Of a DNA stretch of 64,000 nucleotides, positions 1 to 64,000 are shown piece by piece (the stretch's first letter is position 1; every line of letters begins with the position of its first letter). Origin of the DNA: Sinomonas sp. R1AF57. GTDB taxonomy: Bacteria > Actinomycetota > Actinomycetes > Actinomycetales > Micrococcaceae. The stretch covers positions 3,750,808 through 3,814,807 of the forward strand of contig NZ_CP022463.1 in NCBI RefSeq assembly GCF_002224485.1, read 5' to 3'. The notes below the pieces were generated by a model that searched no databases, was not told the DNA's origin, and saw only the letters and a list, made by a program, of their open reading frames with translations. Made by a program: the position numbers and the translations under genes.

Positions 1-28
1 CGAGGCCCGCGAGGTAGGAGAGGATCAC
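1..28 (-). CDS. Possible 5' end of lysE-type exporter (partial)
   Basis: Only about nine codons lie in the window. Reading leftwards from a GTG at 28 gives V-I-L-S-Y-L-A-G-L, which fits the hydrophobic start of LysE-family amino-acid exporters. The position, divergent from a LysG/ArgP-type regulator at 98, is the usual lysG-lysE arrangement in actinobacteria. The call rests mainly on this context, because the visible sequence is too short to prove the family. Confidence 0.35.
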
Positions 29-97
29 ATCTCGACGGTACGGAGCACGCTTCTGAAGAGCAACTAACGATATCTGCATCCGCATTAGGATCTCTTC

Positions 98-1027
98 ATG
101 GACTTGGAGCAGCTGCGGGCGCTCGCCGCCGTCGTGGACCAGGAGACCTTCGAGGCCGCGGCGGACGAGCTGCGCATCACCCCCTCCGCCGTCAGCCAGC
201 GGATCAAGGCGCTCGAGCGCAGCGTCGACAGCGTCCTCGTGCGCCGGCTCAAGCCCGTCGTCCCCACCCCTGCGGGGGAGCGGCTGCTGCGCTCGGCCCG
301 CCAGCTGCTCCTGCTCGCCGACGAGGCCCTGCTCGCCCTCCGCGCCTCGGGTGCCGAAACGCACGACGCCGCGGGCTGGGGTGGCGCGGGCGGGGGCGCC
401 GGCCGGACCGAACGGCTGAGGGTGCCGATCGTGGCGAACGCGGACTCCATCGCGACGTGGCTGCCGCCGGCGATCCGCGAGGTCGCCCTGGGAGGGCGGA
501 TCGCCGTCGAGCTCCTCCGCGACGACGAGCACGCCACCGCGGAACTGCTCCGTTCCGGGGACGCGGTGGGGGCCGTGACCGCGGACCCTCGTCCCGTGCA
601 GGGGTGCAGCGTACGGCCGCTGGGGACCATGGTCTACCGGGCGAAGGCCTCGGCCGAGTTCGTGGAGCGCTGGTTCCCGGGCGGGGCGACCGCCCAGGCT
701 CTGGCCGCGGCACCCGTCATGCAGTACGACCGGAAGGACTCGCACCAGCTCGCACTGCTGGCCCGGGTGGCGCCGGAGGCGACCCCGCCGCAGCACTTCA
801 TCCCCGACTCGGTGCAGTACGTCGAGGCGGTCGCGGCGGGCCTTGGCTGGGGCATGGTGCCGGACCAGCAGGACCCGGACGGGCTCCTGGTGGAGCTGGA
901 CCCGTCCTGGAGCGAGGACCTCGAGCTGTTCTGGCAGTCGTGGACGCTCGACTCGCCGGGCCTCGAGGAGGTGAGCGCCGCCGTCGTGCGCGCCGCCCGC
1001 GTGCTGCGACCCTCGTTGGAGATCTAG
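98..1027 (+). CDS. lysG: LysR-family regulator, ArgP/LysG type
   Basis: A 309-residue LysR-type regulator. The N-terminal winged helix-turn-helix (about residues 2-60, with TPSAVSQRIKALE) is typical of the ArgP/IciA/LysG branch, and the rest is the LysR effector-binding domain. In Corynebacterium, LysG senses basic amino acids and activates the divergent exporter gene lysE; a possible lysE start lies just left at 28. The ATG at 98 gives the family length. The regulatory role is inferred from family and gene order. Confidence 0.85.
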   Translation: MDLEQLRALAAVVDQETFEAAADELRITPSAVSQRIKALERSVDSVLVRRLKPVVPTPAGERLLRSARQLLLLADEALLALRASGAETHDAAGWGGAGGGAGRTERLRVPIVANADSIATWLPPAIREVALGGRIAVELLRDDEHATAELLRSGDAVGAVTADPRPVQGCSVRPLGTMVYRAKASAEFVERWFPGGATAQALAAAPVMQYDRKDSHQLALLARVAPEATPPQHFIPDSVQYVEAVAAGLGWGMVPDQQDPDGLLVELDPSWSEDLELFWQSWTLDSPGLEEVSAAVVRAARVLRPSLEI

Positions 1028-1096
1028 CGCATTCCGTGTCACCCGCGACCGCCGGAGGGCCGCGCCTCCCGGCGGCCGCGGATGCCCCCAATGACG

Positions 1097-1126
1097 CCAA
1101 TGCGAGGACCCAGCTCCTCGCATTGG
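1097..1126. repeat. Inverted repeat upstream of aldo/keto reductase
   Basis: Perfect 12-bp arms, CCAATGCGAGGA (1097-1108) and TCCTCGCATTGG (1115-1126), with a 6-nt spacer. No T-run follows on the plus strand. The core CCAATGCGA occurs again at 1225-1233, just before the ribosome binding site of the next gene. It could be an operator or a factor-assisted terminator for the regulator gene. Confidence 0.6.
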
Positions 1127-1245
1127 ACATGTAAAAGATATGAGACGGGGACTGGGTGTGGCCAGTGCCCGCGAAGATCCCTCTGCCTCGAGGGCCGTGT
1201 CCGTAGGCTGTGACGCGGAAGCACCCAATGCGAAGGGAACCACCC

Positions 1246-2277
1246 ATGTCCTACACGGCCGCCGAGAACCGCTACGACTCCATGGAGTACCGCTCCACCG
1301 GGCGGAGCGGCCTCAAGCTCCCCGCCCTCTCCCTGGGACTGTGGCAGAACTTCGGCACCGACCGGTCCGAGGAGACGCAGCGGGCCATCCTGCGCCGAGC
1401 GTTCGACCGCGGCGTGACCCACTTCGACCTCGCCAACAACTACGGACCGCCGTACGGCCGCGCCGAGGAGAACATGGGCCGTTACCTGCGGGACGACTTC
1501 GCGCCCTACCGGGACGAGCTGATCATCTCGACCAAGGCCGGCTGGGACATGTGGCCGGGGCCGTACGGCCAGGGCGGCGGGTCCCGGAAGTACGTCCTCG
1601 CGAGCCTGGACCAGTCGCTCAAGCGGCTCGGCCTCGACTACGTGGACATCTTCTACAGCCACCGGTTCGACCCCGAGACGCCCATCGAGGAGACCATGAT
1701 GGCGCTCGACACCGCGGTCCGGTCCGGGCGCGCGCTGTACGCGGGCATCTCTTCGTACTCGGCGTCGAAGACCCGCGAGGCCGCGGAGATCGCGCGTGAC
1801 CTCGGCACTCCGCTGCTCATCCACCAGCCCTCGTACTCGATGCTCAACCGCTGGATCGAGGAGGACCTCCTCGACGAGCTCGCAGCCCAGGGCATGGGCT
1901 GCATTGTGTTCACCGCGCTCGCCCAGGGCCTCCTGACCGACCGCTACCTCGACGGCATCCCCGCCGACTCGCGTGCGGCCCGCGAGGGCTCGTCCATCCT
2001 GCCGGGCCATCTGGACGAGAAGGTCCTGACCCACGTGCGGCGGCTCAACGAGATCGCCGCCGGCCGCGGTCAGGAGCTGGCGCAGCTCGCGCTCCAGTGG
2101 GCTCTGCGGGACGCGCGGGTCACCTCGGCGGTCATCGGCGCCTCCTCGGTCGAGCAGCTCGACACCAACCTCGATGCGCTCGCCGGGCCCCCGCTGACCG
2201 AGGAGGAGCTCGCCGCGATCGACCAGGACGCCGTGGACTCCGGCATCAACCTCTGGGCGAAGCAGACGGCGGACTAG
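1246..2277 (+). CDS. Aldo/keto reductase, YghZ type
   Basis: A 343-residue cytosolic NADPH-dependent aldo/keto reductase. The N-terminus (YRSTGRSGLKLPALSLGLW) matches the subgroup of E. coli YghZ, an L-glyceraldehyde-3-phosphate / methylglyoxal reductase. The (alpha/beta)8 catalytic Asp-Tyr pair is in FDLANNYGPPYG and the Lys in ISTKAGW. The ATG at 1246 was chosen over in-frame starts at 1210 and 1228 because it aligns with the family start and has AGGGA upstream. Its stop codon overlaps the stop of the convergent MMPL gene. The physiological substrate is unknown. Confidence 0.88.
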   Translation: MSYTAAENRYDSMEYRSTGRSGLKLPALSLGLWQNFGTDRSEETQRAILRRAFDRGVTHFDLANNYGPPYGRAEENMGRYLRDDFAPYRDELIISTKAGWDMWPGPYGQGGGSRKYVLASLDQSLKRLGLDYVDIFYSHRFDPETPIEETMMALDTAVRSGRALYAGISSYSASKTREAAEIARDLGTPLLIHQPSYSMLNRWIEEDLLDELAAQGMGCIVFTALAQGLLTDRYLDGIPADSRAAREGSSILPGHLDEKVLTHVRRLNEIAAGRGQELAQLALQWALRDARVTSAVIGASSVEQLDTNLDALAGPPLTEEELAAIDQDAVDSGINLWAKQTAD

Positions 2278-4484
2278 GAGAGCGCCTCCGCCCTCGCGGG
2301 GGTGCGGGCTGTCGGCGGCGGCCCCGACTTCCGCGCGAGGCGCGACGGCCACCAGATCGCGGGGCCCACGTCGTAGGCCAGCGCCGGCACGAGCAGTGAC
2401 CGCACCACCACGGTGTCCAGCAGGACGCCGAATGCGACGATGAAGGCGATCTGCACGAGGAACAGGATCGGGATGACGCCGAGGGCGGCGAACGTTGCCG
2501 CGAGCACCACCCCGGCGGACGTGATGACGCCGCCCGTCAGGGCGAGCCCCCGGAGGATACCCGGCCGCGTCCCGTGCGCGAGCGACTCCTCCCGCACGCG
2601 GGTCATGAGGAAGATGTTGTAGTCCACGCCCAGGGCCACGAGGAAGACGAACCCGAACAGCGGAACCGCCGCGTCCGCCCCGGGGAAGCCGAAGAGGTGG
2701 TTGAACACGAGCGCGGACACCCCGAGGGCCGCCGCGTACGAGAGCACGACCGATCCGATGAGGATCAGCGGTGCCACGAGGGAGCGCAGGAGCAGGATCA
2801 GCACCACCAGGATGACGCCCAGCACCAGCGGGATGATCTTGCGCAGGTCCGTCTGGGCGGTCTGGTTCGTGTCCAGTGCGATGGCTGTGACGCCTCCGAC
2901 CAGCGCTTCCGGGTCCGCGGCGTCGAGTGAGTACCGCAGCTGGGTCACCACCTGCTCGGCCTCGGCCGAATCGGGCTGGTAGGCAAGGACGGCGTTGATG
3001 AGCACGCGCCCCTCGCGCACGACGGCGCCCGGCGCCTGGGCGGTCGGGGCACCCGAACCGCTGTACACGGCTGCGGAGCTGATCCCCTGCGTGGACTGCA
3101 CCTGCTTGAGCACGGCCTCGGCCCGGTCCTGCCGCGCGACCACGACGACCGGGCTCCCGGAACCGGCGTCGAAGTGCCGGGCCAGGACCTTCTGGCCCTC
3201 GACCGAGTCGGTCGCCGTCAGCACAACCTGGGTCTGCTCGACGCCGTTGGCCTTGAGCTGCGGCAGGCCCGCCACGCCTGCCGCCAGGACGACGAGCGCC
3301 ACGACCCACGTCACCCGGGGCCGCCGCGCGATGAGGGAGCCGATCCGCCGCCACAGCCCGCGGACCCCCTCGAGCCCGGGCACTGAATCGGCGCTGTCCG
3401 CCGCCCATGCGCTCGGTCCGGTGTGCCGCGCGGGTGCGTGACCGGCGTCGTACTTCGGACGCAGCGGCCAGAACGCCGACCGGCCGAACAGGACGAGCAG
3501 TGCCGGGAGGAAGGTGAGTGCCGAGAGCAGGGAGAAGCCGATGCCGACGGCGGCGATCGGCCCGAGGCTGCGGTTCGAGTTGAGGTCGGAGAACAGCAGG
3601 CACAGCAGCGCCAGGATCACGGTGGCACCGGAGGCGAGGATGGGCTCGAACGCGGCGCGCCACGCCCTGACGATCGCGGACCACCGCGACTCGACCTCGT
3701 GCAGGGCCTCGCGGTAGCGGGCGACGAGCAGGAGGGCGTAGTCGGTCGCGGCACCGATCACGAGGATCGAGAGGATGCCCTGGCTCTGTCCGCTCAGGCT
3801 GATCCAGCCCGCCTTTGCGAGCCAGTAGATGGCCAGGACCGAGGCGCAGAGCGCCGCGACTGCGGCGAACAGGACCAGGAAGGGCAGCACCGCAGACCGG
3901 TACACGAGGAGCAGGATCAGGAAGACCGCCCCGACTGCGACGAGGAGCAGGATCCCGTCGACTCCTCCGAACGCGGCGACGAGGTCTGCGGTGAGCGCGG
4001 CCGGCCCGGTCACCCACGAGCGCATCCCCTCTGGCACCCCACTGGCCTTGTCGCGGAGTCCCGTGATCACGGCGCGCAGCTGGTCGGTGTCGGCGATCGG
4101 GACGACGAACTGCGCCGCCCGACCGTCCTGGGAGGGGATGGGGCCGACCACGCTGGACGGCGCGCCGGCCGGGGCTGGGGCGACGCCCTCCACGGACGCG
4201 AGCTCGGCCGCGAGGGGGGCGAGAGCGGCGAGATCGGTCCGGGAGAGCGCGCCGTCCTTCTCCACGACGACGAGGGCGGGGATCGCGTTGGACTCCGTGA
4301 ACTTCTGCTGCCACGCCCTCACCTCCGTGGACTCTGCGCTGGCGGGGAGGAAGGTCGCCTGGTCGTTGCTCGAGACGGAGGAGAGCTTGCCGAAGGTCGG
4401 TCCGCCCAGACCGCTGAGCGCGAACCACACGGCGACCAGCCCGACGGGGATCAGCCAGCGGATCCAGCGCTGTCGAGCCTTCAT
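2274..4484 (-). CDS. MMPL-family (RND) membrane transporter
   Basis: A 736-residue RND/MMPL permease with two similar halves. Each half has an N-terminal membrane helix, an extracytoplasmic loop and a block of about five helices (for example GVDGILLLVAVGAVFLILLL and IPLVLGVILVVLILLL). The start follows an ATGA overlap with the upstream SDR gene (4481-4484), so translation is probably coupled. Corynebacterium glutamicum carries an MmpL-like gene inside its carotenoid operon; here the transporter sits in the operon divergent from the carotenoid genes. Export or membrane placement of a carotenoid or lipid is an inference. Confidence 0.87.
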   Translation of the reverse strand: MKARQRWIRWLIPVGLVAVWFALSGLGGPTFGKLSSVSSNDQATFLPASAESTEVRAWQQKFTESNAIPALVVVEKDGALSRTDLAALAPLAAELASVEGVAPAPAGAPSSVVGPIPSQDGRAAQFVVPIADTDQLRAVITGLRDKASGVPEGMRSWVTGPAALTADLVAAFGGVDGILLLVAVGAVFLILLLVYRSAVLPFLVLFAAVAALCASVLAIYWLAKAGWISLSGQSQGILSILVIGAATDYALLLVARYREALHEVESRWSAIVRAWRAAFEPILASGATVILALLCLLFSDLNSNRSLGPIAAVGIGFSLLSALTFLPALLVLFGRSAFWPLRPKYDAGHAPARHTGPSAWAADSADSVPGLEGVRGLWRRIGSLIARRPRVTWVVALVVLAAGVAGLPQLKANGVEQTQVVLTATDSVEGQKVLARHFDAGSGSPVVVVARQDRAEAVLKQVQSTQGISSAAVYSGSGAPTAQAPGAVVREGRVLINAVLAYQPDSAEAEQVVTQLRYSLDAADPEALVGGVTAIALDTNQTAQTDLRKIIPLVLGVILVVLILLLRSLVAPLILIGSVVLSYAAALGVSALVFNHLFGFPGADAAVPLFGFVFLVALGVDYNIFLMTRVREESLAHGTRPGILRGLALTGGVITSAGVVLAATFAALGVIPILFLVQIAFIVAFGVLLDTVVVRSLLVPALAYDVGPAIWWPSRLARKSGPPPTARTPARAEALS

Positions 4485-5992
4485 GAGTTCGTCTCCTTCA
4501 GTGGTGTGCGGTCTGCGGGGCGTGCGGCCGACGAGGCCTCGGCCGCGGCGGCGATCCTGGAGGCCATTCCGCGGAAGATGACTCCGTGAAATGGGAGGAC
4601 GGCGAGCCAGTACAGGCGCCCCGCCAGGCCGTGTGGGACGAAGACGGCGCGCTGGGAGTAGGAGCTCCCCTCGCCGCGGGGCTCGACCGTCATCTCGAGC
4701 CAGGCCCTGCCCGGCACCCGCATCTCTGCTCGCAGCCGCAGGAGCCTGCCGGGCTCGAGGGCCTCGACCCGCCACCAGTCGAGCGCCTCTCCCAGCTGGA
4801 GGCGGTGCGGGTTGCGCCGGCCCCTCCGGAGCCCCACCCCGCCGACGAGCTTGTCGATCCATCCGCGGACCGCCCAGGCGAGCGGGAACGAGTACCACCC
4901 GTTCTCGCCGCCGATCCCCTCGACCACGTCCCACAGCCGCTCGGCCGGCGCCGAGCTGGTCTCGGTGCGGAGGTCGGTGTAGACGGTGCCGCCGGACCAG
5001 TCCGGGTCGCTGGGCAGAGGGTCGCTCGGCGCGTCCAGCGCGGACGACCCTGCCCAGGTGGTCTCAACCTCGCCCTGGGCGATCTTGCCGAGGGCCAGCT
5101 CGACGGCACGCTGGTAGCCCGTCAGGCCCCCCGCGGGGCGCGGGATGTAGGCGTCGATGCTGTGCTCGCGCACGACGCAGTCGTTCTGCAGGGATTCGAC
5201 GAGCGGTATCGCGAGCATGCGCGGAATCGGGGTCACGAGGTTCACCCACTGCGCTGCGAGCCACGGCGTCAGGACCGGAAGGGCCAGGATGAGTGGCTCC
5301 CGCAGACCCGCCGCGCGGGCGTACCCGCGCATCATGTCCGCATAGGTGAGAACGTCCGGGCCCCCGATGTCGAAGTCCTGGTTGACGTGGCCGGGCAGGT
5401 CGGCGGCGGCCTCGAGGTAGTGCAGGGCATCGCGGACGGCGATCGGCTGGACGCGGTTGAGCACCCAGCGGGGCGCTGGCATGACGGGCAGGACGTCCGT
5501 GAGGTGACGGACCATCTCGAAGCTGGCCGAGCCCGAGCCGATCACCAGCCCGGCCTGGAGGACGGCCGTCGGCACCCCGGACTGCTTGAGGATGCGCCCC
5601 ACCTCGGTGCGCGAGGCGAGGTGACGGCTGAGTCTGGTGCCCGGGTTGAGCCCGCTCAGGTACACGATCCGGGACACGCCGGCGGCAAGCGCTGCGGCGG
5701 AGAGGGTGCGCGCACACGCTCGCTCGCGGGCGGGGAAGTCCTCTCCGGCGTGCGCCCCCATGGAGTGGACGAGGTAGTAGACGACGTCGGCGCCCTCGCA
5801 CAGTTCTGCCGCTGCGCGGGCGTCGTCGAGGCTGCCGGTGACCACCTCGACGTCGTGCCCCCACGGCACGTCGCGCAGCTTCGACGCGTCGCGCGTCAGC
5901 ACCCGCACGCGGTGCCCTGCGTCGAGGAGCCGCGGGACGAGCCGGCCTCCGATGTACCCCGTTGCGCCGGTGACGGCGACTGTCCGGCTCAT
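4481..5992 (-). CDS. SDR-family oxidoreductase with DUF2867 domain
   Basis: A 503-residue two-domain protein. An N-terminal atypical short-chain dehydrogenase fold carries the nucleotide-binding motif GATGYIGGRL near residue 8. A C-terminal DUF2867 (START-like) region follows from about residue 330, including RGWIDKLVGGVGLRRGRR. The ATG overlaps the stop of the TspO-like gene by 4 nt, and its own stop overlaps the MMPL start. These fused proteins are common in actinobacteria without a proven substrate. Its place in the operon facing the crt genes suggests a role in membrane or pigment metabolism. Confidence 0.82.
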   Translation of the reverse strand: MSRTVAVTGATGYIGGRLVPRLLDAGHRVRVLTRDASKLRDVPWGHDVEVVTGSLDDARAAAELCEGADVVYYLVHSMGAHAGEDFPARERACARTLSAAALAAGVSRIVYLSGLNPGTRLSRHLASRTEVGRILKQSGVPTAVLQAGLVIGSGSASFEMVRHLTDVLPVMPAPRWVLNRVQPIAVRDALHYLEAAADLPGHVNQDFDIGGPDVLTYADMMRGYARAAGLREPLILALPVLTPWLAAQWVNLVTPIPRMLAIPLVESLQNDCVVREHSIDAYIPRPAGGLTGYQRAVELALGKIAQGEVETTWAGSSALDAPSDPLPSDPDWSGGTVYTDLRTETSSAPAERLWDVVEGIGGENGWYSFPLAWAVRGWIDKLVGGVGLRRGRRNPHRLQLGEALDWWRVEALEPGRLLRLRAEMRVPGRAWLEMTVEPRGEGSSYSQRAVFVPHGLAGRLYWLAVLPFHGVIFRGMASRIAAAAEASSAARPADRTPLKETNS

Positions 5993-6852
5993 GCGTGCGC
6001 CTCCCGCGGCGCCCGCGTGCGAAGACCCCGGGAGGGAGCGAAGCGCGCGAGTACCCCTGCGGCGAGCACGACGGCGGCCGCGGCCCCCGCCGCGATCCCC
6101 ACCGCGGGCATGGCGAGCGGACCGGTCAGGCGTGCTGCCGCGATCCATGCAAGGCCCCAGGCGATCGCGACCAGGGGCGCCCAGCTGCCCCGGAGCGCGA
6201 GGCCCACCCCGACTGCGGCAGCGACCGCGAGCACGACGGCGGCAGCGACTTCGGCGGGGATGCCGCCGGGAAGCGAAGGCGCGGGATCGCCGGGCCGGAT
6301 GCCGAGGGCCCACCCCAGCAGGGACGCGGTGTTGGCCACCGTTGCGACGCAGATCCACCCCAGGTACAGGCCGAAGGTGCCGTCCGAGGCGATGGCCTCG
6401 GCCCGGGATCCGGGCGGGACGGACCACTGCAGGACGGCGATGCGCACGAGGACGGCGAGCAGCGCGAGCATGACCACGAGCGTCGCGGGGAGCGACCCGA
6501 GCTGTGACGCCCACAGCCAGGCCGCGTTGAGCAGCATCGACGCCGCAGCCCACGGCCGGATGGCGCGCTGTCGCGGGCTCCGGCGCCCAGCCGGGAGGAG
6601 CTGCCACACGGCGTAGGCGAGGAGGCCGAGGTAGACCACGCTCCAGATGGAGAACGCGGTGGTGGCCGGCGCGACCGGGGTGGCCGTGCTGGAGAGGTAT
6701 CCGCCGGCCGCGTCCTGCACCGGGACGCCGCCGAAGGCGCCGCTCCCCAGTGAGGCCAGCGCGAGCGCGGCCACGGCCGAGGCGGCGGTCAGCGATGCGG
6801 CCGTCCAGGACGCCGTCCGCTCCGAGTTGTTCTCAAGGTCTGTGCGCTTCAT
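5989..6852 (-). CDS. TspO/MBR-like tryptophan-rich membrane protein
   Basis: A 287-residue, multi-helix, Trp-containing membrane protein (FSIWSVVYLGLLAYAVWQLL, LNAAWLWASQLG) resembling the tryptophan-rich sensory protein group annotated in Micrococcaceae. Classical TspO proteins are about 160 residues and bind porphyrins; this one is longer, so ligand binding cannot be assumed. It is the first gene of the minus-strand operon. Its likely promoter, TTGATC-N17-TATGAT, lies at 6925-6953. Confidence 0.6.
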   Translation of the reverse strand: MKRTDLENNSERTASWTAASLTAASAVAALALASLGSGAFGGVPVQDAAGGYLSSTATPVAPATTAFSIWSVVYLGLLAYAVWQLLPAGRRSPRQRAIRPWAAASMLLNAAWLWASQLGSLPATLVVMLALLAVLVRIAVLQWSVPPGSRAEAIASDGTFGLYLGWICVATVANTASLLGWALGIRPGDPAPSLPGGIPAEVAAAVVLAVAAAVGVGLALRGSWAPLVAIAWGLAWIAAARLTGPLAMPAVGIAAGAAAAVVLAAGVLARFAPSRGLRTRAPREAHA

Positions 6853-6900
6853 CGCTACCCTCTTAGGCTCTCGCTCAGGCTCTGGGTTTGCTATGGGGCC

Positions 6901-6959
6901 TTTACACCGACAAGATTCTCGTCGATCATATTTCTCGAAAACCGAGAGATCAAGAGAAT
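6901..6959. promoter_or_regulatory. Divergent crt / tspO promoter with nested operators
   Basis: On the minus strand a good housekeeping promoter is visible: -35 TTGATC (6953-6948), a 17-nt spacer and -10 TATGAT (6930-6925). Inverted repeat TCTCG-AAAAC-CGAGA (6933-6947) fills the spacer. An outer pair, ATTCTC (6915-6920) and GAGAAT (6954-6959), brackets it. On the plus strand TTTACA (6901-6906) could be a -35 for crtE. A repressor here would silence both directions. The MarR gene closing the crt operon is the obvious candidate. Confidence 0.6.
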
Positions 6960-6986
6960 GGGTCGCTGACCCCTTGGGAGGGCCTC

Positions 6987-8090
6987 ATGAGAACCGCCAC
7001 GAAGACCGATCCCATCCCCGAGCCCTCTCGGGCACGCCCGGACCAGGCGATCGCCTGGGAGGACGTCGGGCCAGCGGTGGACCGGGTGCTCGCCGACTGG
7101 GTGAACTCCTCGCGCTCCACCGCAGCCACTCCGAGCCTCGCTGTGCTGTGGGAGAGGATCGGGGAGGGACTGGAGGGCGGCAAGCGGCTGCGGCCCCTGC
7201 TCGCGTTCCACTCGTATGCGGCATTCGGCGGCAGGGACCCGGAGGGCATCGCGACGCTCGGAGCGTCGCTCGAGCTCCTGCACGGCGCGCTCCTGGTCCA
7301 CGACGACGTGATCGACCGCGACTTCGTGCGCCGGGGACGCCCGAACATCGCCGGCCTCTACCGGCTCGACGCCGCGGCCCGGGGCCTGCCCGAGCCGGAG
7401 GCACGCCACCTCGGCTCGTCGGTGGCGGTCATCGCCGGTGACCTGCTGCTGGCCGGTGCCTTCCGCCTCGCGGACCACGCCTCGGAGGAGCCGGAGGTGC
7501 GGGCCCGGATCACGGACGTCATGCATGCGGCCGTCTCGGACGCCGCGGCGGGGGAGCTCGACGACGTCCTCATGGCCCACAGCTCGGGCCACACGATCGA
7601 CGACGTGCTCGAGATGGAACAGCTCAAGACGGCCGCCTACTCCTTCGCGGCCCCCCTCCGGCTCGGGGCAATCCTTGCCGGCGCGCCGACAGAGCGGGCC
7701 GAGGACGTGGCCCGCGTGGGCATGCTCGTGGGGACCGCCTACCAGGTGATCGACGACGTCCTGGGCACCTTCGGGGACGAGCAGCAGACCGGCAAGCCGG
7801 TCACCTCGGACCTCAGGGAGGGAAAGCTCACGGTCCTCACCGCCTACGCGAGGAGGCACCCGGACGTTGCCCGCCACCTCGCACCCGGGGCAGCCGCCCT
7901 CGGCGACCCGGCCGGCGTCGACCGCGTCCGCGCCGCCCTTCAGGGGGCAGGTGCCGACACGTACGCGCTCACCCTCGCCCACTCGATGGTCACCGACGCC
8001 CTCGACGAGGCACGCCGGTGCGACCTCCCCTCGGCCCTGCGCTCCGAGCTGACCCGCATCTGCAACCACGTCCTCCACCGGGAGCGCTGA
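6987..8090 (+). CDS. crtE: Geranylgeranyl diphosphate synthase
   Basis: A 367-residue trans-isoprenyl diphosphate synthase that makes the C20 precursor of carotenoids. The first Asp-rich motif is HDDVIDRD and the second is DDVLGTFGDEQ, followed by TGKP. The ATG at 6987 has GGGAGG just upstream; longer in-frame starts would run into the promoter. It is the first gene of the carotenoid operon, and its stop is one base from the crtB start. Confidence 0.93.
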   Translation: MRTATKTDPIPEPSRARPDQAIAWEDVGPAVDRVLADWVNSSRSTAATPSLAVLWERIGEGLEGGKRLRPLLAFHSYAAFGGRDPEGIATLGASLELLHGALLVHDDVIDRDFVRRGRPNIAGLYRLDAAARGLPEPEARHLGSSVAVIAGDLLLAGAFRLADHASEEPEVRARITDVMHAAVSDAAAGELDDVLMAHSSGHTIDDVLEMEQLKTAAYSFAAPLRLGAILAGAPTERAEDVARVGMLVGTAYQVIDDVLGTFGDEQQTGKPVTSDLREGKLTVLTAYARRHPDVARHLAPGAAALGDPAGVDRVRAALQGAGADTYALTLAHSMVTDALDEARRCDLPSALRSELTRICNHVLHRER

Positions 8091-8091
8091 G

Positions 8092-9048
8092 ATGGCCGCC
8101 CCCAGGCCCCGCGAGACGGACGAGAGCACGCAGCTGTCCCCTCTGGCCAGGTACACCGCCGCCGCCACGGCCGGTGCCGCGGTGGTGATCCGCCACTACT
8201 CGACGTCCTTCGGCCTCGCATGCCGGCTGCTCGGGCCGGGCAAGCGCGAGGAGATCGAGAACGTCTACGCGCTCGTGCGGATCGCCGACGAGGCCGTGGA
8301 CGGCGCGGCAGCAGAGGCAGGCCTGTCCACCGAGGCCATCCTCGACCAGCTCGACCGGCTCCAGGAGGAGGTCTCACGCGCGATCGTCCTGGGATACAGC
8401 ACCAACCCCGTGGTCCACGCCTTCGCCGGAACCGCGCGGCGGGCAGGGATCGGGGCGGAGCTGATCGAGCCGTTCTTCGCCTCAATGCGCCGCGACTGCG
8501 ACCCGCACGGCCACTCGGACGCCTCCCTGGGAGCCTACATCTACGGCTCCGCGGAGGTCGTGGGGCTCATGTGCCTGCGGGTGTTCCTCGCCGGGCTCAG
8601 TGTCCTCCCCGCCGAGCGGGCCCGCCTCGAGCACTCCGCCCGTCGCCTCGGTGCGGCTTTCCAGAAGGTCAACTTCCTGCGCGACCTCGGCCAGGACGGG
8701 CAGGAGCTGGGCCGCAGCTACTTCCCCGGCGTGGACCCCCTGAACCTGACCGAGGAGCAGAAGGCAGCCCTGCTGCTGGACCTCCGCGCGGACCTGGACG
8801 CGGCCCTCGAGGGGTTGCGCAGGCTCCCGGGAACGGCGCGCCGTGCCGTCGCCCTCGCCCACTCCCTCTTCTCGGAGCTCGCCGACCGGATCGCCGCCTG
8901 CCCCGCGGAGGTCCTCGTCAGGACCCGCATCCGGGTCCCGACCCACGTGAAGCTGCGGCTCGCGGCCGCCGCGATGGCGGGCACCGGGCCGGCGTTCGCG
9001 CGCGACGGCGCCCGATCGCCCTCGCAGGGCGAGGGGAGGGCGGCGTGA
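8092..9048 (+). CDS. crtB: Phytoene synthase
   Basis: A 318-residue squalene/phytoene synthase that condenses two GGPP into 15-cis-phytoene. Typical features are HYSTSFGLACRLL, the first Asp-rich site RIADEAVDG, and the second site FLRDLGQDGQELGRSYFP, which bind the diphosphate through magnesium. It follows crtE with a 1-nt gap and overlaps the GTG start of crtI by 4 nt. Confidence 0.93.
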   Translation: MAAPRPRETDESTQLSPLARYTAAATAGAAVVIRHYSTSFGLACRLLGPGKREEIENVYALVRIADEAVDGAAAEAGLSTEAILDQLDRLQEEVSRAIVLGYSTNPVVHAFAGTARRAGIGAELIEPFFASMRRDCDPHGHSDASLGAYIYGSAEVVGLMCLRVFLAGLSVLPAERARLEHSARRLGAAFQKVNFLRDLGQDGQELGRSYFPGVDPLNLTEEQKAALLLDLRADLDAALEGLRRLPGTARRAVALAHSLFSELADRIAACPAEVLVRTRIRVPTHVKLRLAAAAMAGTGPAFARDGARSPSQGEGRAA

Positions 9049-10751
9049 ACCGCCCCCAGCGCTCCAGGGCGGGCCGGACGCTCCCCGGCAGGCCCAGGCC
9101 ACGCCGCACCGTCACCGTGATCGGGGGAGGGATCTCGGGCCTGGCAACGGCCGGACTCCTCGCCCGCGACGGCCACGCGGTCCAGCTCCTCGAGAAGAAC
9201 GAGGTGCTGGGCGGGCGTGCCGGCAGGTGGGAAGCGGAAGGCTTCCGCTTCGACACCGGACCCTCGTGGTATCTCATGCCCGAGGTGATCGACCACTGGT
9301 TCCGCCTGATGGGATCGAGCGCCCCGGACGAACTCCGCCTCGAGCGGCTGGACCCCGGCTACCGCGTGTTCTTCGAAGCGCACGAGGATCCTGTCGACAT
9401 CCCCGCGAGCCGCGAGGGGGCCGTCGCGCTCTTCGACTCCCTGGACCGGGGCTCGGGCGCCGCACTGGCCCGGTACCTCGAGGAGGCCGAGGACGCGTAC
9501 GGGGTGGCCCTCGAGAGGTTCCTCTACGACGATTTCTCCTCCCTGCGCGGACTCGCCCACCCGGACGTGCTGCGGCGGGGATCCCGGCTCGCCGCACTGC
9601 TCGCGCAGTCGCTGCACACCCGGGTCTCCCGGCGCTTCGCCGACCGCCGGGAGCGGCAGATCCTCGGCTATCCGGCCGTCTTCCTCGGCACCACCCCCTA
9701 CCGGGCCCCCGCCCTGTACCAGCTGATGAGCCACCTCGACCTGACGCAGGGCGTCCTGTACCCACACGGCGGTTTCGCCGCACTCGTGGACGCCATGGAG
9801 CGGCTGGCCCGCAGCGCCGGAGTGCAGATCCGCACCGGCGCCCGCGCAACCCGCATCCTCACCGGCCCGGCCCCGGGGGGCCCACGGGTCGAGGGCGTCG
9901 CGTGGACCGACGCGGAGGGCCGCGAGCACCGCACGGGTGCCTCAGTCGTAGTGGGCGCCGCGGACCTCCACCACCTCGAGACCGAGCTCCTCCCTGCGGA
10001 GCTGAGGACCCACCCCGAGCGCGCGTGGGACCGGCGCGACCCGGGCCCCGGGGCCGTCCTCGCGTGCCTGGGGGTGCGCGGGACGCTGCCCGAGCTGGCG
10101 CACCACAGCCTGTTCTTCGCGCGCGACTGGCGCGACAACTTCGCCCGGATCGGCGCCGGGGTCACCCCCGCCGAGACCACGTCGATCTACGTCTCCCGGA
10201 CCAGCGCCACGGACGGCGGGGTCGCACCGGCCGGCGACGAGAGCCTGTTCGTCCTCGTGCCCTCGGCGGCTGCGCCGGACTGGGGACGCGGCGGAATCGG
10301 CGGAGCAGGCGCTGTCGCAGTCGAGGAGGTGGCCGACAGGGCGATCCAGCAGATCTCCGCCTGGGCCCGCATCCCGGACCTGGCCGAGCGCGTCGTCCTG
10401 CGCCGCACCTTCGGCCCCGCCGACTTCGAGCACGACGTGAACGCGTGGCGCGGCGGCGCGCTCGGGCTCGCGCACACGCTGCGGCAGAGCGCCTTCCTGC
10501 GCCCCGGCAACGCGAGCCGCACCGTCTCCGGCCTGCTGTACGCCGGGGCGTCCGTCCGTCCGGGCATCGGCGTCCCGATGTGCCTCATCAGCGCCGAGCT
10601 CGTGCTCAAGCGCGTGCGGGGCGAGCGCCGGCCCGGACCCGTCGGGCCACCGCTGGTCGCCCTGCGCGGGCAGGCCGCTGCCGGCACCGCGGCACGGGGA
10701 GCTGCGCTCGCGGACGCTGCACGTGCGGAGGGGGTCGCATGGCCTACCTGA
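9045..10751 (+). CDS. crtI: Phytoene desaturase (lycopene-forming)
   Basis: A 568-residue CrtI-type FAD flavoprotein that desaturates phytoene to lycopene at the membrane. The dinucleotide-binding motif VIGGGISGLATAGLLARDG lies near residue 24, and the C-terminal CrtI signature is GLLYAGASVRPGIGVPM. The GTG at 9045 overlaps the crtB stop and has GAGGGGAGGG upstream. An extra C-terminal tail of about 45 residues runs 13 nt into the crtYe start. Confidence 0.93.
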   Translation: MNRPQRSRAGRTLPGRPRPRRTVTVIGGGISGLATAGLLARDGHAVQLLEKNEVLGGRAGRWEAEGFRFDTGPSWYLMPEVIDHWFRLMGSSAPDELRLERLDPGYRVFFEAHEDPVDIPASREGAVALFDSLDRGSGAALARYLEEAEDAYGVALERFLYDDFSSLRGLAHPDVLRRGSRLAALLAQSLHTRVSRRFADRRERQILGYPAVFLGTTPYRAPALYQLMSHLDLTQGVLYPHGGFAALVDAMERLARSAGVQIRTGARATRILTGPAPGGPRVEGVAWTDAEGREHRTGASVVVGAADLHHLETELLPAELRTHPERAWDRRDPGPGAVLACLGVRGTLPELAHHSLFFARDWRDNFARIGAGVTPAETTSIYVSRTSATDGGVAPAGDESLFVLVPSAAAPDWGRGGIGGAGAVAVEEVADRAIQQISAWARIPDLAERVVLRRTFGPADFEHDVNAWRGGALGLAHTLRQSAFLRPGNASRTVSGLLYAGASVRPGIGVPMCLISAELVLKRVRGERRPGPVGPPLVALRGQAAAGTAARGAALADAARAEGVAWPT

Positions 10752-11074
10752 CCGCCATCCTCGCCTCCGCCGTCGGGGTGGCCCTGCTCGACGCGCGCTT
10801 CCGGCTCGCCTTCTGGCGCGCACCCCGCGCCACCGCCCTCACCGTTCTGGCTGGCACTGCCTTCTTCCTCGCGTGGGATCTGGCGGCGATCGCGTCTGGG
10901 ATCTTCCTGCACCGGGAGTCCCCGCACATGACCGGCGTCATGCTCGGCCCGGAGCTGCCGCTCGAGGAGCCGGTGTTCCTCGCCTTCTTCTGCTACACCG
11001 CAGTGGCCCTCTACGCGGGCGCCGTCCACGTCCTCTCGCTGCGTGCGGCGCGCCAGGAAGGGAAGGCCCCGTGA
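10739..11074 (+). CDS. crtYe: C50 carotenoid cyclase subunit CrtYe
   Basis: A 111-residue membrane protein with three hydrophobic helices and the heterodimeric lycopene cyclase signature PELPLEEPVFLAFFCY. Together with CrtYf it forms the epsilon-type cyclase that closes the rings of C50 carotenoids such as decaprenoxanthin. It overlaps crtI by 13 nt and crtYf by 4 nt, which suggests coupled translation of the two subunits. Confidence 0.9.
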   Translation: MAYLTAILASAVGVALLDARFRLAFWRAPRATALTVLAGTAFFLAWDLAAIASGIFLHRESPHMTGVMLGPELPLEEPVFLAFFCYTAVALYAGAVHVLSLRAARQEGKAP

Positions 11075-11490
11075 GCTACCTCCTGCTGGACCTCGTGTTC
11101 CTCGTTGCGGCCGCCGGGCTCGCCGGCCTGCTCTCGGCCCGGCGTCGCGGGGCCCGCCCGGGCGCACGACGCCGCACGCTCGCCTGGGTGCCGCTGCTCA
11201 TCGCGGGCGTGGCCCTCCTGGCGCTGACGGCGGTGTTCGACAATGTGATGATCGCCGTCGGGCTGTTCTCCTACGCCTCAGCGGCCCTCTCGGGGCTCGC
11301 GGTGGGCCTCGCCCCCCTCGAGGACTTCGCCTACCCGCTCGCCGCGGCTGTCCTCCTGCCCGCGCTGTGGGTCCGCCTCTCGCGCGCCGAACGGACCGGA
11401 GGTCCCGAGCCGGCGGGGCGACCAGAGCGGGCGCGGCGACGAGACCACGCCGCACGACTAGCCGAGACACCCGTGGAGGGGCACAGATGA
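11071..11490 (+). CDS. crtYf: C50 carotenoid cyclase subunit CrtYf
   Basis: A 139-residue membrane protein and partner subunit of CrtYe. It has three helices and the second cyclase signature, VGLAPLEDFAYPLAAA. The GTG start at 11071 overlaps the crtYe stop, and its own stop overlaps the crtEb start. The tail after about residue 110 is Arg-rich and poorly conserved, which is normal for this family. Confidence 0.9.
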   Translation: MSYLLLDLVFLVAAAGLAGLLSARRRGARPGARRRTLAWVPLLIAGVALLALTAVFDNVMIAVGLFSYASAALSGLAVGLAPLEDFAYPLAAAVLLPALWVRLSRAERTGGPEPAGRPERARRRDHAARLAETPVEGHR

Positions 11491-12413
11491 CAGCGGAACC
11501 GATCGCGTCGCGCCCGTGGCGCCTGCCCGGGGGACTGCCCAGGCTGGCTCGGTCGCTCCTGATCTCGTCCAGGCCCCTGTCGTGGGTCAACACCGCGTAT
11601 CCGTTCGCGGCGGCGTACCTGCTGGCCGGGGGCGGGGCGGACTGGCGCCTCGTCCTCGGGACGGTGTTCTTCCTCGTGCCCTACAACCTCGCGATGTACG
11701 GCACCAACGACGTGTTCGACTATGCCTCCGACGTGCTCAACCCGCGCAAGGGCGGGGCCGAGGGAGCAGTCCTGCCGCCGCCGCTGCACCGGCCCGCGCT
11801 CTGGGCAGCGTGGGGCGGATGCGTGCCCTTCGTCGCAGCGCTCGTCGCGGGGGGACCTCCCGCGAGCTGGGCCGTCCTCGCGGTCTCCCTCTTCGCCGTG
11901 GCCGCGTACAGCGTTCCCGGCCTCCGCTTCAAGGAACGCCCGGTCCTGGACTCGGCCACTTCGAGCACCCACTTCGTCTCACCTGCGGCGTACGGGCTCG
12001 CGCTCGCGGGCGGCGAGGCCGGCCCGCTGGCCCTCGCGATCCTCGGGGCCTTCTTCCTGTGGGGCATGGCGAGCCACGCGTTCGGGGCGGTCCAGGACAT
12101 CGGACCCGACCGGGAGGCCGGGATCGGCTCCATTGCGACCCTGTTCGGCGCCCGTCCCACCGTCCGCCTCGCGGTCCTGGCCTACCTCGCTGCCGGGGCC
12201 CTCCTCCTTCCGCTCGCGGGGGCGGCCACCGGCCCGGCCCGGTTCGCGGCGATCCTCGTCCTGCCGTACGCGGCCAACGCGGGCGCCTTCTGGACCGTGA
12301 CGGATGACGACGCCGGCACCACCCGCGCGGGATGGCGCCGCTTCCTCTGGCTCAACTACGTCACCGGGTTCGTCGTCACCCTCCTGATCATCTCCGTCTG
12401 GATGCACCTATGA
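11487..12413 (+). CDS. crtEb: Lycopene elongase (UbiA prenyltransferase)
   Basis: A 308-residue polytopic UbiA-superfamily prenyltransferase. The first Asp-rich motif is YGTNDVFDYASD and the second is VQDIGPDREAGI. CrtEb adds two C5 units to lycopene to give the C50 skeleton (flavuxanthin), which CrtYe/CrtYf then cyclise to decaprenoxanthin. It overlaps crtYf and the photolyase start by 4 nt each. With this gene the C50 pathway in the operon is complete. Confidence 0.9.
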   Translation: MTAEPIASRPWRLPGGLPRLARSLLISSRPLSWVNTAYPFAAAYLLAGGGADWRLVLGTVFFLVPYNLAMYGTNDVFDYASDVLNPRKGGAEGAVLPPPLHRPALWAAWGGCVPFVAALVAGGPPASWAVLAVSLFAVAAYSVPGLRFKERPVLDSATSSTHFVSPAAYGLALAGGEAGPLALAILGAFFLWGMASHAFGAVQDIGPDREAGIGSIATLFGARPTVRLAVLAYLAAGALLLPLAGAATGPARFAAILVLPYAANAGAFWTVTDDDAGTTRAGWRRFLWLNYVTGFVVTLLIISVWMHL

Positions 12414-13870
12414 CCGACACCGAAACCACAGCCCACGGCACGTCCCTCGTCTGGTTCCGCGACGACCTCCGGGTCCGCGACAACCCGGCCCTGCGTGCCG
12501 CCCTCGCGCACGGGCCGACCGTCGCGCTCTACGTCCTCGACGAGTCCTCGCCCGGGATCCGGCCTCTCGGCGGGGCCGCCCGCTGGTGGCTCCACCACGG
12601 CCTCGAGGACCTCGCGTCGTCCCTCGAGCACCTCGGCGTTCCCCTCGTCCTCCGGCGGGGCCCGGCGGCCGCCGTCGTGCCCGAGGTCGCCGCGCAGGCG
12701 CGTGCGGAGCTCGTCGTCTGGAACAGGCGCTATGGCGAGCCGGAGCGGCGCGCCGACACGGCGGTGAAGTCGCTCGTGCGGGCTGCGGGGCGGGAGGCCG
12801 AGAGCTTCCAGGCTTCCCTCCTGCACGAGCCGTGGGAGGTGGCCACGCAGCAGGGCAACCACTACAAGGTGTTCACGCCCTTCTGGAAGGAGGTCTCGGG
12901 CCGGGACCACCGCCACCCCCTCCCCATGCCGCGGCCGCAGCGGGAGGCGCCCAGCCGGGTGCCCCGGGGGGAGGACCTCAGCAGCTGGGCCCTCCTCCCG
13001 CGGACGCCGGACTGGTCCGGGCCACTCGCCCGGGCGTGGACCCCCGGAGAGGCGGCCGGGCTCGAGGCGCTGAAGGACTTCGTCGGGCCGGACACGGCAG
13101 ACTCGGCCCTCGTCGAGTACCCCGAGGCGCGCGACCTTCCCGGCAGGCCTGCGACGAGCCGGCTCTCGCCGTACCTGCGCTGGGGCCACGTCAGCCCCTT
13201 CCAGGTGTGGCACGCCGTCGCGGACCGGCGCCGGGCCGCGCCCGAGGGCAGCGCCGTCTTCGCCTCGGAGCTCGGCTGGCGTGAGTTCGCGTGGCACACC
13301 CTGTACCACCACCCGGACCTCGCCACCGAGAACCTCCGGCCCGAGTTCGACGACTACGGCTGGTGGACGCCCGGCGACCCCTCCGGGGCCGGTCCCGCCG
13401 CCACCGGTCCGGCCGGCGGCGTCGAGCAGCTGCTGGAGGCCTGGCGGACGGGCCGCACCGGATTCCCCCTCGTGGACGCCGGCCAGCGCGAGCTGTGGGC
13501 GACCGGGTGGATGCACAACCGCGTCCGGATGGTCTCGGCGAGCTTCCTCGTGAAGAACCTCGGCGTGCACTGGCGGGTCGGGGAGGAGTGGTTCTGGGAC
13601 ACGCTCGTCGATGCGGACGCCGCGAGCAACCCGTTCAACTGGCAGTGGGTGGCCGGTTCGGGTGCGGACGCGGCGCCGTTCTTCCGCATCTTCAACCCGC
13701 GCACCCAGGGGAAGAAGTTCGACCACGACGGCGCCTACGCCAGGGCGTGGATCCCGGAGCTCGGCAGCGCCGACTACCCGCAGGAGAGCGTCGATCTGGC
13801 CGAGACGAGGGCCGCCGCCCTGGACGAGTACCGCTCGCTCGGCCAGTCGGAGGGAAGGAGGCGAGCCTAG
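12410..13870 (+). CDS. phr: Deoxyribodipyrimidine photolyase
   Basis: A 486-residue cryptochrome/photolyase flavoprotein that repairs UV-induced pyrimidine dimers with blue light. The N-terminal antenna domain begins LVWFRDDLRVRDNPAL. The C-terminal FAD domain contains TSRLSPYLRWGHVSP, RTGFPLVDAGQREL, WMHNRVRM and FNWQWVAGSGADAAPFF, typical of class I CPD photolyases. Its ATG overlaps the crtEb stop, so repair enzyme and photoprotective pigment are made from the same transcript. Confidence 0.92.
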   Translation: MTDTETTAHGTSLVWFRDDLRVRDNPALRAALAHGPTVALYVLDESSPGIRPLGGAARWWLHHGLEDLASSLEHLGVPLVLRRGPAAAVVPEVAAQARAELVVWNRRYGEPERRADTAVKSLVRAAGREAESFQASLLHEPWEVATQQGNHYKVFTPFWKEVSGRDHRHPLPMPRPQREAPSRVPRGEDLSSWALLPRTPDWSGPLARAWTPGEAAGLEALKDFVGPDTADSALVEYPEARDLPGRPATSRLSPYLRWGHVSPFQVWHAVADRRRAAPEGSAVFASELGWREFAWHTLYHHPDLATENLRPEFDDYGWWTPGDPSGAGPAATGPAGGVEQLLEAWRTGRTGFPLVDAGQRELWATGWMHNRVRMVSASFLVKNLGVHWRVGEEWFWDTLVDADAASNPFNWQWVAGSGADAAPFFRIFNPRTQGKKFDHDGAYARAWIPELGSADYPQESVDLAETRAAALDEYRSLGQSEGRRRA

Positions 13871-13871
13871 A

Positions 13872-14420
13872 ATGTCCTCCGTGCATCATGAGCCCGACCC
13901 CCACGAGACGGCACCGTCCCGCGGCACCGAGGCGGCCAGCCACCCGCGCGACGCCTTCCGCTCCGCCCCGGGGTTCGAGCTCCTGTTCCTCCTGCAGAAG
14001 TTCACCACAGAGGCGGACCGCTACGCCGAGACGGTCCGGCGCAAGCATGGGCTCGCACGCAACGACGTGCACGCGCTGAATGCCGTCATGGAGGCCGAAC
14101 GGCAGGGCGAGACCACGACGCCGGGCGCCCTCCGCGAGCGGCTCGTCCTGAGCTCCGCGGCGATGACCACGGTCATCGACAGGCTGGAGGCGTCGGGCCA
14201 CCTCGAACGCAGGCACTCGAGCGAGGACAGGCGCCAGATCGAGGTGACTCCGACGCCGAGCGCCCGCGAGACCGGCAGGGAGATGTTCGACCCGATGGTG
14301 CGGCACATGCTGCCTGTCCTCGCCGACTACACGCCCCAGCAGCTGGAGTTCCTGGCGGGCATCATGAACCGCCTCACCCAGGCCATCGCCGAGGCCCGCG
14401 AGGAGCTGCAGCGGAGCTAG
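13872..14420 (+). CDS. MarR-family regulator of the carotenoid operon
   Basis: A 182-residue MarR-type winged-helix protein: the recognition region is ALRERLVLSSAAMTTVIDRLEASG and the wing is RHSSEDRRQIEV. It lies 1 nt after the photolyase stop, with GGAAGGAGG upstream, as the last gene of the crt operon. In C. glutamicum a MarR-type protein (CrtR) represses the crt operon in response to isoprenoid precursors. By analogy this protein may bind the nested repeats at 6915-6959; this is not shown by sequence alone. Confidence 0.85.
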   Translation: MSSVHHEPDPHETAPSRGTEAASHPRDAFRSAPGFELLFLLQKFTTEADRYAETVRRKHGLARNDVHALNAVMEAERQGETTTPGALRERLVLSSAAMTTVIDRLEASGHLERRHSSEDRRQIEVTPTPSARETGREMFDPMVRHMLPVLADYTPQQLEFLAGIMNRLTQAIAEAREELQRS

Positions 14421-14911
14421 GCCGCGGTCGCCCGCCGGGCGGGGCGCCCCGCAGCCTCCGCGCCCCGCTCGGCGGCCTTCTGCCGCAGCCGCTGTGCCGC
14501 CCACCCGAGGGTCCACCCGTACACCAGGTGAGCCGCGTAGATGCTCGCCGCCCTTCCCGGCCGGTCCTTGTGGGCGGGAGGGAAGATCCCGAGCGCCGGC
14601 AGCCATCCTTCGTAGCTGGCGAGCCAGACCAGCGCGCCGAAGGCCGTGCCGGTCCCCGGCTCCTGAAGCCGCCCCGGCACCGCACAGGCGTACAGCGCGC
14701 CGCCGGCCATCCCATAGCCGAAGTGGGAGGCGAGGGCGAGTCCCTCCTTGCCCGGCTGGGACATCCCCGGGAAGAAGGTGCGCACGATCCTCTCCGGCGG
14801 CTGCCGGTGCATCATGCCCGACGCTCCCGCGGCCCCGAAGACCGCCGTCATCGCGGCCGTTGCCGCCGCTCCCGCGGCCGCGCCGCGGACCGCCCTGCCT
14901 ATGAGATGCAT
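14417..14911 (-). CDS. Small membrane protein, YagU/DUF6789-like
   Basis: A 164-residue protein with several hydrophobic, Ala/Gly-rich segments (AVRGAAAGAAATAAMTAVFG, HFGYGMAGGALYACAVPG, YAAHLVYGWTLGWAA). The pattern resembles the YagU/DUF6789 group of small inner-membrane proteins of unknown function. The ATG at 14911 is preceded by GGAG. Its stop overlaps the convergent MarR stop by 4 nt. No catalytic motif is visible and no function can be given. Confidence 0.6.
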   Translation of the reverse strand: MHLIGRAVRGAAAGAAATAAMTAVFGAAGASGMMHRQPPERIVRTFFPGMSQPGKEGLALASHFGYGMAGGALYACAVPGRLQEPGTGTAFGALVWLASYEGWLPALGIFPPAHKDRPGRAASIYAAHLVYGWTLGWAAQRLRQKAAERGAEAAGRPARRATAA

Positions 14912-14999
14912 CCTCGGCTCCTGTTCGCGTGGGTAGGTCTGGGACAGGGCACTCTTACCCGTCAGACCCCCACCCGAACAGGGACCGGCGCCACGGCTG

Positions 15000-16046
15000 C
15001 TAGGGGACGAGGGTCGCGGTGTCGATGACGAAGCGGTACCGGACGTCCGAGGCGAGGACGCGCTCGTAGGCGTCGTTGATCTTCTCCGCCGGGATCACCT
15101 CGATCTCCGCTCCGATGCCGTGCTCCGCGCAGAAGTCCAGCATCTCCTGCGTCTCGCGGATGCCGCCGATCAGCGACCCCGCGAAGGAGCGCCGCCCCAT
15201 GATCAGCGAGAACGCCTTGACTGACAGCGGCTCGGCGGGCGCACCGACGTTGACCATCGCGCCGTCCACCGCGAGCAGGGACAGGTAGGCGTTGAGGTCG
15301 ATCTGGGCGCTGACGGTGTTGAGGATGAGGTCGAAGGAGCCGGCGAGCTGCTCGAACGTGGACGGGTCGCCCGTGGCGTAGTAGTGCGCCGCACCCAGCC
15401 GCAGGCCGTCCTCCTGCTTCTTGAGGGACTGGGAGAGGACGGTGACCTCTGCGCCCATCGCGGCGGCGATCTTCACGGCCATGTGCCCGAGGCCGCCCAG
15501 GCCCACGACGGCGACCTTCCTGCCGGCGCCGGCGCCCCAGTGGCTCAGTGGGGAGTAGGTGGTGATCCCCGCGCACAGGAGGGGTGCGGCGACGTCGAGC
15601 TCGAGGCCGCCTGGAATGCGGAGGACGAAGTCCTCCGTGACGACGACGCGGGTCGAGTAGCCGCCCTGGGTGATGGTGCCGTCGCGGTCCACTGCGCCGT
15701 AGGTTCCGGTGTTCCCCTCGAGGCAGAACTGCTCCTCGCCCTTGCGGCAGTTCACGCACCTGCCGCAGGAGTTGACCATGCAGCCGACTCCGACCCGGTC
15801 GCCGACCGCGTGCTTCGTCACCGCGGAGCCGACCTCGGCCACGACGCCGGCGATCTCGTGGCCGGGGACCAGCGGGTACGGCGCCGGACCCCACTCGGCA
15901 CGGACGGTGTGGATGTCGGAGTGGCAGATGCCGGCGTACTTGATTTCGATCAGCACGTCGTGCGGGCCCAGATCCCGGCGCTCGACGGTCGTCGGAACGA
16001 GCAGGTCCGTGGCGGACGTGGCGGCATAGGCGTGTGCGGTCAGCAT
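15000..16046 (-). CDS. Zinc-dependent alcohol dehydrogenase (CAD/YahK type)
   Basis: A 348-residue medium-chain dehydrogenase. Catalytic zinc ligands are in [15 protein letters not shown] and PGHEIAG. The structural-zinc lobe has four Cys in [20 protein letters not shown]. The nucleotide-binding motif is [15 protein letters not shown]. This is the NADPH-dependent cinnamyl-alcohol/YahK/AdhC subgroup, which reduces many aldehydes. GAGGAGA lies before the ATG. It is divergent from the RNase Z-like gene, and its own substrate is not evident from context. Confidence 0.9.
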
Positions 16047-16192
16047 GCGTCTCCTCGCGGTGGTGGATGCGCCCGGATCTCGGGCGAGATGTTTTCCCCG
16101 AAGAACCCTACCCAGAGCGCGCGGCGGAACACCTGCCTGAGGGGTGCCCTGTCAGGGCCCCCCTCGCACTGGCCACCCCCATACTGGGCAGC

Positions 16193-17125
16193 ATGCGCGA
16201 ACTCGTGGTGCTCGGCACGGCCTCCCAAGTCCCCACGCGGACCCGGAACCACAATGGCTACCTCCTGCGGTGGGACGGCGAGGGCCTCCTGTTCGACCCG
16301 GGGGAGGGGACCCAGCGGCAGATGATCCACGCGGGCGTCGCCGCCGCGCAGGTGACCCGCATCTGCCTCACCCACGTCCACGGGGACCACTGCTACGGCC
16401 TGCCCGGTGTGCTCTCGCGGATGGCGCTCGACGGCGTGCAGCACCCCGTGCACCTGCACTACCCCGCGTCGGGGGAGCCGATGGTGCGGGCGCTCGTCGC
16501 AGTCGCCTCACCCGGCGTCGACCTGCGCCTCGTCCCGCACGGGGCGGCCGGGCACATCGCCGAGGACCTCGAGGTCCGGCCGCTGCGCCACAGGATCGAC
16601 GCGTTCGGCTACCGGCTGACCGAGCCCGCGGGGCGGACCCTCCTGCCCGAGCGCCTCGCGGCCGCAGGGATCGCCGGCCCCGAAGTCGGGCGCCTCCAGC
16701 GCGAGGGGCGGCTCCGCGGCGTGCGGCTCGAGGACGTCAGCGTGCCCCGGGCCGGCCAGCGCTTCGCCTTCGTCATGGACACGGCACCCTGCGCGGGCGC
16801 CGAGGAGCTGGCCGAGACCGCGGACCTGCTGGTCACCGAGTGCACGTTCGCGGACGACGACGCCGCGCTCGCCGAGCAGTACCTCCACCTCACGGCTGGG
16901 CAGGCGGGCGCGATCGCGGGACGGGCGGGCGCCCGAAGCCTCGTCCTGACCCACTTCTCCTCGCGGTACACCGAAGTGGCGGAGCTGGAAGGGCAGGCGC
17001 GGCGGCGGGCGGGCGGCGCCGTCGTGCGTGCGGCGGAGGACCTGGACCGCTTCGGCTTCCCGCGGCGGCGGGCGCCCGAAATAGGGGTGCGCGAACCCGG
17101 GACTGATCGGCCTGCCCGGACGTAG
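16193..17125 (+). CDS. rnz: RNase Z-like metallo-beta-lactamase hydrolase
   Basis: A 310-residue metallo-beta-lactamase-fold protein. It starts [22 protein letters not shown] and has the zinc site [13 protein letters not shown], a MDTAPC segment and the late histidine motif [11 protein letters not shown]. These are the marks of the tRNase Z family, which cleaves the 3' trailer of tRNA precursors. The ATG at 16193 gives the family start; the longer frame reaches into the neighbouring promoter. Confidence 0.82.
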
Positions 17126-17186
17126 CCTTCCCTCGGGGCACCCGGGCCGCGCGCGGGCGCGGCGCAAGCGGAAGGATGGGAAGGGC

Positions 17187-17588
17187 ATGAACGACATCTC
17201 GCTCGAGCAGGCGCAGGCCGTCGTGGAGGCCAGCCTCGCGAAGTCCCGCGAGATCGGCACCGCGATGAACATCGCGGTGGTCGACGCCGGCGGCAACCTC
17301 AAGGCGTTCGGCCGGCAGGACGGCGCGTGGATCGGCAGCATCGACATCTCCCAGAAGAAGGCCCGCACCGCGCGCTTCTTCGACATGAACACCGGTGACA
17401 TCGGCGCGCTGTCCCAGCCCGGCGGCCCGCTCTACAACATCGAGGTCTCCAACGGCGGGCTCATCACGTTCCCGGGCGGGATCCCGCTGAAGGTCGACGG
17501 CGCGGTGGTCGGAGCCGTGGGCGTCAGCGGCAGCACGGTCGAGAACGACCACACCGTGGCCCAGGCCGGGGCGGACGCGCTGCAGTAG
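17187..17588 (+). CDS. GlcG/HbpS-family small protein
   Basis: A 133-residue GlcG/HbpS (DUF336) domain protein: [25 protein letters not shown] near the start, [20 protein letters not shown] near the end. Members include heme-binding HbpS of Streptomyces and GlcG of the glycolate operon, but most have no known activity. A good ribosome site (GGAAGGATGGGAAGG) precedes the ATG. No signal peptide is seen, so it is probably cytosolic. Confidence 0.85.
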
Positions 17589-17660
17589 CGCCCTCGCTCA
17601 CGCAAGCCCGCAAACTGACTCCCGGAGAAGGCGCGCGACGCTGCCACAGGCTGGCAGGTC

Positions 17661-17797
17661 TCATTCGTCCGAGGAGAACAGGCCTCGGAGGTGCTCGATG
17701 CCGCGGACGCCATGGAACATGTCCCGCGCCAGCGGGGTTCCGCGGCGGAGGACGCTGATCTCCCCGGTGGGTTCGAGGATGACGCAGGCAACCTCTG
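17661..17797 (-). pseudogene. C-terminal remnant of DUF421 (YetF-like) protein
   Basis: Reading leftwards, the codons before the TGA at 17661-17663 spell S-E-V-A-C-V-I-L-E-P-T-G-E-I-S-V-L-R-R-G, then end in G-L-F-S-S-D-E. V-x-L-E-P-T-G-E-I-S-V is typical of the tail of DUF421 membrane proteins. No plausible start codon opens it, and the membrane part of such a protein is absent. It lies directly after the ClC gene, in the same frame as that gene's annotated stop. It looks like a decayed fragment. Confidence 0.45.
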
Positions 17798-17837
17798 ACT
17801 GGCTCGGAGCTTCCCCGGATCTCCCCGGGGAAACGGA

Positions 17838-19628
17838 TCAAGCGGGAGGGTTCACCTCACGATGAGGCGGCGACGATCCGGCGCAGGACGTGCTCGGTGC
17901 TGAGCCACCCGCGCAGGGCCCCTGTCCGTCGGTGACGGGGAGCCCGCCGGTCTGCTCTGCAGCGAGAACGGCCTCGGCCGCGGATTCGAGGGGTTCGTCC
18001 TCGCCCAGGGCTCCCGAGCCCTGGGCGAGCGCGCCGACGGTGAGGAGGTCGGCGTCGTCGTCCTCAAGCCCCTCTGCCAGGACACCGGGGGTGATCACGC
18101 CCGTGAGCTTCCCCTGGCTGTCGACGACCGGTAGGGCCCTCCCACCGGCCTCGGCCAGGAACCTGCCGGCCTCGCGCGCAGAGAGGGTGTCGACGAGCGC
18201 CTGCGGCGGGGCGCCCATGGCCTCGGCGACCGTGTGCCCGCGCAGCCCGGCCCTTCCAGGGGCGGGGGCTGAGAGGTCGACGCCGCGGCGGAGCAGCTTG
18301 CGGGTGTAGATCGTGTCGCCGCTGGCCACTGCCGAGATGGCGGTGGCGACGAGGACCGCGAGCAGCAGCGGCAGGATCAGCGTGTACTCCCCGGTGAGCT
18401 CGAAGATCACCAGCCCTGCAGTGATCGCAGCCCTCGTCGAGCCGGCGAAGACCGCGCCCATACCCACCAGGGCAAACGCCCCGGCCTGTCCGGCCAGCGA
18501 GGGGAAGACGGCGCCCGCGGCCTCGCCGAAGGCGGCGCCGACGGTCGCGCCGATCACCAGCGAGGGGGCGAACACGCCACCCGAGCCGCCGATGCCGATG
18601 GTCAGGCTCGTGGCGAGGATCTTGGCCGCCGCCAGAAGCAGCAGGAAGCCGAACGCGTAGTGGCCGAGGACGCTGTTCTCCAAGACCGGGTACCCGACCC
18701 CGTACATCTGCGGGAGGACCAGGAGCAGGGCTCCCAGCAGCAGGCCTCCGACCGCGGGCCGGAGCCATTCCGGGCCGCGCCAGAGCCAGTCGCACACGTC
18801 CTCGACCGCGTACAGCACCTTCGAGAAGAGCACTCCGACCCCGCCCGCGACCAGGCCGAGGAGGGCGAACAGGAGCATCTCGGCAGGATTGGAGACGGTG
18901 AACGTCGGGAGCTGGAGGAAGGGGTAGTTGCCCAGGAGGGAGCGACCGACGACGGACGCGGCGATCGAGGACAGCATGACGGCGGCGAACGAGCGGGCCG
19001 CGAAGTCCCGCAGGATCAGCTCGAGGGCGAAGAAGACGCCCGCGATCGGGGCGTTGAACGTCGCCGCAATGCCGCCCGCGGCGCCACAGGCAACGAGCGT
19101 GCGCAGTTGGGCCTCCGAGGAGCCGGCCAGCGTTCCCAGCCGGGAGCCGAGGGCCGAGCCGATCTGCACGATCGGGCCCTCGCGGCCCACCGAGCCGCCG
19201 GAACCGATCGTCAGCGCAGACGCGAGGGCCTTGACCACTGCAACGCGGCCCTTGATGCGGCCGCCTTTGCGGGCGACGGCGTACATCACCTCCGGGACGC
19301 CGTGGCCCCTCGCCTCGCTGGCGAAGCGCTGCACGAGAGGCCCGTAGACGAGCCCGCCGACGGCAGGCGCGAGGACGACGAATGCCGGCCCCAGCCAGGG
19401 GACCCAGTGGTTTGCGGGGTTTCCCTGCGTCGCGGCGTAGTCCGCGGTGCCGGAGAAGAGCTGGGTTGCACCCACGATGAGCCAGCGGAACGCGACAGCG
19501 GCAAGGCCGGCCCCGACGCCCACGGCCAAGGACAGGAGCACGAGGTGCAGGGACCCCACTCCTAGGCGTTCCGCCATTGTTCGGCCAAGACGTCTGACCT
19601 TGGCGCCCCGGACGGCGGCAGATTGCAT
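17838..19628 (-). CDS. ClC chloride channel/antiporter with frameshifted CBS tail
   Basis: A 596-residue voltage-gated ClC protein. The anion-pathway motifs are GSGGSVGREGPIVQIG and GIGGSGGVFAPSLVIG, with two CBS domains from about residue 455. The last CBS domain is disrupted. As read, the end is G-Q-G-P-C-A-G-G-S and so on, which is unlike any CBS domain. Adding one base in the C4 run at 17919-17922 restores LRGWLSTEHVLRRIVAASS and a stop at 17857-17859. So either the gene carries a recent frameshift or the run is a sequencing error. It is divergent from a MarR gene. Confidence 0.88.
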   Translation of the reverse strand: MQSAAVRGAKVRRLGRTMAERLGVGSLHLVLLSLAVGVGAGLAAVAFRWLIVGATQLFSGTADYAATQGNPANHWVPWLGPAFVVLAPAVGGLVYGPLVQRFASEARGHGVPEVMYAVARKGGRIKGRVAVVKALASALTIGSGGSVGREGPIVQIGSALGSRLGTLAGSSEAQLRTLVACGAAGGIAATFNAPIAGVFFALELILRDFAARSFAAVMLSSIAASVVGRSLLGNYPFLQLPTFTVSNPAEMLLFALLGLVAGGVGVLFSKVLYAVEDVCDWLWRGPEWLRPAVGGLLLGALLLVLPQMYGVGYPVLENSVLGHYAFGFLLLLAAAKILATSLTIGIGGSGGVFAPSLVIGATVGAAFGEAAGAVFPSLAGQAGAFALVGMGAVFAGSTRAAITAGLVIFELTGEYTLILPLLLAVLVATAISAVASGDTIYTRKLLRRGVDLSAPAPGRAGLRGHTVAEAMGAPPQALVDTLSAREAGRFLAEAGGRALPVVDSQGKLTGVITPGVLAEGLEDDDADLLTVGALAQGSGALGEDEPLESAAEAVLAAEQTGGLPVTDGQGPCAGGSAPSTSCAGSSPPHREVNPPA

Positions 19629-19645
19629 CGCACTGCTCCCTTGAT

Positions 19646-19686
19646 TGCAGAATGAGAATATATGCAGAACAGCATTTGTTTGCAGA
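19646..19686. promoter_or_regulatory. Divergent ClC / marR control region with repeats
   Basis: TGCAGA occurs three times on the plus strand (19646, 19663, 19681), spaced 17 and 18 nt. The middle copy lies in an imperfect palindrome, ATGCAGAACAGCAT (19662-19675). On the minus strand TATATT (19662-19657) could be the -10 of the ClC gene. The MarR protein encoded at 19713 is the likely binder, but this is inference. Confidence 0.45.
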
Positions 19687-19712
19687 TGACACTATCAGGG
19701 AAGGACTGGCGC

Positions 19713-20201
19713 ATGGGAGCGGAGACAGCGCAACGGCCAAGCGAGGCCGGGCATGACGACGTGGAGGCGGTGCTTCGCGCTTCGCGGGCACTTCTGGGGA
19801 TCGTCGCGAGCTCGCTCTCGAACGCCCTCGAGTCGGTAAGCCTGCCGCAGTTCCGCGTCCTCGTGGTCCTGGCCAGCTGCGGACCGACACCGATCGGAGC
19901 CCTCGCCGGGAAGCTCGGGAGCGTCCCGTCGACCTTCAGTCGGTTCCTCGACCGTATGGAGGAGGCCGAGCTCGTGGAGCGGCAGCCAAGCCCCGACAGC
20001 CGTCGAGAGGTCCTCGTCGCTCTCAGGCCGAAGGGGGCCGCGATCGTGCAGGAGGCCACCGAGCGCCGCAGGGCCGCCATCGCCGAGATCCTCCAGCGCG
20101 CCGGCGCCGGGGAGCTCGCAATCATCGTCGAGGGCTTGGGTGCCTTCTCCGTCGCAGCCGGCGAACCGGCACCGGAGACGCTCATCGTCCTCGGCCTCTA
20201 A
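19713..20201 (+). CDS. MarR-family regulator
   Basis: A 162-residue MarR-type winged-helix regulator: IGALAGKLGSVPSTFSRFLDRMEEAELVERQPSPDSRREV spans recognition helix and wing. The ATG at 19713 is preferred over an in-frame ATG at 19662, because AGGGAAGGA lies correctly before 19713 and the longer form would translate through the repeat region. It heads a cluster with a ZIP transporter and a permease 15 and 61 nt apart in series, and probably controls them and the divergent ClC gene. Confidence 0.85.
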   Translation: MGAETAQRPSEAGHDDVEAVLRASRALLGIVASSLSNALESVSLPQFRVLVVLASCGPTPIGALAGKLGSVPSTFSRFLDRMEEAELVERQPSPDSRREVLVALRPKGAAIVQEATERRRAAIAEILQRAGAGELAIIVEGLGAFSVAAGEPAPETLIVLGL

Positions 20202-20215
20202 AAGGGGGAGGCACC

Positions 20216-20971
20216 ATGCCGATGTGGCTGCAGGCACTTCTCTGGGGCACGCTAGCGGGGGCGGCGCTCCTGCTGGGCTCCGGGCTGTCGTGGAAGTGGA
20301 ACATCCCGCCCAAGGTCGTCTCCTCGGTCATGTCGTTCGGGGCCGGTGTGCTGATCTCGGCCCTCGCCTTCGATCTCGTCGAGGAGGCCCAGCAGGGCGG
20401 CGGGCTCTGGCCCACCATCGCGGGGTTCCTGGCCGGTGCCCTCGTCTACGTCGGGGCCAATGCGCTTCTGGCCCGCTCCGGTGCCAAGCACCGCAAGCGT
20501 TCGAACGGCAAGCAGCCCTCAGAGCAGGAGAAGCCGGGCAGTGGCACGGCCATCGCCATCGGCGCGCTTCTGGACGGCATCCCCGAGTCCGTCGTCCTTG
20601 GCCTGGGACTGATCACCGGCGGTGCGGTCAGCCCCGCCATGCTCGCCGCGGTGTTCATCTCCAACGTCCCCGAGGGCCTCTCGAGCACAGCGGGCATGAA
20701 GCGCGCTGGCCGCAGCCCCGGCTATGTCTTCGGGGTGTGGGGAGGGATCGCCCTCATCTCCGGGATCGCGGCCCTGATCGGCTATGCCGCCATGCAGAGC
20801 GCCCCGGCAGAACTGGTCGCCTTCATCACCGCCACCGCGGCCGGGGCCATCCTGGCGATGCTCGCCGACACGATGATCCCCGAGGCCTTCGAAGAGCACC
20901 ACATTCTGACCGGCCTCATTGCCGCCGTCGGCTTCCTGACGGCCTTCGCCGTCAGCCAGGCATCCGGCTGA
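20216..20971 (+). CDS. ZIP-family metal transporter
   Basis: A 251-residue, eight-helix ZIP protein for divalent metal (zinc or iron) transport across the membrane. The helix IV and V metal-site motifs appear as ALLDGIPESVVLGLG and FISNVPEGLSSTAG. The usual His of H-N-x-P-E-G is replaced by Asp or Ser, a common variant in actinobacterial members. A cytosolic loop (about residues 85-105, KHRKRSNGKQ) is basic rather than His-rich. It starts 15 nt after the MarR stop, so it is likely in the same operon. Confidence 0.87.
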   Translation: MPMWLQALLWGTLAGAALLLGSGLSWKWNIPPKVVSSVMSFGAGVLISALAFDLVEEAQQGGGLWPTIAGFLAGALVYVGANALLARSGAKHRKRSNGKQPSEQEKPGSGTAIAIGALLDGIPESVVLGLGLITGGAVSPAMLAAVFISNVPEGLSSTAGMKRAGRSPGYVFGVWGGIALISGIAALIGYAAMQSAPAELVAFITATAAGAILAMLADTMIPEAFEEHHILTGLIAAVGFLTAFAVSQASG

Positions 20972-21016
20972 GGAGAGCGGCACGCCGGACCCCGGCAAGG
21001 AAAGAAGGAAGAGCCC

Positions 21017-22216
21017 ATGCAGATCCTCGATTACCTCGTGAAGGCACTGGCGGCATCCGGCGCCATGGCCTGGCAGATCCTCTGGCCGCTCGTGCTCGGG
21101 TTCACGCTCTCGGGCATCATCCAGGCGGTGGTCCGGAAGGAGCGCATCACCAGGCTCCTTTCCGGTGACTCCCCCAAGGCCCTGGCCGCAGCGAGCGGCC
21201 TCGGCGCCGCCTCGTCGTCGTGCTCCTACGCGGCGGTCGCGCTGGCCCGGTCTCTCTTCCGCAAGGGGGCGAGCATGGCCTCGGCGATGGCCTTCGAGAT
21301 CGCCTCCACGAACCTCGTCCTGGAGCTCGGCATCATCCTTGCGCTGCTGATGGGCTGGCGGTTCACCCTCGCCGAATTCATCGGAGGCCCCATCATGATC
21401 GTGCTGGTCGCCCTGTTCTTCCGGCTCTGGATGCGCGGGAAGATCGTCGACGCCGCCCGCGAGCAGGCCGAGAAGGGCATCGCCGGGTCCATGGAGGGAC
21501 ATGCGGCCATGGACATGTCCGTCCACGGGGAGGGCGGCTTCTGGCAGAGGCTCATGTCGCGGAAGGGACTGGACGCCGTCGCCAACTACTTCGTCATGGA
21601 CTGGGCAGCGGTGTGGAAGGACATAGTGGTCGGCGTGCTCATCGCCGGGGCCTTCGCGACCTGGGTGCCGAAGGAATGGCTGCGCGCCTTCTTCTTCGAG
21701 GGAAACCCCGTGCTCGCCGCCGTGTGGGGCCCCATCGTCGGGCCCCTCATCGCCGTCGTCAGCTTCGTGTGCTCGGTCGGCAACGTCCCGCTCGCCGCGG
21801 TCCTGTGGAACGGCGGGATCAGCTTCGGCGGAGTGGCCAGCTTCATCTTCGCCGACCTCATCGTCATCCCGGTGATCCTCATCTACCGCAAGTACTACGG
21901 GACCAGGGCCGCCCTGAGGATCACGGGCACCTTCTACCTCGCCATGGTCCTGGCCGGGTACGCGGTGGAGCTCCTGTTCGCCGTCACCGGCCTGACCCCC
22001 CACGGCCGCAGCGCCACGGTGCTCGAGGCCGGGGTCTCGTGGAACTACACCACCTGGCTGAACATCGCCTTCCTGGCCCTCGCGGCGTTCCTGCTGGTCC
22101 GGTTCTTCAGGAACGGCGGAGTCGAGATGCTCAAGATGATGGGCGGCAGCCCCGACGAGCAGGACCACGCGCACCACGACGCCGGGCCGAACCGGGATCA
22201 CCCTCACCACCACTGA
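21017..22216 (+). CDS. Permease, DUF318/YraQ-ArsP family, His-rich tail
   Basis: A 399-residue membrane permease of the DUF318 (YraQ/ArsP-related) family. The first half has ASSSCSYAAVALARSLFRKGAS; the second has the family hallmark CSVGNVPLAAVLWNGGISFGG. The C-terminus ends in a His/Asp cluster (HAHHDAGPNRDHPHHH) likely to bind metal. ArsP members export organoarsenicals, and others are linked to copper or zinc. Its place between a ZIP transporter and a MarR regulator favours metal or metalloid efflux. Confidence 0.82.
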   Translation: MQILDYLVKALAASGAMAWQILWPLVLGFTLSGIIQAVVRKERITRLLSGDSPKALAAASGLGAASSSCSYAAVALARSLFRKGASMASAMAFEIASTNLVLELGIILALLMGWRFTLAEFIGGPIMIVLVALFFRLWMRGKIVDAAREQAEKGIAGSMEGHAAMDMSVHGEGGFWQRLMSRKGLDAVANYFVMDWAAVWKDIVVGVLIAGAFATWVPKEWLRAFFFEGNPVLAAVWGPIVGPLIAVVSFVCSVGNVPLAAVLWNGGISFGGVASFIFADLIVIPVILIYRKYYGTRAALRITGTFYLAMVLAGYAVELLFAVTGLTPHGRSATVLEAGVSWNYTTWLNIAFLALAAFLLVRFFRNGGVEMLKMMGGSPDEQDHAHHDAGPNRDHPHHH

Positions 22217-22230
22217 GATGGGTTGGAACG

Positions 22231-23409
22231 ATGAAAGCGCTCGTTGTCGGGGCCGGCATCGCCGGGCTGGTCACTGCCCGGCAGCTCGGCCTGGCCGGCT
22301 GGCAGGTGGAACTCCTCGAGAGGTCTGCGGGACCCCGCCTGGACGGGTACATGATGGACTTCTTCGGGCCCGGGGTCGATGCCTCAGTGAGAATCGGCCT
22401 CTACCCGCGGCTCAAGGCCACCGCGTACCGCGTGGAAGCGGCGCAGTACGTGGACGCCGAGGGCCGGGTCAGCGCGAGCCTGGACTATGACCGGTTCGCC
22501 CGTCTGGCCGGAGGCAAGGTGCTCAGCCTGCTGCGCCCGGACATGGAGAAGGCGGCGCTCGCAGCACTCGAAGACGTCCCCGCCGGCCGCATCCGCGTGC
22601 GGTACGGCGTCGGGGTGTCCGGTGCCACGGCTGACGACGGCGCAGTGCGGGTCTCCTTCGACGGGGCGGAGGCCGCGGAGTCCGCCGGTGACGTCCTCAT
22701 CGGCGCAGACGGCATCCATTCGAGCGTCAGGAGTCACGTGTTCGGCCCGGAGGAGCAGTACCTGCGCCCCCTCGGGATGCGAGCCGCCGCCTTCATCGTG
22801 GCCGACCCTGAGCTCAACGGCCGTTTCCGCAACCGCTTCACCCTCAGCGACACGATCGACCGGACGGCCGCCCTCTACAGCCTCAGGTCTGACGAGGTGG
22901 CGGCCCTCATGGTCTACCGCGACAACGGGCCCCTCACCTCGGGAGAGACGCGCCGGGACCGGCTGCGGCGGGAGTTCGCCGGCCTGGGCGACGCGGTCGA
23001 CCGCCTCCTCAAGCTGTGCCCCGAGGATCCCTACGACGACGTCGTGGCCCAGATCGTGATGCCGCGCTGGCACACGGGCGGTGCGGTCCTGGTGGGCGAT
23101 GCCTGCGGGGCCGTCTCCCTCCTGGCGGGCCAGGGCGGCTCCCTGGCGATCGCCGGGGCGGCCCTTCTGGGCGATCTCCTCGGCCCTGCCAATTCCCGCG
23201 CGGAGGCTGAGGACGCCCTCGCCGAGTTCGAGCGGCGGTGGAGGCCCACTGTCGAAACGGCCCAGACGTCCGGGAGGCGGGCGGCGTCGACGTTCCTCCC
23301 GGCGAACAGGGCCCAGCGCCTCCTGCGCCGGTGGGTTATCCGCGCCACCCGGCTGCCCGGCGTCGACCGTCTGGTGGCGCGCCAGATTCTGCGCACGATC
23401 GCGACGTAG
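22231..23409 (+). CDS. FAD-dependent monooxygenase-like oxidoreductase
   Basis: A 392-residue flavoprotein of the UbiH/PHBH fold. FAD motifs are VVGAGIAGLVTARQLGLAG at the start, DVLIGADGIHSSVRSHVFG in the middle and VLVGDACGAVSLLAGQGGSLAIAG near residue 285. This layout matches group A aromatic hydroxylases and drug-inactivating relatives. It begins 14 nt after the permease stop, so it is probably the last gene of the MarR-led operon. The substrate cannot be deduced. Confidence 0.85.
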   Translation: MKALVVGAGIAGLVTARQLGLAGWQVELLERSAGPRLDGYMMDFFGPGVDASVRIGLYPRLKATAYRVEAAQYVDAEGRVSASLDYDRFARLAGGKVLSLLRPDMEKAALAALEDVPAGRIRVRYGVGVSGATADDGAVRVSFDGAEAAESAGDVLIGADGIHSSVRSHVFGPEEQYLRPLGMRAAAFIVADPELNGRFRNRFTLSDTIDRTAALYSLRSDEVAALMVYRDNGPLTSGETRRDRLRREFAGLGDAVDRLLKLCPEDPYDDVVAQIVMPRWHTGGAVLVGDACGAVSLLAGQGGSLAIAGAALLGDLLGPANSRAEAEDALAEFERRWRPTVETAQTSGRRAASTFLPANRAQRLLRRWVIRATRLPGVDRLVARQILRTIAT

Positions 23410-23447
23410 GCGCGCCTACCGCATGCCCAGGACACGCGCGTCCGTCG

Positions 23448-24551
23448 TCAGCGGTCCGAGTCGGCGAGGGCCACCGCCGTGATCTCCTCCGCGATGCGCC
23501 TGCCGAGTGCCTCGGTGGTCCCCTGGCCTCCGAGGTCAGGGGTCAGCACGTCGGGGCCGCCGTGGGCCAGGACGTCCTCGAAGCCCCGCTGCACCGCGGC
23601 GGCTGCCGCGCCCTCACCGAGGTGGTCGAGCATCATGGCGGCGCTCCAGATCTGCCCGACTGGGTTCGCGATCCCCTTGCCGGCGATGTCCGGTGCGGAG
23701 CCGTGGACCGGTTCGAAGAGGCTCGGGAACTTCCGTTCGGGATTGATGTTCCCGCTGGGGGCCACGCCGATCGTTCCCGTGCACGCGGGGCCGAGGTCCG
23801 AAAGGATGTCGCCGAAGAGGTTGCTGGCCACGACCACGTCGAACCAGTCGGGGTGCATGACGAAGTTCGCCGCGAGGATGTCGATGTGGAACTTGTCCAC
23901 CCTCACCTCGGGGAAGCCGGCGGCCATCTCCTCGACCCTCTCGTCCCAGTAGGGCATGGAGATCGAGATGCCGTTGCTCTTCGTCGCGGAGGTGAGGTGC
24001 TTCTTGGGCCGGGTCTGGGCCAGATCGAACGCGTACCTGAGGATGCGGTCCACGCCGGTCCTGGTCATCACGGTCTCCTGGAGGACCGTCTCGCGGTCGG
24101 TGCCCTCGAACATCCTCCCGCCGACGCTCGAGTACTCCCCCTCGGTGTTCTCGCGGACCACATAGAAGTCGACGTCGCCCGGCGCCCGGTTCGCGAGGGG
24201 ACTCTTCACGCCCGCCAGCAGCTTCACGGGCCGCAGGTTCACATACTGGTCGAAGTGGCGGCGGAACTGGAGGAGGCTGTCCCAGAGCGAGACATGGTCC
24301 GGCACGACGTCCGGCCAGCCGACGGCGCCGAAGAAGATCGCGTCGAAGCCGCGCAGCTCCTCGAACCAGGTGTCCGGGAGCATCTTGCCGTGCTGCACGT
24401 AGTAGTCGGCACTCGCGAAGTCGTATTCGGTGGTCTCGAGGCGGAAGTCGAAGGCCTCGGCGGCCGCCCCGAGCGCCCGCAGGCCCTCCGGGACGACTTC
24501 CTTGCCGATGCCGTCTCCGGCGATGACAGCGATGCGGTGGGTTCTGGTCAT
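23448..24551 (-). CDS. Tartrate dehydrogenase / beta-decarboxylating dehydrogenase
   Basis: A 367-residue member of the isocitrate/isopropylmalate/tartrate dehydrogenase family. It starts RIAVIAGDGIGKEVVPEGL; the substrate loop is RENTEGEYSSVGGR, the metal/cofactor region is SNLFGDILSDLG and a further motif is EPVHGSAPDIAGKGIANP. The overall match is to the TtuC-type tartrate/D-malate dehydrogenases, which act on (R)-malate or tartrate with NAD and a divalent metal. LeuB is usually shorter in the loop region, so leucine biosynthesis is less likely. Confidence 0.85.
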   Translation of the reverse strand: MTRTHRIAVIAGDGIGKEVVPEGLRALGAAAEAFDFRLETTEYDFASADYYVQHGKMLPDTWFEELRGFDAIFFGAVGWPDVVPDHVSLWDSLLQFRRHFDQYVNLRPVKLLAGVKSPLANRAPGDVDFYVVRENTEGEYSSVGGRMFEGTDRETVLQETVMTRTGVDRILRYAFDLAQTRPKKHLTSATKSNGISISMPYWDERVEEMAAGFPEVRVDKFHIDILAANFVMHPDWFDVVVASNLFGDILSDLGPACTGTIGVAPSGNINPERKFPSLFEPVHGSAPDIAGKGIANPVGQIWSAAMMLDHLGEGAAAAAVQRGFEDVLAHGGPDVLTPDLGGQGTTEALGRRIAEEITAVALADSDR

Positions 24552-24598
24552 GGTGGAGATCCTTCTCGCCCGCGCGCGGCCTGTCCACTCGGTGCGCC

Positions 24599-26341
24599 TC
24601 ACCCGAACGTGAACGAGTAGAGTTCGACGCCGGCGCTCGCCTCGACCTCGAGGGTCCCCTCGCGCTGGGCCTCCCCGTCGAGGAGGACGTAGGAGCGGGG
24701 CGTGCCGCCGACGTCGAGCGTGCGCTCGCCGTCCGGCCCGCGGACCGTGAGCGTCCCGGTCCCGCCGACCACGGCCTGGACCTGGCGAGCGTGGAAGCTC
24801 AGTCGGACGCCTGAGTGGACCGGAGCGGAAGGCGAGGCGGGAGCGCCGGGCGAGGCCGCGGCGTCGTGCGCGTCCTCTGGCTCCCGTGCGACGATCCGCT
24901 GGGACTCGAGCTGCCAGTTGCCCGAGAGTGCGAACGAATCCGCGCGCTGCTGCGCCGGGTACGTGAACGTGCCGGGGCCGGAGCGGTAGGGCTCCGGCCC
25001 GGAGTAGTTGCCCTCCTTGGCGACGCCGAGGAACGTCTCCGGCGTGGTGCTGCCGGCCTGCGGCGCGGCGGCGGTCCCGTCCTCGACCGGCGCGGGGAGT
25101 GCGACGCCGGGTCTGGCCTGGGCGAGGAGCTCGCGCACGAGCGGCTCGGTGTCCGCGTACCCGCCCTCTCCCTGCTGGATGTGCCTGACGGTCCCGTTCG
25201 CGTCGATGAGGTACTGTGCGGGCCAGAACCGGTTCCGGTACGCCGTCCACGTCGCGTAGGAGTTGTCCATGGCGACGGGGTACGTGATGCCGTGCTGGCG
25301 GATGCCGTCTTCGACGTTGCGCTGCTCGCGCTCGAACGCGTACTCGGGCGTGTGGATGCCGACCACCGTCAGGCCAGCGTCGCGGTACGCCTCCTGCAGG
25401 CGGACGATGTGCGGCAGGGACCGCTGGCAGTTGATGCACGAGTAGGCCCAGAAGTCGATGAGCACGACCCGGCCGCGGAGGCCCTCGAGGGTGAGCGGGG
25501 TGGAGTTGGGCCACGCGGTGAGGCCGCGCAGCTCGGGGGCGGGCCCGCAGTCCTGGAGCGCGGTCGAGCCCTGGGTGCAGGCGCCGAGGCCGCGGTTCTC
25601 GTCGGTGACGAGGCCCCCGAGGTCCAACGGCGTGCCTGCGGAGGGGCGGAGGCTGTCCTGCAGCGATGCCGTGTAGTCGGGGATGAGTCGCTGCAGCGCC
25701 GCCGGGACGTCGAGGATGAGGCCTGCGGCGAGGGCGAGCATCAGCGCGCCGGCGGTGATGCGGATGCCGCGCTGGCGCCTGCGGAAGGACTTCAGCCGTT
25801 CGGCGAGGCGGCGGCCGGCGAGGGCGAAGACGAGCAGCGGCACCGAGACGCCGACGGCGAACGCGAGCGTGAGCGCGGCCGTCTCCGGCCCGATGCGGCC
25901 GGTGGCGCCCGAGACGGTGATCGCGGCGAGCACCGGCCCCGCACACGGCACGAACACGGCGCCGAGCGCCAGGCCGAGGCCGAATCCGCCGCGCCGCGCG
26001 TCGACCTGGCGCTGCGGGATCCACGAGAAGGGCTTCTCGAGCCACTCCTCGACCCGCGGGACCATGAGCCCGACTCCTACCGCGGCCAGGATCACGATTC
26101 CGGCCCAGCGCAGCACGTCCTGCGGGAGCCCGAGCGCCGAGAGCGCGAGCGAGCCGAGCAGCGTCACGACGCTGAAGCTCAGCACGAGCCCCGCGATCAC
26201 CTGGTACGGCCGCCACCGCGACGCCTGCCGCGCGCTGTCGAGGCCGCCGGAGAAGAAGATCACCGGGAGGACTGGCAGGATGCACGGCGAGATGCCGGTG
26301 ATGAGCCCGCCGAGGAAGCCGATCAGGATGTTCTCGCCCAT
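24599..26341 (-). CDS. dipZ: DipZ: CcdA-type membrane domain fused to thioredoxin
   Basis: A 580-residue fusion. Residues 1-220 are a CcdA-like six-helix electron carrier with the conserved Cys pair at C20 (ISPC) and C133 (VPCAG). A redoxin domain follows from about residue 275, with active site S-C302-I-N-C305. A C-terminal beta-rich domain runs from about 430. It passes reducing equivalents from the cytosol to extracytoplasmic thiols. In M. tuberculosis dipZ lies between mpt83 and mpt70 and belongs to the SigK regulon. Here a SigK-like promoter stands so close to the ATG that the mRNA may be leaderless. Confidence 0.93.
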   Translation of the reverse strand: MGENILIGFLGGLITGISPCILPVLPVIFFSGGLDSARQASRWRPYQVIAGLVLSFSVVTLLGSLALSALGLPQDVLRWAGIVILAAVGVGLMVPRVEEWLEKPFSWIPQRQVDARRGGFGLGLALGAVFVPCAGPVLAAITVSGATGRIGPETAALTLAFAVGVSVPLLVFALAGRRLAERLKSFRRRQRGIRITAGALMLALAAGLILDVPAALQRLIPDYTASLQDSLRPSAGTPLDLGGLVTDENRGLGACTQGSTALQDCGPAPELRGLTAWPNSTPLTLEGLRGRVVLIDFWAYSCINCQRSLPHIVRLQEAYRDAGLTVVGIHTPEYAFEREQRNVEDGIRQHGITYPVAMDNSYATWTAYRNRFWPAQYLIDANGTVRHIQQGEGGYADTEPLVRELLAQARPGVALPAPVEDGTAAAPQAGSTTPETFLGVAKEGNYSGPEPYRSGPGTFTYPAQQRADSFALSGNWQLESQRIVAREPEDAHDAAASPGAPASPSAPVHSGVRLSFHARQVQAVVGGTGTLTVRGPDGERTLDVGGTPRSYVLLDGEAQREGTLEVEASAGVELYSFTFG

Positions 26342-26347
26342 GGCTCC

Positions 26348-26377
26348 AGTTCGGCGCGGTGTGGGCGGGCGGATTGG
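26348..26377 (-). promoter_or_regulatory. SigK-like promoter of dipZ
   Basis: On the minus strand: -35 CCAATCC (26377-26371), a 17-nt spacer, -10 CGAACT (26353-26348). The same -35 and CGAA start of the -10 occur before the fasciclin and DUF4383 genes in this window. The -10 ends 6 nt before the dipZ ATG, so transcription should start at or next to the start codon. Confidence 0.6.
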
Positions 26378-26393
26378 GGGCGCTGGCTCGGCG

Positions 26394-26975
26394 CTAGCTG
26401 CGGTCAGGCACGTAGCGGGCGATCAGCACCCCCGTGGCCGTGGGACGGGAGTCCGCGAGCCGCAGCGAGACGCGCGTTCCGGCATCGAACATCCGGTGTC
26501 CGGTGCCGAGCACGAGGGGGTGGATCATGAGCAGGTACTCGTCGATGATGCCCGCGGGCAGGAGCGAGGCGATCAGGACGCCGCTGCCCATGATCACGAG
26601 GTTGTCCTCGGACTCCCTCTTGAGCTCGGCGACGGCAGCGGGCACGTCCCCGCCGAGCAGGGTGGAGTTCGGCCAGTCCAGGCGCGCCGAGGGGTTCGCC
26701 GAGGCGACGTACTTCTGGGTCGAGTTGAGCGCGTCCTTGAACGGTCCGCCCTGGTCGTTCCAGGAGGAGAGCAGCTGCTCGTAGGTGCGGCGCCCGAAGA
26801 GGAAGGCGTGCGAGTGGCCCATGCGCTCGCCCATCGCCTCGGGGATCGACTCGTCGCTGCGGAGGACGGCCCAGCCCCCGTGCTCGAATCCGTCCCGCGT
26901 GTCCTCATCGGTCCTCCCCGGCGCCTGCATGACGCCGTCCAGCGTCACGTGGTTCATCACGATGACCTTTCCCAT
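26394..26975 (-). CDS. Dihydrofolate reductase-like (RibD C-terminal) protein
   Basis: A 193-residue protein of the RibD C-terminal / dihydrofolate-reductase fold. Visible marks are HVTLDGVMQAPGR near the start, FLFGRRTYEQLLSSW, and LVIMGSGVLIASLLPAGIIDEYLLMIHP. Many actinobacterial paralogues exist as stand-alone NADPH-dependent reductases of unknown substrate. It is transcribed toward dipZ, 52 nt upstream of it. Confidence 0.85.
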   Translation of the reverse strand: MGKVIVMNHVTLDGVMQAPGRTDEDTRDGFEHGGWAVLRSDESIPEAMGERMGHSHAFLFGRRTYEQLLSSWNDQGGPFKDALNSTQKYVASANPSARLDWPNSTLLGGDVPAAVAELKRESEDNLVIMGSGVLIASLLPAGIIDEYLLMIHPLVLGTGHRMFDAGTRVSLRLADSRPTATGVLIARYVPDRS

Positions 26976-27014
26976 CTCTCCCTCTCCCTTCTGTGGGCTT
27001 CTCTTCCGTGGCTT

Positions 27015-27047
27015 TCAGCGGTATCTGTCCGGTCAGCGGTACCTGTC
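27015..27047. repeat. 18-bp tandem duplication at an exonuclease stop codon
   Basis: Copies at 27015-27029 and 27033-27047 differ at one position. Read on the minus strand, both encode D-R-Y-R-stop, so the last codons and stop of the exonuclease gene are repeated directly downstream with an 18-nt period. Confidence 0.6.
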
Positions 27048-27971
27048 GAGCGATGCGAGGAACCGCTTGACGGAGCCGCCGAGGTTCCAGTCCGTGGCGA
27101 GACGCTCGAGCTCGAGGCGGGCGTCGCCGTCGACCGCGCCCAGCTGCGCCCCGGCCTCGGCGGGCGCGGGCACGTCCAGGTCGCGGGCGACGTTCACGAC
27201 ATCGGGTGCCACCTTCAGGTAGTCCGCGGCCGCCCTCAGCTTGGTGCGTGCCGCTGCGGGCATGCCACTGTCCGGGTCGTCGGCGGCCTCGAGCAGCCCC
27301 TCGAGCGTGCCGTAGCGTGCTAGCAGCGTCGCGGCGGACTTCTCGCCGATGCCGGCGACGCCGGGCAGTCCGTCCGAGGCGTCGCCGCGCAGCACCGCGT
27401 AGTCCGCGTACTGCTCGGGCAGGACCCGGTACTTGCCCACGACAACGGCGTCCGTCACCACCTCGAGGTTCTTCATGCCTCGCGCGGTATAAATGACGCG
27501 GACGCCGCGCTCGTCGTCGACCACCTGGAAGAGGTCGCGGTCGCCGGTCACCACGTCCACCGGGAACTCGGGGCGGGCGGCATAGGTGCCGATCACGTCG
27601 TCGGCCTCGTGCTCCGGCACACCCACGACGGCGATGCCCGCCACCGCGAGCACGTGGCGGATCAGCGGGACCTGCGCGACGAGCCCGGGCGGGACGGTCT
27701 CCACGTCCGGACCGCCGGGGACTTCCCGTTCGACCCGGTGCGCCTTGTACGAGGAGATGAGGTCGACCCGCCACTGGGGCCGCCAGTCGTCGTCCCAGCA
27801 GGCGATGAGGTGGGTGGCCTCGAAGTCCGCGGTGAGCCGGGCGATCATGTCCAGCAGCCCGCGCACCGCGTTGACGGGCGTGCCGTCGTCGCGCCTGATC
27901 GACTCGGGCACGCCATGGAAGGCACGGAAGTACAGCGAGGCGGTGTCCAGCAGCATCAGGCGGTCCGGCAT
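27033..27971 (-). CDS. 5'-3' exonuclease / flap endonuclease domain protein
   Basis: A 312-residue stand-alone 5' nuclease resembling the N-terminal domain of DNA polymerase I. Metal-binding acidic residues are in LMLLDTASLYFRAFHG, ACWDDDWRPQWR, PEHEADDVIGTYA and VVTGDRDLFQVVDD. The helix-hairpin-helix is SDGLPGVAGIGEKSAATLL. It would cleave 5' flaps during replication and repair. The ATG at 27971 gives the family N-terminus. Confidence 0.9.
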   Translation of the reverse strand: MPDRLMLLDTASLYFRAFHGVPESIRRDDGTPVNAVRGLLDMIARLTADFEATHLIACWDDDWRPQWRVDLISSYKAHRVEREVPGGPDVETVPPGLVAQVPLIRHVLAVAGIAVVGVPEHEADDVIGTYAARPEFPVDVVTGDRDLFQVVDDERGVRVIYTARGMKNLEVVTDAVVVGKYRVLPEQYADYAVLRGDASDGLPGVAGIGEKSAATLLARYGTLEGLLEAADDPDSGMPAAARTKLRAAADYLKVAPDVVNVARDLDVPAPAEAGAQLGAVDGDARLELERLATDWNLGGSVKRFLASLDRYR

Positions 27972-28038
27972 AGCCCATCCTGACACGTCGGGCCCGCGGA
28001 TAGGATGGGCTGGACCCGTCCCGAAAGCGAGCGTTGCC

Positions 28039-28551
28039 ATGGCTTCCCCCACTCCCGCGGAGACCGGCACGGCGTCGGCAGGCCCCGACGGGAAGGGGGC
28101 CGAGGCGAAGGGGTCCGGTGGGTCCGGACGCTTCGACGGGATCGGCCTCGTGGCCGAGCCGGTCTTCCTCATGGCCCGCGCGGCGTCCCTCGGCTCCGCA
28201 GACGCCAACCGCGCGCTCGCGGGCCTGGGGCTCAAGGTCCGCGGCTACTCGGCCCTCGCCGTGGTGTGCAGCGGCCGCAAACCCACGCAGCGCGAGCTCA
28301 GCGAGTTCCTGGTCATGCTCCCGAGCAGGGTCGTCGCGATCCTCGACGAGCTCGAGCGGCGCGGGCTGGTGCAGCGGACGGCCGATCCACGCGACCGGCG
28401 GTCGAACGTCATCGTTCCCACCGAGGCGGGGCTGGAGCTCTATGCCCGCGCAAAGGAGGCTGTCGACGCTGCCACCGAGGAATCGCTCGGCGATCTCACG
28501 CCCAAGGAGCGCCAGGAGCTCGCGCGGCTCCTGACCAAGGCTGCGTTCTAG
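28039..28551 (+). CDS. MarR-family regulator
   Basis: A 170-residue MarR-type protein. It has a disordered Gly/Ala-rich head of about 30 residues, then the winged helix (PTQRELSEFLVMLPSRVVAILDELERRG, wing RTADPRDRRSNV). The ATG at 28039 gives a normal size. It lies immediately upstream of a secreted hydrolase gene whose promoter contains an inverted repeat, so it may regulate that gene. Confidence 0.82.
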   Translation: MASPTPAETGTASAGPDGKGAEAKGSGGSGRFDGIGLVAEPVFLMARAASLGSADANRALAGLGLKVRGYSALAVVCSGRKPTQRELSEFLVMLPSRVVAILDELERRGLVQRTADPRDRRSNVIVPTEAGLELYARAKEAVDAATEESLGDLTPKERQELARLLTKAAF

Positions 28552-28588
28552 CCGCGGACCCCGCCGCGCGCCGTCGTGCCTGTGACCC

Positions 28589-28635
28589 TTGACACACCTT
28601 CCGCAAGCGATCAGGATCAGTTCACCAAATGAACT
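28589..28635 (+). promoter_or_regulatory. Promoter and operator of the secreted hydrolase gene
   Basis: A -35 box TTGACA (28589-28594) is followed after 17 nt by a -10 box CAGGAT (28612-28617). Inverted repeat AGTTC-ACCAAAT-GAACT (28619-28635) sits where transcription should begin, a classic place for repression. The MarR protein encoded just upstream is the nearest candidate regulator. Confidence 0.55.
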
Positions 28636-28657
28636 ATTCACAAGCGGAGGTAATTTG

Positions 28658-30076
28658 ATGGTCTCTCTTCCCCGGCTGCGCCAGCCCGTCCTCGCCTCGG
28701 CGGTGGCCCTCTGCGCCGCCTTCGCCACGGCCGCGGGCGCCGTCGCCCCGGCGTCAGCGGCCCCCGCCGCGAGCACCGTCGCCGACGCCACCCCCATCGC
28801 TGCGGCCGCCAGCACCGTGGCCACCGGCACCCTCCCCGACGGTGCCACGTGGCAGGCCGAGGTTCCGGCGAACTGGACCGGGGAGCTCGTGCTCTTCTCC
28901 CACGGCTTCCGGGGAGGGACCAGCAATCCGGCGTGGGATGCCTCATTCGACCCCACCGCCCGGCAGCTCATCGCCCGGGGCTACGCGGTGGCGTCGTCGT
29001 CCTACGCCACGACGGGCTGGGCGCTCGGCTCGGCCGTGCAGGACCAGCTCGACACCCTCGCCGCGGTCCAGGGCCAGTTCGGCAAGGCCTCCCGGGTCAT
29101 CGCCGTCGGCCGCTCCATGGGCGGGCTCATCACGAGCCTCCTCGCCGAGGTCCCCGGCGCCGGCATCGACGGCGCCGTGAGCACGTGCGGGCTGGTCGGC
29201 GGCGGCGTCGCGCTGAACAACTACCAGCTCGACGCCGCGTACGCTGCGGCCCAGCTCCTGCTGCCCGGCCAGGACGTCCAGCTGACGGGGTTCACCACCC
29301 CGGAGCAGTCCCAGAAGACCATCGCCGCGCTCAAGGCCGCGCTCCAGGCGGCGACCACGACCGCCGAGGGCAGGGCGCGCATTGCCCTCGTCGCCGCGCT
29401 GCTGAACACGCCCACCCAGCTCGACGGCGTCGACCCACAGAACCGCGAGGCACTCGCCGCCGCCCAGGCGCAGCTGGTCCTCGACACGCTGCCCACGGTG
29501 ATCGAGCGCCGGTACACCATCGTCGACGCCGCCAGCGGGGACAGCGGGTGGAACGCGGGCGTGGACTACGCGGCCCTGGTGCGCGCGTCACCGCAGCGCG
29601 AGCAGATCAGGTACATGTACGGGCTCGCCGGCGCCGACCTCACCGCCGACCTCGCGACGCTGACCCGCAACGCGGCCATCACGCCGAGCGAGGAGGGCCT
29701 CGCCTGGATGCTCAAGACCTCGACCCCCACCGGCAAGCTGCAGGTGCCCGTCCTGGCGACCCACACCAACGTTGATCTCCTGGCCCCGGTGGAGTACCAG
29801 GAGGAGTACGCCGAGACCGTCCGCCGGGCCGGCAACGAATCCCTGCTCCGCCAGGCGTTCGTCGACCGCACGGGCCACTGCAACTTCACCGTCGCCGAGA
29901 ACATCGCCGCGATCAGTGCGATGGACCACCGCCTCGACACGGGCCACTGGGATTCGGTGGCCAAGACCTCGTCGCTGCAGGCCAGCGCCGAGTCCCTCGG
30001 CCTCGACGGCGCGGCCTTCATCGACCTCCGCCCGGGCGAGTTCGTCAACGACCGGGACCGGACGGAGGGCCGGTAG
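28658..30076 (+). CDS. Secreted alpha/beta-hydrolase
   Basis: A 472-residue exported hydrolase. The signal peptide covers about residues 1-35 (R-L-R-Q, a hydrophobic Ala/Val core, then A-S-A-A-P). The oxyanion region is LVLFSHGFRGGTSN, the nucleophile elbow is GRSMGGL, and a late His follows in DRTGHCNFT with acid residues near VLATHTNVDLLAPVEY. It is probably an esterase or peptidase-like enzyme acting outside the cell. CGGAGG lies 7 nt before the ATG. The substrate is unknown. Confidence 0.85.
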   Translation: MVSLPRLRQPVLASAVALCAAFATAAGAVAPASAAPAASTVADATPIAAAASTVATGTLPDGATWQAEVPANWTGELVLFSHGFRGGTSNPAWDASFDPTARQLIARGYAVASSSYATTGWALGSAVQDQLDTLAAVQGQFGKASRVIAVGRSMGGLITSLLAEVPGAGIDGAVSTCGLVGGGVALNNYQLDAAYAAAQLLLPGQDVQLTGFTTPEQSQKTIAALKAALQAATTTAEGRARIALVAALLNTPTQLDGVDPQNREALAAAQAQLVLDTLPTVIERRYTIVDAASGDSGWNAGVDYAALVRASPQREQIRYMYGLAGADLTADLATLTRNAAITPSEEGLAWMLKTSTPTGKLQVPVLATHTNVDLLAPVEYQEEYAETVRRAGNESLLRQAFVDRTGHCNFTVAENIAAISAMDHRLDTGHWDSVAKTSSLQASAESLGLDGAAFIDLRPGEFVNDRDRTEGR

Positions 30077-30097
30077 AAGGCGCACGACGGCGGCCCG

Positions 30098-31090
30098 TCA
30101 CCTCACGGGGCGGGCCGCCAGCACGTCGGGGTTGAGGATGTTGCGCGGCGTCCTTCCCTGGCAGACGTCGATCACGTTCTCCACCGTCCGGCGCTTGAGC
30201 TCCACGCTGGACTCCTCGGTGTACCACGCCGCGTGCGGCGTGAGGAGGACACGGTCGAGGCCAAGCAGCGGGCTCGTCAGGGGGAGGGGCTCCTCCTCGA
30301 AGACGTCCAGCCCGGCAGCCCCGATCCGTCCGTCCCGGAGCGCCTCGACCAGGGCCGCGGTGTCGACGACGCCGCCGCGGCAGGTGTTCACGAGGGTCGC
30401 GCCGTGCTTGAACAGGCCGAGCGTTCCGGCGTTGATGAGGTGGTGCGTGTGCCGGTTCAGAGGGACGTGGAGGGAGATGACATCCGAGGTGGCGAGAAGC
30501 TCTTCGAAGGTCAGGACCGCGACTCCCTCGTCCGTCGTCGTGCCCGGCGCGCGGAGGGGATCGTAGCCCGCCACCGCATAGCCCAGGGCCTTGGCCTTAG
30601 CCGCGGTTGCGGCTCCGATGAGTCCCAGCCCGACCACCCCGAACCGCTGTGACGAGAATCGGTGCAGCGGTCCGACCGAGTGCAGCGCGTTGCGTCCCTC
30701 GCGCACGCCGCGGTCGAGATCGGGCAGGCCACGGCCGAGCGCAATCGCGAGTGCAATGGCATGGTCGCTGACGTCGTCGACTCCGTAGTCCGGGACATTG
30801 GAGACCGCGACGCCGTGGTCAGTGGCCGCCTCGACGTCGACAGTGTCGACGCCGACGCCGTACCGGCCGATGGCCTTGAGTCCGGGGAGGCCTTCGACGA
30901 CGCGGCGGGTGATGGGCGCGTACTGGACGACGAGCCCGTCCACGCCCTCGGCCGCGCGCAGGACGTCGTCCTCGGTCCGGCACTGTGCCAGCGTCAGCTC
31001 GACGTCGTGCGCGTCGGCGATCCGCTGTTCGATCTCGGTCGACCCGAAGTCGCTGTCAGTGATGAGGATTCTGGTGCGTGTGCTCGTCAT
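30098..31090 (-). CDS. D-2-hydroxyacid dehydrogenase
   Basis: A 330-residue NAD(H)-dependent D-isomer 2-hydroxyacid dehydrogenase. The Rossmann motif is FGVVGLGLIGAATAAKA. Catalytic residues are Arg in NTCRGGVVD, Glu in DVFEEEP and His in LTPHAAWYTEE. The match is to the C-terminal-binding-protein/SerA-like branch. It is last in a minus-strand sugar-acid operon with the L-KDA dehydratase and MFS genes, separated from them by a strong hairpin. AGGAGAACCC precedes the ATG. It may act on a glycerate- or glycolate-type product. Confidence 0.88.
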   Translation of the reverse strand: MTSTRTRILITDSDFGSTEIEQRIADAHDVELTLAQCRTEDDVLRAAEGVDGLVVQYAPITRRVVEGLPGLKAIGRYGVGVDTVDVEAATDHGVAVSNVPDYGVDDVSDHAIALAIALGRGLPDLDRGVREGRNALHSVGPLHRFSSQRFGVVGLGLIGAATAAKAKALGYAVAGYDPLRAPGTTTDEGVAVLTFEELLATSDVISLHVPLNRHTHHLINAGTLGLFKHGATLVNTCRGGVVDTAALVEALRDGRIGAAGLDVFEEEPLPLTSPLLGLDRVLLTPHAAWYTEESSVELKRRTVENVIDVCQGRTPRNILNPDVLAARPVR

Positions 31091-31126
31091 GGGTTCTCCT
31101 GGGGGCGGCGGTCGATGGTGCGGGTC

Positions 31127-31155
31127 GGGGCTGGCGGCGCTGCGCCGCCAGCCCC
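31127..31155 (-). terminator. GC-rich hairpin between operon genes
   Basis: Arms GGGGCTGGCGG (31127-31137) and CCGCCAGCCCC (31145-31155) pair perfectly around a 7-nt loop. It follows the stop of the L-KDA dehydratase on the minus strand and precedes the hydroxyacid dehydrogenase. No T-run follows, so it may attenuate transcription or protect the upstream mRNA rather than stop transcription fully. Confidence 0.55.
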
Positions 31156-31159
31156 ACAG

Positions 31160-32071
31160 TCACGCCCAGCGAAGGATCAGGGGGTCCTTGCGCTTGGCGA
31201 TGTCGATCAGCTGGGCGCGGGTGTCGGGATGCAGCTCGCCGATCGGAGATCGGGTCATGTCGCTGCCGATGATGTTGCCTTCCTTCAGCAGGACCTTGGT
31301 GGCGCGCAGTCCGCACTGGCGGTTCTCGAAGTGGATGAACGGAAGGAGGTCCTCCCATGCCGCCACTGCCCTGTCCCGCTCGCCCGCGTGGAAGTCACGC
31401 ACGATCTGCCCCAGCTGGTCCGGGACCATGCAGCTGCTCATGGTGCCGCGGGCGCCCGCTTCGAGGTCGGGGATCAGCGTGATCGCCTCCTCGCCGTCGA
31501 AGAGGCCCGGCAGGTCTGTTCCTGCCGTTGCAGCCAGCGACCGGAGCTTGTCGGCGGCCTGGGGCGTCTCGACCTTCACGTAGTTCACCTGCGGGACCTC
31601 GCGGGCGATCCGGGCCAGGAGGCCCACGGAAAGGGCAGTCGGACTCATCGGAGCATCCTGGATCATGATGTCGATGTCCACGCCGTCGGCCACGCGCTTG
31701 AAGTACTCCAGCACCGCCTCGTCGTCGACCTTCATGGTCGCGCCGAAGAACGGCGGCATGAGCATGACCATCTCGGCGCCGAGCTCCTGGGCGCGGAGGC
31801 TCCGTTCCCTGGCGATCCGCGCACTGAAGTGGCTGGTCGTGACACAGACCGGAAGGCGGCCTGCCGCGTGCTCGAGCGTCGTCCGGAGGACCTGCTCGCG
31901 TTCCTCGTCCGTCAGGGAGAACTGTTCGGAGTAGTTCGCGAGGACGCAGACGGCGTCGGACTGGCCGTCGACGAGGTAGTCCAGGACTCTGCGCTGGCCG
32001 TCGAGGTCCAGAGTCTCGTCGTCATTGAAGATGGTGGGTGCCACCGGCATGACTCCTGTGACGGCGCTCAT
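31160..32071 (-). CDS. L-2-keto-3-deoxyarabonate dehydratase (DHDPS family)
   Basis: A 303-residue dihydrodipicolinate synthase-fold protein. The Schiff-base Lys is in YVKVETPQAADKL. Segments CVLANYSEQFSLTDEER, DGEEAITLIPDL, FENRQCGLRATKVLLKEGN and the C-terminus RKDPLILRWA resemble, from memory, Azospirillum AraD, which dehydrates L-2-keto-3-deoxyarabonate to alpha-ketoglutaric semialdehyde. The divergent semialdehyde dehydrogenase at 35.9 kb fits this. Its ATG overlaps the MFS stop by 4 nt. Confidence 0.78.
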   Translation of the reverse strand: MSAVTGVMPVAPTIFNDDETLDLDGQRRVLDYLVDGQSDAVCVLANYSEQFSLTDEEREQVLRTTLEHAAGRLPVCVTTSHFSARIARERSLRAQELGAEMVMLMPPFFGATMKVDDEAVLEYFKRVADGVDIDIMIQDAPMSPTALSVGLLARIAREVPQVNYVKVETPQAADKLRSLAATAGTDLPGLFDGEEAITLIPDLEAGARGTMSSCMVPDQLGQIVRDFHAGERDRAVAAWEDLLPFIHFENRQCGLRATKVLLKEGNIIGSDMTRSPIGELHPDTRAQLIDIAKRKDPLILRWA

Positions 32072-33564
32072 GGCCTGGTTCCTTCGACAGTGGTGCTGAG
32101 AGCGCCGGCAGGGGCCTCGCTCTCGTAGTCCTCGGCGTCGATGTCGCGTCCGTGCGGGTCCCACTTGTTGACCAGGATGACCAGGATCGCGATGGCCGGC
32201 ACGACGGCCAGGACCAGCAGCGCCTTCATCCCGAAGGCGGCAGTCGCCAGCGGCCAGAAGACCAGCCCCGCGATGGCCCCGAGGCGCACGCCGATCTGCG
32301 TGAAGCCCGTGCCCGCGCCGCGCAGGGAGGTCGGGTAGGACATCGTCGCCATCGTCATGCCCTGGGCACCGGGGCCTGCGGCATGGCAGAAGATGAGGAG
32401 GCCCACCACGAGGGAGCCCACGATCGACCAGGCGCCCTCGACGTTGCTGAGGCTGCCCGATATCACCATGCAGGCGAACGTGCCGCAGAAGCCGAAGAGG
32501 GAGAGCTTGCGCGGGCCGATCCGGCCTGAGAGCCGCGCGCCCAGGAAGCCGCCGGTGACGCCGAAGCACACGTTGAGGATCAGCGAGGAGACGATGTTGG
32601 TCATGACATTCTGCGTGTGCAGGAGGGCGAGCACGATCTGCCCCACGAAGAAGCCGACAGCGTAGTACTCCATGGACTGGCCCATGTTGATGACGCCGGC
32701 CAACACGGTCCGGGCCCGGTACTTCGTGCTGACGAGCTTGCCCCACGCCTGGGTGAGCGTCATCTGGAACTGCTTGCGCTCGGCCCTGGGGTCCACGGCG
32801 TCCGCCGCCACCTCGGCGTCGACGCCGTAGGTCTTCCGCAGGATCTGGGCCGCCTCGTCGAGCCCGAGATTCTGCGCGGCCCACGACGGCGACTCCGCCA
32901 TGTATTTCTGGCGGAACACCATGATGATGAGCGCCGGGACTGCGCCGAATCCGACCACGACCCGCCACATGTGGTTCTCCCCCCAGTTCATGCCCTGGAA
33001 CAGGAAGTACACGGGGATGAGCAGCGCGAAGGTCGAGGCGACCGCCACGTACCACATGGGCTGCCAGAGGGAGACCGTCCCGCCCTTCTTGCGCTGGGAG
33101 GCGTACTCGGCCAGGAAGCTGAAGGCCACGGGGAAGTCGACTCCGATCCCGACTCCCATGATGAAGCGCGCGATGACCAGAGTCCACGCATCGGGTGCGA
33201 GGGCACAGGCAATGGCGGCGACGACGAAGAACACCATGTCTGCCATGAAGACCTTGAAGCGGCCGAGCCGGTCGACGAAGTAGCCGCCGACGACGGATCC
33301 GACAAGGGCTCCGATCATGATCGACGCGGAGACCAAGGCAAGCATCCCGGGGTCCAACGCAAAGTCCTTCGCGATGTAGGGGATGCCGAAGGCGAGCGAG
33401 GTGAAGTCGTAGGCGTCAAGGAAGATGCCGCCGAGGGCGATCAGGGTGATCGCCAAGGACTTGCCCTTCTGCAGCTTGCCGCTGTTGACGAGTTCGGTGA
33501 CGTCCTGAGCCGACCGGAGCACGACCCGAGGGGCAGCCTGCGGCGGGGGAGGAGTTGCGGACAT
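32068..33564 (-). CDS. MFS transporter, probably for a sugar acid
   Basis: A 498-residue, 12-helix major facilitator. The conserved loop is GGYFVDRLGRFKVF after helix 2, and the helix 4-5 region is ARFIMGVGIGVDFPVAFSFLAEY, as in sugar/organic-acid proton symporters. It leads the minus-strand operon with the L-KDA dehydratase. GGAAGG precedes the ATG, and an IclR-type operator lies 35-50 nt upstream. Import of an aldonic acid such as arabonate or xylonate is inferred from the neighbours. Confidence 0.85.
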   Translation of the reverse strand: MSATPPPPQAAPRVVLRSAQDVTELVNSGKLQKGKSLAITLIALGGIFLDAYDFTSLAFGIPYIAKDFALDPGMLALVSASIMIGALVGSVVGGYFVDRLGRFKVFMADMVFFVVAAIACALAPDAWTLVIARFIMGVGIGVDFPVAFSFLAEYASQRKKGGTVSLWQPMWYVAVASTFALLIPVYFLFQGMNWGENHMWRVVVGFGAVPALIIMVFRQKYMAESPSWAAQNLGLDEAAQILRKTYGVDAEVAADAVDPRAERKQFQMTLTQAWGKLVSTKYRARTVLAGVINMGQSMEYYAVGFFVGQIVLALLHTQNVMTNIVSSLILNVCFGVTGGFLGARLSGRIGPRKLSLFGFCGTFACMVISGSLSNVEGAWSIVGSLVVGLLIFCHAAGPGAQGMTMATMSYPTSLRGAGTGFTQIGVRLGAIAGLVFWPLATAAFGMKALLVLAVVPAIAILVILVNKWDPHGRDIDAEDYESEAPAGALSTTVEGTRP

Positions 33565-33598
33565 TGAAGGTTCCTTCCGGGGACACACAGCTTTGTGC

Positions 33599-33614
33599 GT
33601 CCGATATTTCGAAC
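33599..33614 (-). promoter_or_regulatory. IclR-type operator before the MFS operon
   Basis: Plus-strand GTCCGA-TATT-TCGAAC: two 6-nt half-sites around a 4-nt centre. Read on the minus strand it is GTTCGA-AATA-TCGGAC, the same pattern as the sites at 33771 and 35864. It starts 35 nt upstream of the MFS start codon. Confidence 0.65.
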
Positions 33615-33750
33615 AGTGGTCGAAGTAGCGACCAGACCCGCTGTCGGGTTAGGGTGATCGGGAACACTGGGAGTCTAGGTAGCCCGGGATCTAGAGGTCA
33701 AGAACGGCCCGTAACCCAACCCTTGCCAAAGAATCTCCCTTTCGTGGTCT

Positions 33751-33786
33751 CTTCGAAATACCGATGACCCGTCCGAAATATCGGAC
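33751..33786 (+). promoter_or_regulatory. IclR-type operators before the hydroxyacid oxidase gene
   Basis: Site GTCCGA-AATA-TCGGAC (33771-33786) has perfect 6-nt arms. A degenerate copy, CTTCGAAATACCGATG (33751-33766), lies exactly 20 nt upstream, two helical turns away, so a dimer of dimers could bind the same face. The gene starts at 33800. Confidence 0.65.
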
Positions 33787-33799
33787 CAAGGAGAATGTC

Positions 33800-35014
33800 A
33801 TGGACGACCGTCAATTGCCCAAGTGGTCCGAACTGCGCGAACTGCTGCAGTTCCGCCCACTGGACCTCGACCCCCTGCGGCGGAGGCTCGCCCGCTCCTT
33901 CACGATCTCGGATCTCCGGGACAGCGCCAGGAAGACGACGCCGAAGTCGGTCTTCAACTACACCGACGGGGCTGCGGAGGATGAAGTCACCTTGGCCCGG
34001 TGCCGCCAGGCCTACCGGGACGTGGAGTTCATCCCCTCGGTCCTGCGGGACGTGTCGGACCCGGATCCCAGCACGGAGCTCTTCGGCCGCAGGGTCGACT
34101 TCCCTCTCGTGCTTGCGCCCACCGGCTACAGCCGGATGATGCACAACGACGGCGAGAAGGGCGTTGCACGTGTGGCGGCCCGGCACAACCTTCCCTACAC
34201 GCTCTCGACGGTGGGCACCACGACGGTCGAGGACTTGGCCCAGGCGGTGCCAGAGGGCAACAACTGGTTCCAGCTCTACATTGCCAAGGACCGGAAGAAG
34301 ACCGAGGGCCTGATCCGGCGGGTGCTCGACAGCGGCTACGAAGTGCTCATGGTGACGGTGGACACCCAGGTGGGCGGCGCGCGGGTCCGCGAACTGAGGG
34401 ACGGGCTCACGATCCCCCCGTCGCTGTCCGCCAAGACGTTCGCGGACATGGCCCTCCACCCTTCCTGGTGGTTCGACAAGCTGACGACTCCGCCCATCGA
34501 GTTCGCCTCCCTGCGCGGCTTCGGGGGCACGTCTGCCGACGTGGCGGACCAGATCTTCGACCCTGGTCTCACCTTCGACGACATCGCGTGGCTCCGTGAG
34601 GTGTGGCCGCACCGGCTGCTGGTGAAGGGGATCCAGAACGTTGCGGACGCGGAACGCGTCATCGGGCTCGGCTGCGACGGCGTCGTGCTCTCCAATCACG
34701 GCGGACGGCAGCTGGACCGGTCGCCCACAGTCCTGCGGATCCTGCCGGAGGTGCGCGAGAGGCTGGGAGACGGGCCGACCATCCTCATCGACAGCGGCGT
34801 CATGTCCGGAAGTGATGTGCTCGCCGCTGTGGGGCTCGGCGCCGATGCGGCAATGGTGGGGCGCGCGTACCTGTACGGCCTCATGGCGGGCGGGGAGCGC
34901 GGCGTCGAGCGTGCCGTCGAGATCCTGCGCGGCCAGTACGTGCGCTCGATGCAGCTCCTCGGGGTGAAGTCCACGGCGGGGGTGTCGCGGGATCATGTTG
35001 CGTTCACCCGGTGA
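33800..35014 (+). CDS. FMN-dependent alpha-hydroxyacid oxidase/dehydrogenase
   Basis: A 404-residue TIM-barrel flavoprotein of the lactate/glycolate oxidase family. Marks are FNYTDGAAEDEVTLARC near residue 53, APTGYSRMMHNDGEKGVARVA, and the active-site SNHGGRQLDRSPT with the catalytic His. A late FMN-binding segment is LIDSGVMSGSDVLAAVGLGA. It oxidises an L-2-hydroxyacid to the 2-oxo acid. The ATG at 33800 follows AAGGAG. A glycolate or lactate side product of sugar-acid breakdown would be a sensible substrate, but this is inference. Confidence 0.88.
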   Translation: MDDRQLPKWSELRELLQFRPLDLDPLRRRLARSFTISDLRDSARKTTPKSVFNYTDGAAEDEVTLARCRQAYRDVEFIPSVLRDVSDPDPSTELFGRRVDFPLVLAPTGYSRMMHNDGEKGVARVAARHNLPYTLSTVGTTTVEDLAQAVPEGNNWFQLYIAKDRKKTEGLIRRVLDSGYEVLMVTVDTQVGGARVRELRDGLTIPPSLSAKTFADMALHPSWWFDKLTTPPIEFASLRGFGGTSADVADQIFDPGLTFDDIAWLREVWPHRLLVKGIQNVADAERVIGLGCDGVVLSNHGGRQLDRSPTVLRILPEVRERLGDGPTILIDSGVMSGSDVLAAVGLGADAAMVGRAYLYGLMAGGERGVERAVEILRGQYVRSMQLLGVKSTAGVSRDHVAFTR

Positions 35015-35019
35015 CAAGC

Positions 35020-35049
35020 CGGGGAGCGGCGCGCACCGCGTGCTCCCCG
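35020..35049. terminator. Hairpin between convergent genes
   Basis: CGGGGAGC (35020-35027) pairs with GCTCCCCG (35042-35049) around a 14-nt loop. It lies between the stop of the hydroxyacid oxidase gene and the stop of the iclR gene, and could serve both directions. There is no T-run. Confidence 0.45.
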
Positions 35050-35057
35050 AGATCGCC

Positions 35058-35810
35058 TCAGCTGTAGCCGAGCTCCGAGCTGAAGCGGGCCGCGCCGTCG
35101 ACCGCGAGGCCGGCCCACTCCTCGGGACTGCGGAGGTTCCACCGCATGTCGGGCACGGAGATGCTCAGGGCGGCGACCACCGAGCCCGTGTGGTCGCGCA
35201 CTGGCGCCGCGACGCACGAGACGTCCGCCGTCGACTCCCCGGATTCGAATCCGATCCCGGAGGCCCGGATCTCGTCGAGCTGGTTGGCGAGCACATGGGG
35301 CTCGGTGATGCTGTTCGGGGTGAGCCTGGACAGCCCCTTGCCCACGAGCCGCTTGCGCTCGCTGTCCGGGAGGTGGGCCAGGAGCACCTTCCCGACCGCG
35401 GTGCAGGAAGCCGGCACCCGGCCTCCCATCCTCGAAACCATGCGCACCGAATGGGTGCTGTCCACCTTGCAGATGTAGACGAGGTCCGCGCCGTCGAGCA
35501 TCCCGACGTGGACCGTCTCGTCGCATTCCTGCACGACGGACTCGGCCACGCGCAGTCCTACCGCGCGCAGGTCGAGGCGCTCAGCGAAGGCGTTGCCCAG
35601 CCGGAAGACGCTCAGGCCGAGATGGTAGGTGGCGCGCTCGTCCCGCCGGAGGTACCTGCGCTCGACGAGGGTCGTGAGCAGTTCGTGCACTGTCGTCCGG
35701 GGAAGGCCAGTGCGCTGCGCCACCTCCGGGGCAGTGAGGCCGTGCCTGGCCTCGAGGAAGAGCTCCAGGATATCCAGGCTCCGCACCACGGCAGGGGTCA
35801 AGCGTGCCAC
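35058..35810 (-). CDS. IclR-family regulator of the sugar-acid island
   Basis: A 250-residue IclR protein. The N-terminal winged helix (VVRSLDILELFLEARHGLTAPEVAQRTGLPRTTVHELLTTL) is followed by the effector domain from about residue 75 (VPASCTAVGKVLLAHLP, VAAPVRDHTGSVVAALSISVP). The GTG start at 35810 has GGAGGAG upstream. It is divergent from the semialdehyde dehydrogenase operon, with an operator between them. Three copies of that operator in the island make it the likely local regulator. IclR proteins usually sense a pathway intermediate. Confidence 0.9.
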   Translation of the reverse strand: MARLTPAVVRSLDILELFLEARHGLTAPEVAQRTGLPRTTVHELLTTLVERRYLRRDERATYHLGLSVFRLGNAFAERLDLRAVGLRVAESVVQECDETVHVGMLDGADLVYICKVDSTHSVRMVSRMGGRVPASCTAVGKVLLAHLPDSERKRLVGKGLSRLTPNSITEPHVLANQLDEIRASGIGFESGESTADVSCVAAPVRDHTGSVVAALSISVPDMRWNLRSPEEWAGLAVDGAARFSSELGYS

Positions 35811-35863
35811 TCCAGCTCCTCCATAACGGCTTCAGTGTCGGCAGGCGCGGACACCGAGCACCT

Positions 35864-35879
35864 GTCCGAAATATCGTAC
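35864..35879. promoter_or_regulatory. IclR-type operator between iclR and the dehydrogenase operon
   Basis: GTCCGA-AATA-TCGTAC (35864-35879), one base away from the perfect site at 33771. A short palindrome, GTTCGAAC (35883-35890), follows 3 nt later and may be a second half-site. It lies between the divergent iclR and aldehyde dehydrogenase genes and can control both. Confidence 0.65.
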
Positions 35880-35920
35880 ATCGTTCGAACCAATCGACTT
35901 CCTTTGAGGAGGACCGCCCA

Positions 35921-37393
35921 ATGACCACCTCGGTTCCCGAGACCCACGACCACATCCTCGCGGCCCACGCCGCCTATGAGCGCAGCCGTGAGGTCGATCC
36001 CGCCACCCGGGCCGGATGGCTTGAGGCCATCGCCACCGGCCTGGAGGAAGCCGCGGCCGAACTCGTCCCAGTGGCCCACCGCGAAACCCACCTGGACGAG
36101 GGCCGGCTCGGCGGCGAGCTCAAGCGGTCCGTCTTCCAGCTCCGCCTCTTCGTCGGCGAAATCATGGCCGGAGAGCACCTCGAGGCAACCATCGACCACG
36201 CCGATCCCGGCTGGGGGATGGGCCCACGGCCCGACCTGCGCAGGATGAACGTCCCGCTCGGAGTCGTCGGCGTCTTCGGTGCCTCCAACTTCCCCTTCGC
36301 CTTCAGCGTCATGGGCGGGGACAGTGCCTCCGCCCTGGCGGCGGGCTGCGGCGTGGTGCACAAGGCGCACGACGGCCATCTCGAGCTGGCCCTGCTGACC
36401 GGCGAGGTCGTGCGTGACGCCCTCGCGCGAGCGGGAGCGCCGGAGGGGCTCTTCTCCGTCGTGTCCGGCCGGGAGGCGGCCGAGGCCATCGTGGACCATC
36501 CCCTGGTCAAGGCCATCGGCTTCACGGGGTCGACGGCGGGCGGCCGGGCACTCTTCGACCGCGCCGCGCGGCGTCCCGTGCCGATCCCCTTCTTCGGCGA
36601 ACTCGGCAGCATCAACCCCGTCTTCGTGACTGAGCAGGCCTGGGCTGCCCGCCGGGACAGCATCCTCGCCGGCTACGCCAAGTCCTTCACCCTCGGCATG
36701 GGGCAGTTCTGCACCAAGCCGGGCCTGCTGTTCGCTCCCATCGAGGACGCCGAAGAGACAGCCGCGGCCCTCGCTGCAGAGCTGCGCGACGCGACCCGCG
36801 CCCCGCTCCTGAGCCCCAGACTGCGCGAGGGATTCGACCACGCATTGAGCGAGGTCCAGTCCCACCCGGGCGTACGCGTGCTCATGGCCGGCGGAGAGTC
36901 GGAGGCGCCCCGCCCCACTGTCCTGCTCACGGACGCCCGGACCGTGCAGGACAACCCTGACCTGCTGGAGCTGGAGATGTTCGGGCCCGCAACCCTTATG
37001 GTGCGCTACGATCCCGGCACCGACCTGTCCGGTCTCGCTGCCCTGCTCGACGGCCAGCTGACAGCCACCGTGCAGGGCGAACCGTCCGAGGACGTGAGCG
37101 AACTGCTCGCGGTGCTCGGGGATCGGGCGGGCCGTCTGGTCTGGAACTCCTGGCCGACCGGGGTGAGCGTGACCTACGCGCAGCAGCACGGCGGACCGTA
37201 CCCCGCGACCACGGCCTCGGGCACCACCTCCGTGGGCACCGCCGCGATACGCCGGTTCCTGCGGCCCGTCGCCTACGATTCGTTCCCCTCCGAACAGCTG
37301 CCCCCCGCCCTGCTGGACGAGAACCCGTGGGGGATCCGGCGCCGGGTCGACGGCGTCCACGAGGCGAGCACCGAGAAGGCGGGGATCCTGTGA
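35921..37393 (+). CDS. Alpha-ketoglutaric semialdehyde dehydrogenase
   Basis: A 490-residue aldehyde dehydrogenase of the 2,5-dioxopentanoate (KGSA) group. It has PLGVVGVFGASNFPFAFSV, cofactor site GFTGSTAGGRALFD, catalytic Glu in FFGELGSINPVF and catalytic Cys in LGMGQFCTKPG. It oxidises alpha-ketoglutaric semialdehyde to 2-oxoglutarate with NAD(P), the last step of Weimberg-type pentose and of hexarate pathways. GAGGAGGA precedes the ATG. It overlaps the next gene by 4 nt. Confidence 0.87.
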   Translation: MTTSVPETHDHILAAHAAYERSREVDPATRAGWLEAIATGLEEAAAELVPVAHRETHLDEGRLGGELKRSVFQLRLFVGEIMAGEHLEATIDHADPGWGMGPRPDLRRMNVPLGVVGVFGASNFPFAFSVMGGDSASALAAGCGVVHKAHDGHLELALLTGEVVRDALARAGAPEGLFSVVSGREAAEAIVDHPLVKAIGFTGSTAGGRALFDRAARRPVPIPFFGELGSINPVFVTEQAWAARRDSILAGYAKSFTLGMGQFCTKPGLLFAPIEDAEETAAALAAELRDATRAPLLSPRLREGFDHALSEVQSHPGVRVLMAGGESEAPRPTVLLTDARTVQDNPDLLELEMFGPATLMVRYDPGTDLSGLAALLDGQLTATVQGEPSEDVSELLAVLGDRAGRLVWNSWPTGVSVTYAQQHGGPYPATTASGTTSVGTAAIRRFLRPVAYDSFPSEQLPPALLDENPWGIRRRVDGVHEASTEKAGIL

Positions 37394-38607
37394 ACGCGCT
37401 GACGGATTCCGTGGTCCTTCCCTCTGACGGATCCCGCGCGCTGCTCGTCGGCCGGGTCTGGGATCCGGAGTCCGGCGGCCCCCGGGTGGTCTCGGTGAGA
37501 GGGGACGAGGTCTTCGACCACACGGACCGCGTCCGGACGGTCTCCGCCCTCCTGGACCTGGACGATCCGGGGGAGTGGGTGGCCTCGGACCAGTCTCTGG
37601 CCCGCTGGAGCCTCGCGAGCCTCGTCGAGGCCTCGCTCGAGGCCGGTGCCGAGAGGCCCCGCCTGCTCGCGCCCATCGATCTCCAGGTGGTGAAGGCGTG
37701 CGGGGTCACCTTCGTGGACAGCATGGTGGAGCGGGTCATCGAGGAACGGTGCGGCGGGGACTTCCACAGGGCCGCCGCCGTGCGCAGCTCAGTCCTGGCC
37801 GCGCTCGGGGGCAGCATCGGTTCGGTGCAGCCCGGCTCCGAGGAGGCCCGCCGGGTGAAGGCGATCCTCTCCGAGCGGGGAATGTGGTCCCAGTACCTGG
37901 AAGTAGGGCTCGGGCCCGATCCCGAAGTGTTCACCAAGGCTCCCGTGCTGGCCAGCGTTGGTTTTGGGTCCCCCATCGGCATCCCCTCCTTCTCGGAATG
38001 GAACAACCCCGAGCCCGAGCTGGTTCTGCTCGTCGACTCGCACGGCAGGGCGCGGGGAGCGACCTTGGGCAACGACGTGAACCTCCGAGACGTGGAGGGG
38101 CGGAGCGCGCTCCTGCTCGGCATGGCCAAGGACAACAACGCGTCGTGCGCGGTCGGACCCTTCATCCGCCTCTTCGGCGGCGACTTCACCCTGGAGACCC
38201 TGCGAGATGAGGAGATCACGCTGACGGTGGACGGGCAGGACGGCTTCCGACTCCGAGGGCAGAACAGCCTGAGTCGGATCAGCCGGCCCTTCGAGGACCT
38301 GATTTCCGCCGCCTTCGGCGCCCACCACCAGTACCCGGACGGGTTTGCCCTGTTCACCGGCACCCTCTTCGCGCCCACCCATGACCGGGACGCGCCGGGC
38401 CAAGGGTTCACACATCACCTCGGGGACGTCGTCACGATCGCGAGCCCGCATCTCGGATCGCTCGTCAACGTCACGGCGCGCGCCGAGGAGCTGACACCCT
38501 GGACCTTCGGCGTCCGGCGGCTCATGGAGTACCTGGCGTCGGGATCAGGCCCTCAGCCGCTTCCCGATCAGGCTCCCCTCGAAGCCGTCCAGAAGGTCTC
38601 GGGGTGA
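37390..38607 (+). CDS. xylX: 2-keto-3-deoxy-D-xylonate dehydratase (XylX-like, FAH family)
   Basis: A 405-residue fumarylacetoacetate-hydrolase-fold enzyme. Segments KACGVTFVDSMVERVIEER, GMWSQYLEVGLGPDPEVFTK, WNNPEPELVLLV, LGNDVNLRDVEGRSALLL and HHQYPDGFALFTGTLFAP agree closely, from memory, with Caulobacter XylX. XylX dehydrates 2-keto-3-deoxyxylonate to alpha-ketoglutaric semialdehyde, the substrate of the enzyme just upstream. Metal ligands should be the E-P-E acidic pair and the Asp of GNDVN. The GTG start overlaps the dehydrogenase stop. The last 63 nt overlap the convergent HAD gene. Confidence 0.83.
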   Translation: MNALTDSVVLPSDGSRALLVGRVWDPESGGPRVVSVRGDEVFDHTDRVRTVSALLDLDDPGEWVASDQSLARWSLASLVEASLEAGAERPRLLAPIDLQVVKACGVTFVDSMVERVIEERCGGDFHRAAAVRSSVLAALGGSIGSVQPGSEEARRVKAILSERGMWSQYLEVGLGPDPEVFTKAPVLASVGFGSPIGIPSFSEWNNPEPELVLLVDSHGRARGATLGNDVNLRDVEGRSALLLGMAKDNNASCAVGPFIRLFGGDFTLETLRDEEITLTVDGQDGFRLRGQNSLSRISRPFEDLISAAFGAHHQYPDGFALFTGTLFAPTHDRDAPGQGFTHHLGDVVTIASPHLGSLVNVTARAEELTPWTFGVRRLMEYLASGSGPQPLPDQAPLEAVQKVSG

Positions 38608-39225
38608 GTCGAACACCTCTGCTGCGCCGGCATCGGTCAGCTCCGCGCCACTGTACCCGCCGGAGGCCACGCCGACGGTGGTGATGCCGAGAGCGGCGGC
38701 GGCCTGCACATCCCATACCGCATCCCCCACGAAGAGGACCTCGGACGCCTCGAGGCCTGCGGCCTTGAGGGCTGCCACGAGGATGTCCGGGGCGGGCTTG
38801 GACTCCTCGGCGTCGGCGGAGCTCGTGGCCGCGTCCACGACCTCGTCGGCGCCGAGGGCGGCCCGGAGCGCGCCCAGGTCCTGTTCCCGGGCCGAGGACG
38901 CGAGGACGACCTTCAGCCCCGCGTCGCGGGAGCGGGCCAGGAGGCCGCGCGCGCCGTCGAACGCCCTCAGGTGCGGCCAGAAGGTTGAGAACACCGCGGC
39001 GTGGGTGTCCATGACCTCCTGGTCCTGGGACCTGTCCCGTTCCGGGCCCAGCAGGCTGTCGACGAGCTTGTCCCCGCCCATGCCGATGCAGCGGTGGATC
39101 GCATTCATGCGCACGTCGTGGTCGAAGCGGCGGAAGGCGTGCCACCATGCGAGCGTGTGGAAGTAGGTGGAGTCCACGAGCGTCCCGTCGACATCGAACA
39201 GGACGCCCGCCAGAGGAGCCGGCAC
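38545..39225 (-). CDS. HAD-superfamily phosphatase (beta-phosphoglucomutase-like)
   Basis: A 226-residue HAD hydrolase. Motif I is FDVDGTLVDST with the two catalytic Asp, motif II is VLASSA, motif III Lys is in ESKPAPDI, and motif IV is VLFVGDAVWDV. The helical cap lies after motif I. It probably dephosphorylates a small sugar phosphate or phosphoglycolate-like compound. It starts with GTG 3 nt after the Cys-rich gene stop, so the two are cotranscribed. Confidence 0.87.
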   Translation of the reverse strand: MPAPLAGVLFDVDGTLVDSTYFHTLAWWHAFRRFDHDVRMNAIHRCIGMGGDKLVDSLLGPERDRSQDQEVMDTHAAVFSTFWPHLRAFDGARGLLARSRDAGLKVVLASSAREQDLGALRAALGADEVVDAATSSADAEESKPAPDILVAALKAAGLEASEVLFVGDAVWDVQAAAALGITTVGVASGGYSGAELTDAGAAEVFDSPRDLLDGFEGSLIGKRLRA

Positions 39226-39228
39226 GGC

Positions 39229-39465
39229 CTACTTCACCCGGTCCGCGAGGCCCTCGACCCCGCTCGCCTGCGCGCAGTGCGCGCAGCAGTACATGCCCTG
39301 GCCTGATTCGACCCCGTGGCCGAGGATCCGGCACCCGCAGTGCCCGCATGTGGGGGCAAAGGCGTGGATGGCGCACTCGAAGCTGTCGAATGTCCCCGAC
39401 CTGTCGCCCTGCGTGAGGGTGAACGTCTTGTCGTACTCGTTTCCGCACATGTCGCAGGCAGCCAT
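39229..39465 (-). CDS. Small Cys-rich metal-binding protein
   Basis: A 78-residue protein with nine Cys in pairs (ACDMC, FEC, CGHCGC, YCCAHC) and several His. This is a double zinc-ribbon pattern often labelled prokaryotic metallothionein-like. The ATG at 39465 is chosen over GTG at 39471, because GAGGAG sits at the right distance only for the ATG. It probably binds zinc; whether it stores metal or is a small regulator is unknown. It is cotranscribed with the HAD phosphatase. Confidence 0.75.
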   Translation of the reverse strand: MAACDMCGNEYDKTFTLTQGDRSGTFDSFECAIHAFAPTCGHCGCRILGHGVESGQGMYCCAHCAQASGVEGLADRVK

Positions 39466-39577
39466 GGCCACTCCTCGGGGTCAGGCACCGGCCCCGGACG
39501 TCCGGCGCTCATGCCTACCTACCCGAGGGGCCCTGCCGCAAACGGTCCTGCCATCATGGGTGGGGGAGGTGAGGCAC

Positions 39578-40306
39578 ATGAGGATCCTGGTCACGGGGTC
39601 CGCCGACGGCCTGGGCAGGGCGGCGGCCGAGACGCTGCTCCGCGCGGGCCACGAGGTGGTCGTCCACGCGCGCAACCCCGAGCGGCTCTCCGCTCTCGAC
39701 GAGCTGATCCGCGCGGGTGCCGGCGCCGTCGTCGGCGATCTGGCGCACCTCGGCGAGATGCGGGACGTCGCCGAGCAGGCGAACCGGCTGGGGCGCATGG
39801 ACGCCGTCATCCACAACGCCGGCGTCTTGGGCAGCCGTGCCGTCCTGCCGGTCAACGTCGTCGCACCGTACCTGCTCACCGCGCTCATGCAGCGGCCGGA
39901 CCGGCTCGTCTACCTGAGCAGCGGGATGCATTACAGCGGCCATGCCCGCCTCGCTGGCCTCGACTGGAGCGGCGGCCGCGCCACGGGCTCCTACTCGGAC
40001 AGCAAGCTGCTCGTGACCACTTTGATGGCGGCCGTCGCGGCCCGCTGGCCGGACACCCTGAGCAACGCCGTGGATCCCGGGTGGGTGCCCACGCGGATGG
40101 GAGGGCGCGGAGCCCCCGACGACCTTCGCCTCGGGCACCTCACCCAGGAATGGCTCGCGACCAGCGAGGATCCCGACGCCCTCACGAGCGGCGGCTACTG
40201 GCACCACCAGCGGCGCCGTGAACCGCATCCGTCGGTCCACGACACGCACTTCCAGCAGGATCTGCTGGACGAACTCGCCCGCTTCACCGGCGTGGGACTC
40301 ACCTGA
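39578..40306 (+). CDS. Short-chain dehydrogenase/reductase
   Basis: A 242-residue SDR. The cofactor motif TGSADGLGRAAAETLL is at the N-terminus, NAG appears in IHNAGVLGS, and the catalytic Ser-Tyr-Lys set can be read as YLSSGMHYSG and SYSDSKLL. It is most like the retinol-dehydrogenase-like actinobacterial group. A strong GGGGGAGGTGAGG ribosome site precedes the ATG. The next gene follows after 2 nt. The substrate is unknown. Confidence 0.86.
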   Translation: MRILVTGSADGLGRAAAETLLRAGHEVVVHARNPERLSALDELIRAGAGAVVGDLAHLGEMRDVAEQANRLGRMDAVIHNAGVLGSRAVLPVNVVAPYLLTALMQRPDRLVYLSSGMHYSGHARLAGLDWSGGRATGSYSDSKLLVTTLMAAVAARWPDTLSNAVDPGWVPTRMGGRGAPDDLRLGHLTQEWLATSEDPDALTSGGYWHHQRRREPHPSVHDTHFQQDLLDELARFTGVGLT

Positions 40307-40308
40307 TC

Positions 40309-41037
40309 ATGGCGTGGCACATCGGAACCTCGGGGTGGAGCTACGACCACTGGGAGCACACCCTGTACCCGCCGGGGACCCGGCCCTGGGACCGGCTGGG
40401 CCTGTACGCCCGCACCTTCTCCACCGTTGAGCTCAACGCAAGCTTCTACCGCTGGCCGCGCACGACGGCGTTCGCCTCCTGGCGCCGTCGGCTCCCCGAG
40501 GGCTTCCTCCTCTCGGTCAAGGCCCCGCGCGGCCTCACGCACGGCAAGCGGCTCTACGCGCCCGAGGCGTGGGCGGCCCGCATCGCGGCCTCGTGGCACG
40601 AGCTGGGGCCGCGCCGCGCCGTGCTCCTCGTCCAGCTCTCCCCGCACAACGCGCGCGACGACGCGCGGCTGGACTGGTTCCTCGGCAGCCTGCCGCCGTG
40701 GATCCGCGCGGCCGTCGAGTTCCGCCACCCGAGCTGGCACGATCCCGCAGTCTTCGACCTCCTGCGCCGCCACGGCGCGGCGTACTGCGTCATGAGCGGT
40801 GCCGGGCTGCCGTGCATCCTCGAGGCCACGGCCCACCACGTCTACGTCCGGCTCCACGGCCCCGACCACCAGCACCTCTACGCCGGCTCCTACTCGGATG
40901 CGGACCTCGACTGGTGGGCCGGACGCATCCGCGAGTGGGATGCCGCCGGGCACGAAGTCTTCGCGTACTTCAACAACGACGGCGGCGGGAACGCCGTCCG
41001 CAACGCCCTGACCCTGCGGGGGATGCTGGGCGGCTGA
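40309..41037 (+). CDS. DUF72 domain protein
   Basis: A 242-residue DUF72 (TIM-barrel-like) protein. The signature WHIGTSGWSYDHWEHTLYP opens it, followed by VELNASFYRWP, EGFLLSVKAPRGLTH and YFNNDGGGNAVRNA near the end. DUF72 proteins (YecE in E. coli) are widespread and of unproven function. It starts 2 nt after the SDR stop. Confidence 0.9.
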   Translation: MAWHIGTSGWSYDHWEHTLYPPGTRPWDRLGLYARTFSTVELNASFYRWPRTTAFASWRRRLPEGFLLSVKAPRGLTHGKRLYAPEAWAARIAASWHELGPRRAVLLVQLSPHNARDDARLDWFLGSLPPWIRAAVEFRHPSWHDPAVFDLLRRHGAAYCVMSGAGLPCILEATAHHVYVRLHGPDHQHLYAGSYSDADLDWWAGRIREWDAAGHEVFAYFNNDGGGNAVRNALTLRGMLGG

Positions 41038-41044
41038 AAGACGT

Positions 41045-41074
41045 CCAATCCGCTGTCGCGGCCGCTCCGAAGTA
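41045..41074 (+). promoter_or_regulatory. SigK-like promoter of the fasciclin gene
   Basis: -35 CCAATCC (41045-41051), a 16-nt spacer, -10 CGAAGTA (41068-41074), with the gene ATG at 41114. The same arrangement, CCAATCC-N16-CGAAGT, lies before the DUF4383 gene at 45490, and CCAATCC-N17-CGAACT before dipZ. It resembles the published mycobacterial SigK promoter (about CCATCC ... CGAATA, from memory). Confidence 0.65.
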
Positions 41075-41113
41075 CAGGTGCCAGCCACCACCCCGTGACC
41101 CAGGAGTGAAGCC

Positions 41114-41791
41114 ATGAACATCATCAAGCGCACGTCCGTCGTCGTCGGCCTCGCGGCCCTCAGCACGTTCGGCCTCGCCGCGTGCGGCGGGACGACGACG
41201 GCGAGCAGCCCCTCGTCGTCGTCCGCCATGTCCAGTTCCTCCAGCAGCATGGCGTCGAGCCCATCCGCGTCGGCGATGTCGAAGTCCGACCCGGCCGCGA
41301 ACCTCGTCGGCGCCGGGTGCGCGGACTACGCGAAGGCCAACCCGTCCGGCCCCGCATCGGTGCAGGGCATGAGCACGGACCCCGTCGCTGTCGCCGCCTC
41401 CAACAACCCGCTCCTGACCACGCTGACCGCGGCGGTCTCGGGCAAGCTCAACCCCAAGGTCAATCTCGTCGACACGCTCAACGGCGGCCAGTTCACCGTC
41501 TTCGCGCCGGTGGACAGCGCGTTCGCCAAGATCGACGCGGCCACGATCGAATCCCTCAAGACCGATGACGCCACGCTGAAGAAGATCCTCACCTACCACG
41601 TGGTCCCGGGCCAGATCGAGCCGGCCTCGATCGCGGGCGACCACGCCACGGTGGAGGGCCAGAGCGTGAAGGTCACCGGCTCCGGGAACTCGCTCCAGGT
41701 CAACGGCGCCAACGTGATCTGCGGCGGCGTCAAGACGGCCAACGCCACGGTCTACCTCGTCGACACGGTCCTGCTGCCGCCGGCGAAGTAG
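41114..41791 (+). CDS. Fasciclin-domain lipoprotein (MPT83/MPT70-like)
   Basis: A 225-residue secreted lipoprotein. The signal peptide ends in lipobox LAAC with Cys24, followed by a Ser/Ala/Met-rich linker to about residue 60. One fasciclin domain then runs to the end ([59 protein letters not shown]). It matches the mycobacterial MPT70/MPT83 antigens. The sigK-rskA pair follows directly, as in M. tuberculosis. A SigK-like promoter is 40 nt upstream. Confidence 0.92.
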
Positions 41792-41817
41792 TCCACAGCC
41801 CAGACACAAGAGCCCGA

Positions 41818-41859
41818 CGGCGGGCCGGGCGCGAGGCGCTCGGCCCGCCGGCCGCTTTT
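41818..41859 (+). terminator. Rho-independent terminator after the fasciclin gene
   Basis: CGGCGGGCCG (41818-41827) and CGGCCCGCCG (41841-41850) form a perfect 10-bp stem with a 13-nt loop, followed by GCCGC and TTTT (41856-41859). It separates the fasciclin transcript from sigK, so sigK needs its own promoter. Confidence 0.8.
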
Positions 41860-41904
41860 CCCGCGGGCGCCAGGATCAGGACACCGAGACGAGGGGGAAG
41901 GCGC

Positions 41905-42510
41905 ATGCCCGGACGTGAGACAGTGGTCTACATGCCGGACCACGACGGCGGGGCCGCTCCCGCACCGGACCTCGACGAGCTCATGGCCCGGGTCGCCCGC
42001 GGCGACCAGGCTGCCTTCGGGGACCTGTACGACGCCCTCGCGCCGCTCGTCCACGGTCTCGTGCTGCGCGTGGTCCGCGACCCGGCGCAGTCCGAGGAGG
42101 TCACCCAGGAGGTGTTCCTCGAGGTCTGGCAGCAGGCCAGGCGGTTCGACGCTGACCGGGGCCGCGCCCGGGCGTGGATCACGGTGATGGCGCACCGCCG
42201 CGCCGTCGACCGCGTCCGCGCCGCCCAGGCCGCCACCGACCGCGACCTGCGCCAGGGGATCCGCGAATACCGCGAGAGCTACGACGACGTGGAGCACCGC
42301 GTCGAGGTGGCGCTCGAGAGCGAGCGGGTGAACAAGGCCCTCGAGTCGCTGACCGAGGTGCAGAAGCAGGCGATCCGCCTCGCCTACTACGGCGGCTACA
42401 CCTACGGCGAAGTCGCCGACGCCCTGGGACTGCCCCTGGGCACTGTGAAGACCAGGATCCGCGACGGAATGATCCGCCTGAGAGACGTGTTGGGAGTGAG
42501 CCATGGATGA
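41905..42510 (+). CDS. sigK: ECF sigma factor SigK
   Basis: A 201-residue ECF sigma factor. Region 2 is ALVHGLVLRVVRDPAQSEEVTQEVFLEVWQQARRFD followed by RARAWITVMAHRRAVDRVR; region 4 is VNKALESLTEVQKQAIRLAYYGGYTYGEVADALGLPLGTVKTRIRDGMIRLRD. It matches SigK. The last 8 nt overlap rskA, which encodes its anti-sigma factor. The fasciclin gene just upstream is the expected target, as for mpt70/mpt83. Confidence 0.92.
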   Translation: MPGRETVVYMPDHDGGAAPAPDLDELMARVARGDQAAFGDLYDALAPLVHGLVLRVVRDPAQSEEVTQEVFLEVWQQARRFDADRGRARAWITVMAHRRAVDRVRAAQAATDRDLRQGIREYRESYDDVEHRVEVALESERVNKALESLTEVQKQAIRLAYYGGYTYGEVADALGLPLGTVKTRIRDGMIRLRDVLGVSHG

Positions 42511-43378
42511 CCAGCTGCACCTGCTGACGGGCGCCTATGCTCTCAACGCGCTCGACGACGACGAGCGCCGCCGCTTCGAGGGCACCCTCGCGTTCGGGGA
42601 CCCTACGGCGGAGGAGGCTCGCGAGCTCGCAGAGACGGCCGCGCTGCTCGCCGCGGGCACGACGCCGGTGGCGCCCCCGCCGGACCTCAAGGCCCGGCTC
42701 ATGGCGCAGATCGCCGTCACACCCCAGCTCGACGTCCTCGACGAGGGGTCCCGTCCCGACGTTGCGGGGTCCCGTCCCGCCGCGCCGGGCCCGGCACCCG
42801 CGGGAGCTGACTCCCAGGAGGTGACCCCCAGAGGGGGAGGTGGGGCGACGGTCGCCGACCTCGGTGAGCGCCGCCGTCGTGCGTCACGGTTCCCCTCGAG
42901 CAGCAAATGGCTCGCTGCGGCGGCCGCCGTCCTGCTCGTCGCGGCCGGAGGCGCCGGGGTGTGGGGCCTGCAGGTCCAGAAGCAGCGCGACGACGCCCTC
43001 CGCCAGCTCGCGGTCGCGGCCAACGCCCCGAGCGCGGGGATGGGCCGCATCCTCGCCGCACCCGACGCGAAGGTGCAGGAGGTCACCGTGCCCGGCGGCG
43101 GGACGATGCTCATCGTGCACTCGCAGACGCAGTCGGTCGGCGGCGTCATGACGGTGGGCATGCCCGCGACCCCGCCCGGCCACGTCTACGAGCTCTGGCT
43201 CGAGGACACCTCGGGCACCATGCAGCCCGCAGGCCTCATGCCCGGGGGCGGGGGCACCACGTGGAACGAGCTCACGGGAGGGATCGGATCCTCGACGGCG
43301 ATCGGCGTCACCGTGGAACCGGCCGGCGGCTCGCCCGCGCCGACCACGCCGCCGATCCTGGTCAAGCAGTTCTCCTGA
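42503..43378 (+). CDS. rskA: Anti-sigma-K factor RskA
   Basis: A 291-residue membrane anti-sigma factor. The cytosolic N-terminal sigma-binding domain starts LLTGAYALNALDDDERRRFE. One membrane helix lies near residues 138-156 (KWLAAAAAVLLVAAGGAGVW), and the C-terminal RskA domain follows (GMGRILAAPDAKVQEVTVPG, PPGHVYELWLEDTSG). It should hold SigK at the membrane until proteolysis releases it. A Pro/Ala-rich linker contains an in-frame repeat of GGGGTCCCGTCCCG (42745 and 42766). Confidence 0.9.
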   Translation: MDDQLHLLTGAYALNALDDDERRRFEGTLAFGDPTAEEARELAETAALLAAGTTPVAPPPDLKARLMAQIAVTPQLDVLDEGSRPDVAGSRPAAPGPAPAGADSQEVTPRGGGGATVADLGERRRRASRFPSSSKWLAAAAAVLLVAAGGAGVWGLQVQKQRDDALRQLAVAANAPSAGMGRILAAPDAKVQEVTVPGGGTMLIVHSQTQSVGGVMTVGMPATPPGHVYELWLEDTSGTMQPAGLMPGGGGTTWNELTGGIGSSTAIGVTVEPAGGSPAPTTPPILVKQFS

Positions 43379-43395
43379 AAGGTGCCGCGGCACGG

Positions 43396-43426
43396 CCGCG
43401 CCGGCTGGGAGGGGCGGCCGGCGCGG
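43396..43426. terminator. Hairpin between rskA and the APC permease gene
   Basis: CCGCGCCGGC (43396-43405) and GCCGGCGCGG (43417-43426) pair perfectly around an 11-nt loop, between two convergent stop codons. It could act as a bidirectional terminator, though no T-run is present. Confidence 0.6.
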
Positions 43427-45406
43427 TCAGCTGACGTGGATGCCGGGGCGGCGCTTCGGGTCCGGCTCGTGCTCGCGGATGATCTCCCGCACGACCGGCG
43501 GAGTGTCGCCCCGGCCCAGCAGCAGGTAGCGCATGAGGTGCGCCAGCGGGTTGCCCTCCGACCATTCGAAGTGCGCCTGGGGGAGCACACCCGTCGCATC
43601 GCGGAGCGCCAGGAGGATCGCGGCGATGGCGTTGGGCGCTGCAGGGCTCTGGACGCGAAGCACCCTGAAGACCCCGACCTCGACGCCGTGGACCTCGAGG
43701 GTGCCGCTGAACTTCGACGGGTCCGTGATGTCCACCTCGAGGAAGATCACGTCCGCGGCCCCCGGGACCGGGTTGATCTCTCGCTGCGCCAGCTCCTTCT
43801 CGGCATACTCCGCCTCATCCCGTGCCTGCGGCCGGTTCGCGATGAGGTTGAGGCGCCCGTCGTACTCCAGCGACTCGACGATGAAGCGCCGCGCGGCCTC
43901 GTCGAACACGATGCGGTCCGCGCGCAGCTCCGTGGTGCGCGTGATGCGCGAGACGAGTGAGACGACGACGATGCCCGCGATGAAGAGCGCGGAGATCGCG
44001 AGGCCGTCGGGCTTCTCGACCACGTTGTCCGCCAGCGCGTAGAGCAGGATCAGGCTCAGGACCGAGAAGGCCACGGAGGCGGCCCGCTGCCGACGGCGGA
44101 TGGCCGAAATGGTCACTGCGACCGCGCCGGAGACCATCATGGCCAGGACCCCCGTCGCGTACGCACCGGCCTGGGCGTTCACGTCTGCCCGGAATCCGAG
44201 CGTGATGAGGATGCTGATGGCCGTGTAGACGAGCACCACCGGCCTGATGTGCCGGGACCACTCGGGGGCCATGCCGTAGGAGGGCAGGTAGCGGGGCACG
44301 ATGTTGATGAGGCCTGCCATGGCCGAGGCCCCGGCAAACCAGAGGATGAGCACGCTGCTGATGTCGTAGACGGATCCGAACACCCCGCCCAGCCGCTCGT
44401 GCGCCAGGTACGCGAGGGCCCGGCCGTTGGCCTGCCCGCCCGGCTGGAACTCCTGAGCCGGGATGAGGAGGGTCGTGACGAAGCTGCTGCCGATCAGGTA
44501 GATGCTCATGATCACGGCCGCGGAGGTCAGCAGCTTGCGGGTGTTGCGGATGCGCGAGGCCATCTTCTCCTCGACCGTCTCGCCCCGGGAGGCGACGAGG
44601 GGCATCATGCTCACCCCGGTTTCGAAGCCGGAGAGCCCCAGGACCAGGAGCGGGAAGGCCAGGATGGCAGGACCCACGATCCCGGACAGCCCGCCGCCGC
44701 CGTTCAGGGCACCCCACCAGTCCGAGACGGTGACCGGATGGGCGAGCAGGTCCGCGAAGCCCACGCCGATGACCACGGCGTTGAGGCCGAGGAACGCGGC
44801 GACGAGGGGGATGGCCACGGCCACGGCCTCGGAGAAGCCGAGCAGGAACACACCGCCCAGGATCAGGAGGAGCACAACGGTGATCAGCACCGCCTTCCCG
44901 TCCAGGAGGGCATGCGGCAGCAGGGGGTTCTCGATCAGGTGCACCGAGGCATCGGCGGCCGAGAGCGTGATGGTGATGATCCAGGACGTCGCCACGAAGC
45001 CCAGGAGCACGAGGACGAACACCTTCCCGCGCCAGAAGGGCAGCAGGTCCTCGAGCATGGCCACCGACCCCTGGCCGTGCGGGCTCTCCTTGGCCACCCG
45101 GCGGTACATGGGCAGCATGCCCAGGAGGGTCAGCGCCACGATGAGCAGGGTCGCCAGGGGGGAAAGGGCGCCTGCCGCCAGGGCTGCGATGCCGGGAAGG
45201 TAGGAGAGGGTCGAGAAGTAGTCCACCCCGGTCAGGCACATGACCTTCCACCAGCTCTGCTGCCCGTGGTCCTCGGGGACCTCGGGGCCCACGGGCTGAT
45301 GGACCCGCTTCTCCAGCAGCCACCGCGTCAGGCCGCTCTGGGGCTTGGCGGGCTGAGCGGGGCCCGGCACACTTCCCGGCAATGAGTACCGAGGAGGTGC
45401 GCTCAT
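43427..45406 (-). CDS. APC-superfamily permease with C-terminal cytosolic domain
   Basis: A 659-residue transporter. About 12 membrane helices span residues 50-510 ([19 protein letters not shown] near the start, a typical APC helix 1; [16 protein letters not shown] in helix 6). A soluble C-terminal domain of about 140 residues ends in KRRPGIHVS. The family covers amino-acid and some cation transporters, and the substrate is not clear. AAGGAGA precedes the ATG at 45406. The longer frame to 45538 has no good ribosome site. Confidence 0.82.
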
Positions 45407-45489
45407 CGTCGTGTCTCCTTTGCGTGTCCGTCTCCCGCGCTCACTACCTGGAACACCGGCTGGTACGCGAAAGCGTATATGCGGCCACC

Positions 45490-45518
45490 CCAATCCGCCT
45501 GTGCGCCGGCTCCGAAGT
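45490..45518 (+). promoter_or_regulatory. SigK-like promoter of the DUF4383 gene
   Basis: CCAATCC (45490-45496), a 16-nt spacer, CGAAGT (45513-45518). The geometry and both boxes match the fasciclin promoter at 41045. Transcription would begin about 58 nt before the ATG at 45583. Confidence 0.6.
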
Positions 45519-45582
45519 GAGGATGCGGGCCACCGCACCGGCGCTTCGAGTCAGGGCGCCGGCCGACTCGATAGGAGCCACC

Positions 45583-46041
45583 ATGTCCACGTCAGTCCTC
45601 TCGAACCGCCGGACCGCCGTCCAGATCGCCGCGACCGCGGTGGGCGCCGTGTTCCTCCTCGTCGGGGTGCTCGGGTTCATCCCCGGCATCACCGCGGGCC
45701 CGGGGATCGGCCTTGCCGGCCACCACTCCGAGGCCTTCCTCCTGGGCCTGTTCCAGGTCTCGGTGCTCCACAACGTCGTGCACCTGCTGTTCGGCGTCGC
45801 GGGGCTCGCGCTGGGCCGCTCCGTGGCCGGTGCCAAGGGCTACCTCGCGTGGGGCGGCGCGGTGTACCTCGTCCTGTTCGTGTACGGGCTCGTGTTCGGA
45901 GGCGAGACCGCCGCGAACTTCGTGCCCCTCAACGCCGCGGACAACATCCTCCACCTCGTGCTGGGCATGGGCATGCTGGGCCTGGGCGTGGTCCTCGGCC
46001 GCACAGCTGCGGTCCGCCCGGTGCATGTCACCCACCGCTGA
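45583..46041 (+). CDS. DUF4383 membrane protein
   Basis: A 152-residue protein with four membrane helices and the DUF4383 pattern: FLLVGVLGFIPGIT, VSVLHNVVHLLFGVAGLALG and NAADNILHLVLGMGMLGLG. These small actinobacterial proteins have no known function; the paired His in LHNVVH and ILH are conserved in the family. GGAG lies 6 nt before the ATG. A SigK-like promoter upstream suggests it belongs to the same stress regulon as dipZ and the fasciclin lipoprotein. Confidence 0.85.
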   Translation: MSTSVLSNRRTAVQIAATAVGAVFLLVGVLGFIPGITAGPGIGLAGHHSEAFLLGLFQVSVLHNVVHLLFGVAGLALGRSVAGAKGYLAWGGAVYLVLFVYGLVFGGETAANFVPLNAADNILHLVLGMGMLGLGVVLGRTAAVRPVHVTHR

Positions 46042-46100
46042 CGCAGTCCGGGGCCGGGGTTGCGTTCCCCGCCCTCCCCGAGCGCTTGCGGCACCTACGA

Positions 46101-46140
46101 CGGCGGCCGGCGCCTTCCCCACGGAAGGAGCCGGCCGCCG
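46101..46140. terminator. Strong hairpin between DUF4383 gene and trpF
   Basis: CGGCGGCCGGC (46101-46111) pairs perfectly with GCCGGCCGCCG (46130-46140); an inner CTTCC/GGAAG extends the pairing in the loop. It lies between convergent genes and is likely a bidirectional terminator, although the T-run is missing. Confidence 0.65.
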
Positions 46141-46195
46141 TGACATGCCGAGCGCCATGAGCGCCCAGGCGCGCATATAACCCAGAAAGAATTCC

Positions 46196-46822
46196 TCAGC
46201 CCCGTGCGGCCGCGATGAAGGCCCGGATGAGGGCCAGGTCCTTGACGCCGCGCATCGACTCGACGCCGCTCGAGACATCGACCCCGCCCGGGCCAAGGGC
46301 CGCGACGGCCTCGGCCACATTGGCGGGGGACAGGCCGCCGGCCAGGATCCAGAAGCCCGCGGGCGCCTCGGCGAGCTCCTCGGCGCCGATACGCGTCCCG
46401 GACCCAGGGACCGCGGCGTCGAGCAGGAGCCGGTCGGAGCTCGTCCATCCCGCGGCGACCCGCGCCCCGTACTCGCCGGCCGAGAGCGCGCGGATCACGC
46501 GGAAACCCGCGGTGCGCAGCGAGTCGGCGTCGGCCTCGGGCTCGTCGCCGTGCAGCTGCACCGCGTCGACGCCGGCCTCGCGCGCGAGCCGCTCCACCTC
46601 GTCCGCGCCCTGGTGCCGCACCACCGCGACCGTCTCCACCTCGCGCCCCGCGCGGCGGCCCGCCTCCCGGGCGACCGCCACGAGCGACGCGGCGCGCGCG
46701 GCGTCGACCGTCCGGGGGCTGCCGGCCGCGAGCACGAAGCCGAGCGCGTCCGCGCCCGCCGCGACCGCCGTCTCGACCGACTCGGGCGTGGAGAGCCCGC
46801 AGATCTTCACCCACACGCTCAT
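46196..46822 (-). CDS. trpF: Phosphoribosylanthranilate isomerase
   Basis: A 208-residue TIM-barrel enzyme of tryptophan synthesis that converts phosphoribosylanthranilate to CdRP. Marks are VWVKICGLSTPESVETAVAAGADALGFV with the catalytic Cys, DAVQLHGDEPEAD, LLLDAAVPGSGTR and WILAGGLSPANVAEAV. The gene is not in a trp operon here; its ATG overlaps the stop of the AlaX-like gene by 4 nt. Many actinobacteria use PriA for this step, so a separate TrpF is worth noting. Confidence 0.9.
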   Translation of the reverse strand: MSVWVKICGLSTPESVETAVAAGADALGFVLAAGSPRTVDAARAASLVAVAREAGRRAGREVETVAVVRHQGADEVERLAREAGVDAVQLHGDEPEADADSLRTAGFRVIRALSAGEYGARVAAGWTSSDRLLLDAAVPGSGTRIGAEELAEAPAGFWILAGGLSPANVAEAVAALGPGGVDVSSGVESMRGVKDLALIRAFIAAARG

Positions 46823-47547
46823 GCGGCGTCACCCCCTGCCTGGTCACGGTGCTCGGCCTCGTAGCGGACCTTGATGGCGCCGCGCTTGACCTTGACCTCG
46901 AGGATGCGGACGCCGGCCAGGTCCGCGAGAGTGCGCACATGCGTCCCGCCGCACGGCTCGGCGTTGACGCCCTCGATCGTCACGGTGCGGTGGCCCGCCG
47001 CGTCCACGGACGCCGAGACGGCTCCGCCGCGGGCGAGCACCTCGTCCATCTGCGCCTGCAGCTCGGCCCGCACGGCGTCGCGGAGCTCGGGGATGGCGAG
47101 CTCGTGCTCGTGCCCGCTCGGGTCGAAGTCGAGCCGCGCCTGGCCTGGGAAGTGCGAGTGGCCCGAGTGCGTCCAGCCGCGCGCCTCGCCGAGGTGTCCC
47201 AGAACGTGGCCGGCCGTGTGCAGGGCAGCGTGCCGGCGGCGCAGCGCGGCGTCGACCCGGCATGCGACGCGGGCCCCGATGTCGGGCACGGTCGGGGCTC
47301 CGAGCAGCACGACGAGCCCGTCCTCGTCGCGCGCGGGGGTCACCGCTGCGCCGTCGAGCGTGCCCTCGTCGGACGGCTGGCCGCCGCCCTTGGGGTGGAA
47401 GATATTCGGTGAGACCGCGGCCCAGGGTCCGTCCTCGCCCGTCCCGGACGCGATCACGGTCGCGTCCGCCTCCGTGAGGTACGTGTCGTCGAAGTAGGCG
47501 TGGGTCTGACGGGCCTCGTCGGTCCGTGTGCTCGGGGCGGTGGTCAC
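46819..47547 (-). CDS. Alanyl-tRNA editing protein (AlaX-like)
   Basis: A 242-residue free-standing editing domain related to the second half of AlaRS. Zinc ligands are in RHAALHTAGHVLGH (H-x3-H) and in NAEPCGGTHVRTL (C-x3-H). It removes wrongly attached Ser or Gly from tRNA-Ala. The start is GTG at 47547. No ribosome site precedes it, but TAGACT ends 6 nt before the GTG, which suggests a leaderless mRNA. Confidence 0.85.
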   Translation of the reverse strand: MTTAPSTRTDEARQTHAYFDDTYLTEADATVIASGTGEDGPWAAVSPNIFHPKGGGQPSDEGTLDGAAVTPARDEDGLVVLLGAPTVPDIGARVACRVDAALRRRHAALHTAGHVLGHLGEARGWTHSGHSHFPGQARLDFDPSGHEHELAIPELRDAVRAELQAQMDEVLARGGAVSASVDAAGHRTVTIEGVNAEPCGGTHVRTLADLAGVRILEVKVKRGAIKVRYEAEHRDQAGGDAA

Positions 47548-47648
47548 TGTTCAAGTCTAGATTGCCTGCCGTGGGCAGGGTCCCGGGGCGGCACGCCGTG
47601 CACGCCAGCGCTGGTTCGCCGCGGGCGGGCATGGGTAGGGTCGAGTCG

Positions 47649-48653
47649 ATGGCGCAGACCGGCGGGACCGATGACCTGACAGCCACGGCCTACTGGACCA
47701 CGGGTCCGTGCCGCGGCGAGCTCCGACGCGAGCAGCTCCGGCCGCCGGGGGAGGGGGAAGCACTGGTGCGCACCCTGTACTCCGGGCATTCGCGCGGCAC
47801 CGAGAACCTCGTGCATACGGGCCGTGTCCCTGCCCGCGTCGCGGGGCTCATGGAGGCACCCCACCAGGAGGGCAGCTTCCCGGCGCCGGTGAAGTACGGC
47901 TACCTGTCCGTCGGCGTCGTGGAACAGGGCCCGGCCGAGCTCGAGGGCCGGACGGTCTTCTGCCTCTACCCCCATCAGGACCGCTACGTGGTCCCGGCAG
48001 CGGACCTCGTGCCTGTGCCCGACGGCGTGCCCCCGCGCCGCGCCCTCCTCGCCGGTGCTGTGGAGACCGGGATCAACGCGCTCTGGGAGGCGGGCCCGCG
48101 GATCGGCGACCGCGTCGCCGTCGTGGGGTGCGGGCTCATCGGCGCGTCGACGGCGGCCCTCCTGCGCCGCTTCCCGCTCTCCCGCCTCGAGGCCGTGGAC
48201 AGCGACCCCGTGCGCGCCGGCATCGCGGAGGCCCTGCAGGTGCGCTTTGCCTTCCCCGAGGACGCCTCGGCAGACTGCGACATCGTCTTCCACGCCTCGG
48301 CCTCCCCGGCGGGCTTGGCCCGGTGCCTCGAAATCGTGGGCGACGACGGCGACGTCATAGAGCTTTCCTGGTACGGCGAGGACGCGGTGCCGGTGCCCCT
48401 GGGCGCCGACTTCCACGCGCGCCGGCTCTCACTGAAGGCCGCCCAGGTCGGCCAGGTGGCCCTCCCGCGCCGGCACCGGCGCACCTGCGGCGAGCGGCTC
48501 GCCCTCGCGCTGAGCCTCCTCGAGGATCCCGCCTTCGACGCGCTCCTCGGCGCGGTCTCCGACTTCTCCGACCTGCCGCAGACCATGGACCGCCTCGCCG
48601 AGGGGTCCCTGCCGGGGCTGTGCCACGTGATCCGCTACCCCGGGGCGCAGTGA
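47649..48653 (+). CDS. Zinc-binding dehydrogenase-like protein
   Basis: A 334-residue medium-chain dehydrogenase without the usual Cys-rich zinc lobe. Recognisable parts are RTLYSGHSRGTENLVHTGRVP, PVKYGYLSVGVVEQG, the cofactor site VAVVGCGLIGASTAALL and GDVIELSWYGED. It is the first gene of a three-gene set with a pterin synthase-like protein and a glycosyltransferase, an arrangement seen in many actinobacteria. ATG 47649 is preferred; ATG 47631 is also possible. Confidence 0.8.
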   Translation: MAQTGGTDDLTATAYWTTGPCRGELRREQLRPPGEGEALVRTLYSGHSRGTENLVHTGRVPARVAGLMEAPHQEGSFPAPVKYGYLSVGVVEQGPAELEGRTVFCLYPHQDRYVVPAADLVPVPDGVPPRRALLAGAVETGINALWEAGPRIGDRVAVVGCGLIGASTAALLRRFPLSRLEAVDSDPVRAGIAEALQVRFAFPEDASADCDIVFHASASPAGLARCLEIVGDDGDVIELSWYGEDAVPVPLGADFHARRLSLKAAQVGQVALPRRHRRTCGERLALALSLLEDPAFDALLGAVSDFSDLPQTMDRLAEGSLPGLCHVIRYPGAQ

Positions 48654-48675
48654 CAGCAACCACGCAAGGAGCCGC

Positions 48676-49080
48676 ATGTTCAGCCTCACCGTCCGTGACC
48701 ACGCGATGATCGCCCACAGCCTGCCGCGCCCGGCGTTCGGGCCGGCGCAGGGCCTCCACGGGGCGACGTTCGTCGTCGAGCTCACCGTCCGCGCCGACGC
48801 CCTCGATGCGAACTCGACCGTCATGGACATCGGCGAGGCGTCGCAGCTGCTCGGCGCGATCCTCGACGGGATCCGCTACCGCAACCTCGACGAGCACCCC
48901 GACTTCGCCGGCCGGCTCACCACCACCGAGGTCCTCGCACAGCACGTGGCCGTCGCCGCTGCCGAGAACCTGCGACACCTCGACCACCTCTCCGCCGTCG
49001 AGGTCACCCTGCGCGAGAACCCGGATGCGTGGGCCTCCTGCACGATGGACCTCGCCCGCGGGCGGGGTACGGGCGCCTAG
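48676..49080 (+). CDS. 6-pyruvoyl-tetrahydropterin synthase / QueD-family protein
   Basis: A 134-residue PTPS-fold protein. Zinc His are expected in MIAHSLPRP and LHGATFVVEL; VMDIGEASQLLGAILDGI and LDEHPDFAGRLTTTEVLAQHVA match the family, while the catalytic Cys appears displaced. It could act on dihydroneopterin triphosphate. Because no queuosine gene is nearby, the link to the adjacent glycosyltransferase points to a modified pterin or related metabolite rather than queuosine. A GGAG ribosome site precedes the ATG. Confidence 0.8.
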   Translation: MFSLTVRDHAMIAHSLPRPAFGPAQGLHGATFVVELTVRADALDANSTVMDIGEASQLLGAILDGIRYRNLDEHPDFAGRLTTTEVLAQHVAVAAAENLRHLDHLSAVEVTLRENPDAWASCTMDLARGRGTGA

Positions 49081-49096
49081 CCCCGCGGGCCCCGCC

Positions 49097-50242
49097 GTGG
49101 ACCTGCGCCTGGTGGTTCCCGGCAGCCTCGGCTACTCCTCTGGCGGGAACGTCTACAACGCGAGGCTCGCCAGCGCGCTCGCCGCGCTCGGCGTGCGGGT
49201 CGAGACGGTCGAGGTGCCGGGCGCCTGGCCGGTCGGCTCCCCCGCGGAACGGGCGTCCCTTGCCGCCGCGCTCGGCGTCCCGTCCGCCACCGCGCACGAC
49301 GGCGCGTCCCCAGCCCGCGCGGCCGCGTCGCCGGACGCGGTGCTCGTCGACGGGCTCCTCGCGCTCGGAGCACCGGAGGAGGTGCGCGCCGCGGCGGCCT
49401 CAGGGCCAGCGCGCCTCGGGATCCTCGTGCACATGTCCCTCCCCGACGCCCCGGGCCTCACACCGGAGGGGAGGCGCCGCCTCGCTGCGCTCGAGCGTGC
49501 CTCCCTCGCAGCGCCCGACGCTGTCATCGTCCCGAGCAGCTTCGCGGCGCGCCGGCTCGCCGAGCGCTACGGGACCCGGGCACGCGTGGCGCGGCCCGGC
49601 GTCGTGCGTGCCCCCGTCTCACCGGGGAGCCTGGCGGCGGGGGCGCCTCCACACCTGCTGTGCCTCGCTGCGCTGCTGCCGGGGAAGCGGCAGCTGAGGA
49701 TCGTGCGGGCACTGGCCGGGCTGGCCCGCCTGCCGTGGACGGCGACGCTCGCCGGGCACGACGCCGCCGACCCGGACTATGCGCGCGCTGTCCGCGATGA
49801 GGTGCGGCGCCTGGGGCTCGAAGACCGCATCGAGGTGCCAGGGGAACTGCGCGGCGCCGAGCTCGATCAGGAGTGGGCGCGTGCGGACCTGACGCTGCTC
49901 GCGTCGGAGTCCGAGACGTTCGGACTGGTCGTGGCGGAGTCGCTCGCGAGGGGAGTGCCCGCCGTCGTCCCCGCGGGAACGGGCGCGGCAGAGGCGCTCG
50001 CGCTGAGCCTCGAGGGCGGACTCGGGGCCGCCGGTACGGCGGTGCGCGAGGAAGACCCTGCGGCGGGCGGGGACCCACTGCGCTCGGAGACGGCCCAGTG
50101 GCTGGCCTCAGCCGAGGTCAGGGCCCGGTGGAGGGCAGCCGCCCTGGCCGCGCGGCCCCTGCTGCCCGGATGGGACGCGGCCGCGAGGGCCGTGCTCGGT
50201 GCGCTCAGCCCCGCCAGCGCAGGGTCATCAGGAACCCGATGA
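49097..50242 (+). CDS. Glycosyltransferase family 4
   Basis: A 381-residue GT-B enzyme. The N-terminal acceptor motif VVPGSLGYSSGGNVYNARLA is followed by the hinge and a donor domain with HLLCLAALLPGKRQLRIVRAL and the late E-x7-E motif ESETFGLVVAESLARGVPAVV. The GTG at 49097 follows the pterin-synthase stop by 16 nt. Its last 38 nt overlap the convergent crgA gene. Donor and acceptor are unknown; a sugar-modified pterin is a testable idea. Confidence 0.83.
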   Translation: MDLRLVVPGSLGYSSGGNVYNARLASALAALGVRVETVEVPGAWPVGSPAERASLAAALGVPSATAHDGASPARAAASPDAVLVDGLLALGAPEEVRAAAASGPARLGILVHMSLPDAPGLTPEGRRRLAALERASLAAPDAVIVPSSFAARRLAERYGTRARVARPGVVRAPVSPGSLAAGAPPHLLCLAALLPGKRQLRIVRALAGLARLPWTATLAGHDAADPDYARAVRDEVRRLGLEDRIEVPGELRGAELDQEWARADLTLLASESETFGLVVAESLARGVPAVVPAGTGAAEALALSLEGGLGAAGTAVREEDPAAGGDPLRSETAQWLASAEVRARWRAAALAARPLLPGWDAAARAVLGALSPASAGSSGTR

Positions 50243-50510
50243 TGGCGATTCCGAAGCCGATCAGGATGTTCCAGTTGCCGATCGCCGGGACGGGGAACAG
50301 GCCCTGGGTGATGTAGAAGGCGATGATCCAGAGCAGGCCCACGATCATGAGCCCGAACATCAGGTACTTGTACCACTGCGGGGTCGGGCCGGCAGGCCTG
50401 GGCGTCCGCTTCTTCTTGCGCGGCTTGGGCTTCGAGGACTTCTTCAGGACCTTGTCCGCGCTCTTCGAGGCGCGCGCCTCGGTCTCGGGCTTGTCCGGTG
50501 AATCGGGCAC
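50205..50510 (-). CDS. crgA: Cell division protein CrgA
   Basis: A 101-residue CrgA protein. It has a basic cytosolic N-terminus (KKSSKPKPRKKKR) and two membrane helices (YLMFGLMIVGLLWIIAFYI and WNILIGFGIAIIGFLMTL) ending in R-W-R-G. CrgA connects FtsZ/FtsI and helps place the septum in actinobacteria. The GTG at 50510 has a perfect AAGGAGGA. The gene stands next to the kinase-pbpA-rodA cluster, as in mycobacteria. Confidence 0.93.
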   Translation of the reverse strand: MPDSPDKPETEARASKSADKVLKKSSKPKPRKKKRTPRPAGPTPQWYKYLMFGLMIVGLLWIIAFYITQGLFPVPAIGNWNILIGFGIAIIGFLMTLRWRG

Positions 50511-50669
50511 TGGTCCTCCTTGGCCGCCCTTCGGCTGCAGGCGGGCACGCTTGGTATCCTGCAAGCACCGCCGACGCGCCGCGGTGCTGCTGTCTGACTC
50601 GTTCTGGTAGCCAAGTCTAGCCGCCCGGGCCTGCCGGTCCCGCCCACTCCACGATTGGCCGAAACCCCC

Positions 50670-51314
50670 ATGAGCACGCGCATTCTCGTCATCGACAACT
50701 ACGATTCGTTCGTCTACACGCTGGTCGGCTACCTGCAGCAGCTCGGCGCTGAGACGACCGTGGTGCGCAACGACGATGTGTCCCTCGACGAGGCGATCGA
50801 GCTCGCCGCTGCGCGCGACGGCGTGCTCATCTCCCCGGGGCCGGGCAACCCCGCCGAGGCCGGGGTCTGCATCGAGCTCATCAGGTGGTGCGGCGAGAAC
50901 AACAAGCCCATGCTCGGCGTCTGCCTCGGCCACCAGGCCCTCGCGGAGGCCTACGGCGGCACCGTGACCCATGCCCCGGAGCTCATGCACGGGAAGACAT
51001 CCCTCGTGGAGCATGAAGGCAAGAGCGTCTTCGCCGGACTCAAGAGCCCCTTCACAGCCACGCGCTACCACTCCCTCGCGGCCCTCGCGGAGAGCATCCC
51101 CGATGTCCTCGAGATCACGGCCCACACGCACTCGGGGGTCGTCATGGGCCTTGCCCACAGGACGGCGCCGCTGTGCGGGGTCCAGTTCCACCCCGAGAGC
51201 GTCCTGACCGAGGGTGGCTACCAGATGCTCGGCACGTGGCTCGAGTCCCTGGGGCTCCGGGGCGCGGCAGCCCGCGCCTCCACGCTGAGCCCGCTCATCA
51301 CCGCCGGCGCCTGA
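50670..51314 (+). CDS. trpG: Anthranilate/aminodeoxychorismate synthase glutaminase subunit
   Basis: A 214-residue class I glutamine amidotransferase. The oxyanion strand is SPGPGNPAEAG, the nucleophile Cys is in GVCLGHQALAEAYGG, and the His-Glu pair is in GVQFHPESVLTEGGYQM. It supplies ammonia for anthranilate or aminodeoxychorismate. It lies alone between crgA and pknB, the same order as Rv0013 in M. tuberculosis, so it may serve both tryptophan and folate. The start could also be TTG 50655. Confidence 0.9.
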   Translation: MSTRILVIDNYDSFVYTLVGYLQQLGAETTVVRNDDVSLDEAIELAAARDGVLISPGPGNPAEAGVCIELIRWCGENNKPMLGVCLGHQALAEAYGGTVTHAPELMHGKTSLVEHEGKSVFAGLKSPFTATRYHSLAALAESIPDVLEITAHTHSGVVMGLAHRTAPLCGVQFHPESVLTEGGYQMLGTWLESLGLRGAAARASTLSPLITAGA

Positions 51315-51338
51315 GGACCGACGCCGCGCCTGACGGCC

Positions 51339-51357
51339 GCCGGGCCGCTGGCCCGGC
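51339..51357. terminator. Hairpin between trpG and pknB
   Basis: GCCGGGCC (51339-51346) and GGCCCGGC (51350-51357) pair around GCT, directly before the pknB stop on the other strand. It is likely a shared terminator for the two convergent units. Confidence 0.5.
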
Positions 51358-53382
51358 TCAGCCGTTGCCGTGGCCGGGGTTCTGGGTGGACTTCGGATTC
51401 GCCGGCTGCGTGCTGGTCGGCGTCGGGGTGGGCGACGGAGCCGGGGGAGGCGGAGCGGGCGGAGCCTTCGCGACCGAGAGGATCACCACGCCTCCCTGGT
51501 CCACATTCCCGTCCGGCGCCGGCGACTGGTCGGTGACCGTGCCGGGAGCCACGACTGCGTTCTCGACCTCGCGGGGATCGGCGCGGAGACCGAGGCCGGT
51601 CAGGATGGTCTGGGCGTCCGCGAGGGCATTGCCGCGCAGCTCGGGAACCGTGACCTTCCCCGTGGAGACCGTCAGCTCCACCTCGGAGCCGATGGCGACC
51701 ATCTGCCCCACCCCCGGGTTCGTGGCGATCACCGTCCCGTAGGGGGCCTTCGGGTCGTTGGCCAGCACGGAGCGGGGCTTGACCTTGAGCCCCAGCCGTT
51801 CAAGGGTCGCCCGCGCCCCGGCCTCGGTGGCCCCGATGAGGTCCTTCGGTATCTCGGCGCTCGAGGGCCCCGAGGAGACCTCGAGGGTGATCTTGCTGCC
51901 CTTCTGGAGCTGCGTTCCTGCACCGGGGATCGTGTCGATCGCCGTGCCCTTGGGCACGGTCGGGTGGTTGGGCCGCTGGATGGGCTCGAGCTCGAGACCC
52001 TGCCGCTGTAGCAGCAGCGCGGCCTCCGTCTCGCTCATGTTCTCGACGGAGGGCACGGTTACCGTGGTCACGGCCGCCGGCTGGTTCACGTACTGGTACA
52101 GCCAGAGGCCGCCCGCGCCGATGAGCAGCAGCGCGGCCAGGATCAGCACGGTGATCCAGGCGCGGCGCTTGCCGCGACCGCGCCGGGCCCGTTCCTCGTC
52201 GCGGGCGTCGTCGAACGCGATCAGTCCGGCCGCCGGGGCCGCCTGGACCTGCGGGATCTGGCCGGTGTCCCCGAGGTGTGACGACGCGGCGTGGCGTCCG
52301 GCGCCGTCCTCCGCCCCGCCGCCGTCGGCGACGTTGACCGCCTGGCTGGGGACGCCGGCGTCGTGCGCGGGATCCTCGGGGCCCGCCTCCGCCGCCGCGG
52401 CGGCACCTGCTCCGGCCGCGCCGAGGCTTGCCGCCGCCGCCGCAGCCGCCCCGCCGCCCGTGAGGGGACGAGGGGGCACGACGACGCCGGCCCGCGCGGC
52501 GCGCAGGGCACGCCGGAACGCCGCAGCGTCCTGGAAGCGTGCGTCGGGGTCCTTCTCGAGCGCCCTGTCCAGGACGCTCTGGAGGGCCGGGGTGACCTTC
52601 GGGTTGAAGTCCGAGGCGGGCGGGGGAGAGGACTGGACGTGCTGGTACGCGACCGAGACGGCGGACTCGCCCACGAACGGCGGGCGCCCCGTGAGCAGCT
52701 CATACAGGAGGCACCCGGCGGAGTACAGGTCGCTGCGGGCGTCCACGACCTCGCCGCGGGCCTGCTCCGGGGAGAGGTACTGGGCCGTGCCGACCACCGC
52801 CTGGGTCTGGGTCATGGTCGCCGCGGAGTCCGCCATGGCGCGCGCGATCCCGAAGTCCATGACCTTCACGGCGCCGGAGTCGCGGCAGACCATGACGTTC
52901 GCGGGCTTGATGTCCCGGTGCACGATCCCGGAGCGGTGGCTGTACTCGAGCGCGGACAGCACGCCGAGCATGTAGTCCACCGCCTCATCGACCGTGACGG
53001 AGTTGGCGCGGATGAGCTCGCGGAGCGTCTGCCCGCCCACGTGCTCCATCACGATGTAGGGCACCGCGACCGCGTGCGGCGTCCCCGGGTCGGGCTGCTG
53101 CTCGCCGGTGTCGTAGACCGCGACGATGGAGGCGTGGTTCAGCCCGGCCACCGCCCTGGCCTCCCGCTCGAACCGCACCCGGAACTGGGTGTCCCGCGCC
53201 ATGTCCGGCCGCAGCATCTTCACGGCCACCGTGCGGCCGAGGCGCAGGTCGCGCCCCTCGTAGACGTCCGCCATCCCGCCCCGGCCGATCAGCTCGCCGA
53301 GCTCGTAGCGGCCCGAGAGGACGAGGGGACGCGGCATGGGCTCGTCCTCTCGTTCTACGGGCGGATTGGCGGATGAGGTCAT
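51358..53382 (-). CDS. pknB: Ser/Thr kinase PknB with PASTA repeats
   Basis: A 674-residue membrane kinase. The kinase domain has glycine loop IGRGGMADVYEG, VAVKML, catalytic HRDIKPANVMV, DFGIA and LSPEQARGE. An Ala/Pro-rich juxtamembrane region follows, then one membrane helix (ITVLILAALLLIGAGGLWLY), three PASTA domains that bind muropeptides or lipid II, and a Pro/Thr/Asn tail. It controls cell-wall growth and division. ATG 53382 is 4 nt after the previous stop; ATG 53337, with AGAGGA before it, is an alternative. Confidence 0.93.
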   Translation of the reverse strand: MTSSANPPVEREDEPMPRPLVLSGRYELGELIGRGGMADVYEGRDLRLGRTVAVKMLRPDMARDTQFRVRFEREARAVAGLNHASIVAVYDTGEQQPDPGTPHAVAVPYIVMEHVGGQTLRELIRANSVTVDEAVDYMLGVLSALEYSHRSGIVHRDIKPANVMVCRDSGAVKVMDFGIARAMADSAATMTQTQAVVGTAQYLSPEQARGEVVDARSDLYSAGCLLYELLTGRPPFVGESAVSVAYQHVQSSPPPASDFNPKVTPALQSVLDRALEKDPDARFQDAAAFRRALRAARAGVVVPPRPLTGGGAAAAAAASLGAAGAGAAAAAEAGPEDPAHDAGVPSQAVNVADGGGAEDGAGRHAASSHLGDTGQIPQVQAAPAAGLIAFDDARDEERARRGRGKRRAWITVLILAALLLIGAGGLWLYQYVNQPAAVTTVTVPSVENMSETEAALLLQRQGLELEPIQRPNHPTVPKGTAIDTIPGAGTQLQKGSKITLEVSSGPSSAEIPKDLIGATEAGARATLERLGLKVKPRSVLANDPKAPYGTVIATNPGVGQMVAIGSEVELTVSTGKVTVPELRGNALADAQTILTGLGLRADPREVENAVVAPGTVTDQSPAPDGNVDQGGVVILSVAKAPPAPPPPAPSPTPTPTSTQPANPKSTQNPGHGNG

Positions 53383-53386
53383 GTGG

Positions 53387-55045
53387 TCACTGGCCGGGGA
53401 GCGCTGGAAGCGTGAGGCTCGGGGTCTGGTTCGTGGTCTGTGAGCTGTTGCCGTTGGTCCGCGTGGGGGTCGGCGTGGGGGTGGGCGTCACAGGCGGCTG
53501 GACGTTGAGGTAGGTCACGGTGACGGTCGAGCCGACCGTGACCTGCCCGCTCGGCTCGATGTTCGTGACCTGGCCCATCGTCCCGGTCTGCGAGGCCACC
53601 GGGTTGAGCGCTACACCGAGCCCGAGTGCCTCGAGCTCGGCCTTGACCTGAGTGTAGTTCCGGCCGAGGTACGCCGCGGGAACCACGTTGACCGTGGCGG
53701 GTCCCGTGGGCGTCTGCACCGGGGTCGTCCGGGTCGGCGTGGGCGTGGGGGTCGGCGTGGCGCTCGACGGCGGGGGCGTGCTCGCCGCCGTCGAGGTCGC
53801 CGGGGAGCTCGGCAGCGGGGTCGGGCTGAACAGGCCGGCGTTGGAGAGCCAGACGCCGATCAGCACGAACAGGATCAGCAGCAGGAGCCCGACCAGCGGC
53901 CACGTCAGCGCGCTGCGCTTCCGCTCGCGGCGGGCCTCCTCATGGGGTGCCACGTCCTCGTCGTCGTCCACCGAGGCGTACAGCGGCCGCGCGGGCGCCT
54001 CCGAGGCCGAGTAGCCCTCGTCGTCGCCGACCACGGGGAGCGCCGACGTCGGCGGGGTGCCGTGCGCGGCTGCGGCGGCACCGGCTGCGGCGGCCAGGCC
54101 TGCACCGCCGACGACGGCGGTCGGGGCCGTCTGCTGCTGGGTCCTGCCCGTGGCGGGAGTCGTGATCGCGGCCGTCGAGTCGTCGTGCTGGACCATGGCG
54201 GGGACCGCCGCGTGCGCCGCGGCGATGTCCCCGCGGCGGATTGCCTCCGCCGCCTCGGCGAGCTTGATCGCGTTCGCCGGGCGGCTGCGCGGGTCCTTGG
54301 CGAGCATGGACATGAGCAGCGCCCGCACGGGGGCGGGAAGCTGCTCGGGAAGCGGCGGCGGGGCGTCGTTGACCTGGGCGAGTGCGATCGCGATCTGGCT
54401 CTCGCCGGAGAACGGGCGGTGGCCCGTGAGGCACTCGTACCCGATGACTCCGAGCGAGTAGATGTCGCTCGAGCCGGTGGCCTGCTGGCCGGTGGCCTGC
54501 TCCGGGGCGAGGTACTGGGCGGTCCCCATGACCTGCCCGGTCTGCGTCAGGGGCACCTGGTCGGCGAGGCGGGCGATCCCGAAGTCGGTGACCTTGACCT
54601 TGTGGTCCGGTGTGATGAGCAGGTTGCCGGGCTTCACGTCGCGGTGCACGAGGCCCTGCCCGTGCGCGACGGCGAGGGCGCGCGCAGTCTGCGCCATGAT
54701 GTTGAGGGTGCGGTCCGGGGAGAGCACGCGCTCCCGCTCGAGGATCGACGAGAGCGGCTCGCCCGGCACGAGCTCCATCACGAGGTAGGCCGAGCCCTCG
54801 GCCTCACCGTAGTCGAAGACGTTGGCGATCCCGGGGTGGTTCAGGAGCGCGGTGTGGCGGGCCTCGGCGCGGAACCGCTCGAGGAAGCCCGGGTCGCCCG
54901 CGTACTCCTCCTTGAGGATCTTGATGGCGACGATCCGGCCCAGCACCTGGTCACGCGCCCTCCAGACCTCGCCCATGCCGCCGATGGCGATCCGGCTCTG
55001 CAGGTGGTACCTGCCGCCCAAGGTGATGCCCGACGTCGGTCTCAC
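53387..55045 (-). CDS. pknA: Ser/Thr kinase PknA-like with one PASTA domain
   Basis: A 552-residue kinase: [38 protein letters not shown] and LAPEQATG. A membrane helix follows near residue 375 ([21 protein letters not shown]), then a Thr-Pro repeat linker and one PASTA domain ([20 protein letters not shown]). Mycobacterial PknA lacks a PASTA domain, so this version is longer. It overlaps pbpA by 4 nt in the conserved pstP-rodA-pbpA-pknA-pknB order. Confidence 0.9.
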
Positions 55046-56505
55046 TTCTTCAACACCGCCTCAAAGATCTTGCTAGCTGTGGGACTGGTCAACGAGGCTC
55101 CCGTCTTGACGTCGACGCCTTCCATGACGACGGTCACCTGAACCTGGGGGTTGTCCGCCGGGGCGAACCCGGTGAACCAGGAGTTGTTGAGGCCGGAGGA
55201 GCCGAGCTCCGCGGTGCCGGTCTTGCCGGCCACCTTGACGCCGGGGACTGCCGCGCGGTTCGCGATGCCCTGGGACACAACGTTGGTCATCCACTCCGTG
55301 ATCTGCCGGGCGATCTCCGGCGAGGTCGACGTGCGGAGCACCTCGGGCTTGGGCTCCGAGACGACCCGGAGGTCCGGGGCGGTGATGCTCTTGACGAGCG
55401 AGGGCTTCATCTGGACCCCGCCGTTGGCGATCGCGCTGGTCATGAGGGCGATCTGCAGCGGCGAGGCCTTCACGTCGAACTGGCCGATCGCGGACTGGGC
55501 GAGCTGGGCCTGGTTGAGGTTCTGCGGCCAGACGCCCGGGGAGTAGTCGAGGTGCAGCTGGTCGCCCGCGTCCTGGCCGAAGCCGAAGGCCGCCGCCTGC
55601 TTGCCGATCGCGTCCTGCCCCAGATCCAGGGCGATCGAGGCGAACGGGGTGTTGCAGGACTGCTCGAGCGCGAACGAGAAGTTCGCCTCGGTGCGCGTGT
55701 AGCAGTTGCCTCCCGCGTAGTTCGGAAGCTTGGCGCTCGTGCCCGGCAGGGTCATCTCGGCGGGGTTGGGCAGGACGGAGTCCTTCGTGTACTTGCCCGA
55801 GGCCAGGGCCGCCGCGGTGTCGACGAGCTTGAACACCGAGCCCGGGGCCAGGAGCGCGCCCGTCGGCCCGCTCACGCCCTGGTTGAGGTTGATGCCGGGG
55901 AGCGCCTGGATCTGCGCCATGGCCGCCTGGGCGGCCGCCTGGTCGTGGGTGGCGACCTTGTTCGGGTCGTAGCTCGGCTTGGACACCATGGCGATGATGG
56001 CGCCCGTCTTGGGGTTGGTCACGACGATCGAGCCGCGCTGCCCGTCGGGGATCAGGTCGTAGGCGAGCTTCTGGACCACCGGGTCGATGGTGAGCTCGAC
56101 CGTCGCCCCCTTGGGCTGCTGGCCGAGGAAGAGCTGCCGCACGCGGTCCATGAGGAGCTGGTCCGACTGGCCCGTGAGGGTCGAGTTCATCGAGTTCTCG
56201 AGGCCGGTGGAGCCGAACACGTTGGAGTAGTAGCCCGTGAGCCCGGCGTACAGCTCGGGGGACCCCGGATAGGTGCGCTGGTACTGGCACGTGTCGGAGC
56301 CGCTGGCGACGGACTGGGCGATGGGCTGTCCGGCGACGAGGATCGCGCCGCGCTCCTGGCAGAAGGTCGCCAGGATGGCGCGGTTGTTCCACGCGTTCTT
56401 GTTCAGCTCGTCCGCGCCGATGACCTGGACGTAGCTGATGGAGCCGAGGATGAGGGCGAAGAGCGCCGCGACGGCGATCCAGGCGTTGCGGATGGCCTGG
56501 TTCAT
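55042..56505 (-). CDS. pbpA: Peptidoglycan D,D-transpeptidase PbpA
   Basis: A 487-residue class B penicillin-binding protein. It has one N-terminal membrane helix ([21 protein letters not shown]), a dimerisation region, and the transpeptidase domain with S-x-x-K in APGSVFKL, S-x-N as SCN in LEQSCNTPF, and K-T-G in GKTGTAEL. It crosslinks peptidoglycan as partner of the RodA-like glycosyltransferase encoded just upstream in the transcript; the two genes overlap by 4 nt. Confidence 0.93.
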
Positions 56506-57965
56506 CGGATCCTCACCGCCTCGGTCTGGGTGTCGTCATGAGTGCTTGTCCTGCGGCGACGGGGTGGCATCACCCGGTCGGTCAGGTCGGCCAGCCGCGA
56601 TCTGGGGGCAGGCCCCGCGGCGTCGTTCGGGTCGAGCGGGGTCATGTCCACGGGGCGGCGCGCCGCGTTGGAGATCACGAGGAGGAGCGCCACGATGATC
56701 CAGTTCGCCAGGAGCGACGAGCCGCCCGCGGCGAGGAACGGCGTCGTGAGTCCGGTGAGGGGGATGAGCCGGGTGACGCCGCCGATCACGACGAAGCACT
56801 GCAGCGCGATACCGGCGGAGAGGCCGGCGGCGAGGAGCTTGCCGAACGAGTCGCGGGCGCCGAGCGCGGCGCGGAAGCCGCGCGTGATGAGCAGCGCGTA
56901 GCACATGATGATCGCGAACAGGCCCACGAGGCCGAGCTCCTCGCCGAAGGAGGCGATGATCATGTCCGAGTGCGGGAAGGGCACGAGGTCCGGCCGCCCC
57001 TCGCCGAGGCCGGTGCCGAGGAGGCCGCCGTTCGCCATGCCGAACAGGCCCTGGATGACCTGGTAGCTGCTGCCGTAGGTGCGGCCGTAGACCTCGGGGG
57101 AGAAGGCATTGAGCCAGCCGTCGATGCGCAGGCGGATGTGCGGCAGGAGGACGCTGGCGGCCATCGCGCCGCCGAACATGAGCAGCACGCCGAGGAGCGC
57201 CCAGCTGGCACGGCTCGTGGCGATGTAGATCATCGAGATGAAGATGCCGAAGAAGAGGATCGACATGCCGAGGTCGTGCTGGAAGATGAGGATGCCGATG
57301 GCCCCCAGCCAGGTGACCACCATCGGCCCGAGGTCCCTGAAACGGGGCAGCTGGAGCCGGCCGATGCGGCGCCCCGCGAGCAGGATGAGGTCCCGGTTCG
57401 TGGAGAGGTAGCCCGCGAAGAAGATCGCGATGGTGATCTTGGCGACCTCTCCGGGCTGGAACGAGGCCGAGCCGAAGCGGATCCACACCTGGGCGCCGTT
57501 GACCTCGCCGGCGCTGATCCCGGGAACGAGCGGCAGGAGCAGCAGGACCGCGCTCAGGATGAGCGAGATGTAGGTGTAGCGACGCAGGTACCGGTGGTCG
57601 CGCAGGAACCAGATCACGGCGACCGCGAGGACCATGCCGATGATCGTCCAGCGCGCCTGGGCGTTGCCGTAGTCCGTCTCCGGGGTGTCGAGGCGGTGGA
57701 TCATCGCGAGGCCGAGTCCGTTGAGCGTCACGACCAGCGGAAGGATGATCGGATCGGCATACTTCGCGCGGAACCGGAGGACTGTATGAACCGCGAGGGA
57801 TGCACCGGCGAGGAGGGCCGACTGGAGCCAGAAGTCCCGGTCCAGGGCCGTGCCCTCCTTGACCCCGGTCATCGCGCTCGCCCCGATGCCCACAGCCAGG
57901 GCGAGGATCAGGAGCACAAGTTCTGCGTTGCGCCGTGGCTTCTGCACGGTGTCGACGCCGCTCAT
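56502..57965 (-). CDS. rodA: FtsW/RodA/SpoVE-family peptidoglycan polymerase
   Basis: A 487-residue SEDS protein with about 12 membrane helices. Conserved parts are GSASFQPGEVAKITIAIFFAGYL, FQHDLGMSILFFGIF, the Asp-containing FPHSDMIIASFGEELGLVG and the C-terminal LTTPFLAAGGSSLLANW. It polymerises lipid II into glycan strands for cell elongation with PbpA. The ATG at 57965 overlaps the pstP stop by 4 nt. Confidence 0.93.
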   Translation of the reverse strand: MSGVDTVQKPRRNAELVLLILALAVGIGASAMTGVKEGTALDRDFWLQSALLAGASLAVHTVLRFRAKYADPIILPLVVTLNGLGLAMIHRLDTPETDYGNAQARWTIIGMVLAVAVIWFLRDHRYLRRYTYISLILSAVLLLLPLVPGISAGEVNGAQVWIRFGSASFQPGEVAKITIAIFFAGYLSTNRDLILLAGRRIGRLQLPRFRDLGPMVVTWLGAIGILIFQHDLGMSILFFGIFISMIYIATSRASWALLGVLLMFGGAMAASVLLPHIRLRIDGWLNAFSPEVYGRTYGSSYQVIQGLFGMANGGLLGTGLGEGRPDLVPFPHSDMIIASFGEELGLVGLFAIIMCYALLITRGFRAALGARDSFGKLLAAGLSAGIALQCFVVIGGVTRLIPLTGLTTPFLAAGGSSLLANWIIVALLLVISNAARRPVDMTPLDPNDAAGPAPRSRLADLTDRVMPPRRRRTSTHDDTQTEAVRIR

Positions 57966-59788
57966 CGGGTGCCTCCCAGGCAGGGGTCGGGGGTCGGGCT
58001 GGTGCTGGGCGAGCCCGAGGCGCTCGCACTCGGCGTGGCGCTCGCGCTCGGTGCCGCGCTCGGGGCGGCTGCGGCGGCGGACGACGACGGCGGCGCACTG
58101 CCGCTCGGCGTGGCCGTCGGGCTCGCGGTCGCCCCCGAGCCGGGCAGGCAGCCCTGGGGGTCGGTCTGGATGTTGCGCACAATCTCCTCGGCGCCCTCGA
58201 GCCCGTCGGCGGGAACCCCGGAGCGCAGGCGCTGCTGGGTGAACGGGCTCAGCGAATCGAGCGGGATGTTCGTGACCGTGTGGACGTGCGAGAGGGGAAT
58301 CGGTCCCAGCTGCTGGGAGACCCCGTTGTAGATCGCCACACGGTTGTCGAAGGCGCCCACGTAGTAGCGCGTCTGGGTCCAGGCGTAGCCGAACCAGAGG
58401 CCCACCACCACGGCGAGGGCGGCCAGGATTCCCAGGCCCAGCCGGAACCAGCGCCGGGCGGGCCGGTCGGAGGATGTGGACTCCTCGTCCTCCGCCTCCG
58501 CCTCGGCTTCCGCCTCCGGGCTCCGGTGCATGAGGATCGCCGCCGCGCGGCGCGCCGCCGTCCGGCTCGCGACCGAGGGCAGCGACCCGGTCTCCGCAGC
58601 GGAGGCCGCGGCGCCGACGAGTTCGTGGGGGCGGCTCTCGAGCTCGCGTCGCAGGACCTCGGCGGAGAGGTGCGCGCCGAGGTTGGGGTCGGTGGCGGGC
58701 TCTTCGCGCCGGTCCTCGTCGCCTACGGCGGCCGGGGTGCCGGGCCCTTCCTCCGACGGCGCCTCCGCCGCGGGGGACGCTGCCCCCGCTGGCCGCGCCC
58801 CGTCGGACGCCTTCGCAGGCTGCTTCTCGGAATCCTTGGACGCCGGGGACGCCGTCGGGGCGGCGGGTGCCGCCCCCTTGCCGGCGGCGCCAGCCTTGGG
58901 AGCGGTCCCGGAGGCCTGTGCCTTGCCCGCGGCACCGGCAGGGGCGGCGGCGGAGGGGGCGGCGGCGGAGGTCACGGGCGTGCGTGCGGCCGCCGCTGCG
59001 GTGAGCGGCGCGGCAGCCGGGGGAGCGGCGGGAGCCGGCAGCGCGTCGTCGTCCTCGGTGGCCTCGACGTCGGCGACGATCACCGTGACGTTGTCCGGTG
59101 CGCCGGCAGCGAGGGTCAGCTCGATGAGCCGGTCCGCGCATTCGGCGCGGTCGTCGTACTCGCGCAGCGTGCGCTCCACGAGGGGCAGCGGCACATAGTT
59201 GAGGCCGTCGGAGCACAGGAGCCAGCGCTCGCCCTCGACCGCGGGGAAGGTCGAGAGGTCCAGCTCCGGGCTCGCGTCGACGTCACCCAGGACCCGCATG
59301 AGCACGTTCTTGTGCGGGTGGGTCTCGGCCTCCTCAGGACGCAGGCGTCCTTCGTTGATGAGGCGCTGGACGAAGGTGTGGTCCACCGAGACCTGCTCGA
59401 GGTCGTTCCCGCGCAGCCGGTACGCGCGGGAGTCGCCGATGTGGGCGAACGCAAAGCTGTCGCCAGAGAGGAGGATCGCCGTGACGGTGGTGCCCATCCC
59501 GGCCAGGAGCGGGTTGGCGCTCACGAGCTCGGACAGCAGGGAGTTGGCTGTCTGGATCTCGTCGGCGAGCTGGGTCGCCGCCTCGCCGGGCGCGTAGTCG
59601 CCGTGGTCGAGGTGGATGAGGTCCAGAACGGTCGAGGCGCTCGCCACGTCCCCGCCCGCATGCCCGCCCATGCCGTCGGCGACGACGGCGAGGTGACGGC
59701 CCGCATACGCGGAGTCGTCATTCTTCGAGCGGAGCCGGCCCACGTCGGAGCGGGCGGCGTAGCGGAGGACCAGACGGGCGTCAGCCAA
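57962..59788 (-). CDS. pstP: PP2C-type Ser/Thr phosphatase PstP
   Basis: A 608-residue protein phosphatase that reverses PknA/PknB phosphorylation. The N-terminal catalytic domain has RSKNDDSAY, VVADGMGGHAGGDVAS, GMGTTVTAILL, HIGDSRAYRL and GAPDNVTVIVADV. A very long Ala/Pro-rich insert of about 190 residues comes before one membrane helix (LGLGILAALAVVVGLWFGY) and an extracellular domain with a Ser/Ala-rich tail. This insert makes it longer than the roughly 510-residue mycobacterial PstP. Confidence 0.92.
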   Translation of the reverse strand: MADARLVLRYAARSDVGRLRSKNDDSAYAGRHLAVVADGMGGHAGGDVASASTVLDLIHLDHGDYAPGEAATQLADEIQTANSLLSELVSANPLLAGMGTTVTAILLSGDSFAFAHIGDSRAYRLRGNDLEQVSVDHTFVQRLINEGRLRPEEAETHPHKNVLMRVLGDVDASPELDLSTFPAVEGERWLLCSDGLNYVPLPLVERTLREYDDRAECADRLIELTLAAGAPDNVTVIVADVEATEDDDALPAPAAPPAAAPLTAAAAARTPVTSAAAPSAAAPAGAAGKAQASGTAPKAGAAGKGAAPAAPTASPASKDSEKQPAKASDGARPAGAASPAAEAPSEEGPGTPAAVGDEDRREEPATDPNLGAHLSAEVLRRELESRPHELVGAAASAAETGSLPSVASRTAARRAAAILMHRSPEAEAEAEAEDEESTSSDRPARRWFRLGLGILAALAVVVGLWFGYAWTQTRYYVGAFDNRVAIYNGVSQQLGPIPLSHVHTVTNIPLDSLSPFTQQRLRSGVPADGLEGAEEIVRNIQTDPQGCLPGSGATASPTATPSGSAPPSSSAAAAAPSAAPSASATPSASASGSPSTSPTPDPCLGGTR

Positions 59789-59790
59789 GA

Positions 59791-60264
59791 TCAGGGCCTC
59801 AGCTCGATCACGGTCTTGCCGATGCGGATCGGCACACCGAGCTCGACCGGCTGGGCACGGGTGAGCTGCTGGTCGGCGAGGTAGGTGCCGTTGGTCGACC
59901 CGAGGTCCTCGATGAACCAGCGGCTGCCCTGCGGGAAGAGGCGCGCGTGCCGGCCGGAGGCATAGTCGTCCTCGAGGACCAGCGTGGCCTCCTGGGCGCG
60001 CCCGAGCAGGATGGGGCTCTCGGCCAGCGGGACGCTCGTGCCCGCGAGGGGACCCTCGACGACGACCAGGCGGTGGGCCTGCTGCCTCGCCGGGGGCTCG
60101 GCGAGCTCCGGGTTGCGGCGGACCTGCCGCGCGGTGGGGGCCCCCGTCTTGTTGCGCCGACCCACGGCCAGGTCGCGGCGCATGGCGCCGACGACGCTGA
60201 AGACCATGAGCCAGAGCAGCAGAAGGAAGCCCAACCGCAGAGCGGTGAGCGTCAGCTCATTCAC
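59791..60264 (-). CDS. fhaB: FHA-domain protein FhaB (FipA)
   Basis: A 157-residue protein with an N-terminal membrane helix (ALRLGFLLLLWLMVFSVVGAM) and a C-terminal FHA domain with the phosphothreonine-binding pattern ILLGRAQEATL, SGRHARLF and DLGSTNGTYL. It docks phosphorylated partners in cell division. The GTG at 60264 overlaps the fhaA stop (GTGA) and has GGGGAGGAAA upstream. Confidence 0.92.
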   Translation of the reverse strand: MNELTLTALRLGFLLLLWLMVFSVVGAMRRDLAVGRRNKTGAPTARQVRRNPELAEPPARQQAHRLVVVEGPLAGTSVPLAESPILLGRAQEATLVLEDDYASGRHARLFPQGSRWFIEDLGSTNGTYLADQQLTRAQPVELGVPIRIGKTVIELRP

Positions 60265-60983
60265 GCGTTTCCTCCCCGGGGTGCCGGAAGCAGGCGGAAG
60301 ACGATCTTGGTGCGGCCGATGCTGATCGTGGACCCGTCGCGGAGCTCCGCGCTGCCGGAGACGCGCTGGCCGTTGACGTAGCTGCCGTTGGTCGATCCGA
60401 GGTCCACCGCGTAGGCGGTGCCGGACTCCGTGCGGATCTCGATGTGGCGGCGCGAGACCCCGGTGTCGTCGACGACGATGTCCGCCTCGGACGAGCGCCC
60501 GAGCACGACCGAGTCGGCGTTGAGCGAGTACCGCTGGCCGTCGATCTCGAGGACGGGGCTCAGCTGCACGGGCTGCCGGCTCGGCGCGGCCGGGATGTTG
60601 GGGCGCGGGGCGCCCTTCTCGGTGCGGGAGACGACCTCGAACTCGCCGCCCTTGAGGGACGCGTCGTGTCGGAACGTGAAGCGCACCGGTCCCTGGAGCG
60701 TGTACCCCTGGGAGCGCGCGTGCTTGACCGCGACGTCGCACAGCTCCTCGGCGAGGGGCTGGCCCCAGCCGCGGGCCCGTTCGAAGTCGGTGTCCGAGAG
60801 GTGCGCCTCGAAGACGTTGGGCGCCAGCGTGCGGCCCTGGTCGATCGCGAAGGCCTGGTGGTCCATCTCGCGGCGCAGCCGGCTCGCGATCTCGACCGGC
60901 TGGACCTGGCCCTTGGAGCCGGTGGAGAAGACGCCGTGAACGGCTTTCTCGATGCCGCGCTCAAGCCTGTCGAGCAGTCCCAT
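60261..60983 (-). CDS. fhaA: FHA-domain protein FhaA
   Basis: A 240-residue protein. The N-terminal DUF3662 domain (MGLLDRLERGIEKAVHG) is followed by a Pro-rich link and a C-terminal FHA domain (SVVLGRSSEADIVV, VSRRHIEI, DLGSTNGSYVNGQ). FhaA binds phosphorylated proteins at the pole and septum, for example MviN in mycobacteria. It is shorter than the mycobacterial FhaA (about 527 residues), because the Gln/Pro-rich linker is almost missing. It is the first gene of the operon running to pknB. Confidence 0.92.
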   Translation of the reverse strand: MGLLDRLERGIEKAVHGVFSTGSKGQVQPVEIASRLRREMDHQAFAIDQGRTLAPNVFEAHLSDTDFERARGWGQPLAEELCDVAVKHARSQGYTLQGPVRFTFRHDASLKGGEFEVVSRTEKGAPRPNIPAAPSRQPVQLSPVLEIDGQRYSLNADSVVLGRSSEADIVVDDTGVSRRHIEIRTESGTAYAVDLGSTNGSYVNGQRVSGSAELRDGSTISIGRTKIVFRLLPAPRGGNA

Positions 60984-61244
60984 GGCCCCTCCTCTCCGGG
61001 GTAGACGATCATGCCGGTGGGTGCATCGCACTGCATCCGGAAGGTCGGTCCGCCCGGGCACAGTCCTGTGACGATACTACTGGGCGCCTCTGGGTCCGAC
61101 CTGAACGGCCAGGTAGCGTCCCCGTAACGATGCAGCCCGCCCATCCTCTCCCGCCCGGCAGGCGATTTCGCAATCGCCGCAGCGCTCCGCTATGCTGGTT
61201 CTCGCTGCTTTCACGGGTTCGGAGACGGGCTCGGGGAGTGCCAC

Positions 61245-61327
61245 GCGCGAGTGGCGGAACGGCAGACGCGCTGGCTTCAGGTGCCAGTGTCCGAAAGGGC
61301 GTGCGGGTTCAAATCCCGCCTCGCGCA
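61245..61327 (+). tRNA. tRNA-Leu (anticodon CAG)
   Basis: Acceptor arm GCGCGAG (61245-61251) pairs with CTCGCGC (61320-61326). The anticodon stem is CTGGC/GCCAG (61271-61275 and 61283-61287) around loop TTCAGGT, with anticodon CAG at 61278-61280. A long variable arm follows, as in class II tRNAs, and then GGTTCAAATCC of the T arm. CCA is not encoded. It reads codon CUG, the main Leu codon in this genome. A -10-like TATGCT lies at 61191. Confidence 0.92.
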
Positions 61328-61332
61328 CAGCA

Positions 61333-61363
61333 GAAGGGCCCCGGTCGATGACCGGGGCCCTTC
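61333..61363 (+). terminator. Terminator of tRNA-Leu
   Basis: GAAGGGCCCCGGT (61333-61345) and its exact complement (61351-61363) form a 13-bp stem with a 5-nt loop, 5 nt after the tRNA; a short TTT follows. Confidence 0.75.
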
Positions 61364-61416
61364 GCGTTTCCCCAGAAGTCCGCCACCCGCGAGGCTCCAT
61401 GCCACCTACGCTCCCC

Positions 61417-62904
61417 TCACTCCTCCCGCAGCCCGATCGGCCGGATGACCTCCCGCAGCGGCGTGATGACCCACCGGTGGTGCGTCTCGCGGAACTCCTC
61501 GCGGGTCGAGAACTCGTACAGGGCTGAGCGCGCCCGGACCCAGCGCGGCCGCTCGCCGTCGAACGGGTCCTCGCGCAGCAGTCTGAGTGTGGCGGGGTCC
61601 GCGGCCAGGAGCTTCATGAGGAAGGCGTAGAACCACTCCTCGTGCACGGTGCGCAGGGGGAGGAACCACATGAGCCAGTCGAGGCGCAGGTGGTACGGCG
61701 CCCACTGCCGTGGGACCCGGTCAGGCTCGCCCGGCTTGCCCTTGAAGCGGTACTCGCGCCACTCGGCGTCCTCCGCCGGCACCGTGTCGAGCGTGCCCTC
61801 CACGACGATCTCCACGCGGTTCTTCGTCACCGACCCGAACGCCCCGTACGCGTTCACGAGCGCCCACCGGTTGAAGGCGGCGTTCATGAGCTGGCGCTTC
61901 GCGAACAGGTTCCGCAGCGGCCACCACGACAGCACGAGCAGCAGCACCGATGCGGCGAGCACGGCGACGACCCACGCCCAGGCGACCCAGTCGCCGGAGG
62001 CGGGCCACGCCGTCGTGCGCGGGCGGTCCCAGCCGAGGTCCTCGGGGATGAAGGGGAGGACGGCGTGCACGGCCCGGTCGCCCACGGCGGCGAACGCGAG
62101 CACGATCGCGGACCAGTTCAGCCACGCGAAGTTCCCGGACAGCACGAGCCACAGCTGTGTCAGGATCACCAGCGCCGCGGCGATGGAGCCGATGGGCTGC
62201 GGGAAGAACAGGAAGAACGGCACCGCGAGCTGCGCGAAGTGGTTCCCCGCGGCCTCGCAGCGGTGCATCCACTTCGGCAGGAGGTGGAACTGCCGGCTCA
62301 GGGGGCCGGGCATCGGCTGGGTCTCGTGGTGGTAGAACAGCGCGGTGAGGTCGCGCCACTCGTCGCCGCCGCGGATCTTGATCATGCCGGCACCGAACTC
62401 GAGCCGGAACACGAGCCACACGGTCAGGATCAGGATCGGCGCCGGGGGCGGGACCTGGTCCGAGCCGAGGAACGCGACCGTGAACCCGGCCTCGAGCAGG
62501 AGCATCTCCCACCCGAAGCCGTAGAACGTCTGGCCCACGTTCACGATCGACATGTACAGCCCCCACAGCAGCAGGAACGCCAGGAGGGGCACCCACCAGG
62601 GGCCCAGCTGCGGCACGCCCAGGACCAGCAGCGCGGACACCGCCAGGCCCACCGCGCAGAACAGGCGGAACAGCCGGTCGGAGTAGCGGAAGCGGAACAG
62701 GCTTGGCCGGCGCAGGCGGTGGAAGCCCTCGAGGTACTCCGGGACCGGCAGGAGGCCACGCTCGCCGAGGAGGGCCGGGAACTGGTTGAGGGAGGAGAGG
62801 AAGGCGACGAAGAACAGCGCCGCGACCCCTCGCTGCAGCACCCACCGAGCCACCTCGGAGTCCTCGGCAGCGAACCAGTCGGTGAACCAGGACAGGACGT
62901 CCAT
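61417..62904 (-). CDS. Lipase maturation factor-like membrane protein
   Basis: A 495-residue polytopic protein of the lipase maturation factor family. Key parts are FHRLRRPSLF, GFGWEMLLLEAGFTVAFLG, LVFRLEFGAGMIKIRGGDEWRDLTALFYHHETQPMP (the most conserved block), and a C-terminal soluble region with APYHLRLDWLMWFLPL and HEEWFYAFLMKLLA. Vertebrate LMF1 aids lipase folding in the ER; bacterial members have no proven role. The ATG at 62904 gives the family start. Confidence 0.87.
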   Translation of the reverse strand: MDVLSWFTDWFAAEDSEVARWVLQRGVAALFFVAFLSSLNQFPALLGERGLLPVPEYLEGFHRLRRPSLFRFRYSDRLFRLFCAVGLAVSALLVLGVPQLGPWWVPLLAFLLLWGLYMSIVNVGQTFYGFGWEMLLLEAGFTVAFLGSDQVPPPAPILILTVWLVFRLEFGAGMIKIRGGDEWRDLTALFYHHETQPMPGPLSRQFHLLPKWMHRCEAAGNHFAQLAVPFFLFFPQPIGSIAAALVILTQLWLVLSGNFAWLNWSAIVLAFAAVGDRAVHAVLPFIPEDLGWDRPRTTAWPASGDWVAWAWVVAVLAASVLLLVLSWWPLRNLFAKRQLMNAAFNRWALVNAYGAFGSVTKNRVEIVVEGTLDTVPAEDAEWREYRFKGKPGEPDRVPRQWAPYHLRLDWLMWFLPLRTVHEEWFYAFLMKLLAADPATLRLLREDPFDGERPRWVRARSALYEFSTREEFRETHHRWVITPLREVIRPIGLREE

Positions 62905-62977
62905 GGTCTTCACGCTACCCCGCCGCCACGGATTCACTCGGGCGGATCGGAGGCGGACCCGATAGGCTCGACGCGCC

Positions 62978-63685
62978 GTGACCGACTCCCAGCCCCGAGA
63001 CACCCGCGACGCCGCCGCGCCGCCCGCTGCCGCTGCGCACGGCGCCCCTGCGCCGTCGCTCGCCGCCGTCCCCTCGCGCCTGCCCGCGCCGCCGCGATTC
63101 GCGCACCCGTTCTCCCCGGCCGTGCTCGCGCTCGTGTTCGCCGGCGGGGTGCTCGGGGCGCTGTCCCGCTGGGCGCTCGGGGAGGCCATCCCCGCGCCCG
63201 GCGGGTGGCCGCTCGCGACCCTGCTGGTCAACCTCGCCGGGGCGCTCGCGCTCGGGGCGCTGCTCGAGACCCTCGCCCGCCGCGGGCCCGACGTCGGCCG
63301 GCGCCGGCTCGTGCGCCTCACCGTCGGCACGGGGTTCCTCGGCGCCTTCACCACGTACTCCACCCTGGCGGTCGACGGCGCGCGGCTGCTCTCGGCGGGC
63401 CGCGCGGGCGACGGCGCGTGGTACCTCGTGCTGAGCCTGCTCGGCGGGGCGGCCGCGACCCTTGCCGGGGTCGCGGGGGCGGCGTGGCTGCACCGCGAGG
63501 ACCGCCGCGGGCTCGCCGCCGAGGCCCACGTCGCGGCTCACCCCCACGCCCCCCATCCGTCTGGGGGTCACGTTCTGGGGGGCACATCGGGTGACCCCCA
63601 GAACGTGACCCCCAGACGGGAGGGGCCCGGGAACGCGGATCCCGGACGCGAGGGGCCGAGCGGGGCTCAGGAGGACCCGCGGTGA
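62978..63685 (+). CDS. crcB: Fluoride channel CrcB/FluC, long-tailed subunit
   Basis: A 235-residue protein; the FluC core is only about residues 45-170, with GALSRWALG, LLVNLAGALALGALLE and VGTGFLGAFTTYSTLAVD. The N-terminal Ala/Pro-rich extension and a C-terminal tail of about 60 residues are unusual. The tail contains a 63-bp palindromic element (63557-63619), so it may have grown by insertion. It exports fluoride as one half of a heterodimer with the next gene. The start is GTG. No fluoride riboswitch was recognised upstream. Confidence 0.85.
   Translation: MTDSQPRDTRDAAAPPAAAAHGAPAPSLAAVPSRLPAPPRFAHPFSPAVLALVFAGGVLGALSRWALGEAIPAPGGWPLATLLVNLAGALALGALLETLARRGPDVGRRRLVRLTVGTGFLGAFTTYSTLAVDGARLLSAGRAGDGAWYLVLSLLGGAAATLAGVAGAAWLHREDRRGLAAEAHVAAHPHAPHPSGGHVLGGTSGDPQNVTPRREGPGNADPGREGPSGAQEDPR
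63557..63619. repeat. Long palindromic element inside crcB
   Basis: Arms of 29 bp at 63557-63585 and 63591-63619 match with a single mismatch around ATCGG. Each arm contains two copies of a T/GTCTGGGGG-type unit, so there is also an internal direct repeat. It is translated in frame as part of the CrcB tail (PSGGHVLGGTSGDPQNVTPR). Confidence 0.75.
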
Positions 63686-64000
63686 ACCCCGCCGAGGCGC
63701 TGCTGCTCGGGGCGGCGGGCGGGCTGGGCGCGGTCGTGCGCTACGTCCTGGACACCGCACTCAGCCGCCGCCTCACGGGGCCGCTGCCGTTCGCGACGAT
63801 CCTCATCAACGTCATCGGCTCCCTGGTGCTCGGGGTCATCGCGGGCGCGGTGCTCGCCGGTGCCGACCCGGCGCTCCAGGCCGTGCTCGGGACGGGGTTC
63901 CTGGGCGGGTACACGACCTTCTCGACCGCCAGCTACCAGAGCGTGAGCCTCGCGCTGAGCGGGAGGTGGGGCGCCGCCGTCGTGAACGGGGTGGGGACGA
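63682..64000 (+). CDS. crcB: Second fluoride channel CrcB/FluC subunit (partial)
   Basis: At least 106 residues before the window ends. The core motifs are LGAVVRYVLD, ILINVIGSLVLGVIAG and GTGFLGGYTTFSTASYQS, the last being the fluoride-pore signature. The GTG start overlaps the stop of the first crcB (GTGA). Paired crcB genes of opposite membrane orientation form heterodimeric fluoride channels in many Gram-positive bacteria. Confidence 0.9.
   Translation, partial: MNPAEALLLGAAGGLGAVVRYVLDTALSRRLTGPLPFATILINVIGSLVLGVIAGAVLAGADPALQAVLGTGFLGGYTTFSTASYQSVSLALSGRWGAAVVNGVGT

Follow-up and report, generated by a model that had tools for sequence, protein, structure and literature searches.

Three nearly identical sequence elements lie on the two strands of a 64,000-nucleotide stretch, here called the window, of the genome of Sinomonas sp. 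R1AF57, a relative of Arthrobacter among the actinobacteria, and they raise the question of whether a single sigma factor, SigK, encoded beside one of them, reads all three as promoters. The original prediction held that CCAATCC followed by CGAA at 16 or 17 nt stands before a fasciclin gene, dipZ and a DUF4383 gene, and all three elements were present as written (Table 1). The element before the fasciclin gene runs on as GTA up to position 41074, and the gap between CGAA and the ATG is 42 nt for the fasciclin gene, 66 nt for the DUF4383 gene, and 8 nt for dipZ. The three matches compare with 0.02 expected in the window from dinucleotide shuffles, and with 0.04 expected and a maximum of 1 in 150 Markov-1 simulations of the N16-17 pattern. 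Judged from the sequence comparisons described below, the three sites are very probably promoters read by the bacterium's own SigK, with RskA as its anti-sigma factor, and would define a very small regulon of the fasciclin, DUF4383, and dipZ genes.

Table 1. Candidate promoters, genes, and hairpin of the putative SigK regulon, with positions in the window
Feature	Positions	Strand	Basis
Candidate SigK-type promoter, CCAATCC-N16-CGAA, before the fasciclin-sigK-rskA cluster	41045..41071	+	Pattern match; counterpart site in most relatives
Candidate SigK-type promoter, N16, before the DUF4383 gene	45490..45516	+	Pattern match; recurs in relatives
Candidate SigK-type promoter, N17, before dipZ	26350..26377	-	Pattern match; recurs in orthologues
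dipZ: DsbD/CcdA-like membrane part, thioredoxin-like part, C-terminal domain	24599..26341	-	Pfam
Fasciclin protein gene, MPT70/MPT83-like	41114..41791	+	Pfam PF02469; 1nyo
15-bp G+C hairpin, UUUU a few bases on, between the fasciclin gene and sigK	41818..41850	+	Fold energy
sigK (ECF sigma factor)	41905..42510	+	NCBIfam NF007228; closest structure 4nqw
rskA (membrane anti-sigma factor)	42503..43378	+	Pfam RskA_C PF10099
DUF4383 gene, probable membrane protein	45583..46041	+	Pfam PF14325, E 1.2e-39

The regulator encoded in the window was readily identified. SigK scored 269.9 bits against a cut-off of 226 for the NCBIfam SigK model and carried both Pfam Sigma70_r2 and Sigma70_r4; its closest solved structure was M. 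tuberculosis SigK (4nqw_A, E 2.4e-48), followed by 2q1z (E 4.3e-25). RskA, whose ORF overlaps that of sigK by 8 nt, gave the sole RskA_C match in the genome (E 1.1e-25), and its RskA_N score of 26.5 bits was slightly under the cut-off of 27.0. The closest solved structure to the fasciclin protein was MPT70 (1nyo, E 1.2e-68). By eye, this protein has a lipobox-like LAAC, and it carries two cysteines besides that of the lipobox; in the alignment with MPT70, Cys69 and Cys203 each fall on a cysteine. The hairpin that separates the fasciclin gene from sigK lies in a 90-nt stretch that folded at -51.3 kcal/mol (z -3.6). A pattern scan did not call this hairpin a terminator on the plus strand; it is possibly a partial terminator, and being strong, it could limit the autoregulation of sigK. 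Pattern scans found neither a second exact site nor a sigma-70-type promoter before sigK, and no sigma-70-type promoter anywhere within 40900-46200. Partial read-through from the fasciclin gene into sigK would be expected.

The dipZ gene lies apart from this cluster. Its product was closest in structure to M. tuberculosis DipZ (5cyy/2hyx, E 3.7e-100), and a clear orthologue was found in 14 of the 197 genomes of a family sample; dipZ is among the less widespread members of the regulon. The fasciclin gene and dipZ are approximately 15 kb apart in the window and approximately 26 kb apart in one relative (G002), whereas in L121-L126, L035, L036, and L041 the two genes are divergent and no more than 0.4 kb apart. 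In L121, L122, L123, and genus g19 (L124-L126), they stand back to back, and an exact site precedes each of them. L120 and L128 also have them divergent: in L120 approximately 1 kb apart and with one mismatch in the dipZ site, in L128 with a weak site before dipZ. The proposal that the regulon is kept while the gene order is not was therefore borne out: the motif tracks sigK, as described below, mpt70 and dipZ of M. tuberculosis have close counterparts in the fasciclin gene and dipZ here, and the spacing of the genes varies.

The position of the site relative to the dipZ start codon was then compared among 20 distinct dipZ genes (L116-L129, L032, L041, L073, L100, L177, and L178; L035 and L036 match L123 and L122). 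CGAA lay exactly 8 nt before the ATG in 16 of them. Twelve of these 16 had an exact -35 element at N16 or N17, L120 had one mismatch at N17, and L128 had one mismatch at N18. L177 and L178 carried CTCCGAATA before dipZ with an unrecognizable -35; they belong to the loci that we call mycobacterial-type (L176-L185, family f6, genera g40, g44, and g45), a label inferred from the 53-83% identity of their SigK to that of M. tuberculosis. The sequence of the 8 nt between CGAA and ATG varied among orthologues, and the dipZ genes devoid of the CGAA box (L127, L129, L073, and L100) had instead a GGAG-type sequence at an ordinary distance. Because the 8-nt gap past the -10 element leaves no room for a Shine-Dalgarno sequence at a normal distance, and because the box-less genes do carry GGAG, a leaderless dipZ mRNA is predicted wherever SigK drives dipZ. 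It might be argued that the fasciclin and DUF4383 sites alone are functional, with that of dipZ a relic or of secondary importance and dipZ itself expressed from a leadered transcript begun elsewhere. The spacing of 17, which is the rarer value, the GGAG just ahead of the dipZ ATG in this genome, and locus L129, where dipZ has no site although the sigK beside it does, all speak for such an arrangement. We nevertheless consider it improbable, since 12 of the 14 dipZ genes in the 197-genome sample had CGAA 8 nt ahead of the ATG (8 of 8 in the own genus, 3 of 3 in genus g19, and 1 in genus g28); 10 of these 12 had an exact -35 at N17, and the other two were L120 and L128 with the mismatches given above. 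Moreover, the GGAG is not conserved, being replaced by TACCCGGC in L124-L126, and it is the site-less orthologues that carry such a sequence at the ordinary distance. A second dipZ start in G002 (L214) has an exact site 8 nt before its ATG, and its open frame is 87 aa only.

Whether the element accompanies sigK was examined in 80 sigK loci (1,499,788 bases), the best 80 of 357 relatives, which were chosen by the SigK protein with the motif ignored. We refer to these loci as Micrococcales on the basis of record titles and general taxonomy, with differing titles for L041, L051, L058, and L100. They contained 101 matches, compared with 1 for the reversed pattern and a mean of 2.08 (maximum 9) for 60 permuted patterns. 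When spacings of 5-30 were scanned, 90 matches occurred at 16, 10 at 17, and 1 at 18; spacings of 11-15 and 19-24 gave no match, and 7 were scattered elsewhere. In the 1.5 kb ahead of sigK, the sense strand held an exact site in 69 of the 80 loci and one with at most one mismatch in 78, the exceptions being L073 and L103; on the antisense strand of the same 1.5 kb, the numbers were 6 and 7, divergent dipZ sites counted in. The wrong spacings of 12-13 and 20-21 gave 0 and 0 exact sites and 1 and 4 sites with one mismatch. In L033, L037, L038, and L042, no fasciclin gene was found beside sigK and the site stood directly before sigK itself, which supports autoregulation. Among the matches listed for the 197-genome family sample, N16 sites were found in at least 136 and RskA_C in at least 170. 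For 136 motif instances in L001-L111, the downstream ORF was labelled as one of the window's proteins in 92 and was not so labelled in 44; the latter were in part chance-like matches, in part apparent wrong-frame ORF picks, and in part CHRD-type, molybdopterin-domain, and 215-aa proteins.

These counts bear on the possibility that the sites bind another ECF sigma factor, or a repressor or activator, and that their linkage to sigK is incidental. The genome does encode other ECF sigma factors (five hits to SigK with E no higher than 1e-3), and dimeric regulators would also suit bipartite sites of fixed spacing. However, in 78 of 80 loci the site accompanies sigK although the neighbouring genes differ, wrong spacings yield almost none, its -35/-10 layout with 16-17 nt, facing genes and lacking symmetry, fits a sigma factor, and near-identical CCCATCC/CCGAAT elements occur at the mycobacterial-type sigK clusters; we thus regard recognition by a regulator other than SigK as very unlikely. 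Several further observations were made in the relatives. Sinomonas notoginsengisoli (L033) kept the site before sigK, while no fasciclin match was present in its 20.6-kb locus and dipZ was met nearby only as a 37-residue C-terminal match. L051, L058, and L041, titled Sporosarcina beigongshangi and Propionibacteriaceae, were among the closest sigK loci (68-70% and 84% identity), suggesting that these assemblies are mislabelled or mixed. In G018 (genus g5), a SigK-like site was found four times in nearly identical form, two of them (L216 and L217) before a small, apparently exported protein.

A scan of the whole genome (3,939,870 bases in one contig) for CCAATCC-N15-18-CGAA, as the original prediction had proposed, recovered exactly three matches, all in the window, and none for the reversed pattern. 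Matches occurred in every one of the 15 genomes searched in the genus, among them the present one, with 105 in total versus 5 for the reversed pattern; since the other 14 had 3 to 15 each, the restriction to three sites is a trait of this genome, and part of the extra matches in the relatives probably reflects chance. Because the shuffle rate scaled to the genome allows approximately one match for the N15-18 pattern, weight falls on the clustering within less than 20 kb, on the position facing genes, and on the recurrence at the same genes in relatives. That the three sites are chance matches to a loose consensus, for which this scaled rate might speak, is extremely improbable in view of their clustering at the predicted genes and their recurrence in relatives against low controls. 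When one mismatch was allowed in an extended N16 pattern, the own genome yielded 5 sites (2 perfect and 3 single-mismatch) versus 1 control. With up to two mismatches in the CC(A/C)ATCC form, 72 sites were found versus 31 for reversed controls, two of them in the one-mismatch class (L186 and L187), so weak targets or a composition bias may be present. L187 (window 35425) was dropped as a target, as ORFs on both strands cover the place without a clear gene start.

Beyond the fasciclin gene and dipZ, the DUF4383 gene is a recurrent predicted SigK target, with a site within 400 nt upstream in 11 of the 16 DUF4383 genes of the 80 loci. The mean folding z of the leaders was -2.5 for 14 DUF4383 genes versus -0.4 for 36 fasciclin genes (mononucleotide shuffles). 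The predicted DUF4383 mRNA starts with a small GTGCGG/CCGCAC-type stem-loop just past the -10 element (window 45523-45562; also L032, L037-L040, and L042), and an in-frame ATG at 45523 precedes the start used here by 20 codons. Between rskA and the DUF4383 gene, the minus strand encodes a 659-aa transporter-like protein (43427-45406), which matched no Pfam or NCBIfam model at E 1e-3 and is missing at this place in L032, L037-L040, and L042. Elsewhere, the site occurs before a CHRD-type protein, recognized in L020 by Pfam CHRD at 22.1 bits, slightly below the cut-off of 24.1, and judged by eye in L013, L047, L057, L215, and L221. This protein, which follows a SigK-type site in other genomes of the genus, was not found in the own genome by a search run without a positive control. 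Two further kinds of protein had the site in front of them: one encoded downstream of rskA with an Oxidored_molyb domain (assigned by Pfam in L050, E 1.3e-42, and by eye in the others), and one of 215 aa that matched no Pfam family (L014, L028, and L032). As the targets are apparently exported or membrane-bound and in part redox enzymes, a role of the regulon in envelope repair can reasonably be inferred.

The two regulatory proteins were further compared with those of more distant actinobacteria, using a phylum sample of 30 sigK loci drawn by SigK (L146-L175) together with longer stretches from ten of those genomes (L176-L185). Window SigK and RskA contain no cysteine. In an alignment numbered from the solved chain and from a M. 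tuberculosis SigK length that we take to be 187 residues, none of the 80 loci had a cysteine at position 133 or 183, whereas both were present in 18 of the 30 phylum rows. A Cys133-Cys183 disulfide is described as the redox control of M. tuberculosis SigK in a passage of PMC7509140, according to which the two residues are conserved in 56% of ECF19; the pair is therefore dispensable for the family, and a SigK devoid of it is not new in itself. As SigK and RskA both lack cysteine, the published thiol switch cannot operate here, the signal cannot be a disulfide within either protein, and another signal would be needed. The published redox switch thus cannot be the general mechanism.

Next, the third base of the -35 element was compared with the recognition helix of the sigma factor. 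Where readable, the mycobacterial-type sites had CCCATCC rather than CCAATCC, with the same spacing and -10 element (CCGAAT). CCCATCC-N16/17-CGAA stood upstream of sigK in 5 of the 10 mycobacterial-type loci; an exact CCNATCC site was missing in the other five, two of which (L176 and L181) showed a site with two mismatches. The third base of CCNATCC (N16/N17) was A in 100, C in 2, G in 3, and T in 0 sites of the 80 loci, versus A in 0, C in 6, G in 0, and T in 0 sites of the 10 mycobacterial-type loci. All 80 loci encode the recognition helix G-T-(V/A/I)-K-T-R. In the phylum sample, sigma factors with S/A/P-T-(I/V)-K-S-R had C in 8 of 8 exact upstream sites from 7 genomes, and those with G-T-x-K-T-R had A at 6 sense sites and C at 4, 3 of the latter accompanied by a divergent A site. 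Within the stretch covered, an exact upstream sense site was absent in 15 of the 30 phylum loci (8 of 13 S/A/P-type and 7 of 17 G-type); for the siteless S/A/P-type L153 and L154, the longer stretches L183 and L184 revealed an exact site further upstream. L159, L161, and L170 (genus g39, 8.9-9.9 Mb) have a CCCATCC sigK promoter and a divergent CCAATCC site upstream, and with both forms in these genomes, one sigma factor may read both. We hypothesize, from few independent lineages, that the third base of the -35 element follows the recognition helix. A broader proposition, on which we lean neither way, is that the Micrococcales and mycobacterial-type SigK regulons jointly keep dipZ on a leaderless mRNA begun at its own AUG, that the Micrococcales branch, without the SigK thiol pair, would have its signal sensed elsewhere, and that GT-K-T-R would read both A and C and S/A/P-T-K-S-R only C.

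For SigK binding, start sites, read-through, the relation of DipZ to the fasciclin protein, and the signal, we infer the following course. Membrane-bound RskA would hold SigK until an envelope signal frees it. RNA polymerase with SigK would then bind CCAATCC(G) and CCGAA, 16-17 nt apart, and produce the fasciclin mRNA, part of which would continue through the G+C hairpin into sigK-rskA as autoregulation. A separate mRNA would be made for DUF4383, and the dipZ mRNA would start at the ATG or within a few nucleotides of it. DipZ may in turn serve disulfide exchange for exported proteins, such as the fasciclin protein with its two non-lipobox cysteines.

Most of what is known of the SigK regulon comes from strong antigens of the tuberculosis complex; Sinomonas-type bacteria are environmental. 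As these bacteria carry the same kind of regulator and site together with a close fasciclin protein and DipZ, the regulon appears to be shared beyond mycobacteria, which suggests an old actinobacterial envelope system. Sinomonas-type bacteria would also be safer organisms for laboratory tests of what signal the system answers to, where its transcripts begin, and what DipZ and the fasciclin protein do. According to part of PMC9861118, SigK-dependent promoters precede each of mpt83, mpt70, and dipZ in M. tuberculosis, and their stimulus is obscure. A passage of PMC7509140 describes SigK sites as highly conserved in Actinobacteria and, with reference to Veyrier et al. 2008, adds that the mpt70 promoter is read by SigK of different species. 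With this conservation already published, the system described here belongs to a known kind. Among the matches listed in a search of titles and abstracts in the open-licence literature, we found nothing on SigK sites of Micrococcales; that literature likewise returned no joint occurrence of DUF4383 with a sigma factor or of leaderless with dipZ or Rv2874, and, among the matches listed, no M. tuberculosis SigK consensus.

Compared with known systems, RskA of the window begins with HLLTGAYALNAL ... LDDDERRRFEGTL, which by eye is near the AS19-1 consensus HTLAGAYALDAL / LDDERAAFERHL printed in a section of PMC7406223 for ECF19/AS19-1 class I. In a passage of PMC7509140, M. tuberculosis SigK is assigned to ECF18 and that of Yersinia to ECF19, so the ECF group label stays tentative on the parts of these papers considered here. 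The M. kansasii genes mpk83 and mpk70, which are light-induced, resemble the present fasciclin gene in having putative SigK sites, and dipZ of that species is not light-regulated, as far as the relevant part of PMC9861118 goes. With the M. tuberculosis SigK-RskA regulon, the Sinomonas system shares SigK, RskA, an MPT70/83-like fasciclin protein, and DipZ, the CGAA-type -10 element and the spacing of 16-17 nt (read in mycobacterial-type genomes rather than in M. tuberculosis promoters), and a dipZ with its own candidate promoter. It differs in that the -35 element here reads CCAATCC, against CCCATCC wherever a mycobacterial-type locus has an exact site, that SigK lacks Cys133 and Cys183, and that DUF4383 is an added predicted target and the fasciclin gene is linked to sigK.
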